Origin: Salinivibrio sp. ES.052
GTDB lineage: Bacteria; Pseudomonadota; Gammaproteobacteria; Enterobacterales; Vibrionaceae
Assembly: GCF_900141775.1 (NCBI RefSeq)
Contig: NZ_FSRI01000001.1
Span: 1,210,251-1,274,250, forward strand
DNA: 64,000 bases
Direction: 5' to 3'
The notes under the pieces were generated by a model, which saw nothing but the letters and a program-made list of their open reading frames with translations, was not told where the DNA came from and did not search any database. Shown in pieces: positions 1 through 64,000 of the stretch. Every line of letters starts with the position of its first letter. Position 1 is the stretch's first letter. The position numbers and the translations under genes were made by a program.

Positions 1-1108
1 CTCTATCCGCGAAGCGGCAAATAAAATCAAAGCGGCGCGTAATCCAGTATTTTTACTCGGTTTGCAAGCCAGCCGCCCCGAGAATGCGGCTGCCATTCGC
101 GCGTTGTTAAACCGTACCCAACTTCCCGTTATCGGGACATATCAAGCCGCTGGCACCGTAGACATCACCTACTATCAGCGCTTTGCGGGTCGCGTAGGTT
201 TGTTCAACAACCAGCCCGGTGATCTCCTACTTGCGAATTCGGACTTAATTGTGACCATTGGCTTTGGGCCCATCGAATACGATCCTGAGCTTTGGAATAC
301 CCAACATACCGATATTGTTCATATTGATGTGGCACCCGCAGAAATTGAGCACTATTACCGCCCAAGTGTCGAGCTTGTTGGCCAGATTGAGCCAACCCTT
401 AATGCGCTTACCGAGCAACTCGATCATCACTGGCTGATGCCCGCCTCGACGGTAGATCTGCTTGAAGAAGTCGCCCACCAGCGCCAAGCCATTCGTGCAT
501 ACAGTCGTTCACACCAAGATTTTGCCATGCATCCACTGCATGTGATTAAGGCGATGCAGGATGTGATCACTCCAGACACCACCTTGTGCCTAGACATGGG
601 CAGCTTCCATATCTGGATTGCCCGTTACCTCAACTGCTTCCGTTCCCGTCAATTGTTGGTTTCGAACGGGCAACAAACCATGGGCGTTGCGCTTCCTTGG
701 GGGATTGGCGCTAGCTTGCTCAATCCCGATCGCAAAGTGGTGTCCGTTTCCGGAGACGGTGGGTTTATGCAATCGAGCATGGAGCTTGAAACCGCCGTCC
801 GCCTCAAATGCAACTTGCTACACATCATCTGGGTGGACAACGCCTACAACATGGTAGAGATGCAAGAGGTCAAAAAATATCAGCGCTTTTCCGGTGTGAA
901 ATTCGGCCCGATTGACTTTAAAGCCTACGCCGAAGCCTTTGGCGCTAAAGGTTTTGCGGTCACTCGCCAAGAAGAGCTCGCCAGCCAATTGAAACAAGCC
1001 ATGGACACCGAAGGGCCCGCCGTGATCGCGATTCCCGTTGATTACAGTGACAACTACAAGCTAATGGCCCCTCGTGAGGCCGGCAGTATGGATCCTGTCT
1101 TTGCGTAA
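1..1108 (+). CDS. budB: Acetolactate synthase, catabolic type (3' part, 5' end outside window)
   Basis: The reading frame is open from base 2, so the gene starts before the window and only about 368 C-terminal residues are seen. It is a thiamine-diphosphate enzyme that would condense two pyruvates to acetolactate in the cytoplasm. The visible part covers the central domain and the C-terminal ThDP-binding domain, with the GDGGF motif starting the ThDP/Mg site and a following NNxYN-like stretch ([10 protein letters not shown]). Sequence style ([13 protein letters not shown], then a [12 protein letters not shown] segment) resembles AlsS/BudB rather than the anabolic IlvB/IlvI enzymes. The gene just downstream is a short-chain dehydrogenase, which fits a bud (acetoin/2,3-butanediol) operon; a budA decarboxylase would be expected upstream but is not visible. 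Family is confident; the catabolic assignment rests on sequence style and context. Confidence 0.85.
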
Positions 1109-1135
1109 TGCAATAAACAAGAAATGGAGAAAACG

Positions 1136-1894
1136 ATGAAAGGTATAAATCAAAAAGTGGCATTAATTACAGGTGCCGCCAACGGTATTGGCGCGGCGAT
1201 TACCGACCGCTTATATCAAGAAGGTGCAAAAGTAGCGATTGCAGACTGGAACCAAGCCGCATTGAATGACACAGCAGCAAAATACGATGCTGATCGCGTT
1301 TTGAAGCTCTCCGTCGATGTGTCAGATCCAAAAGCGGTAGAAGCCATGATTCAAGAAGTGGTCTCCCACTTTGGGCAGCTAGATATGCTGATCAATAACG
1401 CAGGGGTGCATACGCCTGGTTCGGTCATTGACGGCACGCTGGCTGACTGGGAGAAAGTATCAGGAGTAGATATTGATGGTGTGGTTTTTTGTGCCAAATA
1501 CGCCATGCCTGAGTTAATTAAAACCAGGGGCTCAATGGTAAACACGGCATCAGTATCAGGCCTAGGCGGTGATTGGGGCGCGGCTTTTTACTGTGCCGCC
1601 AAAGGCGCGGTTGTGAACTTGACACGCGCAATGGCACTCGATCACGGTCTTCAAGGAGTACGTATTAATGCCGTTTGCCCGAGCTTAGTCAAGACCAACA
1701 TGACCAATGGTTGGCCTGAATCGGTGCGGGAAAAATTTAATGAGCGTATCGCACTTGGTCGTCCGGCAGAGCCTGAAGAAGTCGCGTCTGCGGTAGCATT
1801 TCTTGTCAGTGACGATGCGTCATTTATTTCCGGTGTTAACCTCCCCGTTGATGGCGGCGCCACCGCCTCGGATGGCCAGCCCAAAATCGTCTGA
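1136..1894 (+). CDS. Short-chain dehydrogenase, probable acetoin reductase/2,3-butanediol dehydrogenase
   Basis: A 252-residue classical SDR. The nucleotide-binding GAANGIG motif lies near residue 14, the structural NNAG near residue 86, and the catalytic Ser (NTASVSG) and YCAAK tetrad follow near residues 135-155. It starts 27 bases after the acetolactate synthase stop. The ATG at 1136 is preferred over the in-frame ATG at 1124 because GGAG lies six bases before it. By position it is likely the last step of the butanediol branch, reducing acetoin with NADH, but SDR substrate specificity cannot be read from the sequence. A terminator follows, closing the operon. Confidence 0.8.
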   Translation: MKGINQKVALITGAANGIGAAITDRLYQEGAKVAIADWNQAALNDTAAKYDADRVLKLSVDVSDPKAVEAMIQEVVSHFGQLDMLINNAGVHTPGSVIDGTLADWEKVSGVDIDGVVFCAKYAMPELIKTRGSMVNTASVSGLGGDWGAAFYCAAKGAVVNLTRAMALDHGLQGVRINAVCPSLVKTNMTNGWPESVREKFNERIALGRPAEPEEVASAVAFLVSDDASFISGVNLPVDGGATASDGQPKIV

Positions 1895-1913
1895 TGACCC
1901 ACCAAACGTTACC

Positions 1914-1941
1914 AAGCGTCCGTTTTACCGGGCGCTTTTTT
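1914..1941 (+). terminator. Rho-independent terminator after the SDR gene
   Basis: AAGCGTCC pairs with GGGCGCTT (one G-T pair) around an 8-base loop and is followed by a run of T residues. It lies 20 bases after the dehydrogenase stop and would end the bud-type transcript. Confidence 0.8.
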
Positions 1942-1985
1942 CATGGCGCACTGTCAATCCACGCGCTGCGAAAAAGCACAGGACG

Positions 1986-2300
1986 TTACGCAAGGTGAAA
2001 GTCAATCACAAACAACGGGGGACGTTCTGGGTAGATTTGCAAAATCAGCGCCTTCAGCTCAGTCAGCGACATTCCTTCTTGTTCAGCATGGCGGGCATTA
2101 ATGTCCTCGAAAGCAAGCGGAGCAACGCTGTCGATCACAATGTCACACACATAATCATCGGTTTCTAGCTGATGCACCGCGACGCGCGAACCAGGTTGAT
2201 AGTGACTTTCGGATTCATCGCGAATGGTGATGGTTTTAACACCGGCGGCCACCATGGGCGTTAAGGTGGAGAAAAAGGTGATTTTGGTCGGGGCAGTCAT
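1986..2300 (-). CDS. yqfB: ASCH-domain N4-acetylcytidine amidohydrolase
   Basis: A 104-residue ASCH-domain protein. The block KTITIRDESESHY, the HAEQEGMSLTELK segment and the end IYPERPPLFVIDF match the YqfB family closely in order and length. In E. coli YqfB hydrolyses N4-acetylcytidine to cytidine and acetate, a salvage step for modified nucleosides. The ATG at 2300 is chosen over the upstream TTG at 2315 because GGAAG sits eight bases before it and the family starts here. It is convergent with the bud-type operon and read as a single gene. Confidence 0.85.
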   Translation of the reverse strand: MTAPTKITFFSTLTPMVAAGVKTITIRDESESHYQPGSRVAVHQLETDDYVCDIVIDSVAPLAFEDINARHAEQEGMSLTELKALILQIYPERPPLFVIDFHLA

Positions 2301-2344
2301 GTTGTTTTCTTCCAAAACTGTGTTGGCCTATAGTGCGATACGAT

Positions 2345-2378
2345 TAAAAAAGCCCGCGAGCACTTGCACGCGGGCTTT
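2345..2378 (-). terminator. Terminator downstream of dcuC
   Basis: AAGCCCGCG pairs with CGCGGGCTT. On the minus strand the hairpin is followed by six T residues. It lies 16 bases beyond the dcuC stop codon. Confidence 0.85.
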
Positions 2379-2393
2379 CCATGCCTTGTGACG

Positions 2394-3761
2394 TTACGCC
2401 ATCATCGGCACCAATACAAGCGTGCCAAATATCACAGTAATTAACCCGCAGATAACTGGCACCGAAGTGCGTTTAACCACCTCAAACGGGCTGAGTTTTG
2501 CCATCCCAGATGTCGCTACGATCACTCCCGACACGGGCGAAACCGTGCGGCCTAAGTTAGATGCTTGCAACATGGGGATAATCAAAAAGGCCGGGTTAAG
2601 CCCCATCTTCGCAGCTAACGAGGGGGCAAGCTCGACAAACGCATAGAAAGGTGCATTGCCCGACCCGGTCGCAATCGCTGCCGCCACAGTGAGCAGGGTT
2701 AGCAACAACATCAGCGCGATACCGCCTGCGCCCGCACTTTCCGCTAGGCCCAATAAGTTGTCAATCGCACCAATCGACATCAAGCCTTGGGCAAATACGC
2801 CAGCAGCCACCAACAGCATCACGACGCCTTTAAAGGCGTCTGCCATGCCTTCATAGCAAGCATCGAGGTCTTCTAGCGTTCTTCTGCCATCAAATTTCTT
2901 GGTCGCAAAGTCTACCAATGCCCCCAAAAAGATCGACAAGACCACGATGGTATAAATATCAAGATACAGCCCCTCGATGGTTTTCCCATTGAATAGGAAC
3001 ACCCCGATAATGGGTAAAAACGGCAACACTGCGTAATAAGCAGGCGCGTGGGTTTCTATCTCAGAGACATCCACACGCTCCATCGGCGTGTTTTCTTTGT
3101 TATCCAGATATTTATTCCAAAAGTAAGCCGCGGCGGCCATCACGACAATCGCACAAATAGAGACCGGCAATACGGTTTCAACCGCGAACACATGGAGAGG
3201 CAACCCGGATTTTTCCGCCGCAATCACCACATCCCCCGACGTGGGTGACAAGATAATAGCAGCAGGTGACGCACACACTGCGGTGGCAGCAGGACGAGAA
3301 ATGCCCATCGCGGTCATCATAGGGAACAAGGTCGCCATCAGAAGGACACCTAACCCAGTTGCAGAGCTGACAGCCAGCGACATCAAACACGCCACGATGT
3401 AAGCCGCTACGAGCAGCACATAAGGTGACTTAATCACCGAGAGTGGCTTAGAGAACTGTTTCACCACGACGTTGTTGGCACCAATGTGCGACATATAGGC
3501 CGCAAAGCCACACAACAACATAATTTGCATCCCAAGGCCGCCACCCCGGTATTGCAGCATGTATTTCACGTATTCAAGCGAGTCGGTAAACAGGTTGCCC
3601 GTCGACGTTAATTTAGCCGGCAGCACACTGTGTCCGATTAACCCAGTGATAATCAGTAATAAAATCCCTGCGGTTAGCAAGGTACTTGCAGCACGATAGC
3701 CTTTGACAATGAAGTAGCCCACAGCCACTGTTACAACGAGCCCAATGAGCAGTTCTAGCAT
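2394..3761 (-). CDS. dcuC: Anaerobic C4-dicarboxylate transporter DcuC
   Basis: A 455-residue inner-membrane carrier with about 12 hydrophobic segments. The sequence fits the DcuC family of C4-dicarboxylate exchangers, with glycine-, serine- and proline-rich re-entrant segments such as SSATGLGVLLMATLFP, SPTSGDVVIAAEKSG and the late TGSGNAPFYAF and LGRTVSPVSGV stretches. Family members exchange or export succinate for fumarate during anaerobic growth. The gene has its own terminator and stands alone between yqfB and katG. A weak FNR-like site lies about 100 bases upstream. A second, unrelated Dcu-type carrier is encoded at 7256-8584. Family call is strong; substrate direction is inferred. Confidence 0.88.
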   Translation of the reverse strand: MLELLIGLVVTVAVGYFIVKGYRAASTLLTAGILLLIITGLIGHSVLPAKLTSTGNLFTDSLEYVKYMLQYRGGGLGMQIMLLCGFAAYMSHIGANNVVVKQFSKPLSVIKSPYVLLVAAYIVACLMSLAVSSATGLGVLLMATLFPMMTAMGISRPAATAVCASPAAIILSPTSGDVVIAAEKSGLPLHVFAVETVLPVSICAIVVMAAAAYFWNKYLDNKENTPMERVDVSEIETHAPAYYAVLPFLPIIGVFLFNGKTIEGLYLDIYTIVVLSIFLGALVDFATKKFDGRRTLEDLDACYEGMADAFKGVVMLLVAAGVFAQGLMSIGAIDNLLGLAESAGAGGIALMLLLTLLTVAAAIATGSGNAPFYAFVELAPSLAAKMGLNPAFLIIPMLQASNLGRTVSPVSGVIVATSGMAKLSPFEVVKRTSVPVICGLITVIFGTLVLVPMMA

Positions 3762-3863
3762 AATTCACTCCGCCAGATAATAAAGATAAAAGAATGGGAT
3801 GGAATTTACTCAGCTCACTGTACTAAACCCCTGCCTGTAGCACGACAACAACCAAACCCGAGC

Positions 3864-3877
3864 TTGATTTAAGACAA
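3864..3877. promoter_or_regulatory. Weak FNR-like site upstream of dcuC
   Basis: TTGATTTAAGACAA keeps one perfect FNR half-site (TTGAT) and a poor second half (GACAA against ATCAA). It is about 100 bases before the dcuC start. The position and the anaerobic role of DcuC make it plausible, but the match is weak. Confidence 0.25.
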
Positions 3878-3909
3878 ATAAAAAGCCGCCTCTCAATAAA
3901 AGGCGGCTT
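3878..3909 (-). terminator. Terminator downstream of katG
   Basis: AAGCCGCC pairs with GGCGGCTT around an 11-base loop, and the minus-strand side ends in a T-rich tail. It lies 33 bases past the katG stop. Confidence 0.8.
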
Positions 3910-3942
3910 GGCGATCACAGTTTGTCTTGGTTAAGTCATCGG

Positions 3943-6195
<2,253 letters not shown>

Positions 6196-6340
6196 TCAGG
6201 CGAAGTGCATGATTGTCCCGACTAATACAACGTTAATAGGCATGAGACATCCGCGCTAATCTGTTTTGCCAATTACTGTGATTGCTGACACTCACCTTCA
6301 CGCCTGAGTCAATTCGTCGCTTTGCTCTAACATTCCTGCT

Positions 6341-6739
6341 CTACCATGCCCACTCACGGTTTTGTAGTACCACCCGATAACCGTCCAGATCTTCAAAAGT
6401 ACGCCCGTCTTTATCCCAGTAGCTATTGTAGCTCGGCACAGGTTTAAACCCAGCGGCTTCAATTTGTTGACACGCAGTCTGCCATGCAGCGTGATCCGGC
6501 AAGTAAAAGACCAACAGGTTTTCCTGTGACGGTGCTGGACCGACATGGGTGCCGCGATGATGGGTAAATTCAAGGTGATAGTTATGATGTGGATGACCAA
6601 TAATGGCGCCATCAAAATCATTATGGCCAGAAAACGTCGCCAATAGCTCAAACCCCAGCCCATCGCAATACATGTTGGTAATGTCGGCCAAATTGTCGGT
6701 GGGTCGTGCCACCCGCATCACGGTGTCTTTATCAATCAT
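6341..6739 (-). CDS. VOC (glyoxalase/bleomycin-resistance) family protein
   Basis: A 132-residue protein with the paired beta-alpha-beta-beta-beta modules of the vicinal oxygen chelate fold: ADITNMYCDGLGFELLATF begins the first module and the end TFEDLDGYRVVLQN is the typical last strand. Candidate metal ligands include the His-rich stretch GHPHHNYHLEFTHH. Its ATG overlaps the stop of the upstream acetyltransferase gene (ATGA), so the two are translationally coupled. Substrate unknown. It is the last gene of the leftward ubiU-ubiV-Dcu-GNAT run. Confidence 0.75.
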   Translation of the reverse strand: MIDKDTVMRVARPTDNLADITNMYCDGLGFELLATFSGHNDFDGAIIGHPHHNYHLEFTHHRGTHVGPAPSQENLLVFYLPDHAAWQTACQQIEAAGFKPVPSYNSYWDKDGRTFEDLDGYRVVLQNREWAW

Positions 6740-7227
6740 TGTGCTGGCGCCTCCGGCTCGCAATTCAATGTTTGCATCATGGTGATAGAGTCTGGGGTAA
6801 ACCCCAGCGCATGGTAAAACGCCTGCGCATCCTGATTAAACGTCATCACTTCTAGTTTAATCACAGTGGCATGATTGTCTTTCGCCCATTGGGTACAGGC
6901 CGCCATTAACGCTTTACCTGCACCGGTTCCTCGCGCATCACGGTCAACCACAATGGTATTCACATGACACATGGGATCGTCAACCAGATGAGGGATGTGT
7001 TCAAACGACTCCAGCCTTGCCGACAAAAAGCCAATCACTTTGTTTTGATGCTCTGCCACCCAAAAGTACTTATCCGCTTCTTGCAGCGCTTGCTGCAAAA
7101 ACGCCCGACCGCTTGGGCCAGGCGTTGCAAACAGATGCGGCGCATGTTGATGGTGCATGTCACCAATTTGTACATTCAGGGCGAAGATGGCATCCAAGTC
7201 CTCAACCGAGGCACGTCTCACTTGCAT
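6736..7227 (-). CDS. GNAT family N-acetyltransferase
   Basis: A 163-residue GNAT protein. Motif A (VNTIVVDRDARGTGAGKALM, with R-G-T-G-A-G for acetyl-CoA pyrophosphate binding) lies at about residues 89-108 and the C-terminal QAFYHALGF strand-helix is typical. The acceptor cannot be predicted. It starts 28 bases after the Dcu carrier gene ends and overlaps the VOC gene by four bases, so it is probably part of the same transcript. Confidence 0.82.
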   Translation of the reverse strand: MQVRRASVEDLDAIFALNVQIGDMHHQHAPHLFATPGPSGRAFLQQALQEADKYFWVAEHQNKVIGFLSARLESFEHIPHLVDDPMCHVNTIVVDRDARGTGAGKALMAACTQWAKDNHATVIKLEVMTFNQDAQAFYHALGFTPDSITMMQTLNCEPEAPAQ

Positions 7228-7255
7228 CCTTGTGTCCTTTAAATCCTTTTGTGTA

Positions 7256-8584
7256 TTAGGCGATAAAAATCTGCCCTAATACATAACCGAGCGCACAAGC
7301 GCTCACCACGCCAATTAAGCCAACCGCCATAAATGAATGGTTGAAATACCATTTACCAATTTTGGTGGTGCCGGATGCATCGAAGTTCACGGTCGCAATA
7401 TCAGAAGGATAGTTGGGAATAAAGAAGTACCCATACACGGCCGGCATAATACCGATAAGCAGCGCAGGATCGAGCCCTAACCCAAGACCCACCGGCAACA
7501 TCATCCGTGCGGTCGCGGCTTGCGAATTAACAACCACTGACACGATAAACAAGGCAAGTGCAAAAGACCACGGATATTGAGTGACCATCTCCACAATTCC
7601 CGACTTAAATTGCGGCATCGCGTATTGGAAGTAAGTGTCTGACATCCAAGCAATCCCAAAGATAGCAATGGCCGCCACCATCCCAGATTTAAACACCACG
7701 CCATTCGGCACATTACGCGGATCCGTTTTGGTCGCCAGTAGTATGATCCCGCCAAAGCAGAGCATCATCATTTGAATGACCACCGACATGCTGATGGCCT
7801 TACTCGCCCCTGCCACTGTGCGGATCTCTGGCCACATCGCGATAATCACAATGGTAACGATGGCACTGATGAACAATAACACCGCATTGCGCGCGGAACG
7901 GGGTAATACCTCATCTAACGAGGTCGCTGTAGTATTTTCGATACGCTCACGCCATTCGGGGTCTTGTAAGCGCGCTTGGTAATCCGGATCGTCATCCAGC
8001 TCTTTGCCGCGGCGCAAGCTGTACAGAGACATTAGCAAGGTACCAAACAAGGTGGCGGGGACAGTCACCAACAAAATCGAGACTAACGTAATGTCATGTT
8101 GAATATCAGCAAGCTGTGCAAGGTAATACACCACCGCAGCAGAAATCGGCGAGGCTGTAATCGCGATTTGAGAGGCAACCGACGCCGCGGCCATTGGGCG
8201 CTCTGGACGAATGCCATTTTTCAGCGCGACATCACCGATAATCGGCATAATGGAATACACCGCGTGACCGGTACCAAGCATAAAGGTCATGGCATAGGTG
8301 ACAAACGGCGCAATCAAGGTGACGCGTTTTGGATTTTTACGCAATAATCGCTCGGCCACTTGCAGCATATACTTAAGGCCACCTGCCGCTTCCAAAATAG
8401 AGGCACAGGTGACGACCGCAAGAATAATCAGCATCACGGTCACAGGCGGTGACGTTGGCGGCATCTGGAAGATAAACACTTCAATGACCAAGCCAATCCC
8501 TGAGACCACGCCCAGCCCAATGCCCCCGTATCGGGAGCCGATATACAGCATTAGCAGTAAGAACAAGAACTCTAAATACAACAT
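7256..8584 (-). CDS. Anaerobic C4-dicarboxylate transporter, DcuA/DcuB family
   Basis: A 442-residue inner-membrane carrier with about 11 hydrophobic segments. Family blocks are recognisable: LGTGHAVYSIMPIIGDVALKNGIRPERP, ASQIAITASPISAA, NSQAATARMMLPVGL and PNYPSDIATVNFDASGTTKIG. DcuA/DcuB proteins exchange fumarate, malate or aspartate for succinate during fumarate respiration. The gene follows ubiV by 46 bases on the same strand, linking fumarate transport to the anaerobic quinone genes. DcuA and DcuB cannot be separated by eye, so no symbol is given. Start ATG has GAGGTGAGGGT upstream. Confidence 0.88.
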   Translation of the reverse strand: MLYLEFLFLLLMLYIGSRYGGIGLGVVSGIGLVIEVFIFQMPPTSPPVTVMLIILAVVTCASILEAAGGLKYMLQVAERLLRKNPKRVTLIAPFVTYAMTFMLGTGHAVYSIMPIIGDVALKNGIRPERPMAAASVASQIAITASPISAAVVYYLAQLADIQHDITLVSILLVTVPATLFGTLLMSLYSLRRGKELDDDPDYQARLQDPEWRERIENTTATSLDEVLPRSARNAVLLFISAIVTIVIIAMWPEIRTVAGASKAISMSVVIQMMMLCFGGIILLATKTDPRNVPNGVVFKSGMVAAIAIFGIAWMSDTYFQYAMPQFKSGIVEMVTQYPWSFALALFIVSVVVNSQAATARMMLPVGLGLGLDPALLIGIMPAVYGYFFIPNYPSDIATVNFDASGTTKIGKWYFNHSFMAVGLIGVVSACALGYVLGQIFIA

Positions 8585-8630
8585 ACCCTCACCTCTCTAC
8601 CCGACTACGCAGGCTGTTTTTGTTATGTGT

Positions 8631-9506
8631 TCAGCCTAGAACTTGTGTCATGCCTGCCAAGTGGTGCCAATAGCCGTTGCAATCGTGGTTGAGCGGTTGC
8701 GGGTTATTGCCTGCTTGGTTAGCACGGAATTTGTCTACCCAGTGCAAGGTGTCAAGCGACAGTGGACTTAACCGCACCACGTCCACCAGCCCTTGCATCG
8801 ACGGTAAATCGTTAATGAGATTGGTGCACTGCCCGGACTGGGTTTGAATGCCGTTTAGCACAAATACGGCCTGGCCCTCTTGGGATTCCGTTAACCGCCC
8901 ATTGGGGTAGTTGAGGCAGCACAGCTCGCAGTCATCTTTGGCGCGGTTTTCTGAGCGCGCAGTAAAACAGCGTGCCGAGTAAGCCAACGGTAAGTAGCCA
9001 TAACCAGTGACCTCGACCTCAAACCGGTCGCGAATACTCAGTTCATCGCAGCCGTTTAACATATTCACCAGCCAGTCGCGCGAAAGTTCCACCGGCATCA
9101 CCCAGCGCGTCATGCCAAGGTCAACAAATTGCTTCAGTGTTTGTGGGTTATAGCAATTGATGGCGGCCCCCACCACAAAGGGCTGCCGACGCTCACTTAA
9201 AAACTGCACCGCGCTCACGTCATTCGCTTCAATGCGAATATCATCATTGTCACAGTAGCGTTTCAGCATGGTCAGCTCTGAGGGCGCTTCAATCAGCGCC
9301 ATGGTCGAGAGCACCACTTGTTTGCCAGACTGGACCAGCTCACGTGCAAGCCCGATCCAGTCTTTGGTTTTCAGCTCTCGCCGCTTGGCACAGACAGTTT
9401 CACCGAGATAAATCACATCGGCTTGGCTGTCTGCTGCCGCTTGATAAAAGGCTTCAACCTCAGCCTTAGGCCAGTAATATAGGATTGGCCCGAGAGAAAA
9501 TTGCAT
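8631..9506 (-). CDS. ubiV: Oxygen-independent ubiquinone hydroxylase subunit UbiV (U32 family)
   Basis: A 291-residue member of the U32 'peptidase' family, matching UbiV (YhbV). The start QFSLGPILYYWPK and the cysteines expected for the 4Fe-4S cluster are present: one in GETVCAKRRE and a later group in ARCFTARSENRAKDDCELCC. UbiU and UbiV form a complex that hydroxylates ubiquinone precursors without oxygen, using prephenate as oxygen donor in E. coli. The ATG at 9506 gives a better distance to AAGGA than the adjacent ATG at 9509. It lies nine bases after ubiU in one operon. Confidence 0.92.
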   Translation of the reverse strand: MQFSLGPILYYWPKAEVEAFYQAAADSQADVIYLGETVCAKRRELKTKDWIGLARELVQSGKQVVLSTMALIEAPSELTMLKRYCDNDDIRIEANDVSAVQFLSERRQPFVVGAAINCYNPQTLKQFVDLGMTRWVMPVELSRDWLVNMLNGCDELSIRDRFEVEVTGYGYLPLAYSARCFTARSENRAKDDCELCCLNYPNGRLTESQEGQAVFVLNGIQTQSGQCTNLINDLPSMQGLVDVVRLSPLSLDTLHWVDKFRANQAGNNPQPLNHDCNGYWHHLAGMTQVLG

Positions 9507-9515
9507 CATAATTCC

Positions 9516-10511
9516 TTATTGCCACTTGCGATGGTAAGCACCCAAACTGGTTTGCACCCCTTCAGAAAGACTATCGAGCGAGTGCGCCCAATCCGGTGCA
9601 ATGTCAAATGCCTCGGGGTTGGCAACACAGCGATCAATCGCTTGACGCCATACCCGTGCAACTTGCTCCACATACGCAGGGCTGCGCTGACGACCTTCGA
9701 TTTTGACCGATTTGATCCCGGCGCGATAAAGCTCAGGCAGGACACTTAAGGTGTTCAAACTGGTGGGTTCTTCCAGTGCGTGATAGCGGTTACCGTCGAC
9801 ACAAAAACGACCTTTGCAAAGGGTGGGATACCCCGCTTTCTCATCGGCTTGGTACCGATCAATCAAGACCCCGTTTAAGCGCGACTCCAGCCCTTGCTCA
9901 GTATCTTGCCAACGCACGAATGCCGCCGGTGAGCAAGCGCCCACGGTATTGGGCGATTGGCCGGTAAGATAAGACGATAAATAGCAGCGCCCTTCGGCCA
10001 TAATGCACAAGCTGCCAAAGGCAAATACCTCTAAGTCGACATCGGTATCGCGTGCTAGTTGTTTAACCTGATGAATAGACAGCACCCGCGGCAATACCAC
10101 TCGCTTAACGCCATATTGCTGCTGATAAAAGCGGATCGCCCCAGCGTTAGTGGCGGATGCTTGAACAGAAAGGTGTATATCCAAATCGGGATAGGTGTTG
10201 GCGGCATACTCCAAGCAGGCCATATCGGCAAGGATCAGCGCATCGGCACCATTACCAGCGGCGCTATCAATCGCATATTGCCAGCGGCGCCAACCATCAG
10301 GATGAGCAAAGGTATTAATGGCAACGTGCAAGTCTTTGCCGTGGTCATGTACATACTGACTGGCACGCTGCAATTTGCTGTCGGTAAAGTTCAGCCCCGC
10401 AAAATGGCGCGCATTGGTGTCATCTTTTAAGCCGACATACACCGCATCGGCGCCATGTTCGATCGCTTTTTTAACCGCCGGAATATTGCCCGCCGGACAA
10501 AGGAGCTCCAT
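9516..10511 (-). CDS. ubiU: Oxygen-independent ubiquinone hydroxylase subunit UbiU (U32 family)
   Basis: A 331-residue protein beginning MELLCPAGNIPAVKKAIEHG, as UbiU (YhbU) does, with the block GLKDDTNARHFAGLNF. Candidate cluster cysteines lie in CIMAEGRCYLSSYLTG, the following GACSPAAF, and LCKGRFCVDGNRYH. It pairs with UbiV downstream. The ATG at 10511 is chosen to match the family start; an ATG at 10526 would add five residues without a clear ribosome site. Divergent from ubiT with a perfect FNR palindrome between them, so anaerobic induction is likely. Confidence 0.93.
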   Translation of the reverse strand: MELLCPAGNIPAVKKAIEHGADAVYVGLKDDTNARHFAGLNFTDSKLQRASQYVHDHGKDLHVAINTFAHPDGWRRWQYAIDSAAGNGADALILADMACLEYAANTYPDLDIHLSVQASATNAGAIRFYQQQYGVKRVVLPRVLSIHQVKQLARDTDVDLEVFAFGSLCIMAEGRCYLSSYLTGQSPNTVGACSPAAFVRWQDTEQGLESRLNGVLIDRYQADEKAGYPTLCKGRFCVDGNRYHALEEPTSLNTLSVLPELYRAGIKSVKIEGRQRSPAYVEQVARVWRQAIDRCVANPEAFDIAPDWAHSLDSLSEGVQTSLGAYHRKWQ

Positions 10512-10571
10512 AACATTGCATTCCATTTTATGATTGTCCGGCTAAGATAGAGGCGTTGCTAATGTGGGGGG

Positions 10572-10585
10572 TTGATATGTATCAA
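10572..10585. promoter_or_regulatory. FNR binding site between ubiU and ubiT
   Basis: TTGATATGTATCAA is an exact match to the FNR consensus TTGAT-N4-ATCAA. It is 61 bases upstream of the ubiU start and about 146 bases upstream of the ubiT start, in the divergent gap. FNR control of the ubiUV genes is known in E. coli. It may serve both directions. Confidence 0.85.
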
Positions 10586-10730
10586 GCTCACTTCTCCATG
10601 ATGACAAAAATCGCGATAAATGACGCTGTTGGCACAAAAAATCCTCTCATTTTTGACTCGGATCCAATGGCGTAGCATTCAACCTCGCTACTCTAGTGGC
10701 ATTCAACCATTGGCACCAAAGGAAAGCCAA

Positions 10731-11237
10731 ATGCTCGTTAACCCAATCACCCAACAACCCCTTAGTCTTCCAATGCCCCAACCAAACCTGATTACACCGG
10801 GACTAAAAGCGATCACTCAATTACCACAAGGACTGCAAGCTCAGGTGCTAACGAAGGTCATGAATACCGCTTTTGCGGTGCCGCTGGCAGAGGACGAGTT
10901 CGATTTTCTTGCTGGCCGCACCATTCGCATTGGTTTGCGCGATCTCAACGCCAATTGGTTCGTATCACTGAACGAAGACAACCAATTATTGGTACGTTTA
11001 TCGGGGGAAGAAGACGCCAGTATCGAGGGAAATTGGTTAGCGTTTTTGAAAATGGCGACTCACTATTGCGATCCGGATACGCTGTTTTTCCAGCGCCAAC
11101 TCAGTATCAGTGGTGATACCGAACTCGGACTGCATGTGAAAAACTTACTTGATAGCCTCGAAATCGACACCCTACCCAAACCACTGGCACGCTCACTGAC
11201 GTTAAGCCATCACTACCTCACTAAACTCGCGTTGTAG
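10731..11237 (+). CDS. ubiT: Ubiquinone biosynthesis accessory factor UbiT (SCP2 domain)
   Basis: A 168-residue protein of the SCP2/UbiT (YhbT) family, which binds lipid intermediates and supports anaerobic ubiquinone synthesis. The sterol-carrier fold is suggested by the segment from DFLAGRTIRIGLRDLNANWFV through LFFQRQLSISGDTELGLHVKN, which is the usual UbiT signature. The start at 10731 is preceded by AAAGGAAAGCCAA; a longer in-frame ORF begins at 10620 but lacks family similarity upstream of 10731. Divergent from ubiU-ubiV, giving the classic UbiUVT set. Confidence 0.9.
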   Translation: MLVNPITQQPLSLPMPQPNLITPGLKAITQLPQGLQAQVLTKVMNTAFAVPLAEDEFDFLAGRTIRIGLRDLNANWFVSLNEDNQLLVRLSGEEDASIEGNWLAFLKMATHYCDPDTLFFQRQLSISGDTELGLHVKNLLDSLEIDTLPKPLARSLTLSHHYLTKLAL

Positions 11238-11302
11238 AGGCTTGGCTATTCGATAAGGCGCCCACCATCGCTAACGTATCGGTGTGGCTTACTAATACAG
11301 GC

Positions 11303-12322
11303 TCATTGCCCAGCGTGCTCACCCACCAGCCAAGGTTGCGTGAGTGAGACCGTCTGGGCTTCAAAATCAATACAGGCTTGGACACCTAAAGGCGTGGTTA
11401 ACATCGGATGCGTATGGCAACTGTCAAAACCATCAACCACAGCGAGCGGCTGCCCATCGAGTATTTCTTCAAGAACATCATAGGTTGAACGTCCCGCTCC
11501 TTTGTCATCAAACAGCTCGTGTTTACCAAGTAACACCGCGCCTACCGTATCAAACACCCCGGCCAGTTTTAGGTGTGCGAGTGAGCGCTCAACCGTGGCA
11601 ATATCCAACAAAGAGTCCTCAATCAGCAAAATATCGCCTGTTTCAATCGCTGGCATATAAGGCGTTCCCCAGATCCCATTCAGCGTATTGAGATTGCCTC
11701 CAATAATACGGCCATTTACCTGACCCTTACCCATAAATTGCCATGCATTCTCATAGGTCGGTTTTGCCTCTGTCTGTTCGCCCCAATCGATCATGACATC
11801 CGTCCATTGGGCAGGCCTCTTATAGGTCATGGGCAGCGTTACATTCTCAGCTGTTACTGCTCGAAACGCGTCAAAGGTTTCATCGACCAGTGGCGGGAAC
11901 TCCCCTAAAGACGCCACTAAGGCAGGTCCATAAAACGTGATTAATCCCGTTTTGGCATAGATACCGAGTAGTAAGGCAGTGAGGTCCGAATAACCCACAA
12001 TGATCTTAGGATCATCAGCCAAGGCGGCGTAATCGATGTAGGGAAGTAAAGCATTGCTGTTCATTCCGCCAATCGTCGACATGATGCAGCGCACACTCGG
12101 ATCACGGATGAGCTGGTTGAGCTCTTCGGCACGCGCCTTGATCGAGCCTGAGCGATAGTGATCCGATTGCCCTGTCAATGTCCCCGCCTTCAGATCAAAG
12201 CCTTGTGCTTTGACATAGTCCACCGCGCGTTCAAACCGTTGGGGCGCAAGTACAGTGGCAGGTGATGATGGCGAGAAAAAGCCAATTGTCTCGCCTTTTT
12301 TAAGAGGTGGTGGCAGTAACAT
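11303..12322 (-). CDS. S66 family peptidase (LD-carboxypeptidase/MccF-like)
   Basis: A 339-residue serine peptidase of family S66. The nucleophile Ser112 lies in the elbow GYSDLTALL, the acidic residue is in LLIEDSLLD and the His in DSCHTHPMLT, giving the expected Ser-Glu-His order. The length and the Q-F-M-G-K-G-Q-V-NGRIIGGNL region resemble MccF (microcin C self-immunity) more than short LdcA muropeptide enzymes. Substrate could be murein tetrapeptides or aminoacyl nucleotides. ATG at 12322 has AAGGA eight bases before it; the longer ORF start at 12376 is not favoured. Confidence 0.82.
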   Translation of the reverse strand: MLLPPPLKKGETIGFFSPSSPATVLAPQRFERAVDYVKAQGFDLKAGTLTGQSDHYRSGSIKARAEELNQLIRDPSVRCIMSTIGGMNSNALLPYIDYAALADDPKIIVGYSDLTALLLGIYAKTGLITFYGPALVASLGEFPPLVDETFDAFRAVTAENVTLPMTYKRPAQWTDVMIDWGEQTEAKPTYENAWQFMGKGQVNGRIIGGNLNTLNGIWGTPYMPAIETGDILLIEDSLLDIATVERSLAHLKLAGVFDTVGAVLLGKHELFDDKGAGRSTYDVLEEILDGQPLAVVDGFDSCHTHPMLTTPLGVQACIDFEAQTVSLTQPWLVGEHAGQ

Positions 12323-12621
12323 ATTGTCATCCTTGATATTTAATCTCCCTACGATTAAATCAGACAGGCGAGACAATCACAATGAACTCATTGAGCAAAC
12401 AACGATGATACAAATCATACATACTCGCCAGTTCAGCCTCTGTGGTAGCGGCAATTAACTTGCCATACTGTTTATGTTGATATGAATTCCAACATAAAAA
12501 GTTAAAGTTATAGTGCATAAAATAGAGTAAAAAAGGCGGCTAAGCGCCACCATCGGTATTTGTCTAACCCTTGCATCTATATTGGGTACCTTTGCTAGGG
12601 ATTAGTTGCGACGTATTCCTG
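12323..12621. other. Intergenic region with one inverted repeat
   Basis: About 300 bases between the S66 peptidase start and the end of the cation-transporter gene. I see no coding region or RNA gene. The only structure is the 9-base inverted repeat at 12471-12498. Confidence 0.6.
12471..12498. repeat. Inverted repeat TTTATGTTG/CAACATAAA
   Basis: Perfect 9-base arms separated by 10 bases, about 150 bases upstream of the S66 peptidase start. No T-run follows, so it is more likely an operator or chance repeat than a terminator. Confidence 0.4.
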
Positions 12622-13299
12622 TTACGCCACCGATCGGGCGCGATACCACTTCACCGTGACAGGCGCGAGCTCTTTTAACGCGTTGCGCACCATGATGAAG
12701 GGCACCTTTATAAAGTAGAACGACATCAATACCATCATCATAGGATCCGCATAAACCGCATAATCCGACCAAGGGGAATAGGCCACTAACCAAGCGCCTA
12801 AAAAGCCCAATGTGACCGCAAGACTTAGTAAGGTATCCATTTGCCACTGGCGCGATTCCGCCTCAACCAACTGGCTTTGCCCTACTTGGTTTTTGCGCGC
12901 AATCATCCACCATCCATAGCCGCAGCCAACTACGTTGATGATACCAAACAGCACCGCTAACGACGGATTAACCGCTCGGCCACCCGCCACTAAGGATGAC
13001 ACCGCTTCGTAAAGGGAATAACTCACCAACAGCATAATTACCGCCCCTTTAATGGCGACGACAAGCGGTGTGAGCAGCGCGCGCGTAATCGGCCGAGCAT
13101 AGCGCGAGTGGATATACCATGACGCACCCAGTGACAACAAAGTTAACACTAAGCTTATCAACGAGTAGATACCGTCGAACATAATCACTAAAGAGCCAGC
13201 AAACCATCCTACGGCCAGACCGGCGATGGCAAACCCTAATGCTAAAAGGGCTGAAAACACTAAGACTGACTTTTCATTGATCACGTTTTGAGGAGACAT
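12622..13299 (-). CDS. Cation-efflux (CDF-like) membrane protein
   Basis: A 225-residue integral membrane protein with five or six hydrophobic segments. The segment MFDGIYSLISLVLTLLSLGAS corresponds to the metal-binding second helix of cation diffusion facilitators, and ESRQWQMDTLLSLAVTLGF to the fifth. The usual His residues of those sites are Phe/Tyr or Gln here, and the C-terminal cytoplasmic domain of CDF pumps is absent, as in the short COG3965-type subgroup. Transported ion unknown. ATG at 13299 is chosen; an ATG at 13326 would add nine residues. Confidence 0.65.
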   Translation of the reverse strand: MSPQNVINEKSVLVFSALLALGFAIAGLAVGWFAGSLVIMFDGIYSLISLVLTLLSLGASWYIHSRYARPITRALLTPLVVAIKGAVIMLLVSYSLYEAVSSLVAGGRAVNPSLAVLFGIINVVGCGYGWWMIARKNQVGQSQLVEAESRQWQMDTLLSLAVTLGFLGAWLVAYSPWSDYAVYADPMMMVLMSFYFIKVPFIMVRNALKELAPVTVKWYRARSVA

Positions 13300-13568
13300 A
13301 AAACACCAAAAGAAGAAAACACGCACATATTCTTGGTGCTACTGCGCCACTTTACAAACGTGAACTTGCTGATGTTTTCACCAATCCATTCATTTGGCAT
13401 ATAATATGTTATAAATCAAATGTTTATATTAAATCCCTGCTGTCAGCTTTTCTGACAGTGAGTGTCCTAGACAAGTTTTAGTTATGAGATAGCGCAAAAT
13501 CGCATTTTGCTTGCATATAACTTTTGCGCATACTAATACTACATTTATATTCTTTATGGACTAAGAAA

Positions 13569-13715
13569 ATGAAAAAAGGTGTGTTGCTCGCAGCGATTAC
13601 TTTGCAGCTCTTCCTCGCAATCACCAGCACGGGATGGTGGCAGTTTGGTGCGGCACTCAGTGCTTTTCTGTTGGTCGCAGTATTACGCTTGCCTCAGGAC
13701 ACGCCGCAAGAGTGA
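13569..13715 (+). CDS. Small membrane protein, 48 residues
   Basis: A short ORF encoding Lys-Lys-Gly, then a hydrophobic stretch with a WWQFG turn and a second hydrophobic stretch, ending in an acidic tail (DTPQE). It looks like a two-helix hairpin membrane protein. The ribosome site (AAGAAA) is poor. It lies alone in a gap between two minus-strand genes. Hydrophobic pattern and sensible composition support coding, but I recognise no family. Confidence 0.5.
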   Translation: MKKGVLLAAITLQLFLAITSTGWWQFGAALSAFLLVAVLRLPQDTPQE

Positions 13716-13726
13716 GCCTGAGGCAA
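13689..13726. repeat. 10-base inverted repeat across the end of the small ORF
   Basis: TTGCCTCAGG and CCTGAGGCAA are perfect complements separated by 18 bases and span the stop codon of the 48-residue ORF. There is no T-run, so a classical terminator is doubtful; it could stabilise the transcript end. Confidence 0.45.
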
Positions 13727-13735
13727 CGACAAAGA

Positions 13736-14662
13736 CTAAGCGGCTAAGAGCAGCCAAGCAAGCGACGTACAGGAGATAATCATCCACAGCGCGATGCCAA
13801 AAATCAGGGGTTTAGGGCCTGCCGCGCGTAGCTGGACGACAGAAATACTGCAGCCTATCAAGAACAAACACACCACTAATACCTGCTTCGCGACGGCGAA
13901 AATCACCTCATAGATCGGTTGCGCTTGGACAAAGGCATCGCTGATACCAATCGCCACACAATAAAAAACGATAAAGTAAGGAATCGTGATTTTTTTAGCG
14001 TGGCTGCGAAACATGAGTGCGCTGACAAACGCCACAGGCACAATCCATAATGCGCGCGCAAGTTTAAGGGTGGTGGCGGTCGTTAGTGCTTGCTCACCAT
14101 AAGCGGACGCCGCGCCCACCACTGATGATGTATCATGAATCGCGATCGCCGCCCAGGTTCCAAACGTGTGCTGATCTAACCCCAGCGCATGTCCTACCAT
14201 AGGAAACACAAACAGCGCCAATGAATTCAATACAAACACCGTGCCTAGCGCGAGACCAATCTGTTTGTCATCGGCATTGATGGCAGGCGAGACGGCCGCG
14301 ATTGCACTGCCGCCACAAATGGCAGTGCCTGAGGCAATCAGGTGACCGGTCTTTTTATCCAGTCCCATGAGTTTGGCCAATAGTGTGCCAAACACCAGCG
14401 TGCCCGCAATGGTGGCAATGATCAGCCCTATCCCGTCGCCCGTTACGGCTAGCGCCTCTTGCAGCGGGATACCAAACCCCAAACCGACAATGGAATAGGC
14501 CAGTAACTTTTTGGTGATTTTCGTGAGCGGTATTGCGCTTGGCACCCAGCCCAAGGATGTAAGCAAAAAGCCCAACACCAGTGCAATCGGCGAGCTTACC
14601 CAAGGGGTTAAACAAACTAAAACAGCCAATGAAAAAGGGAGATAACGCGTGTATGCGGTCAT
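13736..14662 (-). CDS. yeiH: YeiH family putative sulfate exporter
   Basis: A 308-residue inner-membrane protein with 9-10 hydrophobic segments. Family hallmarks are [14 protein letters not shown], the [18 protein letters not shown] block and [20 protein letters not shown]. YeiH (UPF0324) proteins are described as putative sulfate/sulfite-type exporters; function is weakly established. A LysR regulator gene lies 144 bases upstream on the same strand and may control it, as YeiE/CysB-type regulators do for relatives. Confidence 0.8.
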
Positions 14663-14806
14663 AACGATACTCGGTGAAATTCAGTGACGGCATTGTAGCG
14701 CTCGATTATCGTTCAGAAAATCTTAAACTTTTTAACCTAGGTTAAGTATTACTTAACAAGGAGCGCAACGTATTGATAAAAAAGAATCACTGATCGAGGT
14801 GCGCAT

Positions 14807-15685
14807 TTAGAAATCGAATAAGTAGTTGGTGATGCTGTCACTCAGCCATTGGATACCCGGGTGCTCCGCCATTCCTGAGGCGGTGAATAAGCAGTAATCT
14901 TCTTGAGTTAAACCATAAGTGTGCTTAATCACGGCTAAACGTTGCTCGCGAAGGTAGTGGCGGATCAGTGGTTCAGGCAGCACGCCCCACGCCTCTTCTT
15001 GCAAGATGGTATTGAGCATGTATTCAAAGCTAGAAAAGCCGATATAGCGACGTGAAAAGGGTTGCAGCTCTGGGTTATCTTTTTCATTGAGATAGACCAT
15101 CACCGCTTGCATGGCGTTACGCAGTTGATCATCACTGACCCGGCGCAGTCGGCTCAACGGATGATCGCTATTGCACACCGACATCATGCGAATTTTACCC
15201 AGTGGCTGATAATTGATACGCGGATCGTCAATACGCTCGTAATCAACCCCAAACGCAAAATCGACTTGTTGGGTTTCAACCAAGTTGGCTAAATCGCCGC
15301 TCGACGCCAACACAAGGTTAAAGGAAGTGGCTGTATAGCGCTTGTTAAGCTGATGGGCCCAATCCTGCCAGAGCTGGTCAGGAATGGCATCATCTCGCGC
15401 GAGCCAGACCTCCGCGTTGAAGCCCGCATTAGCTTGCTCGCATGTGCGACGAATACGTGCCGCGGTGACCGATATGCTCTCGAAGTCTTTGTACACTGCT
15501 TTGCCAATTTCCGACAGTGTCAGGCGGTTACCAGTGCGGTAAAACAATTCCGCGTTAAGTGACTGTTCTAACGCTTTTATCGCCATACTCAACCGTGAGC
15601 GATTCACATCCAGTTGACGTGCAGCTTCAGACACTGAGCCGGTCTCTGCGACTGCACAAAACGCATCGATTTGGGTTAGATTCAT
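14807..15685 (-). CDS. LysR family transcriptional regulator
   Basis: A 292-residue LysR protein. The N-terminal winged helix-turn-helix occupies residues 1-60 (ETGSVSEAARQLDVNRSRLSMAIKALEQ), followed by the two-lobed effector domain. It is transcribed toward yeiH, which is 144 bases downstream; this co-directional order is less common than the divergent one. Effector not predictable. Nearest inferred target is the YeiH exporter gene. Confidence 0.85.
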   Translation of the reverse strand: MNLTQIDAFCAVAETGSVSEAARQLDVNRSRLSMAIKALEQSLNAELFYRTGNRLTLSEIGKAVYKDFESISVTAARIRRTCEQANAGFNAEVWLARDDAIPDQLWQDWAHQLNKRYTATSFNLVLASSGDLANLVETQQVDFAFGVDYERIDDPRINYQPLGKIRMMSVCNSDHPLSRLRRVSDDQLRNAMQAVMVYLNEKDNPELQPFSRRYIGFSSFEYMLNTILQEEAWGVLPEPLIRHYLREQRLAVIKHTYGLTQEDYCLFTASGMAEHPGIQWLSDSITNYLFDF

Positions 15686-15771
15686 GCCGCCCTCCTCGCG
15701 CTATCCTACCGGAGCGCGGCAAAGACACAAAGCGTTATTGCATCGCGTCAGTATCCTTAAGCTATCGACGA

Positions 15772-17721
15772 TTATGTATTCAACCCTTTAAACGCGCTGA
15801 CTTTTTTGGTGAGCTCTTTCATCCGTAAATCAAAGCCACTCACCGCCTGCTCACTTTGCTCAAACACGTCTTGGGTGCGCGTGCCCTGTTGAGCGAGCTC
15901 CTCAATGCTCTGGTTGATTTCATTCACCGCGCCACTTTGCGTATTGGCCCCCTCGGCAATCCGCCCATTATGTTCAAACAATTGCTGCAAATGACTATCC
16001 AAGGTGCGCATATTATCCACCGCTTGTTGGTGGGTCTCGAGACTATGCTGGCTATCTTGGCTAACTTGGTTAATTTGCCCCGTCACATTGTCCGACGCCG
16101 ACCGCAGTTGATTAATAATTTCTTGAATTTCACTGGTTGAATCACCGGTACGCTGAGATAACGAGCGCACTTCATCGGCCACCACCGCAAACCCACGGCC
16201 ATGCTCCCCTGCCCGCGCGGCCTCAATCGCCGCATTCAGTGCCAGTAAATTGGTTTGCTCAGAGATTGCACTGATTACCTCAAGCACGCGGAGGATATTC
16301 TCAATATGATGATTGAGTTCATCCAAGCTGCTCTGGCTCGAGGTCATATTTTCTCCCAGCTGTTCGATGTGCCGCAAGCTGGTGTGCATACCACTTAACG
16401 CGTCTTGGAGCGCCGCATTACCGGCCTGAGAGAGCTCGCCGGCGTGATTGGCCGAATCCGTCACCTCAGTGGTGATTTCGGTGATATCTTGGCTAGCGGC
16501 AGAGATCGTTTGTAGTGATTGCTGCTGCACCATCCCCGCTTGATTCACTTCGTGGGCTTGTTGCTTGAGTACACCAAAAGCAGACTGTGACTCATCGACG
16601 GTATGGTTCACCGATTGCAATGCATCGCGAATGCTGGCTAGCAAGCCATTAATTTTATGAGCCAGTCGTCCGACTTCTGCTTGATCATTCACGGCAATTT
16701 GATGCCCAAGATCTAACTGGTTCGCAATCATGTCCACTTCTTCGCTCAGCTGTTTGATCGGTTGGGTTAAGTTGCTGATCACCCAATGGGTAATGGCAAG
16801 CGCAACCGCAATGAAAACGAAAGTGACTAAAAGAGACTGAATAAATTGCGACAAAATCGGATCGGTAATTTGTGCTTTAGGAATTTCAACCACCACAAAA
16901 CGGTCAAGATCAGCCAACCAGTACGATCCTAGAAAAAAGGGTTCACCATCAATGTTAATTTCACTGATCACCGGCTTATCGCGACCTAGAGTGATAGCCT
17001 CACGGAACTTATTGGCATTATCGGCATTGATCGCGGAATCAGTCGATGCGACCTGCACACTCCCATCATGTGTTGCTAACATTGCACGGCCTTGTTCGCC
17101 AATACGAAACCCCTGTACCAGATTCACCAAGCTACTGACATTAAACCCTACACCCGCTACAACGTAAGGCTGACCCGTTGCAGGATTTTCTGGCACACTT
17201 CGATAGTTAATGAAAATCACATACTGATTGCCATTCGGATCTTTGTTCATGTTCAGCTCATAGGGCTGATTCTTGCCAAGGAAATTCGGGTAAAAATCTT
17301 TAAACGGATAGGTTCTCATCGAGGCACTGCGATGCTCACCATCATAGGTGAAAATATACTTCCCCTGCGCAGTATCGAGCGTGGCAAATGCGTTATCGGC
17401 CCCCAACCGCGTCTTAGCATTAGACAGGGCCTGATGAATTGGTGCGAGATTGGTTAAGTCACCGCCGTTATCCACCCAATTAATTAACCCAGAATGGTGC
17501 GCGAGAAAGTTGGAGCCAGTGATCGCAGGTTGCAATTCATTACTGATCTCAAAAGCCAATCCTCTAAGCTGGCTAGGCAAAATAATATTCTTTAAGTCAT
17601 CAAGCTGCTTGTTCGCCGATAACATGGCTTGCTGTGCCATCGCTATCAAGGTACTCAGTACCAAAATTGTCGATAACACGATATAAATACGCTTCCTGAT
17701 CGAAAGAGTTTGCCAACGCAT
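15772..17721 (-). CDS. Methyl-accepting chemotaxis protein with periplasmic Cache domain
   Basis: A 649-residue chemoreceptor. TM1 spans about residues 12-31, a periplasmic region of about 250 residues shows dCache-like features ([23 protein letters not shown], then [14 protein letters not shown]), TM2 is near 290-312, and HAMP follows ([22 protein letters not shown]). The signalling tip [32 protein letters not shown] is intact, so coupling to CheA/CheW is expected. No C-terminal CheR pentapeptide is seen. Ligand unknown; Cache receptors commonly bind amino acids or organic acids. AAAGGACAGCAT precedes the ATG. Confidence 0.93.
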
Positions 17722-18023
17722 ATGCTGTCCTTTTTATTATCATTACTAACCAACATATCAATATTAGTCAGCAAACTAGGCAAACATGGCGAGTTAATCG
17801 CAAACGGCACAATATATTTTATTTTCGCGAAATCAGGGAGGAAAAGGGAAATAGTCGACGAAAGGTCAGTGCATTTATGCTTTATTCTGCTGTGGATACA
17901 TCATTATTCAACCCTGTTCATCACAAGGGAATATCAGTCATTTGTTGCAAAATATGACAGCGGGCGCTCAGGAAGTACGAGTATTTACTTGGGAGAAAAA
18001 TGGATAGGATGAAGAGAGTGCTA
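17722..18023. other. Intergenic region between chemoreceptor and tRNA-Leu
   Basis: About 300 bases, holding the chemoreceptor leader. A 100-residue plus-strand ORF across it has no family look and poor initiation. I see no other supported feature. Confidence 0.5.
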
Positions 18024-18110
18024 TGGTGCCCCGGGCCGGACTTGAACCGGCACAGCGCGAACGCCGAGGGATTTTAAATCCCTTGTGTCTACCAATTCCA
18101 CCACCAGGGC
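18024..18110 (-). tRNA. tRNA-Leu (anticodon UAA)
   Basis: An 87-base tRNA read on the minus strand. The acceptor stem GCCCTGG pairs with CCGGGGC (one G-T pair), followed by discriminator A and an encoded CCA. The anticodon stem AGGGA/TCCCT carries the loop TTTAAAA with anticodon TAA. A T-loop GTTCAAGTC and a long variable arm, as in class II tRNAs, are present. Confidence 0.95.
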
Positions 18111-18266
18111 AACGCAGTTATGCGTGGTAGCACCATAGTCCGCAGATTGCGCTGCGAACGAGGGTGTACTTTAATGAAATTTAAAGAGAGGTCAATAACC
18201 TTTTATTCTTTTTGATTCAAATGGTTGAAAAGCGAGCAGGGATACTGAATAGTATATAGCTTTCGC

Positions 18267-19193
18267 CTATACGGATTGTCGGACACTTTTGATGGCAGTA
18301 ATTACGGTCGAATCCAGACTGTCACCATATCGATGCTTTTTAAAGCCAACCAAGACGGGAATACTCGCCTCGCTCAACTCATGCGCAATACGTTCAACCA
18401 TGGCTGCAATTTGCTCTTCGGTTCTGTTTGCACAGAGCATGGTATAGATGTCTTCCCCTAAACGGGAGATATAACCATTGTCGTGTAAAATGCCGTTGAG
18501 AATGGACACAAACAGTGCGGTGATTGCCGTATCCTTTGAATGGGTCGACTTGTCGGGTTGAGAGATATCCAGCGCGATAACATGCACAGGCGTACCCACC
18601 GAGCGAATATTGCTCTCTTCCTTTTCTAAATAAAGTGACCAACCTAATCGATTGAGAAACCCGGTTTCGTTGTCTTTTAATTGTGAGGGTAAGAAGCTGA
18701 TTTGCTTTCGTGACAAGGCAATGTTTTGTAGCTCAAGTTGCAAAAGCGTGGAAAGTAGCTTGGAGACGAGCTCGATGGTTTCTAAGCCATCGGAAGGAAT
18801 GCGGTCGACCGGTTCCGTGTCTATCGCACATAAGGTGCCAAACAAATTACCATTCGAATAACACACGGGAATGCCAATGTACGATTTAATATTCTCAGCT
18901 CGGTAAATAGGCGCGTTCACATATGCAGGGACATTATCAACATCCGGAGCCCACCTCGGCCCTTCTCCCTTCACCATACGACTGCACATTGAATCGCTCC
19001 ACGTCAGTGTGGTCAATTCATCAATACCGTATTTGTTCCCTTCTACTTGTAAGATAACCCACTGATCTTCATGCTTACGAGTCATCATCCACGTGCCGTA
19101 ACCAAACTTTTTGTTCAAGTACTTGAGTGTATCGCGACTTGCTTTTTCAAAGTGCTCAAAAGGGATTTGGTCTTGCGTGTTGATATGTATCAC
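18267..19193 (-). CDS. GAF protein with degenerate GGDEF domain
   Basis: A 308-residue cytoplasmic protein. The N-terminal GAF domain (about residues 10-150) ends with the typical SYIGIPVCYSNGNLFGTLCAID block. The C-terminal half has GGDEF-domain landmarks (ETGFLNRLGW for LTGLxNR, then VIALDI) but the signature GGDEF is replaced by GEDIY in YISRLGEDIYTML, and the FKxIND element is absent, so cyclase activity is unlikely. A regulatory c-di-GMP/GTP-binding or partner role is inferred. GTG at 19193 is preferred: AAGAGG lies six bases before it and it starts 16 bases after the kinase stop. Third gene of the REC-EAL/LOV-kinase operon. Confidence 0.75.
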   Translation of the reverse strand: MIHINTQDQIPFEHFEKASRDTLKYLNKKFGYGTWMMTRKHEDQWVILQVEGNKYGIDELTTLTWSDSMCSRMVKGEGPRWAPDVDNVPAYVNAPIYRAENIKSYIGIPVCYSNGNLFGTLCAIDTEPVDRIPSDGLETIELVSKLLSTLLQLELQNIALSRKQISFLPSQLKDNETGFLNRLGWSLYLEKEESNIRSVGTPVHVIALDISQPDKSTHSKDTAITALFVSILNGILHDNGYISRLGEDIYTMLCANRTEEQIAAMVERIAHELSEASIPVLVGFKKHRYGDSLDSTVITAIKSVRQSV

Positions 19194-19209
19194 ATCGCGC
19201 CTCTTACAT

Positions 19210-22200
19210 TCATTGAATGATTTGTTCTTCCCGCAGATCGGTTTCAATTGCCGTCATCATTGCACTTATTTCAGTAAATACCGCTTTTACTTGTTCAGTA
19301 TCATGACTGTTTTTTTCTATTACTCGGAATAACTCACTCAAACGGATAGCCCCACTTGAAGCAGATGCGCCTTTCGCCCCATGCGCGATCGCTCTCATCT
19401 TGTCATAGTTAGCACTGACGATGGCCTGCTCAAGCGCACTGACATCCGCCGACACACTATCCCAAAACATCGACAGTATCGCACGCTTCATGTCTTGGTC
19501 TGAACTGCCAATAACTTTCTCGAGCTGACTCTCATCAATCAATGACTCTCTGCAGGCGTTGTCATCGCTACTCTCAGTCAGCACCGACTCGCCTTGACGC
19601 AACGCACGCCCTCTCAGCCGCAATGCTAATACCCGCTTAAGCGTCTCTAGTTCAACAGGCTTAGAGATGTAATCATCCATGCCAGATTGCAGACAGTGAT
19701 CCGCTTCTCCGACAAGTGCATTCGCAGTAATGGCAATGATCAGCGTACGTGGCCGCTTCTCTTCTGTTTCTTTACGACGTATTTCTGCGGTCAGCTCGAA
19801 ACCATCCATTTCTGGCATATGGCAATCGGTGAGTAACATCGCAAAGTCGCCTTGTTGCCACTTCTCAAACGCCTCCTTGCCATCAGATGCCATCTCAAAT
19901 TGATAGCCGATCTGACTAAGCTGCTTTGCTAGCACAAGCTGGTTAGTCGGTTGGTCTTCCGCACAGAGAATAGTGCCACAGGCTTTTGCATCTAACTGAC
20001 TGCCATAGATAAATGCTTCGCTACTGATTGCTTCGCTCCAGTCAACATCAGGACTTTCCAGCCCACACATCACCGCGGCACCAAGTATAAACTCACTGGG
20101 CTTAAGAGGATGATGGCTGAGCCGATACGGCCCTGGGTGCTTATAAGCATCACTTGCACCAAACCCGTCTCCCAGTAACAAGCAGCGCATATTTGGATGT
20201 CTATTCATACTGCTTTTATCAGTCGAGACTGCAATCATGCTATCCGGCTGCCAGTTAGTCAGCTCCGCCGCTGATGCATCGATGATCGCTCCTGGATGTA
20301 AGCTCTCAAGCAATGCTAAACAAGTCGTTTTCAGTGGCTCATCGTTAATGAACAAAACAAACGTGTATGCCGAAAACTGATAACGCCGGTTGATCTCATG
20401 TGTCTTATTGCTGCTTGGCGCCGGAATCCGAATGGTAAACGTACTGCCTTGACCGAACGCGCTCTCGACTTCAATTTTACCGCCCATCATATCGATAAAT
20501 GATTTTGAGATGCTCAGCCCTAGCCCAGTGCCGCCATACCGGCGCGTTGTCGAACTGTCCGCCTGTGTGAAAGGTTTAAACAGTTTATCCATTTGTTCGT
20601 CAGTCATCCCAACGCCGGTATCTTGGATACTGAGTGAGAGCATCTGAGTATCATGGCAATACGCTGTGGTCACAAAAACATGCCCTCCTTCTTTCTCTTT
20701 GCTGGTGAACTTAATCGCGTTTCCCAGTAAGTTAAGAAGGATTTGGCGCACTCGTACCGGGTCTATCAAGATAAAATCAGGGATGCCGTAGTCATGTGCA
20801 AAAAGCAGTTTGACGCCTTTTTGGTGGGCATTGACCCATAATGCTTCTAAAGTCTTCTCTATTAAATCGAGTAGGTTCACATCAGTCGGATCCAGCTCCA
20901 TCTGTCCCGATTCGATTTTGGAGAAATCAAGAATATCGTTGATAATTTCAAGTAACGAGAAAGAAGAGTCCCGAATTGTCGAAACCATTTTCGACTGTTC
21001 TGGCTCTAGCGGGGTTTCTTTTAATAAGTCCACCATACCAATCACACCATTCATTGGTGTGCGGATCTCATGACTCATGGTAGCTAAGAAGCGAGATTTG
21101 GCATCATTGGCTTTTCTCGCTATCACAGATTCTTTTTCTAGCTTGGCTTGCGTCTGTCGATCATGTGTGATGTCTAGATTGATCCCAAATAACACTTCTC
21201 GTCCCGACTGTTCATCTTTCACCACATTCCCCGCAGCTTTGATCCAACTGACTCTTTGAGTATCGGGATGGATCACGCGAAACTCGGCATTAAAGACATT
21301 ACTATCGTTGAGTGCCATTTCTACTTCTTTGTTCGCACTTTGGCGATCGTCGGGATGCAGGCACGCCTGCCAAACCTCAAAGTTCACCGTGGACCCAGGC
21401 TCAATCCCATACAGACGATACATATTATCGTCCCACTTAAGCTCACCTGTTTTCACATCCATTGACCAATTGCAAATACCCCCCGCATCCGATGCGAGTT
21501 GCATCCCTCGAAGCAGCTCATCTCGTGCCCTTTTCGCTGAGAGTAGTTCGCTCTCAATTGCCTTGCGCTGACTAATGTCTTCCAGGGCAGCAATGAAATA
21601 CTTGGTTGCGCCGCCTTCATCAAGTACGGTCGCAACCGACACCGTTGCCCACAAAGACTCTCCACCTTGCTTGATGTATTGTTTATCCATCGAAAACGAA
21701 CGACTCTCGCCTAAGGCGAGTTGAGCAACGTGTTCACGACTGACTGACAGGTAGTCTGGATGGGTGATGTCTTGGTAACTGAGCTGCAACAACGCTTCTT
21801 GGCTATACCCCAATATCTCGCTCATTCTGTCGTTGACCTCAATAAAGTTCCCATCCAGGTCAACACGACATATACCTACTGCTGCCTGATCAAAAGCAGT
21901 TCTATAAATCACTTCTCTTTCTTTCAACGCATCTTGTAGACGTTTTTCTCGCTGCTTAACGTCCTCCTCGACGGTGATATCTTTGATGACACCCACAAAA
22001 CCTTGTGTGTCACCAAACCAGGTTTCTCCGACGGACACCTCGATGGGGAATATACGCCCAGATTTATGTAACCCCTGCAGTTTTCTTGGTGTGCCAATCA
22101 GCTTTTTACTTCCAGTTAATTGGTACTGGTTTACAAAACCATCATGGTCCTTTTTATACCTATCAGGCATTAATACAGAGACATTTTCTCCGACTAATTC

Positions 22201-23994
22201 TTCACGAATTCGACCAAAGATAAGCTCTAGAGAACGGTTTACTTCCAGAATATGGCCTTGTGAATCGATCACCACCATGCCATCCAGCGCGGTATCGAAC
22301 ACGGTTCTCAACCGTCCCTCAGACTCTTGCAGATCTTGGGTTCGCCGCTGTATTTCCTGTTCTAGCTTTAGTTTCGCTTCGTCGTCGGCTTGCTTTAACT
22401 CAGTAATATCAGACTGCATCCCAATATAATGCGTCAACGCCCCATCCTCGTCGAAAATGGGGTCAAGGCGTAAATTGTTATAAAAAAGGGTGCCATCCTT
22501 TTTGTAATTACGTAGCACGACAGAACAAGATAGCGCGTTTTTAAGGGCATAGCGGAGGCGATCGATTTCAGGTTGATCGCGATCATCGACCTGCAAAAAG
22601 CGACAGTTTTTACCCACCACTTCTTTCGAGCTGTACCCCGTTAATGATTCAAACGCTTTATTGGCATAAATGATCGGGTAATCGGCAAGCCTGACATCAG
22701 TAACAATAATCCCCGTTGCCGTTGCTTCAATTGCGCGACTTTGAATATCAAGCTGAAAACGTTGCTCTTCGGTTTCTTTAATTAAGCTTTCTCGCTCACT
22801 GACAATATCGCGCAATGTAAGCAGCTCGTGAGCCATCACACCCACTTCATCACGTCGGTCTCTTTCCGGCAGCGAAAAATTATGCTCGCCCCGCGCCAAT
22901 TTTCGCACCGCGGTACTTAGCTGACCTAAAGGCTTGAAAACTTGCCGTGATACATAAAATGCAAGCAGTACAACCAAAGACAGTAAGGTGGCAGTCATGA
23001 TAAAAGAGTTTTTATACAGCGTATTGGGCGCAAGCAACGCCTCTCCAACTTCGACGCGAATCATCGCTGACCAACCCAAGCCAGGGTAATCGTATGCCCC
23101 TTCGGTATGGGCAAACCCTGTGACTTGATCCACTTGTTTTCTATAGTGCGTCGAGATGTTGGATCCCGTTAATCCAGCAACCGCTAATCTCGCCCCCTCA
23201 ACACCGTTAGTCGCCAGATTTAATTTACCCAGAACTTGAAAGTCTCTTTGATAATTCGCTTCATTCTGTCCCACGGGATCATAGTCAACGATAATACGCC
23301 CCTGACTATCTAATAGGGTTAATTCCGCACTGACTAGCCCGCGCTTAGCGAGTAATTCGTAGCTTTCGGCCACAATCGACTCAACCGTGGAAAAATCGAC
23401 CACATTCACCCATATACCGACAGGTTGATTATCGGTATTCCGGATAACGGAAGCGAAAATCATGTCGTAAGAGAAAGAATTGGAACCGAAAATAAAACGC
23501 TCTGGTCCGGTTACATACGTACTGTTCGGCTGTTCAGGGGCGAGAGTTTGGCCGTTAAGGATCTCATTGAACCAAACACTGTTCATAATTTGTGCTTTGG
23601 AAAGTTCAAGAGGCGCAAGCGATTTACCATGTTTATTTTGATTATTTATCGCAAGTAATTCGCCATCCATACTCACAATCGCAATGCGACGGTAGACTTT
23701 ATAATTAGCGATTAACTCGTTAAGGTTTCTTACTGTATTGTCATTTACTTGGCGGCTACTCAGGCTATCTGATTCCACTTTCCCCAGAGACAAAGGAAAC
23801 GCGCGTGCATCGTGATACCTTTCAAATAGATTTCTCTCTATCAATCGGATTAAGAGTGCTGCTTCTCGCTCTATGTTGGTTAATGTGCTTTCCTGAAGCA
23901 GATCTCGACCTTTCCAAGAGACCACAGTAACGGATGTGAGCATTAATCCGCCCAGCATCAACAAAATAATGGGTAACTTAACAGAGAATTTCAT
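19210..23994 (-). CDS. Hybrid histidine kinase with dCache, HAMP, LOV and PAS domains
   Basis: A 1594-residue membrane hybrid kinase. In order: TM1 (about 7-25), a large periplasmic dCache-like sensor (30-325), TM2 (about 331-349), HAMP (350-403), a LOV domain (about 419-535) with the diagnostic GKNCRFLQ whose Cys464 is the flavin-adduct residue, and the downstream RNYKKDGTLFYNNL and GMQSDIT elements. A second PAS resembles FixL (His617 in KKDHDGFVNQY, then LIGTPRK), followed by two more PAS/PAC units. HisKA carries SHEIRTPMNG (His975), then HATPase (GTGLGLSIS), a degenerate receiver-like stretch, a receiver with Asp1390 (LLTDCHMPEMDG) and an HPt domain (His1538, IAHGAKGAS). It overlaps the REC-EAL gene by four bases. 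Likely role: light plus chemical control of c-di-GMP turnover. Confidence 0.92.
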   Translation of the reverse strand: MKFSVKLPIILLMLGGLMLTSVTVVSWKGRDLLQESTLTNIEREAALLIRLIERNLFERYHDARAFPLSLGKVESDSLSSRQVNDNTVRNLNELIANYKVYRRIAIVSMDGELLAINNQNKHGKSLAPLELSKAQIMNSVWFNEILNGQTLAPEQPNSTYVTGPERFIFGSNSFSYDMIFASVIRNTDNQPVGIWVNVVDFSTVESIVAESYELLAKRGLVSAELTLLDSQGRIIVDYDPVGQNEANYQRDFQVLGKLNLATNGVEGARLAVAGLTGSNISTHYRKQVDQVTGFAHTEGAYDYPGLGWSAMIRVEVGEALLAPNTLYKNSFIMTATLLSLVVLLAFYVSRQVFKPLGQLSTAVRKLARGEHNFSLPERDRRDEVGVMAHELLTLRDIVSERESLIKETEEQRFQLDIQSRAIEATATGIIVTDVRLADYPIIYANKAFESLTGYSSKEVVGKNCRFLQVDDRDQPEIDRLRYALKNALSCSVVLRNYKKDGTLFYNNLRLDPIFDEDGALTHYIGMQSDITELKQADDEAKLKLEQEIQRRTQDLQESEGRLRTVFDTALDGMVVIDSQGHILEVNRSLELIFGRIREELVGENVSVLMPDRYKKDHDGFVNQYQLTGSKKLIGTPRKLQGLHKSGRIFPIEVSVGETWFGDTQGFVGVIKDITVEEDVKQREKRLQDALKEREVIYRTAFDQAAVGICRVDLDGNFIEVNDRMSEILGYSQEALLQLSYQDITHPDYLSVSREHVAQLALGESRSFSMDKQYIKQGGESLWATVSVATVLDEGGATKYFIAALEDISQRKAIESELLSAKRARDELLRGMQLASDAGGICNWSMDVKTGELKWDDNMYRLYGIEPGSTVNFEVWQACLHPDDRQSANKEVEMALNDSNVFNAEFRVIHPDTQRVSWIKAAGNVVKDEQSGREVLFGINLDITHDRQTQAKLEKESVIARKANDAKSRFLATMSHEIRTPMNGVIGMVDLLKETPLEPEQSKMVSTIRDSSFSLLEIINDILDFSKIESGQMELDPTDVNLLDLIEKTLEALWVNAHQKGVKLLFAHDYGIPDFILIDPVRVRQILLNLLGNAIKFTSKEKEGGHVFVTTAYCHDTQMLSLSIQDTGVGMTDEQMDKLFKPFTQADSSTTRRYGGTGLGLSISKSFIDMMGGKIEVESAFGQGSTFTIRIPAPSSNKTHEINRRYQFSAYTFVLFINDEPLKTTCLALLESLHPGAIIDASAAELTNWQPDSMIAVSTDKSSMNRHPNMRCLLLGDGFGASDAYKHPGPYRLSHHPLKPSEFILGAAVMCGLESPDVDWSEAISSEAFIYGSQLDAKACGTILCAEDQPTNQLVLAKQLSQIGYQFEMASDGKEAFEKWQQGDFAMLLTDCHMPEMDGFELTAEIRRKETEEKRPRTLIIAITANALVGEADHCLQSGMDDYISKPVELETLKRVLALRLRGRALRQGESVLTESSDDNACRESLIDESQLEKVIGSSDQDMKRAILSMFWDSVSADVSALEQAIVSANYDKMRAIAHGAKGASASSGAIRLSELFRVIEKNSHDTEQVKAVFTEISAMMTAIETDLREEQIIQ

Positions 23995-25196
23995 TCGCGC
24001 GTCCGAATTTTAATATCGGCTGAATTCCAATCGAAAACAGCCAGTGGCTCTGGCTTGGCGTACATATAGCCCTGCCCTATGTCACACCCCAGTGACTTCA
24101 CAAAGTCACCAATATCTTTGTTTTCTATCCCCTCAGCCACCACATCTACTCCGATTGCTTTTGCGAGTTGGATACTTTGCTCAACCACAGCCGCAGATTT
24201 GGTATTGGATAAACAATCGAGCACAAAGCGCTTGTCCACTTTAAGCTCATCAAAAGGAATCGCATGCAGTTGGGCAATGGACGAGTAGCCGGTGCCAAAG
24301 TCATCGATAGATAGCTTAAATTTCATCATTTTTAAGCGCAGCATTTGGGTATCGATGGTCGCTTGATCGGTGGTAAATGCCGTCTCTGTTAGCTCACAAA
24401 TAACCTGTTCAGGACGCAATTGATACTTGGCAGTTGTTGCTTGTAACCACTGAGGAAAATTCGCCGCTTCCAACACTTTGGCGGAGATATTAAAGGCAAA
24501 GGATAAATTGGCGATATCTTGCCCATGTTGGTTGATATCTTGGTACGCACACTCAATAACACGCTTGGTCAGCTCGGTTATACTCTCGAAATGCTTTTCT
24601 GCAGTGGGGATAAACTGATCGGGGAATACCATGCTTCCGTCAGGCTTGAACAACCGCGCCAACACCTCAAACCCTTTGAGGCGACCCGAGGACAAGGAAA
24701 TTTGCGGCTGGAAAAACGCGTTTAGCCCTCCTTTATCTATGTATCCTTTTAGTAACTTGGCGGTGAGCGGCGGCGGTGAATGCGGTGCGTGGTTCCCCTC
24801 TATGTCTAGTACACGCTCACTGGCGGTCAGCAATTGTTTCACTGTTGCAAATGAAAGCGGTTTGGCCACACATTCGATGATATTCAGTTGATAAAGACGC
24901 GCCAAATTGGCGGTTGAGGCCAGCACTTCCTCCTCCTCGCCACTCATTAATACAATGGCGCCTGGATAAGCTTGCGCTTCCAAAAACTTGAGTACCTCAA
25001 ACCCATCTTCGACCGGCATATTGAGATCGCAAAATACGCATTTAATCGAGTGAGCGTTTAGGACTTTTCTCGCTTCGCGTCCGTTCTCAGCCTGATAAAT
25101 ATTTTTAAAACCAAGGTTTTGAAGACATAAAAATAGGGTGTGCCGAACCACTTGCTGATCATCAACAACTAATATTCCCTGTTGGAAGTCACTCAC
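23991..25196 (-). CDS. REC-EAL response regulator, probable c-di-GMP phosphodiesterase
   Basis: A 401-residue two-domain regulator. The receiver (residues 7-120) has the acidic pair in VVDDQQ and phospho-acceptor Asp57 in FCDLNMP. The EAL domain (about 155-390) keeps the metal and catalytic residues: EVL in place of EAL, the Asn in NISAKV, ELTETA, IDDFGTG, the Lys in ELKVDKRF and VVAEGIE, then GQGYMYAKP. It is therefore expected to hydrolyse c-di-GMP when phosphorylated. The architecture matches RocR or VieA without the DNA-binding tail. Starts at a GTG with GAGGGG upstream; its stop overlaps the LOV kinase start (4 bases), so the kinase is its probable partner. Confidence 0.9.
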   Translation of the reverse strand: MSDFQQGILVVDDQQVVRHTLFLCLQNLGFKNIYQAENGREARKVLNAHSIKCVFCDLNMPVEDGFEVLKFLEAQAYPGAIVLMSGEEEEVLASTANLARLYQLNIIECVAKPLSFATVKQLLTASERVLDIEGNHAPHSPPPLTAKLLKGYIDKGGLNAFFQPQISLSSGRLKGFEVLARLFKPDGSMVFPDQFIPTAEKHFESITELTKRVIECAYQDINQHGQDIANLSFAFNISAKVLEAANFPQWLQATTAKYQLRPEQVICELTETAFTTDQATIDTQMLRLKMMKFKLSIDDFGTGYSSIAQLHAIPFDELKVDKRFVLDCLSNTKSAAVVEQSIQLAKAIGVDVVAEGIENKDIGDFVKSLGCDIGQGYMYAKPEPLAVFDWNSADIKIRTRE

Positions 25197-25364
25197 GGCC
25201 CCTCTTCGCCCTTTAGAAAAGCAAACGCCTCAAGGTTCACCACCTCGTGCTAACTTTAGTACTATAGACCAACCATAGCGTATGCACTTGAGTGACAATC
25301 CACCTATACGACTAAAGTCTAGTGACGTGTGGAAAAGAGTAAGAGAGGGACGTTGAGCGTATAT

Positions 25365-25886
25365 TCAATCACTGATGTCGTTGAGAACCGCTTTCACAAA
25401 CGGCGCTTTATGTTTTACATAGCTGTCTTGTTCGCTAACGCCTGCTTTTAAAATGGCGCGTTTTTTTTCCTCGTACTCAGCCCGTACACCTGGGTTATCA
25501 AGCAAATACTGCTTGTACGCCATTTGACGGTGATGTTCGTCGCTGTCTTTTTCAATCACGTGGGCATGGATCAGAAACCGTTCACCTTGATAGGTTACAG
25601 AGGCGTCTTTACGAGGTCGGTGTTCGGGAAAAGGCTGCTTACTGTGCTGATCTTGAAAACCGAGCGCGTAAAGATGAGCAACAGCGTTTTCACGCTCTCC
25701 TGGGAAATAAAGAATAGATAAATCAATGATTCCTTTACCACCGACGTTGGCTGATGTTGAACCAAAATGCAGCACGTCAATACGCGATGTGGCGATATAC
25801 TGAGCCAATGCCGCAGCCACTTCAAGATAGATTGATCGCCATGGTGAAAAGCTGGCCGGGACGATCTGATAGGTATCGATTTTCAT
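25365..25886 (-). CDS. GrpB family protein
   Basis: A 173-residue protein of the GrpB/UPF0157 family, related to nucleotidyltransferases. The core is HFGSTSANVGGKGIIDLSILY, where the family has GSTS(V)xGLxGKPIID; the later HAHVIEKDSDEHHRQMAYKQYLLDNP segment is also typical. Biochemical role is not established. Single gene with no evident operon partner. Confidence 0.8.
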   Translation of the reverse strand: MKIDTYQIVPASFSPWRSIYLEVAAALAQYIATSRIDVLHFGSTSANVGGKGIIDLSILYFPGERENAVAHLYALGFQDQHSKQPFPEHRPRKDASVTYQGERFLIHAHVIEKDSDEHHRQMAYKQYLLDNPGVRAEYEEKKRAILKAGVSEQDSYVKHKAPFVKAVLNDISD

Positions 25887-25913
25887 TATCGGAAGGCACT
25901 TATATTAATAAAT

Positions 25914-25938
25914 AAAAAGCCGATGATATCACCGACTT
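25914..25938 (-). terminator. Terminator downstream of the DUF805 gene
   Basis: On the minus strand AGTCGGTGAT pairs with ATCATCGGCT (two G-T pairs) and is followed by TTTTTATTT. It lies about 40 bases beyond the DUF805 stop. Confidence 0.65.
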
Positions 25939-25974
25939 TGAAAATCGAAATAAAAAGATAATACAGTAAATGCC

Positions 25975-26319
25975 TTACGCACTCTGGGGGCTAGGCCCAT
26001 ACTGATTGTTGTTGTACTCTCCTTCTAACGCGCAGAGTACTAACAAGACGATCACACCTAATATAGGGATAAGAGCAACTAGCATCCACCAAGCGGATCG
26101 ACCCGTATCGTGTAAACGTCTTGAGGTCACCGCCAAGGTTGGTAACAAAACAGCCAGTGAATAGATAAAGCTCAGTATGACCAACCCTGTTAGCTCACCA
26201 ACGATACTCAGTGCTATCGAGATACAAAAGTTGATGAGCACGAACATCCAATACTCACGACGATGAGCTCGGCCAGAAAATGTTACATAGTTCCGTAGGA
26301 CGTGAAGATACCATTCCAT
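25975..26319 (-). CDS. DUF805 membrane protein
   Basis: A 114-residue membrane protein with three or four hydrophobic segments. The N-terminal YVTFSGRAHRREYWMFVL and the RRLHDTGRSAWW turn are the DUF805 (YhaH-like) signature. Function unknown. AGGTAAACAC precedes the ATG. It has its own terminator. Confidence 0.85.
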   Translation of the reverse strand: MEWYLHVLRNYVTFSGRAHRREYWMFVLINFCISIALSIVGELTGLVILSFIYSLAVLLPTLAVTSRRLHDTGRSAWWMLVALIPILGVIVLLVLCALEGEYNNNQYGPSPQSA

Positions 26320-26474
26320 GTGTTTACCTAGTTTCGTTCATGGGAAAATGTCAGGACATATCATAGAACGAGCAAACAGTCAGATACTATGTCAAGTTGA
26401 AGACATTAAACTGCTTTGTCTTCACCTTGAGAGCCTCATCACTTCTTGCGCCCAAGTTTCATCCCTCGTGCAAG

Positions 26475-26609
26475 TTAACTTTGGAACCCAGCCCCTTGCA
26501 TTAAAACCCTAAACAACCAAGAGATCATTCCCAGCGCTGCCACACTGGCTATCCATATTCCTATTAACCAAAGCCAGCGCTGCCAAGTGGGTTTTATGGT
26601 TTCAGCCAT
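26475..26609 (-). CDS. DUF2474-like small subunit of bd-type oxidase (CydZ/CioZ-like)
   Basis: A 44-residue ORF in the minus strand directly after the oxidase subunit II gene. Its ATG overlaps the upstream TAA (TAATG). The product begins MAETIKPTWQRWLWLIGIWI and continues as one transmembrane helix with a short basic segment (WLFRVLMQGAGFQS). The Trp-rich start, single helix and position match DUF2474 small subunits found after CioAB genes, analogous to CydX. It would stabilise the oxidase. Too short for the usual ORF cut-off, so easily missed. Confidence 0.8.
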   Translation of the reverse strand: MAETIKPTWQRWLWLIGIWIASVAALGMISWLFRVLMQGAGFQS

Positions 26610-27610
26610 TAGTGATAAGCCTCATCAGGATTGACTTTGCCGCTAAATACACGGTAACTCCAGTAGGTGTACATCAAAATAATAGGAATAATAAACACCG
26701 CGCCGACTAACATAAACTGCAAGCTTTGTGGCGGTGACGCTGCTTGCCAAATCGTGATACTGGGCGGGATAATATGTGGCCAAATGCTAATTCCCAGGCC
26801 AATAAATCCGAGTAAAGTAATACACAGCGCCATTAAAAAAGGACGGTGATGGGCATGCTCAGGACCGGCACGCCATAACCGCAACAAACATAAAGCGGTA
26901 AAAAGAGGAACCTGTGAGAGCGCAAGAAGATTCGGCATACTAAACCAACGGTCTGCAATCCCTGGATACGCCAACGGTGTCCAAACACTCACTATCGCGA
27001 TGCATAATGCCATCAGCGCCACTAATCGACGGCTCAGATGATACATACGCAGTTGTAGTTGGTGCTCAGTTTTCATGATGAGCCAGGTGGCACCCAACAG
27101 ACCATAAGCAATGACTAACCCAACACCACAGAAAATCGGGAACGGAGCTAGCCAATCGAGCCCGCCACCGGCAAAGGCGCGTCCCTCTACAGGGAAGCCT
27201 TCAATCACCGCACCCACGGTGACCCCTTGAAAGAAAGTGGCAAAAATAGATCCCGCCATAAAAGCGGTATCCCAAAAGCCATGGTGCCCGGGTAGTGCCT
27301 TGAACCGGAATTCAAACGCCACACCGCGAAAAATGAGCGCGACCAACATCAAGGTGAGAGGGATCGTCAACGCATCGACAATCACGGCATACGCCAAGGG
27401 GAAAGCACCAAATAATGCCGCCCCACCAAGGACCAGCCAGGTTTCATTGCCATCCCACACCGGCGCGACACTGTTGACCATTAAGTCGCGTTCTTCTCGT
27501 TCAGTGATAAACGGCATTAGAATCCCGATCCCCAAGTCAAAGCCGTCCATCACGATATACATCAAGGTGGCAAACACGATGATGCCAAACCAAATCATTG
27601 CTAAATCCAT
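26609..27610 (-). CDS. cioB: Cytochrome bd-type (CioB/CydB-like) ubiquinol oxidase subunit II
   Basis: A 333-residue membrane protein with about eight or nine helices. The N-terminus DGFDLGIGILMPF and WDGNETWLVLGGAALFGAFP are the subunit II signature. It starts nine bases after subunit I with AAGGGGGAAAT upstream. With the short-loop CioA it forms a terminal quinol oxidase, probably the cyanide-insensitive type, which reduces oxygen without pumping protons. The small DUF2474 gene overlaps its stop. Confidence 0.9.
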   Translation of the reverse strand: MDLAMIWFGIIVFATLMYIVMDGFDLGIGILMPFITEREERDLMVNSVAPVWDGNETWLVLGGAALFGAFPLAYAVIVDALTIPLTLMLVALIFRGVAFEFRFKALPGHHGFWDTAFMAGSIFATFFQGVTVGAVIEGFPVEGRAFAGGGLDWLAPFPIFCGVGLVIAYGLLGATWLIMKTEHQLQLRMYHLSRRLVALMALCIAIVSVWTPLAYPGIADRWFSMPNLLALSQVPLFTALCLLRLWRAGPEHAHHRPFLMALCITLLGFIGLGISIWPHIIPPSITIWQAASPPQSLQFMLVGAVFIIPIILMYTYWSYRVFSGKVNPDEAYH

Positions 27611-27619
27611 ATTTCCCCC

Positions 27620-28984
27620 TTACACACGACCAGAGACAGTTAACGGTTCATGCGGCGTGTCATCGTGCTGATCTGGCCCTAATTTAATTTGATGGATCAT
27701 ATAGATATACCCCAACCCAAAAACCAAACCGTACACAACAAAGAAGCTGATCAAGCTAATGCTCATGTGCAAATCACCGTGCGCGGACACCGCATCTTGG
27801 GTGCGTAAAAGGCCATGCACCACCCAAGGTTGACGCCCTACTTCGGTGGTCACCCAGCCGGCAAGGATGGCGATTAGGCCAGCGGGCCCCATGTAAAAGG
27901 CAAAACGGATCAAGCCCTGATGTTCGTAAAGTCGCCCTTTATAGCGCTGCCACGCGCCCATGATGCCAAGCGTTATCATCAACAGCCCTAAGCCCACCAT
28001 CAGACGAAACGCCCAGAAAACTACCGGTGAATTGGGCCGATCTTCAGCAGGAAATTCGTTTAGGGCAGGAATTTGCTTGGTCAAACTATGCCGTAAGATC
28101 AGGCTGCCCAAATATGGGATCTCTAGTTTATAGCGAGTGGTCTCAGCCTCCATATCTGGCAAACCAAACAAAATGAGCGGCGTGGGCTCACCATGGCTGT
28201 TGTCCCAATGCCCTTCCATCGCTGCAATTTTAGCGGGTTGATATTCCAAGGTGTTCAGGCCATGCAAATCGCCAATAAACGCTTGAATAGGCGCGGTGAA
28301 TAACAGCATCCACATCGACATCGAAAACATCCGCTTCACTGCTGGGCTGCACTGCCCTTTCAGCAGGTGCCATGCCGCCGATGCGCCAACAAATAACGCA
28401 CTGGATAAAAACGCCGCCACCACCATGTGCGCCAAGCGATACGGAAAAGAAGGATTAAAGACCACCGCAAACCAATCAACCGGGATGACCTGACCATTGA
28501 CCACTTCATGCCCTTGTGGGGTGTGCATCCAACTGTTAGAGGCCAAAATCCAAAAGGCAGAGATCACGGTGCCTAGCGCCACCATGGAAGTGGCGAAAAA
28601 GTGCAAACGATCACCGACACGCTGCCAACCAAATAGCATGACGCCGAGAAAGCCGGCTTCCAAAAAGAAAGCGGTGAGTACCTCATAAGTCAGCAGCGGG
28701 CCGGTAATACTACCCGCAAACTCGGAAAAACCACTCCAGTTGGTCCCAAATTGGTATGCCATCACCAACCCAGACACCACGCCCATCCCGAAGTTGACCG
28801 CAAAAATTTTCGACCAGAAAAGATAGAGGGTTTTGTATTCCTGTTCACGGGTTTTAAGCCATAGCCCCTCAAGCACAGCCAGGTAGCAGGCAAGGCCGAT
28901 CGTAATCGCAGGAAAGATAATGTGAAAAGAAACCGTAAACGCGAATTGAATACGGGCCAACATAAAGGCATCAAGACCAAACAT
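27620..28984 (-). CDS. cioA: Cytochrome bd-type (CioA/CydA-like) ubiquinol oxidase subunit I
   Basis: A 454-residue membrane subunit. Haem ligand regions are visible: an axial His in FTVSFHIIFPAITIG near residue 21 and another in YRLAHMVVAAF. The GRQPWVVHG stretch near the C-terminus is conserved in the family. The protein lacks the long Q-loop insert of E. coli CydA (522 residues), placing it with CioA-type oxidases. It is the first gene of a three-gene operon (cioA, cioB, DUF2474) and diverges from a MocR regulator gene. Confidence 0.9.
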   Translation of the reverse strand: MFGLDAFMLARIQFAFTVSFHIIFPAITIGLACYLAVLEGLWLKTREQEYKTLYLFWSKIFAVNFGMGVVSGLVMAYQFGTNWSGFSEFAGSITGPLLTYEVLTAFFLEAGFLGVMLFGWQRVGDRLHFFATSMVALGTVISAFWILASNSWMHTPQGHEVVNGQVIPVDWFAVVFNPSFPYRLAHMVVAAFLSSALFVGASAAWHLLKGQCSPAVKRMFSMSMWMLLFTAPIQAFIGDLHGLNTLEYQPAKIAAMEGHWDNSHGEPTPLILFGLPDMEAETTRYKLEIPYLGSLILRHSLTKQIPALNEFPAEDRPNSPVVFWAFRLMVGLGLLMITLGIMGAWQRYKGRLYEHQGLIRFAFYMGPAGLIAILAGWVTTEVGRQPWVVHGLLRTQDAVSAHGDLHMSISLISFFVVYGLVFGLGYIYMIHQIKLGPDQHDDTPHEPLTVSGRV

Positions 28985-29070
28985 ATGTGAAGTCCACTTT
29001 AGTAATTAGACCAACGCGCATGGTAGAAGCCCACTATCAATGTGCCCATATACAGACGAGCGAGATTAAT

Positions 29071-29101
29071 CTATAACAGTTGTACAATGACAGTGTTATA
29101 G
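29071..29101. promoter_or_regulatory. Inverted repeat, candidate MocR operator
   Basis: CTATAACA and TGTTATAG are perfect 8-base arms separated by 15 bases in the 150-base gap between cioA and the divergent MocR gene. They end 33 bases before the regulator start. MocR-type dimers bind paired half-sites near their own gene, so this is a good operator candidate for autoregulation or control of cioAB. Confidence 0.5.
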
Positions 29102-29134
29102 TTTGAGCAAGCTAGCAACCATTATGGTGAAAAG

Positions 29135-30547
29135 GTGTCTAAGTATCAGCGACTTAGTGAGCAGATCAAACAACAAATCCAGACTGGCATTTGGCATGTT
29201 GGTGAAAAATTGCCATCACTGAGAAAACAGGCTGCCTATTCAGGTCTGAGCATGATGACCGTGCTCCAAGCCTACCAGCTACTAGAAAGCCAAGGGTGGA
29301 TTGTTTCTCAGCCACGTTCAGGCTACCGAGTCGCCCCTCATGCAGCGCTTACCCAGAATGGGTCAGACAGTGCCATCCATCCGGCTGAGTCGGTAGATAT
29401 CAATGACTACATTTTTGATGTCTTGCAAGCCAGCCGCTCCCCCGGTATGGCAAGCTATGGCCATGCGTATGTGGACCCCCTACTCTCTCCTCGTCACCAA
29501 GTGAACCGTTCCCTCACCACCGCGGTCCGCTTTATGTCGATTCATAGCGTTGTCGACAATCTTCCACCTGGCAACGCTCAACTGCGCCACCTCATTGCCC
29601 AACGCTATGCGGCGCAGGGTATGCACGTTTCTCCCGATGAAATCGTGATCACCGCTGGCGGATTGGATGCACTTAACCTGAGCTTGCGCGCAGTCACTCA
29701 GCCTGGGGATTGGGTCGCAGTAGAAAGCCCCGCGTTTTACGGCGCGCTACAAGCACTTGAAAATCGCGGACTCAAAGCGATGGCAATCAGAACACACCCT
29801 ACGGAGGGTATTGACTTGGATGCGCTAGAACGCGCCTTGCAAACCCACCCAATTCGCGCATGCTGGTTGATGAGCAATCATCAAAATCCGTTGGGATATT
29901 CGCTGTCAGACGAGAAAAAGGCACGTCTTGCCGAACTCGTCAATCGCTATCAAGTGTACTTAATCGAGGACGATGTCTACGGCGAGCTCTATGATGGCGA
30001 GCACAAACCGCAGCCCATTAAAGCGTTCGATCACAGCGGCCATGTCCTGCACTGCTCATCCTTTTCAAAAACCTTGGTCGATGCCTTTCGCCTCGGTTGG
30101 GTAGCGGCCGGCGATCAAGCCCAGAAACTACAAAAGCTGCAGCTGATGAGCACAGTGACGACCAGCGTCCCCATTCAACTTGCCGTCGCACATTACCTAC
30201 ATAACCGAAACTATGAGCACCATCTAAAGCAGCTGCGTCGCACACTCGCAGAACGAAAACAGGCGACATATCAGTTTCTGGTGGCACATTTGCCTCGAGG
30301 CGTTGATGTGGTCAATAGCCAAGGTGGATACTTTTTATGGATAGCCTTGCCCAAAGGCAGTAATACCACTGCGTTGTACCACCTTGCACTCAGACATCAT
30401 ATCAGTATCGCGCCAGGCAATATGTTTGCTACACACGCACAGTTTGCGCATTGTTTTCGGTTGAATGCCTCTTACCCGCTCGATCGTGCACATCAAAATG
30501 CGCTGGCCACCTTGTGTAATTTGATTGCGCAGCACATTCAAGGCTGA
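29135..30547 (+). CDS. MocR-type regulator (GntR winged helix plus aminotransferase-like domain)
   Basis: A 470-residue PLP-dependent transcription regulator. Residues 1-70 are a GntR winged helix (KLPSLRKQAAYSGLSMMTVLQAYQLLE). A linker leads into a fold-type I aminotransferase-like domain (about 110-465) with PPGNAQLRHLI, the HQNPLGYSLS block, and the PLP-binding Lys in HCSSFSKTLVDAFRLGW. The start is a GTG. Divergent from cioAB with an inverted repeat in the gap. MocR proteins usually sense PLP or an amino-acid adduct; the link to a terminal oxidase is by position only. Convergent with the lipoprotein gene seven bases downstream. Confidence 0.85.
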   Translation: MSKYQRLSEQIKQQIQTGIWHVGEKLPSLRKQAAYSGLSMMTVLQAYQLLESQGWIVSQPRSGYRVAPHAALTQNGSDSAIHPAESVDINDYIFDVLQASRSPGMASYGHAYVDPLLSPRHQVNRSLTTAVRFMSIHSVVDNLPPGNAQLRHLIAQRYAAQGMHVSPDEIVITAGGLDALNLSLRAVTQPGDWVAVESPAFYGALQALENRGLKAMAIRTHPTEGIDLDALERALQTHPIRACWLMSNHQNPLGYSLSDEKKARLAELVNRYQVYLIEDDVYGELYDGEHKPQPIKAFDHSGHVLHCSSFSKTLVDAFRLGWVAAGDQAQKLQKLQLMSTVTTSVPIQLAVAHYLHNRNYEHHLKQLRRTLAERKQATYQFLVAHLPRGVDVVNSQGGYFLWIALPKGSNTTALYHLALRHHISIAPGNMFATHAQFAHCFRLNASYPLDRAHQNALATLCNLIAQHIQG

Positions 30548-30554
30548 TGAAACG

Positions 30555-31373
30555 CTAAGACTGATTAAGTAACCAAGTAAGGATTGCTTTCCGCGAGGTA
30601 GGGGTCGCCTGCTGATACCAATATCCCATCATCTGCAAAGGCTGACTTTGGGTGGTTGGCAGTGCGCCACTGCCATCACGATTGGCAAACGCCCAATCGG
30701 CAAATACGTTACGGTCATTTTCATTGGCTTTTTGATACCAATAATCAATCATCGCTTCGGGATGCTGTGCCACTTTTTCGCTTGTTTCAGGACCTCTAGC
30801 AACCACGGACGGATTAATTCTTTGTCCTACTACCCGAGCAGCTTCTTCATTGGCAGCGGTAAAATAGGCTTTAGGGATCGAAAACTGCACACGGTTACTG
30901 CCTCCGGTGTTACTGAAGACAAACCGGACTTGTGGTTCAGACCAATTAGCCACGGTTTCAGGAGAAAACGGGAACGCGACATATTGCGTGGTTACACAGT
31001 GTTCGGTACACGTCTCTGATGTTACACGCATATTTTCCAGTTCAATCGTTTCCCCGTTGATTGCGACCGAATTAAACTCTTGATAATTTTTGAAAAAAGA
31101 CACTTCTGTGATGAGTTTTGAAGGCGCTTGGCCCGCCTTACCCGCATCGCTGGTAGAATAATGACCCACATAGTGAGAAGCCGCTTTAACAATATCAGCG
31201 CCTACCAAGGCTTGCGTCTCTGGTGTGATCGATTTCGTTGTGATTTGTACATAGTTATGTCGCTCTGTGATTGATTTCACCACATCATCAAACTGACTAG
31301 ACGAATCGTAGCTTGTACAACCAACCATGAGTAAACCACTAGAGAGCATTATCAGGCGTAAATAAGTGTTCAT
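30555..31373 (-). CDS. Putative lipoprotein
   Basis: A 272-residue protein with a lipoprotein signal peptide (lipobox LMVGC, Cys19), so it is expected in the inner or outer membrane facing the periplasm. I recognise no domain. A repeated element of the type MxxYWYQxAxxxxR occurs twice near the C-terminus (MIDYWYQKANENDRN and MMGYWYQQATPTSRK). Two Cys residues (ETCTEHC) could form a disulfide. It follows the porin gene on the same strand after a terminator. Confidence 0.7.
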   Translation of the reverse strand: MNTYLRLIMLSSGLLMVGCTSYDSSSQFDDVVKSITERHNYVQITTKSITPETQALVGADIVKAASHYVGHYSTSDAGKAGQAPSKLITEVSFFKNYQEFNSVAINGETIELENMRVTSETCTEHCVTTQYVAFPFSPETVANWSEPQVRFVFSNTGGSNRVQFSIPKAYFTAANEEAARVVGQRINPSVVARGPETSEKVAQHPEAMIDYWYQKANENDRNVFADWAFANRDGSGALPTTQSQPLQMMGYWYQQATPTSRKAILTWLLNQS

Positions 31374-31394
31374 AAACCACCCTTATTGGAAGCA

Positions 31395-31424
31395 AAAAAG
31401 CCGGCCTTCCTGGCCGGCGAAAAA
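31395..31424 (-). terminator. Strong terminator downstream of the porin gene
   Basis: GCCGGCC pairs with GGCCGGC around a 5-base loop, with a run of T on the minus-strand side. It lies about 20 bases after the porin stop and before the lipoprotein start, so the two are separate units. Confidence 0.85.
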
Positions 31425-31444
31425 TAGAAAGGCAAAGCTGCAGA

Positions 31445-32458
31445 CTAAAAGTTGTATTCAATCCCCACACGGGCAAAGGCACTTTTCTCGTCGGCGTTAT
31501 AGGCATCATGTTGACCAACGCGTAAATACGGTAAGAAACCATTGTGAGAATACATTAATTGACCCGCAATCACTGATTCGCTGTCATCAACATTCGCATT
31601 ATTATCAAGATCGGAGTCACCATTCGCTGCATAGCCAAGACGATAACCCCATGGGCCACTCCAGTATTCACCAACTACTGACACTTGTTCTTGCTCTGCC
31701 TCAGTATCTTTGTTGGCGCCATCTGTTTTGTAGACACCATCATTGTATTTATAGGCGGCAGACACCTTAAATCCACCTGGTAGTGGAATTTCAACCCCAG
31801 CTAAATAAGCTTGAGTATCAATATCAGCAGAGTAGTTCGAGTTGTATTCGTAACCGCCGTGCAACGTAAAGGCTTCTGCCACAGTATAGTGTGCCGCAGC
31901 GCCAAAATGGTTTGAGCCGTTGACATCTTTATCGCCACGCCCAACAGACACATCAAAACTAAAACCATCGAAGTCTGGTGAGTCATAACGCGCGATATCG
32001 CCTTTGCGATCATAATGCGACTTAGTGTCCGCACCCCAGTCGAAGACACGGCCTAACCCTGGGTTTGAATAGGGCCAATCCACCACTTCATACAACGGCG
32101 TGAGCATACGACCAAAACGTACCTGGCCCCAATCGCCTTTCATACCTATAAAGGTATCTCGCTCGCCAAGTGCGGAGCCATCACCATCTTCGCCAACGTA
32201 ACCTGACTCAATTTGCATAAAGATATAAACATCTTCATTAAAGTCTTTTCCCGCCCGGAACCCAATTCGTGACTCATTTTCGTAATCGTAACCGTTGTTA
32301 TCCTCTTGATAAAAAGCGGATATTGCCGCAACACCATAAAGGTCAACATTGTAATCGCTCAATACGCCAACCACATTCTCATGATCAGCAGCCATTGCGC
32401 CTGTTGAGCCAATAGCAACCAGTGTGCCTAAAAGTGTACGTTTAAAAAACTTATTCAT
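31445..32458 (-). CDS. Gram-negative porin (OmpU-like)
   Basis: A 337-residue outer-membrane beta-barrel. The signal peptide ends after TGAMA (about residue 23) and the mature protein opens with DHENVVGVLSDYNVDLYGVAAIS. It has the NESRIGFRAGKDF strand, the loop-3-like stretch RFGRMLTPLYEVVDWPYSNPGL, many alternating aromatic strands and a C-terminal Phe (VGIEYNF) for BAM recognition. Vibrionaceae OmpU/OmpC-type general porin is most likely; chitoporin is possible. Own terminator follows. Confidence 0.88.
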   Translation of the reverse strand: MNKFFKRTLLGTLVAIGSTGAMAADHENVVGVLSDYNVDLYGVAAISAFYQEDNNGYDYENESRIGFRAGKDFNEDVYIFMQIESGYVGEDGDGSALGERDTFIGMKGDWGQVRFGRMLTPLYEVVDWPYSNPGLGRVFDWGADTKSHYDRKGDIARYDSPDFDGFSFDVSVGRGDKDVNGSNHFGAAAHYTVAEAFTLHGGYEYNSNYSADIDTQAYLAGVEIPLPGGFKVSAAYKYNDGVYKTDGANKDTEAEQEQVSVVGEYWSGPWGYRLGYAANGDSDLDNNANVDDSESVIAGQLMYSHNGFLPYLRVGQHDAYNADEKSAFARVGIEYNF

Positions 32459-33265
32459 GAAATACTCCTGCTGCTTGCAAGATGTTGGCTTTGACTCGTT
32501 GGGTTATTAAATTTTATCGAGAACAAAACCGATTCGAAAACTGAAGGCTTTTATCTTCATGTTTTCACCCCCGCTGCTTACACATTTCGTGTAACCACGC
32601 CTCCAGACTAATTGCGCGATAAAAAATATCAATAGAGACTTAATTTTTATTGCGAATAATATGAACTAGAGCATGTTTTTGACCGTTTTATGACATAGAT
32701 CTTATCCACCAAAAAACAAAATCCCTTAAAAACAACACCTTAAATAAAAACCCAAAAGTCACAGTACCCGCAGGCAAGTACTTTCATACAAATAATATGA
32801 AATAAACATCATAAAACATGGATAGAAAATCACGTCAAAAACGGCAAAAGCCGCCAATCTTATTTTTCTTACAAAATTAACGAGAAAAAAATGGATAGAG
32901 GAGGGTATTTTTTTACGTAAAATAAATTTTATTATCGTCAAAAACGGCAAAAAAATGCATGGAATTTAGGAGTTATGTAATTTTATTATGAAAAATAACC
33001 ACGACTACAACTGTGTTTACGTCATCGGTATTCCCCCGCGACAAAGCCTTGTCTCGCGATTGAGGGCTTTTTGCATCACCGCACAACGATCGCTGTTGCA
33101 TATTGAGCCGTACTCGCCGTTATAGAAAAACTGATACTCATCAAAAGTTAGGCGAGCCTGTCATCAAATCAGTATCTTTGCGTGATAGATTAGTCAATGA
33201 AACGTTAAGCACATCACTACAGAGCAACACATCACAGTAAAATGACGAAAAGGATCCCGTCATCA
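32459..33265. other. Long AT-rich intergenic region
   Basis: About 800 bases between the porin start and the RND adaptor start. It is markedly AT-rich and holds a 17-base direct repeat (CGTCAAAAACGGCAAAA) at 32833-32849 and 32936-32952. A GC-rich hairpin-like stretch lies near 33037-33060. A 63-residue minus-strand ORF here (32759-32950) shows no coding character. The region must carry the porin and RND promoters and may hide a small RNA. Confidence 0.5.
32833..32952. repeat. 17-base direct repeat pair
   Basis: CGTCAAAAACGGCAAAA occurs identically at 32833-32849 and 32936-32952, 103 bases apart, in an otherwise low-complexity AT-rich stretch. Function unknown; possibly paired protein-binding sites. 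Confidence 0.5.
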
Positions 33266-34411
33266 ATGAAAGGACTACGTTGGTTTTTACCCCTCATTAT
33301 TCTTGGTCTTGGCTACCTAGGTTATACCGCTATCGCGACGACACCGCCCGCTCCCCAAGAGAACGACGCGACCCCACCCCCTCCTATTGTTGAAACGAAA
33401 GTGGTTAAACCCATACAACACCAGGTGATCATGCGAGGTCACGGTGAAGTCATCCCTGTAGAGGCCACACAGCTTTCTGCCCAAGTGTCCGGTGAAGTGG
33501 TCGCATGGCATCCAAATTTCGTTGCTGGCGGCATTGTTAAACGTGGTGATGTGCTGTTTTCAATCGAGCCTGATAACTATCAAGCCGCGGTACTGAGTGC
33601 CGAAGCCGACCTTGCCAGTGCAAAAGCGTCCTTGATAGAAGAACAAGCCCAGGCGGCAGTGGCACAACGTCAGGCCAAAAGCCTTCCATCCTCACAAGTC
33701 ACCGATCTCTACTTACGCAAGCCACAAGTACTCAGTGCAAAAGCCCGCGTAAAATCGGCACAAGCGGCGTTAAAGCGCGCACAACGCGACTTAGAAAACT
33801 GCCAAGTGACCGCCCCTTACGATGCGCTCGTCGTGTCGCGAGACGTCGGGGTTGGGCAGTACATCAACGCAGGAAGCCCGGTGGGTGTACTCAATAGCAT
33901 CGAAGCGGCGGAAGTGCATTTGCCGATTGCTGGCTTCGACACGCTCTTTCTCCCCAAGCCACTGACAGGCATCGAGGTTCAGCTTGTTCGTAACGGCAGC
34001 GAGCCAATTCAGCGCCAAGCGACCCTAGTGCGCGACTTAGGCATTGTGGAGCAAAGCACCCGCATGATGCGGGTGGTAGTGCACCTTGATGACCCTTATG
34101 GTATCCAGTCAGCTAAACCTGCCCTTCCCTTTGGCAGTTATATCGAGGCGACTTTCAAAGGGTCGACGTTGGAGAATGTCTTCAAGCTTCCGCAATCCTT
34201 GATGAACAACCGCCAGGTTTGGGTGGTCGATCACACAGGCAAGCTCACCCCGCGTACGCTGCGCGTAGTAAGAACGGAAGGCCAATATATTTACACTGAT
34301 CAAGGCTTAAACGCCAATGATCAAGTGGTGACTACCCCGCCTGAATTCCCTGAGCCTGGGATGACAGTGCGCGTCGCATCACAGGTATCGCCGGAGGGTG
34401 AAAATGAATAA
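33266..34411 (+). CDS. RND efflux periplasmic adaptor (membrane fusion protein)
   Basis: A 381-residue HlyD/AcrA-type adaptor. An N-terminal membrane anchor (WFLPLIILGLGYLGYTAI) is followed by the lipoyl half (GHGEVIPVEATQLSAQVSGEV), a helical hairpin (LASAKASLIEEQAQAAVAQRQ) and the second lipoyl half (VTAPYDALVVSRDVGVGQYINAG). It bridges the RND pump to an outer-membrane channel; no TolC gene is adjacent. The ATG at 33266 with AAGGA is preferred over the ATG at 33242, whose ribosome site is poor. Overlaps the pump gene by 8 bases. Confidence 0.9.
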   Translation: MKGLRWFLPLIILGLGYLGYTAIATTPPAPQENDATPPPPIVETKVVKPIQHQVIMRGHGEVIPVEATQLSAQVSGEVVAWHPNFVAGGIVKRGDVLFSIEPDNYQAAVLSAEADLASAKASLIEEQAQAAVAQRQAKSLPSSQVTDLYLRKPQVLSAKARVKSAQAALKRAQRDLENCQVTAPYDALVVSRDVGVGQYINAGSPVGVLNSIEAAEVHLPIAGFDTLFLPKPLTGIEVQLVRNGSEPIQRQATLVRDLGIVEQSTRMMRVVVHLDDPYGIQSAKPALPFGSYIEATFKGSTLENVFKLPQSLMNNRQVWVVDHTGKLTPRTLRVVRTEGQYIYTDQGLNANDQVVTTPPEFPEPGMTVRVASQVSPEGENE

Positions 34412-37400
34412 TGCTGACGCACCATCGCGTGGACTCATTGCCTATTTTGCCCACAATCCGGTCGCTGCAAACCTAATAATGGTATTTGTTCTGGTCATGG
34501 GGGTCGCCAGTTATTTTTTCATTCAGCGACAGATGTTCCCTAACATCGAGATTAACTACATCCATATTACCGCTGACTATCCTGGCGCTTCCCCCCAAGA
34601 AGTGGAAGAGAGCATCTTGGTAAAAGTAGAAGAGGCTATTAAAGATGTCACCGGGATCGAATCAGTGGTTTCAACGGCCCGTCGCGGCTTTGGGCGCGTT
34701 GAAATAGAAGTGGATGTTGGAGAAGACCTCAACCTTGTGCTTGACCGCGTCAAACAGGAGGTCGACGCTCTTTCAAACCTCCCCGCCTCGATGGAGCCGC
34801 TTAACGTCGCACAAGTGGAATTTCGCCAATCCGTCATTCAAATGGCAGTAGTAGGCAATAAGCCACTGACTGAGCTCAAACGCGCCGCGCAGGATATTGA
34901 AGACGAACTCCTCCAGCTCAAGGATGTCACCTTGGTGGAGCTCAGTGCGCCCACCTACGAAATTGCCATCGAGGTGGCGCCCCGTATTCTGCGTAAGTAT
35001 AACCTCACACTCAATCAAGTGAGTGACGCCATTGCCCGCTATTCCGCCAACTTCTCAGCCGGTGAAGTACGCACCGATAGCGGTATGATTGCAATTCGCG
35101 TAGAAAATCAGCGCTATCGTGGTAACGAGTTTCGCCAAATCCCAATAAAAATAGGCCCCAACGGCAGCCGGTTGTTGTTGCAGGATATCGCCACCATTAA
35201 AGATGGCTTTACGGAGGGCGAACGCTATTTTAAATACTCAGGGCAAAACGCGATTTTTCTCTCTGTTAACGCCACTGCCAGCGAAAACATGGTCACGGTG
35301 GCCGACGCTGTCAAAGGTTATATCAATGAAAAGAACGCAGCGTTACCCTCAGGGCTGGCACTCAAATCGGTAGTAGACATGACACACTACCTCAATGCCC
35401 GCCTTGATATGATGCTAAAGAACTTATTACAAGGGGCGGTACTGGTTGCGTTACTGCTGACATTGTTTTTGCGCTTTAAACTTGCTCTCTGGGTGCTTAT
35501 CGGTTTGCCCGTGTGTTTTCTTGGCGCCGTCATGCTAATGCCGGTGATTGGGGTCAGCATCAACATCGTCTCACTGTTTGCGTTTATTATGGTACTGGGT
35601 ATCGTCGTCGATGACGCCATCGTGATCGGCGAAAGTGTCTATACCGAAGTCGAGCACAAAGGCGGTGGCATTCATAATGTTATCGTAGGCGCGCAGCGTG
35701 TTGCCACCCCTGCCACTTTTGGCGTACTCACCACCATTGCCGTCTTTGCACCTTTTATTATGTCGAGCGGCCCTGAGCGTGCCTTCTTCTTTGGTATCGC
35801 GTCAATCGTGATTTTGTGCCTTATTTTTAGCTTGATAGAATCCAAACTAATTTTGCCCGCTCACTTGGCACATACCCACTTTTCTACTCCTAAACCAAAC
35901 AGCTTCCGCCAACGCTTTAATCGGCAATTCCATCGCTTTGTGAATGGACCATACCGCCGCGCCGTCACCTTCGCGGTACATTGGCGTTGGTCGGCTTTCG
36001 CATTGTTTGTTGCCTTATTAGCTATCAGTATTTCATTGGTGGTTGCCAGCCACGTGCGTATGGTACCGACGCCCAAAGTCCCACATGATTTTCCCAATAT
36101 TCGCCTTGAGATGAACAATAACGCCTCGAGTGAGCAAACCATTGCCGCACTCAAAGCCATTGAAGGCATGGTCTACCGGGTCGATAACGCCACAGAAGCC
36201 GAGACGGGCCAGGCCATGGTTCAAGACACCCTCGTATTTAATGAAGGGCGAACCTCGGGACAACTGGTGATCCCCTTAGTGGATGATACATTGCGCCCCT
36301 TTACCACCTTCGAATTATCACGGCGCTGGCGTGAGGCGATGCCAGAGATCCCAGGCGTTAAAAAACTCACTATTCAAGATGATGTGAATGGTGGAGGGCA
36401 AGGTGATGAGTTTGGCTTTCTCCTCTTTGGGCCCAATATCGATACACTCAATGCGGCCGGACGTGCTTTAATGTCGCGCCTTAACCAGCAAGCGGGCCTT
36501 TTCGATATATCCTCTTCCATCGATTCTGGCAGTCAGGAAGTGCTCATTTCCCTCACGCCTGTGGCTCATGATCTTGGACTCGATCTCACCACTATTGCAC
36601 AACAAGTGGGAGGGAGCTTCTATGGCGGGGAAGCCCAGCGCCTAATCCGTGACGGTGAAGAGATAAAAGTCATGGTGCGCTACCCCAAATTAACGCGAGA
36701 GGCATTTTCATCACTGCGTTATGCGGTGATCACCACCCCAACCGGTCAACAAGTCATGTTGGGCGATGTGGTCAAACTGGAGCAACAACCCGGTGTGAGT
36801 AGCCTACGCCGTGAGGCTGGATTTAGAACCGTTTATGTTTATGGCGCGATTGATGAAGAGTTAGTGGAACCCAATGAAGTGGTGGAGACCATTCAACAAT
36901 CCGTCATACCTGAGGTATTGGCCGATTATCCAGATATCACCAGTGAACTCAGTGGTTCGATTGAAGAACAACAGGCACAGCAAGATGAACAAAAGCTTTT
37001 CTTTGTTGCCGGGATGATTGTGGTCTATGCGTTGTTAGCCGTGCCCTTAAAAAGCTATACGCAACCACTGATTATCATGTCGGTGATCCCTTTTAGCTTG
37101 ACGGGTGCTATTTGGGGACATTATTGGTTTGATATTGATTTAAGTATGATGTCGACCTTTGGTTTGATTGCCGCTGCGGGCGTGGTGGTCAACGATGCGC
37201 TGGTGATGACTGACTATATTAATCGAGCGCGTAACGCGGGGGTTGCGATCAAAAAAGCAGTGATCGACGCAGGCTGTGCCCGTTTTCGGGCAATCACACT
37301 GACGTCTATCACCACCTTTGCGGGCGTGTTGCCCATCATGTTTGAAACCAGCCTGCAAGCAAGGTTTGTGATCCCAATGGCCGTCGCGCTTGGCTTTGCG

Positions 37401-37532
37401 GTGATATTTGCCACCTTGCTAACGCTGTTTCTGGTGCCGTGTTTGTATCTGATGCTGCAAGATATTGGACAGCTGCTGCGCCGGCTCACTCCCGGCGTTT
37501 CCTCATCACAGTCAGAGCCTAACGCGCGATAA
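34404..37532 (+). CDS. RND efflux transporter permease
   Basis: A 1042-residue RND pump with 12 expected helices and two periplasmic loops. TM1 starts near NPVAANLIMVFVLVMG, and the proton-relay acidic pair is seen as Asp403-Asp404 in GIVVDDAIVIGES of TM4; the C-terminal repeat has AAGVVVNDALVMTDYI. The FxFPxI motif after TM1 (QMFPNIEINYI) is typical. It exports hydrophobic compounds by proton antiport; substrates unknown. GGAGG lies six bases before ATG 34404. Its end overlaps the convergent yhcC gene by 14 bases. Confidence 0.93.
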   Translation: MNNADAPSRGLIAYFAHNPVAANLIMVFVLVMGVASYFFIQRQMFPNIEINYIHITADYPGASPQEVEESILVKVEEAIKDVTGIESVVSTARRGFGRVEIEVDVGEDLNLVLDRVKQEVDALSNLPASMEPLNVAQVEFRQSVIQMAVVGNKPLTELKRAAQDIEDELLQLKDVTLVELSAPTYEIAIEVAPRILRKYNLTLNQVSDAIARYSANFSAGEVRTDSGMIAIRVENQRYRGNEFRQIPIKIGPNGSRLLLQDIATIKDGFTEGERYFKYSGQNAIFLSVNATASENMVTVADAVKGYINEKNAALPSGLALKSVVDMTHYLNARLDMMLKNLLQGAVLVALLLTLFLRFKLALWVLIGLPVCFLGAVMLMPVIGVSINIVSLFAFIMVLGIVVDDAIVIGESVYTEVEHKGGGIHNVIVGAQRVATPATFGVLTTIAVFAPFIMSSGPERAFFFGIASIVILCLIFSLIESKLILPAHLAHTHFSTPKPNSFRQRFNRQFHRFVNGPYRRAVTFAVHWRWSAFALFVALLAISISLVVASHVRMVPTPKVPHDFPNIRLEMNNNASSEQTIAALKAIEGMVYRVDNATEAETGQAMVQDTLVFNEGRTSGQLVIPLVDDTLRPFTTFELSRRWREAMPEIPGVKKLTIQDDVNGGGQGDEFGFLLFGPNIDTLNAAGRALMSRLNQQAGLFDISSSIDSGSQEVLISLTPVAHDLGLDLTTIAQQVGGSFYGGEAQRLIRDGEEIKVMVRYPKLTREAFSSLRYAVITTPTGQQVMLGDVVKLEQQPGVSSLRREAGFRTVYVYGAIDEELVEPNEVVETIQQSVIPEVLADYPDITSELSGSIEEQQAQQDEQKLFFVAGMIVVYALLAVPLKSYTQPLIIMSVIPFSLTGAIWGHYWFDIDLSMMSTFGLIAAAGVVVNDALVMTDYINRARNAGVAIKKAVIDAGCARFRAITLTSITTFAGVLPIMFETSLQARFVIPMAVALGFAVIFATLLTLFLVPCLYLMLQDIGQLLRRLTPGVSSSQSEPNAR

Positions 37533-38442
37533 AAGAGGTGCCGAGCGCAGCGCCTTGTGCGCCGTGCTTGTCCAGCTGGTTAGCAATGGCAGTCATCGCT
37601 AACCAGCGGTTCTCGCACCATGAAGGCGCCAGTAACGTCGGTGGACGTGCACTCGCAGACACGCGATGATACACCACCTCAGGAGGCGTTCGCTGGATCA
37701 TCATGCTGGCGCTGTCGACGTAGTCTTCTAACGTAATCGCGTCTTGACGCCCTGCACGCCACGCTTTCGCCATGGTACTACCCTCGACAATATGTAGCGG
37801 GTGCAGTTTAATCCCATCGGTACCTGTGCTCACGACCCGGTCAATCGTTGTTTGATGATCGGTGATGCCTTCTCCGGGCAAACCAACAATCAAATGCGTG
37901 CATACTTTAATGCCCAGTGCACGCGCATGTTGGGTAACACGTTCGTACACCGCCACATCATGACCGCGATTAATGCGTTTCAACGTCTTGTCATGACCCG
38001 TTTGTAAACCAAGTTCTAACCACACTTCAAAACCTTGCTGGTAATAGTCAGCGAGGAGCTCGAGGACGGCAGGCGGCACACAATCTGGCCGCGTGCCAAC
38101 ACACAATCCCACCATGTGTTCACGCGCCAGTGCTTGCTCATACAAAGCTTTTAAACGAGTAACCTCGTCGTAGGTACTGGTATAAGCCTGAAAATACGCA
38201 AGATAGCGTCGTGCACGATCCACTTCTTTGGCACGTTGCTGTAATTGCTGCTCTACCGAGCCATACTGCGCCTGTTCATCGGCAAACGAAGCCACATTAC
38301 AAAACGTGCAACCGCCTCGACCGAGTGTGCCATCACGATTAGGGCAACTAAAACCGCCATGTAAAGTGAGCTTATGGACACGTTCTCCATAACGGTGTTT
38401 TAGGTCTTGGCCAAGTGTATTGACCAGTTGATGCAGCTCCAT
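37519..38442 (-). CDS. yhcC: Radical SAM protein, YhcC/TIGR01212 family
   Basis: A 307-residue radical SAM protein. The cluster motif is the extended CPNRDGTLGRGGCTFC form of this family (C-x12-C-x2-C) near residues 34-49, and ELGLQTGHDKTLKRINRGHD and THLIVGLPGEG are conserved landmarks. Role unknown, though conserved in enterobacteria and vibrios. ATG at 38442 with AGAGG upstream gives the family length; the ORF extends further upstream without support. Convergent with the RND permease gene. Confidence 0.85.
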   Translation of the reverse strand: MELHQLVNTLGQDLKHRYGERVHKLTLHGGFSCPNRDGTLGRGGCTFCNVASFADEQAQYGSVEQQLQQRAKEVDRARRYLAYFQAYTSTYDEVTRLKALYEQALAREHMVGLCVGTRPDCVPPAVLELLADYYQQGFEVWLELGLQTGHDKTLKRINRGHDVAVYERVTQHARALGIKVCTHLIVGLPGEGITDHQTTIDRVVSTGTDGIKLHPLHIVEGSTMAKAWRAGRQDAITLEDYVDSASMMIQRTPPEVVYHRVSASARPPTLLAPSWCENRWLAMTAIANQLDKHGAQGAALGTSFIAR

Positions 38443-38536
38443 AAGGCCTCTGAGATGAAAACAAAGGCGGGATCTTAACAATTGGTGTCGAAGAGACATT
38501 GGTGCGGATCAAGCAAGAGTCAGCTTGTTCTAAAAC

Positions 38537-38565
38537 AACAAACCCGCCGTCATGGCGGGTTTGTG
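38537..38565 (-). terminator. Terminator downstream of topA
   Basis: AACCCGCC pairs with GGCGGGTT around a 5-base loop, with a T-rich minus-strand tail. It lies 20 bases past the topA stop and before yhcC. Confidence 0.8.
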
Positions 38566-38584
38566 TAGCAGAAGCTTGAGCCAA

Positions 38585-41215
38585 TTAGGCCTTGGCTTTC
38601 TTCTTACGCTTGTCAGTGGCTTCCCACCGACCGTCAACAAAGAATGCTGACCAGCCGGAGGGCTTTCCGTCTTCTTCGCTACGCACGTAGTTTTCTTTGG
38701 TTTTACGCGCAAAACGAACCACAGTAGGACGCCCATCGGGATCTTCCTGCGGCGCATCGGCGAGATAATGGAACTTCTCGGAGATACGATCTTTAAAGCG
38801 ATGTAACTCTTCCACTAGCGGTGCACGTGTTTCACGAGATTTCGGAAAATTACTCGCGGCCATAAACAGACCTGAGGCACCATCACGTAACACGAAATAG
38901 GCATCCGAGTTTTCACATGGCAGCTCGGGGAAATGCACCGGATCCTCCTTCGGTGGCGCGATATCACCATTTTTCAGGATCTTACGCGTGTTCTTACATT
39001 CCTCGTTGGTGCAACCCATGTATTTACCGAAACGGCCATTTTTCAGCACCATGTCGCTACCACATTTGTCGCACTCTACCACAGGCCCATCGTAGCCTTT
39101 GGGTTTGAACTCCCCTTTTTCAACCACATAGCCTTCGCAGCTCGGGTTATTACCACACACGTGTAACTTGCGATGCTGATCAATGAGGTAAGAGTCCATT
39201 GCCGTTTCACAAATCGGACAACGCTTCATCGCCCGAAGATCAGCGGTTTCAACGTCCTCTTCGAGCACATTGACAATACCATCTTCGTCCATCAAGTTGA
39301 TGGTGGTTTTACACCGCTCTTTCGGAGGTAATGCGTAGCCCGAACAACCGAGGAACACGCCAGTCGATGCGGTACGAATCCCCATTTTACGCCCACAGGT
39401 TGGACAGTCGATATCTGTCATCACCATGTTGTTGGGCTTCATTCCACCTTCGTCTTCATCCTGCTCAGCTTGGCCTAACTCAGCGGTGAAATCCGCAAAG
39501 AAATCATCAAGCACCGCTTTCCAATCGGCTTGGCCTTCTGCAATTTTATCCAGAGAGGCTTCCATGCGGGCGGTGAAGTCGTAATCCATCAAGTCTGCAA
39601 AGCTTTGAGTCAGGCGATCACTGACGATCTCGCCCATTTTCTCTGCGTAAAAACGACGGTTTTCAACCCGTACATAGCCACGGTCTTGAATGGTGGAAAT
39701 GATCGACGCATAGGTTGAAGGGCGACCAATACCCGCTTTTTCCAACTCTTTGACCAAAGCAGCTTCGGTGTAACGCGCCGGTGGCTTAGTAAAGTGTTGT
39801 TTAGGATCGAGTTTGTCCAATGTCAGTGACTGACCCACCTCAACGGCAGGGAGGATTTGATCCTCATTTTTACCTGATGGACGCTGTACACGAGTCCAAC
39901 CGTCAAAACGTAAGATACGCCCTTTGGCTTTTAAGGTAAATTCACCCGCCCCTACTGTCAGCGTGGTGGAATCATATTTCGCGGGGACCATTTGGCAGGC
40001 CACAAATTGGCGCCAAATCAAGTCGTACAGCCGGTGGGCATCTGGATCCATGCCTTGCAGGTCGTTGGCACTCACACCCACATCAGAAGGACGGATCGCT
40101 TCGTGCGCCTCTTGTGCATTGGCTTTGGCGCCATACACGTTCGCCGACTCAGGTAAGTACTTCTCACCGTATTCGCTGGCAATGTGGCCACGAGCCGCTT
40201 CGACCGCCTCTTTACTAAGGTTAGTCGAGTCGGTACGCATATAGGTGATATAACCCGCCTCATAAAGACGCTGAGCCAACATCATGGTTTTCTTCACCCC
40301 AAAGCCGAGACGTGTACTCGCAGCCTGTTGAAGCGTTGATGTGATGTATGGCGCTGACGGTTTACTGCTTGATGGGCGATCTTCACGATCACGCACCACA
40401 TAGCTCGCGTTTTCTAACGCTGAGACCGCAGCCATAGCCTCATCATTGTGCTTCGGCTTAAAGGGCTTGCCATTTTGTTGCGCCACCAGCAAACGCAGTG
40501 CTTGTTCTTTCGGCGTCAGCGTATCGGCATGCACGTCCCAAAACTCTTCGGGTATAAATGCTTTGATCTGATGCTCACGCTCGACCAGCAGCTTAACCGC
40601 AACAGACTGAACACGACCGGCCGATAAGCCACGTGCGACTTTTTTCCAAAGCAATGGCGAGACCATAAAACCGACCACACGGTCGAGAAAACGCCTTGCT
40701 TGCTGTGCGTTAACACCATCGATATTAACGTCACCTGGCGCCTCAAACGCCTGGGTGATGGCATTTTTTGTGATTTCGTTAAATACCACACGTTTGAAAC
40801 GATCGTGCTCACCACCGATCAGTTCTCGCAGGTGCCAGGCGATGGCTTCCCCTTCACGGTCCAAATCCGTTGCGAGGTAGACGTTGTCAGCTTGTTCGGC
40901 CAATGATTTTAATTCAGCAACGACTTTTTCCTTACCGGGCAGGACTTGGTACTTTGCCTGCCAACCATTGTAAGGGTCAACGCCCATCTTATTGATGAGT
41001 GCCTTCTTTTCTTTTTCTTTCTTAATTCGCGCTTTTTCTTCGGCGCTGAGCCCTTTCGTGGACACAGGTGCGGCTTTTTTACCGCCTTGCGTCGCTCCAG
41101 TTGGCAAGTCACGAACATGCCCGACACTCGACTTCACAATGAAGTCTTTGCCGAGGTATTTGTTAATCGTTTTCGCCTTTGCTGGGGACTCCACGATGAC
41201 GAGAGATTTGCCCAT
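38585..41215 (-). CDS. topA: DNA topoisomerase I
   Basis: An 876-residue type IA topoisomerase that relaxes negative supercoils. The Toprim domain opens the protein ([31 protein letters not shown] with the acidic residues). The catalytic Tyr lies in [14 protein letters not shown]. Three zinc-binding C4-like motifs follow near the C-terminus, including [18 protein letters not shown] and CDKCGSDMV, then a basic tail (KRKKKAKA). Gene order topA-sohB-yciK matches the E. coli block. Essential housekeeping gene. Confidence 0.98.
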
Positions 41216-41614
41216 AATGACCTAATTGACGCCCTTTGCGCTAAAACTGTCGAAAATTCGTTGCGTTACACTCCTACACATTGGAATGCCGCTATCTGCT
41301 TTACAATATTGAGCGAGTCTAGCCGAATATCAACTAAATTCGCAGTAAAACACGCTGATTGCTCGTACCTTCCACAATTGTTAATCAGTTGTGATGGTAG
41401 TGTATCTGTTGTTCGCTATGCCACTTTTCGGCAAAAAGCGCGCTAATCATTACCATTGCCACCTGTAAAATGGCTATGTGGATACGGTAATTTTTGGCTT
41501 GGCTCACACTATTCTTCGTATTTATCGAATCATGGGGCGATTTTGCCAAGCCAAACGTCTACCAGCGAAAAGCGCGGCGATACATTATTTCACGTGCAAA
41601 GCATGCATCGTTGC
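41216..41614. other. Intergenic region between topA and sohB
   Basis: About 400 bases. It would hold the topA promoter region. I see no supported ORF; the E. coli yciN gene at this place is absent. An imperfect inverted repeat (CACAATTG...CAGTTGTG) lies at about 41372-41392. Confidence 0.5.
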
Positions 41615-42667
41615 TTAAACCAGCGGACGCTGGCCACGGCTAATCCACTTAAGCAGCACACGATCGGCGACCTCGGCTGAGGCCCCCGCTAACTTTTCAG
41701 CGATATTCTTTCGCTGCTGATAGCTGACGGATAGCACTTTACGGTCGTTATTGGCCGCTTCAAAAAGATACTCATCACTGGTACAAACTTCATCAATTAG
41801 ACCGAGTCCAAGCGCTTGATTTCCGAACCAGTGTTCACCAGTCGCCACTTCGTCAACATTCAATGATGGCCGATGCTCAGTAATAAATCCTTTAAATAAA
41901 CCATGCGTTTCTTCCAGCTCGGTTTTGAATTTTTCACGCGCTTTGTCGGTATTCTCACCAAACATGGTTAGAGTACGTTTGAACTCCCCTGCCGTCAGCT
42001 GCTCAAACTCGATATCGTTTTTCTTGAGTAACTTATTAAAATTAGGGAGCTGGGCAATCACACCAATCGAGCCAATGATCGCGAAAGGCGCTGCAATCAG
42101 TTTGTCAGCCACACACGCCATCATATAGCCACCACTCGCCGCCACCTTGTCAACGGCGACAGTTAGCGGTACACCGGCTTTGCGAACGCGTGCCAGTTGA
42201 GAGGCAGCCAACCCATAGCCATGCACCATGCCGCCGCCACTTTCCAGTTTGACTAACACCTCATCCTGATCGGTCGCTACCGATAAAATGGCAGTCACTT
42301 CCTCACGTAACGCCTCGACTTCTCGTGCATCAATACTGCCCTTGAACGTCAGAACAAAAAGCTGCGGATCGCGCTGAGTCGGTGCCTCGGTTTGTTTTTT
42401 CGCTGCAGCCTTTTGCGCCTTTTCTTCTTTCTTTTTCGCCTTTTTTTCTTCTTTATCGCGCACTTTTAACGATGACTCGTTGTAAAGGTGATGTTCCAGC
42501 GACTGACGGTAGGTTTTAAAACTATCAGTTAGGTCAGTGAGTTTAAGGCTCCCTTTTTGCCCACCTTTGTCATTAGCGGCGCGTACAAGCGCCACTAACA
42601 CGACCGCCGCCATTAAAAAGGTGACGACTTTTGCCAAAAAAAGCCCATAATCCGCGATGAATTCCAA
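41615..42667 (-). CDS. sohB: SohB inner-membrane serine peptidase (S49 family)
   Basis: A 350-residue S49 peptidase. The N-terminus has a membrane anchor (VVTFLMAAVVLVALV) and a highly charged Lys/Glu-rich linker near residues 72-92 (EEKKAKKKEEKAQKAAAKKQ). The catalytic Ser is in VAASGGYMMACVAD and the general-base Lys in AGEFKRTLTMFGENT. Relatives cut signal peptides or periplasmic proteins. Conserved neighbour of topA and yciK. Confidence 0.95.
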   Translation of the reverse strand: MEFIADYGLFLAKVVTFLMAAVVLVALVRAANDKGGQKGSLKLTDLTDSFKTYRQSLEHHLYNESSLKVRDKEEKKAKKKEEKAQKAAAKKQTEAPTQRDPQLFVLTFKGSIDAREVEALREEVTAILSVATDQDEVLVKLESGGGMVHGYGLAASQLARVRKAGVPLTVAVDKVAASGGYMMACVADKLIAAPFAIIGSIGVIAQLPNFNKLLKKNDIEFEQLTAGEFKRTLTMFGENTDKAREKFKTELEETHGLFKGFITEHRPSLNVDEVATGEHWFGNQALGLGLIDEVCTSDEYLFEAANNDRKVLSVSYQQRKNIAEKLAGASAEVADRVLLKWISRGQRPLV

Positions 42668-42792
42668 TGTTGTATCCTCTTTTTATCTCTGAGTTTGCAA
42701 TGCCTCAGCCCAGTGCATCACGCACTTGGTTGTCACACATTACCCGCAACCTTACAATAATCTACGTTTAACAATAAATAAGGATTTGTACT

Positions 42793-43536
42793 GTGGACTA
42801 TCAAGTAACCTCCGACGCGCTTCAAGGGCGCGTAATTTTGGTCACTGGCGCGGGCGCTGGTATTGGTCGTCAAGCCGCACTGAGCTATGCCGAAAAAGGC
42901 GCGACAGTAATTTTGCTCGGTCGCACCGTGAAAAAGCTTGAAGCTGTGTACGATGAAATATCGTCCATGGGCGCACCACAGCCTGCCATTATTCCATTAG
43001 ACATGCTGGGGGCGACACGCCAGCACTATCTCGATATGGCAGATACCATCGAGCAGCAGTTTGGCCGCTTAGACGGTGTGCTGCATAATGCCGGCCTATT
43101 GGGTGTGCTCAGCCCCTTCGATCAAATCGATGAAAAATCTCATGACGATGTGATGCAAGTGAATGTCAAAGCCACCATGCTGATGACACAAGCCTTGCTG
43201 CCACTGCTGAAAAAGTCTGATGATGCGCGCGTAGTGTTTACCACGTCCACCGTGGGTCATCAGGGCCGCGCTTACTGGGGCAGCTATGCGATTTCTAAAT
43301 TCGCTACCGAGGGGATGATGCAGGTGTTGGCCGATGAAATGTCCGATACCAAGGTACGCGTCAATGCCATCAATCCAGGCGGCACCCGCACCAGCATGCG
43401 TGCCAGCGCCTTCCCTGGCGAGGATCCAGATACATTGAAAACCCCACTCGATATTATTCCACTCTATATTTACCTGATGGCACCGGAAGGCGTTGAAGTG
43501 CATGGCCAATGCATTGATGCGCAGCCAAAACGGTAA
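42793..43536 (+). CDS. yciK: YciK family short-chain oxidoreductase
   Basis: A 247-residue SDR with TGAGAGIGRQAA, HNAGLLG and Ser/Tyr/Lys residues in FTTSTVGHQGRAYWGSYAISK. The start YQVTSDALQGRVILVTGAG and the LSPFDQIDEKSHDDVMQVNV stretch are family-specific for YciK. Substrate unknown. Starts at GTG 42793 with AAGGA eight bases before. Divergent from sohB. Confidence 0.92.
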   Translation: MDYQVTSDALQGRVILVTGAGAGIGRQAALSYAEKGATVILLGRTVKKLEAVYDEISSMGAPQPAIIPLDMLGATRQHYLDMADTIEQQFGRLDGVLHNAGLLGVLSPFDQIDEKSHDDVMQVNVKATMLMTQALLPLLKKSDDARVVFTTSTVGHQGRAYWGSYAISKFATEGMMQVLADEMSDTKVRVNAINPGGTRTSMRASAFPGEDPDTLKTPLDIIPLYIYLMAPEGVEVHGQCIDAQPKR

Positions 43537-43541
43537 ATAAA

Positions 43542-43570
43542 AACGCCCCCATGATGGGGGCGTTGTTTTT
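43542..43570. terminator. Bidirectional terminator between yciK and the TonB receptor gene
   Basis: AACGCCCCC pairs perfectly with GGGGGCGTT around a 5-base loop. T-rich tails lie on both sides, so it can end yciK (plus) and the receptor gene (minus). Confidence 0.9.
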
Positions 43571-43581
43571 CGCGAAGGGGG

Positions 43582-45720
43582 TTAGAAATCAAAAGCAATT
43601 TTGGCTTTAATATTCCGCTCATCACCGTACCAACAATTTAGTTCATCGTAACAACTGTACGTGGTTTTATCGAACAAGTTTGTTGCAGATAGTGACAGTT
43701 TCGCCCCTGATAGTGACGTATCCACCTGAGATAAGTCATAGTTCAGTGCCGTGTCAAACACGGTGTAATCAGGCACCGTAAAGGTATTATTTGCGTTACC
43801 CTGTGACTCACCCACATAGCGAGCCCCCACACTCACGTCTAACCCAGCCATTAACTGGTGGTGAACCCAAGCACTGGCGGTTTGCTCCGGGACCCAAACA
43901 GGCGTTTTCCCTGCTAAGTTAGGATCATCGGTAATTTCCATGTCGATATAACCATAGGTTAAGGCCACATCGGTATCTCGGCTGAGCGCATGATTGAGTT
44001 CAACTTCTACGCCTCGCGAACGGATTTCACCCGTTTGAATTTTGGCATATGAATCATTGGGATCGTTGACCAAGGCATCCTGTTTAGTCAATTCAAATAA
44101 CGCGAGATTCAGTCCTGTCGTCCCCGCCAATGATAAATACTTCAGCCCGGCTTCCCACTGCTCCCCTTGAGAGGGCTTAAACACGTTGCCGCGATTATCC
44201 ATATCAGTGGGCTCAAAGCTTTCTGAATAGCTGATATAGGGAGAAATGCCGTTATCAAACTGATACATCGCACCGGCACGGAATGCCAAGTTGTAGTGAC
44301 GAATATTTTTCTCTGAGGTGCTCGGTGATCCAGCATACAACGTCTGCTGATCGTCTTTTAGCTCATATTCATCGTAACGAGCCCCTGCCAATAAAACCCA
44401 TTGGTTCCAAAGGATCTGGTCTTGAGCGTAGACCCCGGTCTGCGTGACTTCAATGTCATGGCGATCTTGATAAATAAAGTTAAGTGCGTGCGGGTCAACC
44501 TGGTTATTATTGGGATTAAAAATATCAATATCCGGTACTGAACCGGCAGCGAGGGTGTCATCGTAACCCACGTCCGAGGACATAGTCTGATAATCGACCC
44601 CTAGCAAAGTGTAATGATCTGCCGCCCCCCAGCTCAAGTCACCTGAGAGCTGAGTATCAACCACCCAGGATTCTATCGTTTCATCCGTCAGGTACGCGTT
44701 ACGCGGGTAGTGTCTGCCATCACTGCTTTTTGTGTGGTACATATTCTTTTGCAGCAAATCGGCATCGGTATAGCGCGCAGTGTGTAATAACGACCAGTTG
44801 GATGATAGCTGATGCTGAACTTTATACCCGAGCATCAAAAACTCACGGTCGTAGGTATTCCAGTTGTTATCACCGGAGAAACTGTCACTCGAAAGACGGC
44901 CTTGGTCACTGTGCAATACCGAGCCTTTTGCGGGCAATGAAGTGTAGATTCCCGCAGCCGGATCGGCTTGATAATAAAGATTAAAGTTCACCAATGTATC
45001 TTGCGAGATACGCCAATCTAGCGACGGAGCCACGACATAACGTTCTTCTTCTGAATCCCCCGCTTGCCCGTCTTTTTGCCGAGCCAGCGCGACCATGCGG
45101 TATGCCAGCGGCGTCTCTGAAATCGCTCCAGTACTATCAACAGACACCTCTCGCAGTGCATCCGTATCCGTACTCACGGTGACACGGTGCGCCTTGTCAC
45201 GCTGGGGAGACTTCGCAATCATGTTGACCATGCCACCCGGTGGAATATTTCCGTACAACACGGATGTTGGCCCTTTAAAAACCTCGACTTGCTCAATCGC
45301 GATAGGATCAATCTGTGGCTGTAAATTCCAGGTGTTGTAAGGGACCGCTAATCCGTCGTAAAAATTTTGATAGTTGATAAAACCACGAATATTGAAAAGG
45401 TCGAGACGGGTCACTGCCCCACCACGAAGTTCGGTATTTACGCCCGGCGTATAGCGCACCGCTTCGCTTAGTGAACTTGCTTGGCGCTGCTCCAAGGTTT
45501 CGCGGTTAATCACTGTGACCGCTTGTGGTGTCTCTTCAGGTGCCAATACCGTTTTTGTCGCGGTATTTCGGTAGGTATCCCCTAGAATGTGCAGTGTTTC
45601 AATTTGATCATTTTCTGTTTCTGCATTCGCCAAAGGAGTGACCAAACTACCGATCACAGCCAAAGCCAGTGGTGAAAGGCGCCAGTTCATCATTTCTGTG
45701 TGCGCAAAATGTGTGTACAT
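43582..45720 (-). CDS. TonB-dependent siderophore receptor
   Basis: A 712-residue outer-membrane receptor of the FhuA/FhuE-like (TIGR01783) type. The signal peptide ends near ANAETEND; the plug domain has TPQAVTVINRETLEQR, YTPGVNTELRGG and VEVFKGPTSVLYGNIPPGGMVNMI. The barrel runs to the C-terminal NIKAKIAFDF. Ferric hydroxamate or a related siderophore is a fair guess; ligand not determinable. The ATG at 45720 has AAGGATATCAGG before it; internal ATGs at 45693 and 45690 are possible. Regulator gene follows upstream in the same direction. Confidence 0.92.
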   Translation of the reverse strand: MYTHFAHTEMMNWRLSPLALAVIGSLVTPLANAETENDQIETLHILGDTYRNTATKTVLAPEETPQAVTVINRETLEQRQASSLSEAVRYTPGVNTELRGGAVTRLDLFNIRGFINYQNFYDGLAVPYNTWNLQPQIDPIAIEQVEVFKGPTSVLYGNIPPGGMVNMIAKSPQRDKAHRVTVSTDTDALREVSVDSTGAISETPLAYRMVALARQKDGQAGDSEEERYVVAPSLDWRISQDTLVNFNLYYQADPAAGIYTSLPAKGSVLHSDQGRLSSDSFSGDNNWNTYDREFLMLGYKVQHQLSSNWSLLHTARYTDADLLQKNMYHTKSSDGRHYPRNAYLTDETIESWVVDTQLSGDLSWGAADHYTLLGVDYQTMSSDVGYDDTLAAGSVPDIDIFNPNNNQVDPHALNFIYQDRHDIEVTQTGVYAQDQILWNQWVLLAGARYDEYELKDDQQTLYAGSPSTSEKNIRHYNLAFRAGAMYQFDNGISPYISYSESFEPTDMDNRGNVFKPSQGEQWEAGLKYLSLAGTTGLNLALFELTKQDALVNDPNDSYAKIQTGEIRSRGVEVELNHALSRDTDVALTYGYIDMEITDDPNLAGKTPVWVPEQTASAWVHHQLMAGLDVSVGARYVGESQGNANNTFTVPDYTVFDTALNYDLSQVDTSLSGAKLSLSATNLFDKTTYSCYDELNCWYGDERNIKAKIAFDF

Positions 45721-45754
45721 CCTGATATCCTTCTAACGACCCAAAAGTGTAAAA

Positions 45755-45772
45755 CGGAATCATTCGCATTTT
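45755..45772. promoter_or_regulatory. Weak Fur-like site before the TonB receptor
   Basis: The minus-strand stretch AAAATGCGAATGATTCCG resembles the common Fur box core AATGAGAATGATT with a few mismatches. It lies about 35 bases before the receptor start. Lower confidence than the site at 46746. Confidence 0.4.
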
Positions 45773-45796
45773 ATGGATATACACGGAGAATACTGT

Positions 45797-46696
45797 TCAT
45801 TTTGGTGCATGATGATCATGGTCAAGCGGTATCCAGTACGCCATTTCGGCAGTCTCTGAGTACGGTTGGTAACCGGGGGGATACACTTCAAGCTCAACCC
45901 CATCCATACATTTATACCCAGAGGCCGGTAGCCAATGATGAATAAATGCGTGTAGTGTCTTAGGAAGCTCACTCACTGGGCCAGTATGGGAAATGACCGC
46001 GTAGGTTGTCTCAGGGATCGTCCACGTCGTAGCGGCTGATACGTAAGAAGTTGGCTGCTGTTGACCAGCAAGGTATGGCAGAGGCGCGTGCAATGTGTCG
46101 GCACTGGCGACATCAATCGCACCGATACTGGGCTGATGCGGATCAATCACGCCACGAGCATGGGCTTGTTGCCACAGTGCGGGGACAACATCATGAAAAT
46201 TGGGCTCTGGCGCAAATAATCCTAAAATAGGCGCCACATATCCCATTAGCATAACGGCAGGGCGTGTTTGAATATGAACGGACAACCACGACGGTTGCGG
46301 TGTGGCGAGAGTCGTAATCTGTAAAGGAGTGCGAATGCCATCCATCACACCACGCCGACGATAATCTCGAGGACTAACACCATATTGCTGCCGAAAGGCG
46401 CGTGAAAAATTGGCCTCAGATGCAAAGCCATACGACAGAGCGATATCAATAATGCGGCTTTTGTCCGTTAATAGCTGTTTCGCGGCACAACTCAATTTAA
46501 GCTCACGCACGTAATGCGCAACACTGACGCCTGTTTGCTCGGAAAACACACGCTGCAACTGCCAGCGTGACCAGCAACTTTGCGCTGCTAACGCATTGAC
46601 AGACAAGGGTTGGTCTAAGTGCGTATGGATGTAGCCTAACACACGTTCAATCCGATTAAAGCGAGTGGTTTGATAAGGCTCAGGGGCGGTTTTCAT
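45797..46696 (-). CDS. AraC family regulator with GyrI-like domain (Rob-like)
   Basis: A 299-residue regulator. Unlike most AraC proteins the two helix-turn-helix units are N-terminal (about residues 10-115: LSVNALAAQSCWSRWQLQRVF and IDIALSYGFASEANFSRAFRQQYGVSPRDYR). The C-terminal half (130-299) is a GyrI-like small-molecule-binding domain, giving a Rob-like order. It lies directly upstream of the TonB receptor and probably activates it in response to the siderophore. A good Fur box precedes it. Confidence 0.85.
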   Translation of the reverse strand: MKTAPEPYQTTRFNRIERVLGYIHTHLDQPLSVNALAAQSCWSRWQLQRVFSEQTGVSVAHYVRELKLSCAAKQLLTDKSRIIDIALSYGFASEANFSRAFRQQYGVSPRDYRRRGVMDGIRTPLQITTLATPQPSWLSVHIQTRPAVMLMGYVAPILGLFAPEPNFHDVVPALWQQAHARGVIDPHQPSIGAIDVASADTLHAPLPYLAGQQQPTSYVSAATTWTIPETTYAVISHTGPVSELPKTLHAFIHHWLPASGYKCMDGVELEVYPPGYQPYSETAEMAYWIPLDHDHHAPK

Positions 46697-46745
46697 TACG
46701 TCCGTATATCGATAATTTTATAAACAACCAAGACGTTAACACAAA

Positions 46746-46760
46746 TCATAATTGTTATCA
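46746..46760 (-). promoter_or_regulatory. Fur box upstream of the Rob-like regulator
   Basis: TGATAACAATTATGA matches the 7-1-7 Fur consensus TGATAAT-N-ATTATCA at 12 of 14 fixed positions. It lies 50 bases before the regulator start. Iron repression of the regulator and receptor genes is therefore likely. Confidence 0.7.
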
Positions 46761-46837
46761 TCTGAGATGAGGAGTCATTAAAGACATTCAGAGCGTACCT
46801 GACACTAGATGACCTCAACGCACAACCCACTCTCCAA

Positions 46838-46866
46838 ATAAAAAGCCCAGCGACAAGGCCGGGCTT
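46838..46866 (-). terminator. Terminator, probably the original rluB terminator
   Basis: AAGCCC pairs with GGGCTT, extended by a GC pair after one mismatch, with a T-rich minus-strand tail (TTTTTATTT). The nearest minus-strand gene upstream of it is rluB, but the IS element now lies between them. Confidence 0.65.
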
Positions 46867-46878
46867 AATAAACTCATC

Positions 46879-46903
46879 TGTCCCGTCCTGAAATACGTTG
46901 ACA
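46879..46903 (+). repeat. IS left inverted repeat
   Basis: TGTCCCGTCCT at the outer end and GTTGACA at the inner end; 22 of 25 bases match the right repeat. Confidence 0.9.
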
Positions 46904-46919
46904 TAAAGAGGACTTCTTT

Positions 46920-47315
46920 ATGACAACATCAAGTAATTCAAGCCGTAAGCGCACGCAACGTGATTACACCTTAGCCTTTAAATTAGGCGTTGTAGAGCGT
47001 GTTGAAAAAGGCGAAATGACGTACAAACAAGCTCAAGCCCGTTTTGGCATTCAGGGCCGCTCAACGGTACTCGTCTGGCTCAGAAAACATGGTAGACTCG
47101 ATTGGTCGAAGCCATTTCAGCATCCCCTTATGCCACATTCAAAAGAAACCCCATCCGAAACTATCAAGCGCCTTGAGCGTGAGTTAGCCGAAGAGAAACT
47201 GCGTAACCAAATCCTCAATGGTATGGTCGATATCATGGACAATGAGTACGGAGCCGGCCTCAGAAAAAAGTACTTATCCGGTACATCTGGCAAGCCAAAG
47301 CCAAAAGTAAAATAA
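46920..47315 (+). CDS. IS3-family transposase OrfA
   Basis: A 131-residue helix-turn-helix protein of the IS3/IS911 type: YTLAFKLGVVERVEKGEMTY and FGIQGRSTVLVWLRKHG form the DNA-binding part, and the C-terminal KRLERELAEEKLRNQILNGM is a leucine-zipper-like helix for multimerisation. GAGGACTTCTTT precedes the ATG. Translation can slip at 47264-47270 to give the OrfAB transposase; otherwise it ends at 47315. Confidence 0.92.
   Translation: MTTSSNSSRKRTQRDYTLAFKLGVVERVEKGEMTYKQAQARFGIQGRSTVLVWLRKHGRLDWSKPFQHPLMPHSKETPSETIKRLERELAEEKLRNQILNGMVDIMDNEYGAGLRKKYLSGTSGKPKPKVK
47264..47270 (+). other. Programmed -1 frameshift site A_AAA_AAG
   Basis: In the orfA frame the codons are AGA-AAA-AAG, so the heptamer A-AAA-AAG sits in the canonical phase. 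A -1 slip enters the orfB frame, which is open from here to 48148, giving a fused protein of about 409 residues. Confidence 0.85.
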
Positions 47316-48148
47316 AGTTAGCGGCGGCATGTCGTGCCACAGGCATTTCTCGGCAAGGTGTCTATCAAGCCGTTGCTCGAATGGAAAGCCGAAGAGCTGA
47401 ACTATCAATCATCAGAGACTGGGTCCAATACTGGCGTAAGTATATGCCGAGGTTAGGGGCGCGTAAGCTCTACGCGTTGGTAAAGCCCAAGCTAGTTGAA
47501 CACGAAATTAAGCTAGGGCGAGACGGGTTTTTTAGCTATCTGAGAAGCGAAGGCTTACTGGTTAAACCCAAGAAAAGCTACACAAAAACTACGTGTAGTA
47601 AGCACTGGATGAAGAAGCATCCTAACCTGCTAAAAGAAGACGGACTGCATGATGCTGCGCATGTACTGGTCAGCGACATCACTTATGTTGAATCAGACCA
47701 AGGTGTGCACTATCTGTCACTGGTGACCGATGCCAACTCACGCAAGATAGTGGGTCATCACGTTAGCGAAGATATGAAAGTCGACAATGTAGTGAAAGCG
47801 CTGAAAATGGCCGTCAAAGATAAGCGCTATATCGGCAATGCGGTACATCACTCAGACCGAGGTTCGCAATACTGCTCAGCCGTTTATCAGAGTGCGCTAC
47901 AGGAGAGTCAAATCCAGCCGTCGATGACGGATGGTTATGATTGCTACCAAAACGCGTTAGCGGAAAGAGTCAATGGCATACTGAAGCATGAGTTTTTACT
48001 GTACCGGTGTAAGACACTGACAGAGCTTAAAATACTGGTAAAAGAATCGATAGCGATATACAACGAAATGAGACCGCACCTAAGTTTAAGTATGGCAACC
48101 CCCAATCAGGTGCATAATAAAAAAGGCCAGCTACTGGAGCTGGCCTAA
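47270..48148 (+). CDS. IS3-family transposase OrfB (read as OrfAB fusion)
   Basis: The orfB frame encodes about 292 residues as part of the fusion, or 255 if started at ATG 47381. After a helix-turn-helix (RATGISRQGVYQAV) and the HTH_21 region comes the rve/DDE integrase core: Asp in LVSDITYVE, Asp in HHSDRGSQYC and Glu in NALAERVNGILKHEF. All three catalytic residues are present. The end of the gene forms a hairpin that acts as a terminator on the opposite strand. Confidence 0.92.
   Translation, partial: VLIRYIWQAKAKSKIKLAAACRATGISRQGVYQAVARMESRRAELSIIRDWVQYWRKYMPRLGARKLYALVKPKLVEHEIKLGRDGFFSYLRSEGLLVKPKKSYTKTTCSKHWMKKHPNLLKEDGLHDAAHVLVSDITYVESDQGVHYLSLVTDANSRKIVGHHVSEDMKVDNVVKALKMAVKDKRYIGNAVHHSDRGSQYCSAVYQSALQESQIQPSMTDGYDCYQNALAERVNGILKHEFLLYRCKTLTELKILVKESIAIYNEMRPHLSLSMATPNQVHNKKGQLLELA
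48117..48146 (-). terminator. IS-borne terminator facing inward from the right end
   Basis: AGGCCAGCT pairs perfectly with AGCTGGCCT around a 5-base loop, at the end of orfB. A run of T residues follows only on the minus strand, so it would stop transcription entering the IS from rluB and prevent antisense transcription over the transposase. Confidence 0.75.
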
Positions 48149-48152
48149 AAAC

Positions 48153-48177
48153 TGTCAACCTATATTAGGACGGGACA
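48153..48177 (-). repeat. IS right inverted repeat
   Basis: Reverse complement of the left repeat with three differences; the outer end is TGTCCCGTCCT on the minus strand. Confidence 0.9.
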
Positions 48178-48194
48178 ATCACCGAAAAGGAGCT

Positions 48195-49175
48195 TTATTT
48201 ACGCGTACGCGGTTTTCCTTTGCCACGTGGGGCAACAGGGCGCTGATTACCTTTTTTCGGGCCACTACCTTTCGGACCTGCCGCTGGCGCATTGCCACGA
48301 CGCGCTTGACGGGCTTTCTTCGGCTTGTCTTTGGTATCATCGATACGCTCTTCATAACGACGTACCGCTCGACGAATTTTCTGACGTGACTTCTTACGCT
48401 TCTGATCTTCAGGCGTGATCACCGTCTGCGACTCTGGTTTCATTTCCACCATTTCGCGCAAATAATTCACCTCTTTCAGCTCCATTTCACGCCAGCCACC
48501 GCGCGGGAGATCTTTTTCAAGGTAGATATCGCCATAGCGAACACGCTTCAAGCGACTCACCGTCACACCTTGGGTTTCCCATAAACGACGAACCTCACGG
48601 TTACGCCCTTCAGTGATCACAACATAGAAGGTGTGATTCATCCCCTCGCCACCCGCGTAGACCACATCCTCAAAACGGGCGACGCCGTCTTCAAGCTCTA
48701 CACCGGCAACCAGCTTGCGCACCATGTCTTCATTAACTTCACCAAAAACACGAACCATATATTCACGCTGCACTTGGCGACTCGGGTGCATCAAGCGATT
48801 GGCTAGCTCACCGTCGGTTGTAAACAGCATGAGGCCGGACGTATTCGCATCTAAGCGACCGACCGCCACCCAACGGGCATCTTTAAGTTTAGGTAACCGA
48901 TCAAAGACAGTACGACGACCTTCTGGGTCGCTACGGGTACACAATTCACCTTCTGGCTTGTTATAGGCCAGTACGCGACACACCGAATCAGAAGATGCAC
49001 TGAGCGGCACCGTGTGGCCATCGACACGCACCAGCGCGCTCGGATCGTCAAGACGGTCGCCTAATTTTGCCACCACCCCATTGACACTCACTCGGCCGGA
49101 TTGGATATACCCTTCCATCTCGCGACGAGAACCCATACCAGCACGCGCTAGCACCTTCTGTAATTTTTCGCTCAT
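48195..49175 (-). CDS. rluB: 23S rRNA pseudouridine(2605) synthase RluB
   Basis: A 326-residue pseudouridine synthase. Residues 1-60 are the S4 RNA-binding domain ([20 protein letters not shown]); the catalytic Asp is in [19 protein letters not shown], and the [14 protein letters not shown] block follows. A basic, low-complexity tail ([17 protein letters not shown]) of about 80 residues is typical for RluB. In E. coli rluB lies near btuR, yciK, sohB and topA; here the IS and an iron-uptake pair separate it from yciK. Confidence 0.95.
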
Positions 49176-49507
49176 GTTTGTCTCTTACCTTACTGTCGCC
49201 TTCACAGGCGTCAAAAACGGGATAACTCTACGTTATGGCTGGTTATTATATGCCTCTGACAACGACCTATTGAACGTATCCAAACAAGATCGTGCGCGGC
49301 ACAATAATCGGTGCCAATGATACACGACAGCGTCACGCACGCATAGAGAAATACGCCTTTGCCTCTGGGTGAAGCGGTCAGTTTTTATACGTCTTTTATC
49401 TCGCTCATTATCGCTTCTCTGTGCTGGACGTGAAAGTTCTCACAGCTGCTGGGCTAAAGTACCTGTAACATCTCGTCAGTCTATAACTTGTGCTAGAGCG
49501 GTATAGC
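49176..49507. other. Intergenic region between rluB and dhaR
   Basis: About 330 bases between two divergent genes. It must hold both promoters. I see no convincing ORF, RNA or strong palindrome. Confidence 0.5.
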
Positions 49508-51433
49508 ATGCTTTCGATCGAAGACAACAAAACCAAATGGGACTTTTTCCAGAAACACCACTGGGTATCTCATGAATTCTCACGTACCCCCGTACTTAAA
49601 TCGTGGGAGCGCTGTATAAAGCAATGCAATCCTTACACTTGGTCAAAACCACACATTGCGTCTGGTTTTACCTTGTCGTCTTTGATGAAACGCAACGAAC
49701 ATCTGATCGAATGTGCCACGACCGTCCTTGAAGATACTTACGATATGTTAGGGGAAGAGAATTTGCTATTGGTTGTGACGGACAACAATGGCTGCATTCT
49801 TTCTCTCGTCGGGCATGACACAATAAAGCAGCAGATGAACGAGCTTGGTATCAAACAAGGTTGCTTTCTTTCTGAAGGAAAGATTGGCACCAATGCAGTC
49901 AATCTCTGCATCAACACCCATATGCCTTGTGAAGTCTTTGCCGCTGAACATTTTAACCGTCACCTACATCCTTATGCCTCCGTCGCAGCGCCTGTTTTCG
50001 ATCAATTTGGCAAGTTACGAGGGACAACGTGTTTGATCAAAAACGCAGAACGCTACCAGAAAGAGAGCCTCGTCATCATCGCGTCAAGTGCGAGAGAGAT
50101 CAGTTTGCAGATACATATTCATTCTGAACAAGAGAATATTAACCGTCTGTCCTGCGCACACAACGCCACACTAGAGTGCATGGATGATGGCCTCCTGGCA
50201 TGGGATGAAGACAACCACATCACAATGGTCAACCATCAATCTGAGCAGTTACTGAATATTGAGGCAAGCGATGTCTTAGAGAAAGATGTGTTCTGTGTTT
50301 TTCGTTTCCCTCCTAATGTACTCAACAGTATTGAGTCTGGCACAACGATTAAGCGTAAACTGACCACAATAGAAGTCAGGGGTGAGTTCGTCGAAGCCAT
50401 TATCACGCTGCGTGCGCTCAATGACGGCACCCACTTACTGTTCTTACACCCCATCGATAAAATTCGCGAGCTAGCTCAACAGCAAATCGGAGGCAGTGCA
50501 CGATATACATTCAATACGTTGCCTGTTATTTCACGCAAGATGAAACACGTGATTACCATGGCTAAACGGGCGATAAAATCGAATTCACCGATTTTCATTA
50601 CTGGCGAGGAAGGTGTAGGAAAGGCGACGTTAGCCATGGCGATTCATAACGAAAGTAGCTACAAAGATGGGCCATTCATTACGCTCAACTGCCGCTCGAT
50701 CAATACGGAGCAACTGGTGAAAGAGACCCTGGGCTATGATGAAGGACAGGGCATGCCTTCTAAGTTTGAGTTAGCTCACGGCGGAACTCTATTTTTAGAA
50801 AAAGTCGAATACCTATCGCCAGATCTACAAGCCGTCTTGCTAAAGCTATTAAAGACAGGCTTGGTAAGCCGTAGCGATAGCTTGCGATTGATCCCAGTAG
50901 ACTTTCAACTCATTACCAGCACGACCGCGGAAATCAGCGAATACGTTACACAGCGCTCATTTGGTCGCCAACTTTACTATGAGTTATCCTCAAACGAACT
51001 TCCTATTTCGCCACTAAGAAAACGCAGAGAAGATATCGAACATCTTGTCCAACAACTGATTAATCATTATGAGCGTCGCCACAATGTAACCCTCTCTATA
51101 GAACAAGTGGCATTGGAAGCGTTAATGAATTTTCGTTGGCCAGGAAATAACTCCGAGTTAAGAAACCGAATTGAGCGCATCTTGCTTAATCGAGGTTCAA
51201 ACTTAATAAAACTGAGTGATATTCCTGAGGACATAAAATTGAACGCCCACCATCGTACAGATAATACACCGATCGTAACCCTAGAAGAAGCCGAGAAAAG
51301 AGCCATTGTTCAGGCCTGGAATCAATATAATGGGAAAATGAACGAGATGGCCAAAGCACTACAAATTGGGCGCACGACACTGTGGCGAAAAATCAAAAAA
51401 TTTGGGTTACATGAACAAATGGAGTGGTACTAG
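49508..51433 (+). CDS. dhaR: DhaR-type transcriptional activator of the dihydroxyacetone kinase operon
   Basis: A 641-residue enhancer-binding-type regulator. An N-terminal GAF domain (about 60-200) is followed by a PAS-like region (about 205-310), an AAA+ domain with Walker A GEEGVGKATLA, and a C-terminal Fis-type helix-turn-helix (NEMAKALQIGRTTLWRKIKK). The GAFTGA loop that contacts sigma-54 is missing and Walker B reads LFLEKVE, as in E. coli DhaR, which works with sigma-70. DhaK and DhaL bind DhaR in opposite ways to couple expression to substrate. Start ATG 49508 is preferred to GTG 49490. Next to dhaKLM. Confidence 0.88.
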   Translation: MLSIEDNKTKWDFFQKHHWVSHEFSRTPVLKSWERCIKQCNPYTWSKPHIASGFTLSSLMKRNEHLIECATTVLEDTYDMLGEENLLLVVTDNNGCILSLVGHDTIKQQMNELGIKQGCFLSEGKIGTNAVNLCINTHMPCEVFAAEHFNRHLHPYASVAAPVFDQFGKLRGTTCLIKNAERYQKESLVIIASSAREISLQIHIHSEQENINRLSCAHNATLECMDDGLLAWDEDNHITMVNHQSEQLLNIEASDVLEKDVFCVFRFPPNVLNSIESGTTIKRKLTTIEVRGEFVEAIITLRALNDGTHLLFLHPIDKIRELAQQQIGGSARYTFNTLPVISRKMKHVITMAKRAIKSNSPIFITGEEGVGKATLAMAIHNESSYKDGPFITLNCRSINTEQLVKETLGYDEGQGMPSKFELAHGGTLFLEKVEYLSPDLQAVLLKLLKTGLVSRSDSLRLIPVDFQLITSTTAEISEYVTQRSFGRQLYYELSSNELPISPLRKRREDIEHLVQQLINHYERRHNVTLSIEQVALEALMNFRWPGNNSELRNRIERILLNRGSNLIKLSDIPEDIKLNAHHRTDNTPIVTLEEAEKRAIVQAWNQYNGKMNEMAKALQIGRTTLWRKIKKFGLHEQMEWY

Positions 51434-51458
51434 CAAGCCATAATAAAACAAGTCATAT

Positions 51459-51486
51459 TGAAAAAACCGGCGTTGAACGCCGGTTT
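51459..51486. terminator. Bidirectional terminator between dhaR and dhaM
   Basis: AAACCGGCG pairs perfectly with CGCCGGTTT around a 5-base loop. A run of T is present on the minus-strand side (for dhaM) and a short one on the plus side (for dhaR). Confidence 0.88.
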
Positions 51487-51501
51487 ATACGTAGAGGAAC
51501 G

Positions 51502-53904
51502 CTATTCCTGCAAAGACAGTTGGCGAATCTGTGCTTTGAGTCCTGGCAACAGGCTAGCGCTCGCACTGAATTTACGAAGACCAATACCAAGTAACGTTTG
51601 TGTTGCGTTCGGATCACCCGCCATCTCGCCACACATGCTAACAGGAATACCAGCACGCTCACCGGCAGCACACGTCAGCTCAATGGCTTTTAATACCGAC
51701 GGTTCAAAATAATTAACAAGCTCTGCGACTGCCGTATTGCCGCGATCTGCCGCCATAACATATTGCGTCAGATCGTTGGTGCCAATAGAAAAAAAGTCGA
51801 CTTCTTGCGCCAACGCATCCGCATTCAGGACAGCAGCGGGTACTTCTATCATAATACCGACAGGAAGCTTACTGGCATCCACCCCTAATTGCTGTGCTTG
51901 ATGCGCCAACAACGCTTTCACTTTTTTTACTTCTTCAACTTGAGCGACCATAGGTATCATCAGTTGAATATTAGGCTGTACCTGAAACGCCTTTAAAATC
52001 GCGCGCAGTTGCGTGTTAAATAAGGCTTCATGCTTAAGGCACAAACGTACCCCTCTCAAACCTAAAAAGGGATTCTCTTCCGCAGGCATCGGATATGCCG
52101 CTAGAGGTTTATCCCCCCCCACATCGAGACTACGAATGGTGAGTGGTTTATCGCCGAGCGCAACGGCAATATCTCGATAAACTTGGTATTGTTCATCTTC
52201 AGTCGGTAAGGCTTCACTGTCTTGGAATAAAAACTCGGTACGAAATAGACCAACACCTTCTGCCCCCGATGTTAACGCATTGTCCAAATCATTCGGCCCA
52301 CCAATATTCGCTAACACGGGAATAGCGAGACCATCGCGAGTCATCGCCACTTGCTGTGCGCTCGCTAGCGCACTTTTCCGCGCGTGTTGCCATTCAATTT
52401 GCTGCGCGTCTAGCGCCTGCTGTATCTCATCTGACGGTGCAAACCATAAGTGCCCTTTGAAGCCATCCAGCGTCACCATTTGACCGGACCGGACGGTGTC
52501 GAGACATCCTTGCGCTTTTACCATCGCGGGGATCCCCATCGCCCGAGCAAGTATCGCACTATGGGACGTTTTACCGCCTTCACTTAAACAGATACCGAGC
52601 ACTTTTGATTTATCGAATCCAGCCACATCCGAGGGCATAAGGTCATGGGCCAATAAAATACTTGGCTCATTAATCTCAACGGCATGAGGTTTGGCACCTG
52701 TCATTTCAACCATCACTTGGCGGGCAATATCATATACATCGGCTTCACGTTCGCGCATGTATAACGTCTCAGCGTGACGGTATTCTTCGGCCAGCGCGTG
52801 AAGGGTTTCTAACCACGCTTGCTCGGCAATCATGCCTGATTGAATATGCGATTCGACCGATTGCCATAATTCAGGATCAGTTAACATCATACTATGCGCC
52901 GAAAATATATCTCCTTTCGCTTGCTTGGCTTGGCGTTGTAAACGCTGAACAACGCACTCTATGGCGTGCTTAACATGCGCCATTTCATCGATTTTATGAC
53001 CAAAGGGGCGATCGGGTACGGGTGGCATGTGACTGGTAAAAAGAACAACGGGCGCCGTTACAATACCTTCATTCACGCTAATCCCCGTGATCGCGCCTTC
53101 AATGGTTTGCGGACTCACCTCATGCTGTAATGTATCGACTTCATCGCTTTGATGTTCGAGAACGCCATCATCAACGGCTTGTTTTTCGCCAAAGTGATCA
53201 TGTGCCAGTGCTTTAAATGCTGCTATTGCCTCCACGGCTTGGGATCCAAGGGCATGTATAGTTATGGTGTCATTGCAACGGACACCAAGCTTCGCAATGC
53301 TATTGAGGCTTTTTGCATTGACCTGTCGATCGCCCTTTTGTAGCCAGAGTTGACAGTCAAAACGCGCCAGTGTGCCAACAATGGCGGCGGCTGGCCGAGC
53401 ATGTAATCCATGCGGATTTTGCACGATCCAGTCATATGTCAGCGTTTCTTTATCCTGCTTCGCCGTTTGCGCGGGTTCCGCGTCTGTTGAAGGCTGATCA
53501 CCCAGATGCGCTTGTTTTACACTCAAGGCATTTTGCGCTTCCTCTACCACGGTTGCCAAAGGTAACCCTGCCGCTGCTGCCACCGAGGCCGCCATCGTCC
53601 CTTCGACGATGGGTGCTGACATTAACGTAACATTCTTCTTTATTTGATCATCAAGGAGATCTATCGCCATTTCTGCACTCAATAATGCGCTACCAAGATC
53701 CATCAAGACAATAACGCCTTTCTCATCATGTACCCGCTCTATCGCTTCCATGACAGCAATGGTATCGGTGCCTATCGGATTGTCAGGATCATCAACACCT
53801 GCAGCAATGGCGATATTCGCTTTGCCTTGGGTCATTTGGGTCGCTAATTCAGCGACCCCCTCAGCAAGGCGACGACTATGAGAGACAACAACAATTCCCA
53901 CCAT
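51502..53904 (-). CDS. dhaM: PTS-dependent dihydroxyacetone kinase phosphoryl donor DhaM with full-length Enzyme I
   Basis: An 800-residue multidomain phosphocarrier. Residues 1-125 are the EIIA-Man-like DhaM domain (His9 in VVSHS), 155-240 an HPr domain (His168 in NPHGLHARPAAA), and from about 280 an Enzyme I part with the phospho-His in GGKTSHSAILARA. Unlike the E. coli protein (472 residues), the C-terminal PEP-binding barrel is complete (RSLDVGGDKPL, FFSIGTNDLTQYVMAADR, SMCGEMAGD), so it may phosphorylate itself from PEP without the general PTS. It passes phosphate to ADP bound on DhaL. Last gene of dhaKLM. Confidence 0.93.
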   Translation of the reverse strand: MVGIVVVSHSRRLAEGVAELATQMTQGKANIAIAAGVDDPDNPIGTDTIAVMEAIERVHDEKGVIVLMDLGSALLSAEMAIDLLDDQIKKNVTLMSAPIVEGTMAASVAAAAGLPLATVVEEAQNALSVKQAHLGDQPSTDAEPAQTAKQDKETLTYDWIVQNPHGLHARPAAAIVGTLARFDCQLWLQKGDRQVNAKSLNSIAKLGVRCNDTITIHALGSQAVEAIAAFKALAHDHFGEKQAVDDGVLEHQSDEVDTLQHEVSPQTIEGAITGISVNEGIVTAPVVLFTSHMPPVPDRPFGHKIDEMAHVKHAIECVVQRLQRQAKQAKGDIFSAHSMMLTDPELWQSVESHIQSGMIAEQAWLETLHALAEEYRHAETLYMREREADVYDIARQVMVEMTGAKPHAVEINEPSILLAHDLMPSDVAGFDKSKVLGICLSEGGKTSHSAILARAMGIPAMVKAQGCLDTVRSGQMVTLDGFKGHLWFAPSDEIQQALDAQQIEWQHARKSALASAQQVAMTRDGLAIPVLANIGGPNDLDNALTSGAEGVGLFRTEFLFQDSEALPTEDEQYQVYRDIAVALGDKPLTIRSLDVGGDKPLAAYPMPAEENPFLGLRGVRLCLKHEALFNTQLRAILKAFQVQPNIQLMIPMVAQVEEVKKVKALLAHQAQQLGVDASKLPVGIMIEVPAAVLNADALAQEVDFFSIGTNDLTQYVMAADRGNTAVAELVNYFEPSVLKAIELTCAAGERAGIPVSMCGEMAGDPNATQTLLGIGLRKFSASASLLPGLKAQIRQLSLQE

Positions 53905-53905
53905 C

Positions 53906-54541
53906 TTAATTACCTGCTATTGCTTGCTTTAGTGCTTTAATCATTAATAGAGAGGACGTTGCACCGGGATCTTGATGGCCGATACTGCGCTCGCCTAAAT
54001 AGCTCGCTCGCCCTTTTTTCGCTTGCATTTCAATCGTGGCTAATACACTCGCTTCTGCGAGCTCAACCATCTCATTATGTAAGTGATCAGCACTCGTGCC
54101 CTTATCTAACGATGCCTTTATATTCGTCAAAACTGGTAGCCAAACATCGCACATCGTTTTGTCGCCCAATTCAGCTTTACCACGAGAGACCACACCATCG
54201 ACACCACTTTTTAGCACGTCGATCAGCTCTTCAAAGGTTAATTGTTCTCGGGTCCCGACAGCCGCCGCCGTGCGAATAAATAACGTGCCATACAACGGGC
54301 CGCTTGCACCTCCGACACTAGACAACAATGTCATTCCCGTATTTTTTAGAATGCTACCCATGTTTTGCTCGACGATTTGCGGCAGTTTCTCCGCGACTTT
54401 CTTAAAGCCACGATTCATGTTGAGGCCATGGTCTGCATCACCGATATCACGATCAAGATCCGTGAGAAAATCTTGATTTTCTTGATAGGTTGTCGCGCAT
54501 AACTCTAACCAGTGGATGATATGTTTTTTTTCAATTTGCAT
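53906..54541 (-). CDS. dhaL: Dihydroxyacetone kinase subunit DhaL (ADP-binding)
   Basis: A 211-residue protein of the Dak2 fold. The Mg-ADP site is seen in DLDRDIGDADHGLNMNRGF (paired Asp residues) and GGASGPLYGTLFIRTA; the end GRASYLGERSIGHQDPGATSS is typical. It holds ADP permanently and hands phosphate from DhaM to dihydroxyacetone on DhaK. ATG 54541 with AGGGG upstream; its frame extends further but without support. One base separates it from dhaM. Confidence 0.95.
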   Translation of the reverse strand: MQIEKKHIIHWLELCATTYQENQDFLTDLDRDIGDADHGLNMNRGFKKVAEKLPQIVEQNMGSILKNTGMTLLSSVGGASGPLYGTLFIRTAAAVGTREQLTFEELIDVLKSGVDGVVSRGKAELGDKTMCDVWLPVLTNIKASLDKGTSADHLHNEMVELAEASVLATIEMQAKKGRASYLGERSIGHQDPGATSSLLMIKALKQAIAGN

Positions 54542-54554
54542 GTTATTTCCCCTG

Positions 54555-55613
54555 TTACCAGTTGATTGCGGCTGTGTCGACGGGCGCATCAAAAAGTTCT
54601 AACATCTCGTTATCGGCTTTGAGTAAGGTGATTGACACCCCTTCCATATCAAGCGACGTACAGAAGTTACCTACCCTATTCCGTACGATGCGGAATCCCG
54701 CTTGCTCGCAGTTATGCGCTAGACGGCGATACACGCCGTAAAGCTCAGATATTGGCGTGCCTCCCATACCATTGACCATCACGATGTAGTCATGATCGGC
54801 AGAAAAAGGCTCAATACTAGACACGACCTCATCCCATTCGCCTTCTTCACGATTCCAAATCCGTAATGTGCGCTGATAAGGTGCGTTCTCAGTGATTTCA
54901 GCAAACATCTCATCTACCAAAGTATCGACGTCTGTGTATCGCATGCGTTTAATACCAGGCTCACCATGGATACCGACACCAAACTCTACTTCATTATCTT
55001 CTAAGATAAACGACGGCTTACCTGCGGCTGGCACGACACACGCATTGAGCGCGACACCAAAGGATCGGCACTGGTTATTGACGCGTTGAGCAAGCGCTTC
55101 ACACTGTGGCAACGTATAACCTTTACTTGCTGCAGCGCCGACTAATTTTTCCACTAACACAGTGCCTGCCACGCCACGGCGACCAGCGGTATAAAGGCTA
55201 TCTTTCACGGCCACATCATCATCCACCAAGACTGACCCAACGCGGATACCATCGGTATGAAGTAGCTCCACGGCCGTTTCAAAATTCAACACATCGCCCG
55301 TGTAGTTTTTTATAATAAAAAGCACGCCTTCGCCGGTATTCACTTGATTCCCACACTCATACATTTGATCCGGTGTGGGCGAGGTAAAGACTTCTCCTGG
55401 GCACGCGCCAGTCAACATGCCTTTACCAATAAAGCCCGCATGCAAGGGTTCATGACCACAACCGCCACCAGACACTAACGCGACTTGCCCTGGTGTTTCC
55501 TCATGCCACATATAACGAGGTTCATAGTTGGCTTTTAGCTCAGGACGGGACAACGCGAGGCCTTCCATTTGTTGCAAGACAACATCATCAACTTGGTTAA
55601 TTAGTTTTTTCAT
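54555..55613 (-). CDS. dhaK: Dihydroxyacetone kinase subunit DhaK (substrate-binding)
   Basis: A 352-residue Dak1-fold protein. His216 in FGVGIHGEPGIKRMRY is the residue that forms a hemiaminal with dihydroxyacetone, and His54 in SGGGCGHEPLHAGFIG helps catalysis. Product is dihydroxyacetone phosphate for glycolysis. First gene of dhaKLM, 13 bases before dhaL, divergent from gldA across two operator-like palindromes. Confidence 0.96.
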   Translation of the reverse strand: MKKLINQVDDVVLQQMEGLALSRPELKANYEPRYMWHEETPGQVALVSGGGCGHEPLHAGFIGKGMLTGACPGEVFTSPTPDQMYECGNQVNTGEGVLFIIKNYTGDVLNFETAVELLHTDGIRVGSVLVDDDVAVKDSLYTAGRRGVAGTVLVEKLVGAAASKGYTLPQCEALAQRVNNQCRSFGVALNACVVPAAGKPSFILEDNEVEFGVGIHGEPGIKRMRYTDVDTLVDEMFAEITENAPYQRTLRIWNREEGEWDEVVSSIEPFSADHDYIVMVNGMGGTPISELYGVYRRLAHNCEQAGFRIVRNRVGNFCTSLDMEGVSITLLKADNEMLELFDAPVDTAAINW

Positions 55614-55697
55614 CGTTCTATCTCATTCCATTTATTTTTACGTAGGGTATGAAGTCATCTTAAGCAGAGAAAACCGGGGCTCAACAAAAATAATTTC

Positions 55698-55712
55698 GTT
55701 CCATAATGGAAC
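55698..55712. promoter_or_regulatory. Palindrome GTTCCATAATGGAAC, candidate regulator site 1
   Basis: A perfect 15-base palindrome about 85 bases before the dhaK start. A second imperfect copy lies 33 bases away, about three helical turns, suggesting a regulator (DhaR candidate) binding on one face of the DNA. Confidence 0.6.
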
Positions 55713-55730
55713 AATCTATCTTTTTATTTC

Positions 55731-55745
55731 GTTTCATTTTGGAAC
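55731..55745. promoter_or_regulatory. Imperfect palindrome GTTTCATTTTGGAAC, candidate regulator site 2
   Basis: Matches the perfect palindrome at 55698 in 12 of 15 positions. Located between dhaK and gldA. Confidence 0.5.
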
Positions 55746-55959
55746 GTTATCAACGGAAGTTGCCTGAATAGTGATCGATGCCAAAAAGCATGTTTTTTTG
55801 TTTTTTCTCGCGCGACTTATTTGACACTGCGGTCATAAAAGCACACTTCAAATCCGCGATATCCTTTCTCGTTTGGGATGTCAGTCCTAATATAGCGCCT
55901 CTCCTACAATGGTTTTTCATTGCAGAAAACACACATAACAAAGAATAAAGGTCTGAATT

Positions 55960-57042
55960 ATGGACAAAATAATTATTAGCCCCAGTAAATACGTCCAAGG
56001 TGAGCAAGTACTGAGCTCGATTGCACACTACGTAAAGAGCCTTGGTGAGAAACCATTAGCCATCGCCGATGAATTCGTCACCCACTTGGTCGGTGATACG
56101 GTAAAGCAGAGTTTTGCTGATGAAGACGTTTCGCTAACAACCAATATTTTTAATGGCGAATGTTCACGTGTTGAGATCGAGCGCATCACCGATATTTGTG
56201 CGACACAGCAACATGATGTCATCGTCGGTATTGGCGGTGGGAAAACATTAGATACGGCAAAATCCGTTGCCTTCTATACCAACATTCCCGTTGTTGTTGT
56301 GCCGACTATCGCGTCTACAGATGCGCCAACGTCGGCTCTCGCCGTTATCTATACCCCAGAAGGTGAATTTTCTGAATACTTGATGATCCCTAAAAACCCG
56401 GACATGGTGATCATGGATACATCTATCATCGCTAAAGCACCGGTTCGCTTGCTAGTGTCCGGGATGGGTGATGCGCTATCAACTTACTTTGAAGCTCGTG
56501 CAAATATGACGTCAGGAAAGGCAACCATGGCCGGCGGGCTCGCGACACGGTCTGCACAAGCGCTCGCGAAACTGTGTTATGAAACATTACTTGAAGATGG
56601 CTTAAAAGCGAAAATCGCAGTGGAAAATGGAGTGAGTACCAAGGCGGTAGAAAACATTATTGAAGCCAACACCTACTTAAGCGGTATCGGCTTTGAGAGC
56701 AGCGGGCTAGCTGGCGCACATGCGATCCATAACGGCCTCACCAAGCTTGAGGAATGCCATCACCTTTACCATGGTGAAAAAGTAGCATTTGGTACACTTG
56801 TTCAACTCGTGCTCGAAAACGCGGCAATGGAGGAGATAAATACGGTCCTCGCTTTCTGCCGCTCCGTTGGCCTACCGACCAACCTTTTTGATATGGGCGT
56901 AAAAACGCTAAATCATGCGACGTTGCGTGCGGTGGCAGAAGCATCAACGGCTGAGGGAGAGACTATCCACAACATGCCATTTCCTGTCACCGCAGATAAC
57001 GTTTATGCCGCCATGTTGACGGCGCATCAACTGGGTCAATAG
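55960..57042 (+). CDS. gldA: Glycerol dehydrogenase, NAD-dependent
   Basis: A 360-residue iron/zinc-type alcohol dehydrogenase of the GldA family. The NAD site IGIGGGKTLDTAK and the zinc ligands Asp171 (GMGDALSTY), His254 (GAHAIHNGL) and His271 (HHLYHGEKVAFG) are all at the family positions. It oxidises glycerol to dihydroxyacetone, the substrate of DhaKLM encoded divergently, so the two units make a glycerol-to-DHAP route. Single gene. Confidence 0.96.
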   Translation: MDKIIISPSKYVQGEQVLSSIAHYVKSLGEKPLAIADEFVTHLVGDTVKQSFADEDVSLTTNIFNGECSRVEIERITDICATQQHDVIVGIGGGKTLDTAKSVAFYTNIPVVVVPTIASTDAPTSALAVIYTPEGEFSEYLMIPKNPDMVIMDTSIIAKAPVRLLVSGMGDALSTYFEARANMTSGKATMAGGLATRSAQALAKLCYETLLEDGLKAKIAVENGVSTKAVENIIEANTYLSGIGFESSGLAGAHAIHNGLTKLEECHHLYHGEKVAFGTLVQLVLENAAMEEINTVLAFCRSVGLPTNLFDMGVKTLNHATLRAVAEASTAEGETIHNMPFPVTADNVYAAMLTAHQLGQ

Positions 57043-57084
57043 TGCGTCGCCTACCGCGTAGATTGAGGCATATCGGATCATAAA

Positions 57085-57109
57085 AAACGCCCAGCAAGAT
57101 GGCTGGGCG
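57085..57109 (-). terminator. Terminator for yciO (minus strand)
   Basis: CGCCCAGC pairs with GCTGGGCG; the T-run (TTTTTTATG) is on the minus strand only. It lies 100 bases past the yciO stop, with two other hairpins in between. Confidence 0.65.
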
Positions 57110-57119
57110 GGAATGGAAG

Positions 57120-57136
57120 GTCAACCACTGGTTGAC
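57120..57136. repeat. Near-perfect palindrome GTCAACCA/TGGTTGAC
   Basis: Eight-base perfect arms with a single central base, in the gap between gldA and yciO. Confidence 0.6.
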
Positions 57137-57148
57137 GCACATCAGAAC

Positions 57149-57187
57149 AAGAACATTGCATCCGTGATTACGCGGTGCAATGTTCTT
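57149..57187. repeat. Long inverted repeat AAGAACATTGCA/TGCAATGTTCTT
   Basis: Twelve-base perfect arms around 15 bases whose interior also pairs (CCGTG with CGCGG including one G-T). The RNA would form one stem of about 17 pairs with a single bulge. It ends 22 bases from the yciO stop. Confidence 0.65.
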
Positions 57188-57208
57188 TGGTTCATCGGTG
57201 ATAAGAGA

Positions 57209-57829
57209 TTAATCAAACGGAGTGGGATCGCCACTGCCATGACGTCGAACTTCAGGGCTATCATTACTAAAGTCGATTACCGTGGTCGGATCCTCACCCA
57301 ATACCCCACCGTGCATAATTAAATCCACACTGTGCTCTAAATGATCGCGGATCGCTTCGGGATCGGATTCGGTAAAGTCGTTACCCGGTAAAATCAGTGA
57401 GGTCGACATTAGCGGCTCACCCAGCGCCTCGAGCAAATCCAGGGCAATTTGGTTATCTGGAACACGAATGCCAATGGTTTTCCGTTTTGGATTCATCAAA
57501 CGTTTTGGCACTTCTTTGGTCGCTTTCAGAATAAAGGTGTAGGCACCTGGCGTATTGTTGCGGATAAGACGAAATGCGACGTTGTCGACCCGTGCGTACA
57601 GTGATAACTCAGACAGATCGCGACACAACAAGGTGAAGTTATGATCTTTATCGAGATCGCGAATACGGCAAATACGCTCTAGCGCTTGTTTGTTCTCAAG
57701 CTGACAGCCAAGCGCATAGCCCGAATCGGTGGGATAAATGATCACCCCACCGTTTCGCACAATTTCCACCGCTTGTTTGATCAGCCGCGCTTGCGGGTTC
57801 TCTGGGTGAACGTAAAAAAACTGACTCAT
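57209..57829 (-). CDS. yciO: YciO/Sua5 family protein
   Basis: A 206-residue protein of the YrdC/Sua5-like fold. GGVIIYPTDSGYALGCQLENK is the nucleotide-binding start; KTIGIRVPDN and the LMSTSLILPGND block follow. TsaC/YrdC relatives make threonylcarbamoyl-AMP for tRNA; YciO is a paralogue whose role is less certain. It is conserved next to rnm and the trp operon. Confidence 0.9.
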   Translation of the reverse strand: MSQFFYVHPENPQARLIKQAVEIVRNGGVIIYPTDSGYALGCQLENKQALERICRIRDLDKDHNFTLLCRDLSELSLYARVDNVAFRLIRNNTPGAYTFILKATKEVPKRLMNPKRKTIGIRVPDNQIALDLLEALGEPLMSTSLILPGNDFTESDPEAIRDHLEHSVDLIMHGGVLGEDPTTVIDFSNDSPEVRRHGSGDPTPFD

Positions 57830-57935
57830 GATTCCTCCTGCTTTAGCTCCGCCACACTAGGATGCTCAACCGCGATCCAGCGTTGGTGGCTAGCGCGCCG
57901 GATAGTCCTTATCGCTATTAATATAACGTATGTGT

Positions 57936-58838
57936 TTATTCTAACGCGTCTGGCTTGTCGCTATCTAGTTGATTTACTGATTGCCATTTTTGTTCAGCCG
58001 CGTCTAACCACGCCCAGTCATGCCAAACCGGCTGACTGTCTTTGGGTAGCCATAAATTGCGGCCCAGCTCTGTCCACGGAGAGGGATAATGAAAATCCGA
58101 CCCCAGCGAGGCCAATAAACCATAATCGCGCGCGTAATCGGCCAGCAAACGACGTTCTTGTTGCGACTGCTGAGGAAGGGCGACTTCGATAGCATCGCCA
58201 TTAGCGTCAGAAAACGCAGCCAGTAATCGTTTCAGCCATTTGGCTTTGAGTTTGTATCGGCCTGGGTGAGCGAGCACCGCCTGCCCGCCTGCCTCATGGA
58301 TCGCCTCAACGGCCTCTGCAATCGAGCACCAGTTCGGTGGTGCATAGCCGGTATTCCCTCGGGTTAAAAAACGCTTGAAACAAGCCTGCATGGTTTTCGC
58401 GTGACCTTGCTCCACCAACCAGCGAGCAAAATGCGCACGGGTCAGCGTTGCATCGCCAGCCAGTTCACGCGCCCCCGCGAGTGCTCCAGTGTAATGAGAG
58501 CGTTCTAACCGCTCAGCAATCAGCTCAGCGCGTTGTTGGCGTCGCTCAGCTTGTTCCGCAATCAATACGGTTAATGCCGGGTGCTGGGGATCGACATTTA
58601 ACCCTACAATGTGGATATCAAAGTTCTGCCACAAGGTCGAAATTTCAATGCCAGTGACCAGCGTAAGGGGCAAGTTTTGATGGTCAATTTCTGCTTGCGC
58701 CTCCAGCAGGCCGGCGGTGGTGTCGTGGTCGGTAATCGCCAATACGCCCACGCGACGCTCGACGGCACGCTGCACCAAATCTTTGGGTGATAAGCGGCCG
58801 TCTGAGGCTGTGGTATGGCTATGTAAATCAATGATCAT
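57936..58838 (-). CDS. rnm: RNase AM, PHP-domain 5'-to-3' exoribonuclease
   Basis: A 300-residue PHP phosphoesterase (YciV, also called TrpH). Metal ligands are seen in [33 protein letters not shown] and SLGSDFHYP, in PHP order. The enzyme trims 5' ends of 23S, 16S and 5S rRNA and degrades oligonucleotides. ATG 58838 matches the family start MIIDLHSHT; the ORF is longer upstream. Same operon direction as yciO, divergent from trp, as in E. coli. Confidence 0.92.
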
Positions 58839-59041
58839 GATGTATCGGGTTTCCTTAATGTGCTCGCGCCTTGGCACTGTCCGTGTGTGTCTTATCAGCC
58901 TGAGGCTGAGTACGCGCTACGGGGCTCAGTCAATGCGAACGCGCCAAGTTAATCAGTGCTTAGCGAGCACGGTGAATATCTTTGTTCTTTACTATCGTGT
59001 GCTTATTCCGCACTTTTTCTGCATTCTTTTCGATTTCCCCG

Positions 59042-59082
59042 TTGACACGGAAGCAAAATATCAGTTTACTAGTACACAAGTT
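59042..59082 (+). promoter_or_regulatory. trp promoter with TrpR operator
   Basis: TTGACA (59042) and TTTACT (59065) are separated by 17 bases. The -10 region is embedded in AGTTTACTAGTAC followed by ACAAGTTAAC, which closely matches the E. coli trp operator AGTTAACTAGTAC and its downstream bases. Transcription would start near 59078. TrpR repression with bound tryptophan is therefore likely. Confidence 0.85.
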
Positions 59083-59154
59083 AACGCGCACCGTTTCTCT
59101 GTCTTGGGGAGCGATATGGCGCTAAGGGTAACAGTCACAACGGAGTCTCGCAGC

Positions 59155-59289
59155 ATGTATTTCAACGCCGCGTCTAGATCACATTCGATTCACACTGCAC
59201 CAACTGCCGAACAGGCCGTGAGTGTATTGGCGACATCCATGACCTCTGTTGCGCTTATTTGGTGGCACGGCTCCTCACGGGTGGTGTGA
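59155..59289 (+). CDS. trpL: trp operon leader peptide
   Basis: A short ORF with two adjacent Trp codons (59260-59265, LIWWHGSSRVV at the end). Ribosome stalling at these codons when Trp-tRNA is scarce controls attenuation. Start ATG 59155 (44 residues, MYFNAASRSH...) is chosen because GGAG lies nine bases before it; in-frame ATGs at 59116 (57 residues, GGGGAG upstream) and 59239 (16 residues, no ribosome site) are alternatives. It lies between the trp promoter and the attenuator. Confidence 0.82.
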   Translation: MYFNAASRSHSIHTAPTAEQAVSVLATSMTSVALIWWHGSSRVV

Positions 59290-59346
59290 CGCGCTGTATA
59301 AACAGCTACCTTATTCACAACGCCCGCCACTGATGCGGGCGTTTTT
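59278..59346 (+). terminator. trp attenuator (antiterminator and terminator hairpins)
   Basis: The terminator is AACGCCCGC paired with GCGGGCGTT around seven bases (59319-59343), then a T-run. The alternative antiterminator pairs CGGGTGGTGTG (59278-59288) with CACAACGCCCG (59316-59326), using the left arm of the terminator. CGGGTGG overlaps the end of trpL, so ribosome position decides which hairpin forms. Confidence 0.85.
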
Positions 59347-59431
59347 GTCTCTTAGTTTTGCCATCACGCGTTATCGTGCCACCACGCATTCAGCCACGGT
59401 AACCTGCAACCATAGTTTAAAAGGATATTTG

Positions 59432-60445
59432 ATGATTATTGTACTTAAGCCCCAATCCACCGAGCAGGATGCCAAAGCCCTACTCAATCAAATCGAGCAA
59501 TGCGGGTTAAAACCTCTTTACATGCCGGGTGTGGAACGCATTGTATTGGGCGCGCTGGGTGATGAACGTGTGCTGCAACAATGCCATTTTGAGGCCAACC
59601 CGCTGGTTGAGGAAGTCAAACCGATTTTAACCAAGTACAAACGTGTGAGCCGTGATGTACAGCCGCATGACAGCGTGGTGCATATCGGCAATGTACCTGT
59701 AGGCGGTCAACACTTCGTGGTCATGGCAGGTCCCTGCTCGGTGGAGTCGGAGTCTCAATTGCTATCCGTGGCGGAGCGAGTCAAAACGCACGGCGCACGT
59801 GTGTTACGGGGCGGCGCCTTTAAACCTCGCACCAGCCCTTATGACTTCCAAGGCATGGGGGTTGAGGGGCTAAAACTGCTCAAACAAGCCAGTGACCTGA
59901 CCGGCATGCCAACCGTGTCAGAAGTAATGGAAATTAGCCAAGTCGACGCGGTGTGCGAGTACATTGATTGCTTGCAAATTGGCGCGCGTAACATGCAAAA
60001 CTATGGCTTACTCAAAGCGGTAGGCGAAACCGGCAAACCTGTCTTGTTAAAACGTGGGCTTTCCGCCACTATCGAAGAATGTTTGCTGGCGGCGGAATAT
60101 ATTGTCGATGCAGGTAACCCCAATGTGATTTTATGTGAACGCGGTATTCGCACTTACGAAACCGCCACACGTAACACCTTGGATTTGAATGCCGTGGCCT
60201 TGATGAAGCAGCGCAGCCATTTGCCTGTGTTGGTCGACCCAAGCCATGGTACCGGCGTGCGAGAGCTAGTGACGCCACTATCACGCGCCGCAGCGGCCGT
60301 GGGCGCGGATGGCATCATTGTGGAAAGCCACTTAAACCCAAGCGAAGCACTGTCAGACGGCCACCAAGCATTAACCGGCGATATGTTCGCGCAGCTAATG
60401 CAAGAACTTACCCCCTTTGTGCAAGCGGCAGGGAGAAAGCTGTGA
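59432..60445 (+). CDS. 3-deoxy-7-phosphoheptulonate synthase (DAHP synthase, type I-beta)
   Basis: A 337-residue enzyme catalysing the first step of the shikimate pathway (PEP plus erythrose 4-phosphate to DAHP). Residues 1-70 are a ferredoxin-like regulatory domain (MIIVLKPQSTEQDAKALLNQ) and the TIM barrel follows: GPCSVESESQ, RGGAFKPRTSPYDFQGMGVEGL, ILCERGIRTYE and VDPSHGTGVRELVTPLS. This is the AroF-I-beta type seen in Thermotoga and Bacillus, not the E. coli AroF/G/H type. It sits between the attenuator and trpE, so tryptophan should control it; its stop overlaps trpE (GTGA). AAGGA precedes the ATG. Confidence 0.92.
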   Translation: MIIVLKPQSTEQDAKALLNQIEQCGLKPLYMPGVERIVLGALGDERVLQQCHFEANPLVEEVKPILTKYKRVSRDVQPHDSVVHIGNVPVGGQHFVVMAGPCSVESESQLLSVAERVKTHGARVLRGGAFKPRTSPYDFQGMGVEGLKLLKQASDLTGMPTVSEVMEISQVDAVCEYIDCLQIGARNMQNYGLLKAVGETGKPVLLKRGLSATIEECLLAAEYIVDAGNPNVILCERGIRTYETATRNTLDLNAVALMKQRSHLPVLVDPSHGTGVRELVTPLSRAAAAVGADGIIVESHLNPSEALSDGHQALTGDMFAQLMQELTPFVQAAGRKL

Positions 60446-62046
60446 ACACTCATGATCCCCAACATGGCGAGCTTGATACGCTCCAACTTTCGGTGCCTTA
60501 TGTCGCCGACCCGACCGAGTTGTATGCCGCCGTGTGCCAAAATAAGCCTTACAGCATGCTGTTGGAGTCGGCAGAGATTGACTCCAAACGCAACCTTAAA
60601 AGCCTGATGCTGATTGATGCCGCCGTGCGCATTGAGTGCCGCGGGCAACGCGTGACCTTACAAGCGCTCACCCATAATGGCAGCCATTTGCTGGAGAGTA
60701 TCACCCAGAGCGCAGCGCTTAAGGCCCTCGCCTGTGAGGTAGCGCAGGCCGACGATGGAGACTTTCCCGCCCTGACATTGACGTTCCGCCATCCTAACGA
60801 CAATGGTGCGCTATTGGATGAAGACGCCCGTCTGCGCCAAGCGTCGGTGTTTGATGCCCTGCGTGTCATCAAACAAAGTATCGCGTTGGATAATCAACCT
60901 GACGATGCGCTCTTTATCGGTGGCCTGTTTGCCTATGATTTGGTGGCCAGCACTGAAACGCTACCGGCGGTGGACGGCACCGAGCACTGCCCCGACTACC
61001 TGTTTTATGTCGCGGAAAGCTTACTAGTAATTGACCACCAGCACCGCCAAGCGCGCTTACAAGGCACCTTATTTGGGGGTGATAACGCTCGCGTCCACTA
61101 TGTGGATTTATCGCGTCGCTTGCAGAGCATCAAAGATGCCTGCTTATCGCCTGCGCCGCTTCCAGAAGCGCCCGTGGTCACCGATCACAGCGTTGCGGTT
61201 TCGGTCTCCGATTCAGATTTTTGTCAGCAAGTTGACGCGCTGAAAAAGCACGTCATTGCCGGAGATGTGTTTCAAGTGGTGCCATCGCGCCGCTTTACCC
61301 TCGCCTGTCCCTCGCCGCTCAATGCTTATCGAGCGTTGAAGCGTGGCAACCCTAGCCCGTATATGTTTTATCTGCGCGATAGCGAATTTAGCTTGTTTGG
61401 CGCTTCGCCGGAAAGCGCCCTTAAATATACTCAAGCGACTAATCAGGTGGAGATTTATCCCATCGCGGGTACGCGCCGACGGGGAAAAACCGCCCAAGGC
61501 GACATTGATCACGACTTGGATAGCCGCATTGAGCTTGAGCTGCGTAATGATGAAAAAGAAAATGCCGAGCACATGATGCTGGTCGATTTGGCCCGCAACG
61601 ATGTGGCGCGAATTAGCACGCCCGGCAGCCGCCATGTCGCCGACTTGCTCAAAGTCGACCGCTACAGCCACGTCATGCATTTAGTTTCTCGGGTGGTGGG
61701 TCAGCTGAAACCCGATCTAGACGCGCTGCATGCGTACCAAGCCTGTATGAATATGGGCACGCTCACCGGTGCGCCCAAGCTTCGCGCGATGCAACTTATC
61801 CGTGACACCGAACAGTGCCGTCGCGGCAGTTATGGCGGGGCCGTGGGCTATTTTACCGGTTCGGGTGAGATGGATACCTGTATTGTGATCCGCTCTGCCT
61901 ACGTTGAAAACGGCCTTGCCACCGTACAGGCCGGTGCGGGTGTAGTGTTTGATTCTGACCCACAAGCCGAGGCGGACGAAACCCGGGGTAAAGCACAAGC
62001 GGTGATCCATGCGATTCAAACCGCCCACCAAGGAGGCCAATCATGA
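60442..62046 (+). CDS. trpE: Anthranilate synthase component I
   Basis: A 534-residue chorismate-using enzyme. The LLES motif near residue 39 (MLLESAEIDSKRNLKS) is the tryptophan feedback site. Catalytic-domain blocks FSLFGASPESALKY, PIAGTRRRG, ENAEHMMLVDLARNDV and the TLTGAPKLRAM signature are all present. It makes anthranilate with TrpG supplying ammonia. Starts at GTG 60442 overlapping the DAHP synthase stop, and overlaps trpG. Confidence 0.97.
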   Translation: MNTHDPQHGELDTLQLSVPYVADPTELYAAVCQNKPYSMLLESAEIDSKRNLKSLMLIDAAVRIECRGQRVTLQALTHNGSHLLESITQSAALKALACEVAQADDGDFPALTLTFRHPNDNGALLDEDARLRQASVFDALRVIKQSIALDNQPDDALFIGGLFAYDLVASTETLPAVDGTEHCPDYLFYVAESLLVIDHQHRQARLQGTLFGGDNARVHYVDLSRRLQSIKDACLSPAPLPEAPVVTDHSVAVSVSDSDFCQQVDALKKHVIAGDVFQVVPSRRFTLACPSPLNAYRALKRGNPSPYMFYLRDSEFSLFGASPESALKYTQATNQVEIYPIAGTRRRGKTAQGDIDHDLDSRIELELRNDEKENAEHMMLVDLARNDVARISTPGSRHVADLLKVDRYSHVMHLVSRVVGQLKPDLDALHAYQACMNMGTLTGAPKLRAMQLIRDTEQCRRGSYGGAVGYFTGSGEMDTCIVIRSAYVENGLATVQAGAGVVFDSDPQAEADETRGKAQAVIHAIQTAHQGGQS

Positions 62047-62657
62047 GTACCCCGTCAATGGACATCGTCCTGCTCGATAACATGGACTCCTTTACCTATA
62101 ACTTAGTGGATCAATTTCGCGCACTGGGTTACCCGGTCACGGTGTTCCGCAATCATTTAGAGGCCGAGGCGATTGCTCGCCACATCCGTACCCTGCCCCA
62201 GCCGCTACTGGTGCTTTCGCCCGGCCCAGGTGCGCCGGCTGATGCCGGCTGTATGCCCGCATTGATTGAAAAACTGCGTGGCCAAGTGCCAATGCTGGGG
62301 ATTTGCCTGGGTCAGCAAGCGATCGTCGAAGCCTACGGCGGCACAGTCGCCGGTGCTGGCACCATCATGCACGGCAAGGCCTCGGCCATGTATCACCAAC
62401 AGCATGCGGTATTTGGCCCATTGGCATCCCCGCTCACCGTGGCCCGTTATCACTCGCTGGTGGCGACTGAGGTACCTGCCAGCTTGGATGTCATTGCCAC
62501 GACCTTGGATGGCGACGCTCAAAAAGTGATGGCGGTGGTGAGCAATACCGACTACGTGGTCGGTTATCAATTCCATCCAGAATCTATTTTGACCGCACAA
62601 GGCGCTGCCCTGCTCACCCACACCATCGATTGGGCCAGTGGCTACTATCAGCGCTAA
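62043..62657 (+). CDS. trpG: Anthranilate synthase component II (glutamine amidotransferase)
   Basis: A 204-residue class I amidotransferase. Motifs: LSPGPGAP, the nucleophile Cys in MLGICLGQQAIVEAYGG, and YQFHPESILT with the His and Glu. TrpG is separate from TrpD, as in vibrios and unlike E. coli, where they are fused. Starts in an ATGA overlap with trpE. A tandem repeat follows its stop. Confidence 0.96.
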   Translation: MSTPSMDIVLLDNMDSFTYNLVDQFRALGYPVTVFRNHLEAEAIARHIRTLPQPLLVLSPGPGAPADAGCMPALIEKLRGQVPMLGICLGQQAIVEAYGGTVAGAGTIMHGKASAMYHQQHAVFGPLASPLTVARYHSLVATEVPASLDVIATTLDGDAQKVMAVVSNTDYVVGYQFHPESILTAQGAALLTHTIDWASGYYQR

Positions 62658-62681
62658 CAATAATATCAGCGCTAACAACAA
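62646..62681. repeat. Tandem 18-base duplication at the end of trpG
   Basis: TATCAGCGCTAACAATAA and TATCAGCGCTAACAACAA lie head to tail and differ at one base. The first copy contains the last trpG codons and stop, so the duplication lengthens the trpG-trpD gap without changing the protein. Confidence 0.8.
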
Positions 62682-62737
62682 CACGTGCCAGATAAGCACG
62701 GAGCTCGAACAGACAAATACCGAGGTTAAGTACAGTG

Positions 62738-63742
62738 ATGGATCAACTACTAGAGACGCTCTACCAACAACAGTCACTCAGCCAAGCACAAAGCGAGCAG
62801 CTGTTTAGTGCGATCATTCAGGGTGAACTCGAGCCAGCACGATTAGCGGCTGCGTTAACCGCATTGAAGATTAAAGGGGAAACGCCTGAAGAAATCGCGG
62901 GCGCGGCAAAAGCACTCACCGACAACGCCGAACCTTTCCCCCGCCCCAGTTATCCGTTTGCCGATATCGTTGGCACGGGAGGCGATGGCGCGAACACCAT
63001 TAATATTTCAACCACGGCCGCCTTTGTCGCCGCGGCTTGTGGCGTTAAAGTCGCCAAACACGGCAACCGCGGGGTATCGAGCAAGTCAGGCTCCTCCGAT
63101 TTACTCGCTGCCTTTGGCATTGATTTGGCGATGCCTGCCGACCGTGCTCGCGAGGCCTTGGATAATCTGGGCGTTTGCTTTTTATTCGCCCCGCAATACC
63201 ACACCGGTGTACGACACGCGATGCCCGTACGCCAAGCGATGAAAACGCGCACCATCTTTAATCTGCTTGGGCCGTTAATTAACCCGGCGAAACCTAGCAT
63301 TGAGCTGATGGGCGTGTACGACCAAGCCCTAGTTGCGCCGATTGCACAAACCATGCAAAACCTCAATATGACACGCGCGGCTGTGGTTCACGGTGACGGC
63401 CTGGATGAGGTGGCTATCCACGGCCCCACGACGGTGGCAGAAATCACCCCGACCCACATCGAGCATTACACCCTGACCCCCAGCGACTTTGGTGTACCCG
63501 AATACCCGCTGGAAAGCATTGCCGGGGGCACACCAGAGCAAAACCGCGCGATAATCAGCGCAATTTTGCAAGGTAAAGGCACAGACGCCCAGCAAGCCGC
63601 GGTGGCCGTCAATGTGGCACTATTGCTACGCTTATTCGGAAAAGAAGATTTGAAAGCAAACACCCAACAGGCCTTGGACGTGATGGCGTCGGGCAAGCCT
63701 TACACCATCATGCAAGCGTTAGCACAAAGGAGCGCAGTATGA
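62738..63742 (+). CDS. trpD: Anthranilate phosphoribosyltransferase
   Basis: A 334-residue enzyme that adds the phosphoribosyl group from PRPP to anthranilate. The PRPP-binding loop GTGGDGANTINISTT and the KHGNRGVSSKSGSSD anthranilate/metal site are present, with PKTR-type TIFNLLGPLINPA after. ATG 62738 follows an in-frame GTG at 62735; both are possible. Overlaps trpC by ATGA. Confidence 0.95.
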   Translation: MDQLLETLYQQQSLSQAQSEQLFSAIIQGELEPARLAAALTALKIKGETPEEIAGAAKALTDNAEPFPRPSYPFADIVGTGGDGANTINISTTAAFVAAACGVKVAKHGNRGVSSKSGSSDLLAAFGIDLAMPADRAREALDNLGVCFLFAPQYHTGVRHAMPVRQAMKTRTIFNLLGPLINPAKPSIELMGVYDQALVAPIAQTMQNLNMTRAAVVHGDGLDEVAIHGPTTVAEITPTHIEHYTLTPSDFGVPEYPLESIAGGTPEQNRAIISAILQGKGTDAQQAAVAVNVALLLRLFGKEDLKANTQQALDVMASGKPYTIMQALAQRSAV

Positions 63743-64000
63743 CCACGTCAGCCCTCAATGACACAATATTAGGCCGCATTGTCGATGACAAAAAACGCTG
63801 GGTGGCCGCGCGTAAGCGCACTCAGCCGCTGGACAGCTTTATCGACCAACTGACGCCCAGTGATCGTGACTTTCGTGCTGCACTGGCCGCGCCGGGGTCA
63901 CAGTTTATCTTGGAGTGCAAAAAAGCCTCGCCTTCAAAAGGCCTGATCCGAGAAGACTTCGATCCGGCCAGTATCGCCCGTGCCTACCGACCCTTTGCCG
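63739..64000 (+). CDS. trpC: Indole-3-glycerol phosphate synthase, N-terminal part (cut by window end)
   Basis: Only the first 87 residues are in the window. The indole-glycerol-phosphate synthase signature FILECKKASPSKGLIR is visible near residues 56-71. In vibrios and E. coli this gene usually encodes a bifunctional TrpCF; that cannot be checked here. AAAGGAGCGCAGT precedes the ATG, which overlaps the trpD stop. Confidence 0.95.
   Translation, partial: MTTSALNDTILGRIVDDKKRWVAARKRTQPLDSFIDQLTPSDRDFRAALAAPGSQFILECKKASPSKGLIREDFDPASIARAYRPFA

Follow-up and report, generated by a model that had tools for sequence, protein, structure and literature searches.

A Salinivibrio operon linking a hybrid kinase with LOV and FixL-type PAS domains to a predicted c-di-GMP phosphodiesterase

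The window of Salinivibrio DNA, meaning the whole 64-kb stretch that was analyzed, contains an operon of three tightly spaced genes, all on the minus strand, encoding a REC-EAL protein, a hybrid histidine kinase, and a GAF/degenerate-GGDEF protein. We read the operon, with a probability of about 55%, as a multi-input phosphorelay in which a periplasmic ligand, blue light, and a gas bound to haem would act through the kinase on the REC-EAL phosphodiesterase. The basis is sequence, namely, domain content, residue sets, conservation, operon structure, and low dN/dS ratios, and from these we infer cofactor loading, photochemistry, gas binding, phosphotransfer to the REC-EAL protein, the sign of the response, and the role of the third gene. 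The features are given below.

23991..25196, minus strand: gene 1, predicted REC-EAL c-di-GMP phosphodiesterase (401 aa, GTG start)
19210..23994, minus strand: gene 2, transmembrane hybrid histidine kinase (1,594 aa, ATG start)
23011..23913, minus strand: periplasmic dCache-like sensor of the kinase, residues 28 to 328, between two hydrophobic segments; Pfam dCache_1 below cut-off
22384..22761, minus strand: LOV domain of the kinase, residues 412 to 537; adduct Cys464 codon at 22603-22605
21949..22326, minus strand: PAS2 of the kinase, FixL-type haem PAS candidate, residues 557 to 682; His617 codon at 22144-22146, Arg637 codon at 22084-22086
20416..21102, minus strand: HisKA and HATPase kinase core, residues 965 to 1193, from domain models
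19630..19971, minus strand: receiver domain (REC) of the kinase, residues 1342 to 1455, from domain models and homologue alignment
19243..19479, minus strand: Hpt domain of the kinase, residues 1506 to 1584, from domain models and homologue alignment
18267..19193, minus strand: gene 3, GAF/degenerate-GGDEF protein (308 aa counted from GTG 19193)

An ORF check reproduced the reading frames and coordinates of the first-pass annotation, together with its 4-base overlap of genes 1 and 2 and its 16-base gap between the kinase stop and the likely gene 3 start, GTG 19193. The longest gene 3 ORF begins at 19247, and the GTG is favored over it because five aligned Salinivibrio copies are conserved only from about that codon onward. 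The operon was found in five of the eight genomes of the genus, with identical gene order in the window and the four other Salinivibrio loci retrieved; the kinase reading frame is split in an S. siamensis-type genome (G006). Among pairs of Salinivibrio copies with computable dS, dN/dS was low for every one of the three genes: 0.073 to 0.119 for the EAL gene (6 of 10 pairs), 0.058 to 0.077 for the kinase (3 of 6 pairs), and 0.025 to 0.079 for gene 3 (9 of 10 pairs). A chemotaxis gene at 15772-17721 was left out of the operon, since it lies beside LysR in one locus (L033) and has no match in another (L032). The promoter scan gave 8 sites, fewer than the mean of 12.0 in shuffled sequences, and terminator-like sites numbered 11 against 7.4 in shuffles.

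Kinase residues 412 to 537 are, by sequence, a LOV domain, with a predicted FMN and blue-light site. The adduct Cys464 lies in GKNCRFLQ, which fits the pattern GxNCRFLQ, and the NYKKDG and GMQSDIT elements named at first pass are likewise present; the similarity is far beyond chance. The best PDB match was YtvA (2mwg; E value, 2.8e-33), and the further best solved relatives were other LOV proteins. Scored against models, the region again came out as LOV, with the NCBIfam YtvA model aligning to residues 419 to 550, although the whole protein reached 181 of 250 bits and thus fell under the model cut-off. At the positions that we take, in YtvA numbering, to be the pocket sites, the flavin-contact set N445, N463, R465, Q468, R481, N496, N506, and Q527 is present beside Cys464, and across 12 Cys-bearing kinases the nine sites are invariant save for one Gln-to-Leu change in the plasmid copy of V. 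coralliilyticus. These matches and the complete pocket argue against a plain PAS domain. A search of the window's own genome for a BLUF photoreceptor gave no matches.

Directly on the C-terminal side of the LOV domain is PAS2 (residues 557 to 682), a candidate haem PAS of the FixL type. Its closest solved PAS was FixL (1d06; E value, 2e-24), and His617 and Arg637, 20 residues apart, align to the FixL haem His and distal Arg, which we take to be H200 and R220. The PAS2 of Pseudoalteromonas xiamenensis matches FixL at 1e-28. Of the following domains, PAS3 gave weak matches only (sLOV, 1.7e-4; DosP, 5e-4), and the best match of a joint PAS3-PAS4 query (4e-13) paired PAS4 with FixL residues 22 to 136.

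Among 23 full-length kinases, 12 had the LOV Cys and the His/Arg pair together, 1 had the Cys alone, and in 10 neither site was complete. FixL similarity alone is no proof of haem, because the PAS2 of one Cys-less kinase, the sole one tried, still had FixL on top (E value, 8e-12) while having neither the His nor the Arg. That observation speaks for a purely light-driven operon, a blue-light c-di-GMP switch in which LOV is the real input and PAS2 is a structural FixL relative that holds no haem. So do the stronger evidence for the LOV domain than for the haem PAS and the one kinase (G143) in which the adduct Cys is kept and the haem sites are gone, indicating that LOV can stand without haem. 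We nevertheless consider a light-only switch unlikely, as equivalents of His617 and Arg637 are kept in 12 of 13 full-length Cys-bearing kinases, one of which, that of P. xiamenensis, has both sites at just 52% identity over its length, and the complete pair occurs in none of the 10 Cys-less kinases. The 12 two-site kinases form a single clade, including a Pseudoalteromonas, and their joint conservation therefore amounts to one or few events; the LOV-domain tree is weakly supported at many of its forks and gives no date for the loss of the Cys. Sister kinases that have neither site are still LOV- and FixL-like, which on the coincidence-detector reading given next would mean that both senses are kept or lost together. 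A phylum search with LOV plus PAS2 covered 398 genomes and returned 2, that of the window itself and another that matches query residues 4 to 178 only. More tentatively than the phosphorelay as a whole, we propose that the tandem FMN-LOV and FixL-type haem PAS may act as a coincidence detector that merges light and O2 (or NO) ahead of the phosphorelay, with the REC-EAL protein setting c-di-GMP and the dead GAF-GGDEF protein trimming it.

The kinase is the 1,594-residue hybrid first annotated, with the ORF confirmed and HisKA, HATPase, and REC domains found. Its order is a transmembrane segment (about residues 5 to 27), the dCache-like domain, a second transmembrane segment (about 329 to 350), HAMP, LOV, FixL-type PAS2, PAS3, PAS4, HisKA, HATPase, a degenerate receiver-like stretch, REC, and Hpt. 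The annotated periplasmic dCache-like sensor held up weakly, scoring 22.8 bits with PF02743 against a cut-off of 45, and it does lie between two hydrophobic segments. Absent from the earlier description were the FixL-type PAS, the Hpt domain, and residues 1201 to 1335 (approximately), which match no model and which we read as a degenerate receiver-like stretch. The phosphorelay residues, His975 of HisKA, Asp1390 of REC, and His1538 of Hpt, are invariant across 21 aligned full-length homologues. The spacings from Cys464 to His975 are the same in all 11 of 11 kinases with both cofactor sites, but they recur in three Cys-less kinases (G173, G199, and G253), and nearly so in others, and therefore mark shared architecture and not cofactors.

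The homologues in which neither site is complete raise the further prospect that light and haem are residual inputs and that the dCache-like domain or PAS3/PAS4 carries the main signal, as in those kinases. Nine of these 10 homologues were aligned, and all keep His975, Asp1390, and the Hpt His; 7 of the 10 also retain a coiled-coil-REC neighbor. Against this, dN/dS between two of the genomes (G000 and G005) was 0.039 for the LOV stretch and 0.027 for PAS2 compared with 0.034 for the kinase core, values that are rough since dS exceeded 1, and we regard residual inputs as decidedly unlikely.

Gene 1, with REC at about 24834-25175 and EAL at about 24051-24740, is a predicted c-di-GMP phosphodiesterase of the RocR type. 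RocR (3sy8) was its best solved relative, over residues 7 to 388 (E value, 3.5e-45). The apparent completeness of the catalytic residues was borne out by the full set, on the site list that we assume for EAL domains: EVL177-179, N236, E268, DD298-299, K319, E355, and Q375. Receiver residues for phosphorylation (DD12-13, the phospho-acceptor D57, S85, and K112) are also present. In an alignment of 16 operon EALs, which left out the broken V. coralliilyticus gene and operons lacking REC-EAL, the catalytic set is intact in all 16 and the REC Asp in 15. The protein resembles the REC-EAL proteins RocR and PvrR in its full-length match and lack of an HTH but scores 227 bits with the NCBIfam PvrR model, whose cut-off is 580; to our knowledge, light and haem inputs are not a known part of the Roc/Pvr systems. 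Operon position and homology point to the REC-EAL protein as the kinase target. Its frame is broken in both Vibrio plasmid copies, where the kinase frame is open, and the gene is absent from three Cys-less operons; the main target of the kinase may thus lie elsewhere. That its main output is some other receiver protein (the coiled-coil-REC protein in Vibrio, an unlinked regulator in Salinivibrio), leaving REC-EAL a side output, is very improbable: the coiled-coil-REC gene does stay where REC-EAL is broken or absent, but no decayed remnant of it was matched 3' of gene 3 in five Salinivibrio stretches, a search of the window's own genome for it matched the receiver domain only, and REC-EAL is intact and constrained in Salinivibrio.

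The GAF/degenerate-GGDEF assignment of gene 3 also stands, with a GAF domain, a GGDEF score of 21.7 that is just under the cut-off of 23.8 (the relative in genome G252 passes with 28.4), and RLGEDIY as the GGDEF motif. All 10 aligned members of the family have a degenerate motif, and gene 3 has lost the FKxND loop, unlike four aligned GAF-GGDEF relatives, which argues against an active cyclase. What did not survive is its standing as the defining third partner. Of 14 Cys-bearing operons, 10 contain the gene, the exceptions being those of G212, G179, G143, and the Pseudoalteromonas, and none of 10 Cys-less operons does; the GAF protein is accessory and not defining. A profile of gene 3 hit 1 of 394 genomes of the order at E values up to 1e-25, which was the window's own, and its structure predicted from eight sequences was of low confidence (mean pLDDT, 59.7; pTM, 0.44). 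The coiled-coil-REC protein is found in 8 of 14 Cys-bearing and 7 of 10 Cys-less operons and is missing in Salinivibrio. In the Vibrio companion, Pfam finds REC at the C terminus only. The model of the coiled-coil-REC protein of G252 (mean pLDDT, 83.5; pTM, 0.47) has strand-helix alternation at residues 6 to 116, which we read as a putative receiver-like fold, a long helix at 123 to 195, and a C-terminal REC.

In the proposed multi-input phosphorelay, the kinase would receive a periplasmic ligand at the dCache-like domain and blue light at the LOV domain (FMN, Cys464), while the haem of PAS2 (His617/Arg637) would bind a ligand, for example O2, NO, or CO, the cytoplasmic inputs being arranged in series and presumably coupled to His975 via fixed-length PAS linkers. 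Phosphate would then pass from His975 to Asp1390, His1538, and Asp57 of the REC-EAL protein, whose phosphorylation would alter c-di-GMP hydrolysis. Gene 3 probably derives from a GAF-GGDEF cyclase and has lost catalysis; its product would be expected to associate with either the kinase or the phosphodiesterase and tune it via the GAF domain. The most likely outcome is that blue light, jointly with the state of oxygen (or NO), sets phosphodiesterase activity and hence swimming versus attachment. The original proposal of light control over c-di-GMP is thus retained in part: it is the natural reading of a LOV kinase and a complete REC-EAL in one operon, but light is at most one input, because a FixL-type PAS adjoins the LOV domain and homologous kinases lack both cofactor sites. 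Since the latter mostly reside in a similar operon, the pathway does not need light everywhere.

The first-pass annotation likened the operon to RocS/RocR and VieS/VieA and was aware of no such system with LOV input and this third partner. A LOV kinase that acts on a c-di-GMP enzyme by way of a receiver domain has already been published: according to a commentary, LOV-1477/DGC-2902 of Qipengyuania flava is a LOV histidine kinase that drives a receiver-coupled c-di-GMP enzyme in blue light (PMC10267684). A LOV kinase acting on such an enzyme would be common to both systems, whereas the Q. flava output is a GGDEF cyclase, for synthesis, and that of Salinivibrio is an EAL phosphodiesterase in the same operon; the Salinivibrio kinase is in addition a transmembrane hybrid with REC, Hpt, dCache-like, and FixL-type PAS domains. 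VieSAB of Vibrio cholerae is similar in that a single operon encodes a complex kinase containing REC and Hpt domains, a REC-EAL response regulator, and an auxiliary protein. In the relevant sections of its description, VieA has a C-terminal HTH, VieB has an N-terminal REC and tetratricopeptide repeats, and VieS is discussed with no mention of a LOV or haem domain (PMC4352251). The Salinivibrio REC-EAL has no HTH (Pfam finds REC and EAL only) and its auxiliary protein is a GAF/degenerate GGDEF, while the Vibrio auxiliary has its Pfam REC at the C terminus and an N-terminal model part that looks receiver-like; lacking these two defining features as so described, the operon was not assigned to VieSAB. 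Haem-type PAS domains with His and Arg also occur in FixL and in DosP, where the haem PAS governs an EAL domain (PMC4263535); the Salinivibrio candidate differs in that it is preceded by a LOV domain within a hybrid kinase and that its output would be a REC-EAL protein encoded separately. SL2 is a single-chain LOV-GGDEF-EAL protein (PMC8846402) that shares the LOV input and c-di-GMP hydrolysis output but is one polypeptide with no phosphorelay.

LOV domains and haem PAS domains are familiar individually, but a kinase with both intact in series, joined to c-di-GMP breakdown, would be a natural light-gas integrator in heterotrophic marine bacteria, a single switch that could read light as well as gas. 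With its conserved linkers and natural site-less sisters, the family would be a ready system for studying how signals are added or gated along a series of PAS domains. Its occurrence on large plasmids, in a Pseudoalteromonas, and in five of eight Salinivibrio genomes suggests that this control could move between bacteria as a cassette. LOV-type and EAL domains were found together in one chain in 17 of the 29 LOV neighborhoods read.

The genome holding the window comprises 3.57 Mb in 6 contigs, and the three-gene operon proposed in the first-pass annotation was confirmed on its minus strand, at the following window positions:

25196-23991, minus strand: ORF of the REC-EAL protein (gene 1)
23994-19210, minus strand: ORF of the hybrid kinase (gene 2), with a 4-base overlap with the REC-EAL gene
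19193-18267, minus strand: gene 3, encoding the GAF/degenerate-GGDEF protein, with a GTG start 16 bases past the kinase stop

In the kinase, HAMP, PAS-type regions, HisKA, HATPase, REC, and Hpt all score above the Pfam cut-offs. The periplasmic part is framed by two hydrophobic segments, at about residues 5-27 and 329-350, and its dCache_1 match lies far under the cut-off (22.8 of 45 bits). The interpretation that light is coupled to c-di-GMP turnover was right in its core but too narrow, a haem-type input and others being predicted besides light. The kinase may be a natural integrator of light and gas signals; this reading is bold yet open to testing, and we give it a probability of roughly 40%.

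For the LOV domain (residues 412-537), the best match among solved proteins was YtvA (E value, 2.8e-33), followed by other LOV proteins. In the alignment of 12 full-length Cys-bearing kinases, nine pocket positions do not vary, the sole exception being Gln527, replaced by Leu in the Vibrio coralliilyticus plasmid copy; signalling is still possible in glutamine-less LOV receptors (PMC9098866). The next domain, PAS2 (residues 557-682), matched Sinorhizobium meliloti FixL at 2e-24, Bradyrhizobium japonicum FixL at 3e-21, and DosP at 1e-8, and by these alignments it is a haem-type PAS. PAS3 gave weak matches only, DosP at 5e-4 among them, and a combined PAS3 and PAS4 query gave its best match (4e-13) between PAS4 and FixL residues 22-136, which we take to be the non-haem PAS of FixL. 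His617 and Arg637 of PAS2 align with the FixL positions for haem-iron binding and O2 stabilization. The role of the arginine in FixL is described in PMC4263535.

The LOV cysteine and the haem-type pair were then compared in 23 full-length kinases, 19 from genomes, including that of the window, and 4 from plasmid records (V. coralliilyticus, V. europaeus, Pseudoalteromonas xiamenensis, and V. tritonius). Twelve carry Cys together with His and Arg, and one (genome G143) has Cys alone. The remaining 10 lack Cys, and in none of these is the pair complete, G012 having the His and G253 the Arg. Since the 12 kinases with both sites form one clade in a tree of the catalytic half (support 99/99), they do not represent 12 independent events. 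The PAS2 of G264, the one Cys-less PAS2 tested, still has FixL as its first match (8e-12), and the aligned Cys-less LOV domains retain parts of the pocket; this suggests that both sites are ancestral and were later lost, a reading made uncertain by long branches and weak forks. Between Cys464 and His975, all 11 both-site kinases measured (Pseudoalteromonas not among them) share the same spacings; because these recur in three Cys-less kinases, they speak for shared architecture only. The kinase of the Salinivibrio siamensis-type genome G006, in which the frame is split into 846- and 750-residue ORFs (L030:2702-7485) by either a real break or an assembly error, was left out of the comparison; its first piece carries both sites.

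With the PAS2 profile, another six proteins outside the kinase family came up in the neighbourhoods read. Of these, two, at L125:5466-9689 and L129:5774-8821, are long sensor proteins of other Gammaproteobacteria that pair a FixL-like PAS, in which the aligned positions hold His and Arg, with a LOV-like domain without Cys. A third, at L113, carries a LOV Cys and has neither His nor Arg in its PAS2-like domain.

The LOV query, at E values up to 1e-16, gave 26 matches in 25 of the 296 genomes sampled from the family. A Cys-bearing kinase adjoins a REC-EAL gene in 11 of those genomes, namely five of Salinivibrio plus G252, G115, G163, G212, G179, and G143, and the plasmid records of V. coralliilyticus, V. 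europaeus, and P. xiamenensis bring the Cys-bearing operons to 14. With the Pseudoalteromonas copy, the arrangement is seen to extend beyond the Vibrionaceae. All 14 have the REC-EAL gene. Its frame is broken in the two Vibrio plasmids (L062:2973-4216 and L063:3155-4205), in which the kinase, GAF, and coiled-coil-REC genes are open. A protein of about 381 to 396 residues with a C-terminal REC is encoded in 8 of the 14, being absent from the five Salinivibrio operons and that of G143. This companion also lies beside 7 of the 10 Cys-less kinases, 4 of which have a similar REC-EAL gene as well. A different EAL gene stands beside the Cys-less kinases of G275, G294, and G259, and none was found in the stretches read beside those of G264, G230, and V. 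tritonius.

The first-pass annotation placed too much weight on gene 3 as a partner, as it occurs in 10 of the 14 Cys-bearing operons and beside none of the 10 Cys-less kinases. A scan of named genomes found gene 3 at 5 loci, in S. siamensis, S. proteolyticus, S. sharmensis, Vibrio sp. JPW-9-11-11, and V. zhanjiangensis. Its Pfam GGDEF match falls just under the cut-off (21.7 of 23.8), and the G252 copy passes at 28.4. The closest solved relative of its profile is the diguanylate cyclase 4zmu (7e-8). The GGDEF half lacks the GGDEF motif and the FKxND loop, both kept in four GAF-GGDEF relatives, and conservation is higher in the GAF half (dN/dS of 0.031 versus 0.081 and 0.017 versus 0.050 in the two pairs computed). 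The structure model was poor; we infer a former cyclase, now catalytically dead, that has been turned to a regulatory use. In the coiled-coil-REC companion, limited to Vibrio and Pseudoalteromonas, Pfam recognizes REC alone. The model of the G252 companion has strand-helix alternation ahead of the coiled coil, which we read as a probable receiver-like fold. By analogy alone, a role like that of VieB is possible for the companion; VieB attaches to VieS and prevents both autophosphorylation and phosphotransfer by that kinase (PMC4352251).

Within Salinivibrio, the operon is present in 5 of 8 genomes. In G001 and G002, the interval separating the GrpB-like and LysR genes, which flank the operon in other genomes, is 534 and 461 bases, respectively, measured from the ORF ends used, and the G007 contig starts near the site. 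This patchiness, together with the plasmid copies, is consistent with a cassette that is gained and lost. Among Salinivibrio copies, dN/dS was 0.073 to 0.119 for REC-EAL (6 of 10 pairs), 0.058 to 0.077 for the kinase (3 of 6), and 0.025 to 0.079 for gene 3 (9 of 10), the remaining pairs being saturated and dS exceeding 1 in several of the pairs counted; the operon genes look functional. The G004 locus (L033:1619-8615) is 57% identical to the window in REC-EAL, 72% in the kinase, and 88% in gene 3, and therefore diverges unevenly, with neighbouring MCP and LysR genes at 92% and 98%; either uneven divergence or allele replacement would give this pattern. On the upstream side, separated from the operon by two small genes, are the genes that Pfam identifies as subunits II and I of a cytochrome bd oxidase (window 26609-28984, minus strand), suggestive beside a haem-type sensor but found also in the operon-less G001 and G002.

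In the open-licence literature searched, with subscription journals mostly outside it, no kinase was described as having both an intact LOV domain and a haem PAS, and this operon was not described either. The closest precedent is in Qipengyuania flava, where a LOV kinase activates a REC-GGDEF cyclase (PMC10267684). A review (PMC8846402) lists c-di-GMP photosensing through photosensory domains within GGDEF/EAL proteins or through short photoreceptors acting on EAL proteins. In a class-level sample, LOV matches occurred in 41 of 369 genomes (52 matches, one of them the window's own); the neighbourhoods of 29 of the other 51 were read. LOV and EAL matches share one chain in 17 of the 29. LOV accompanies a kinase core in 4, with no EAL gene in the stretches read (one contig being only 3.7 kb). 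Within these 29 stretches, taken from a sample of one class rather than from bacteria at large, no LOV hybrid kinase adjoined a REC-EAL gene. At L131, the wiring is related: a separate kinase gene adjoins one whose product matches REC, LOV-type, and EAL domains in a single chain. The window's own genome also has a 991-residue frame (G000:C6:388253-391915; L002, L007) that is matched strongly by PAS_9 (72 bits) and contains an EAL domain, but which did not pass the LOV search at 1e-16. At L137:4341-6945 and L139:5731-8738, both outside the kinase family, neighbouring genes encode a LOV-type protein and a separate EAL protein.
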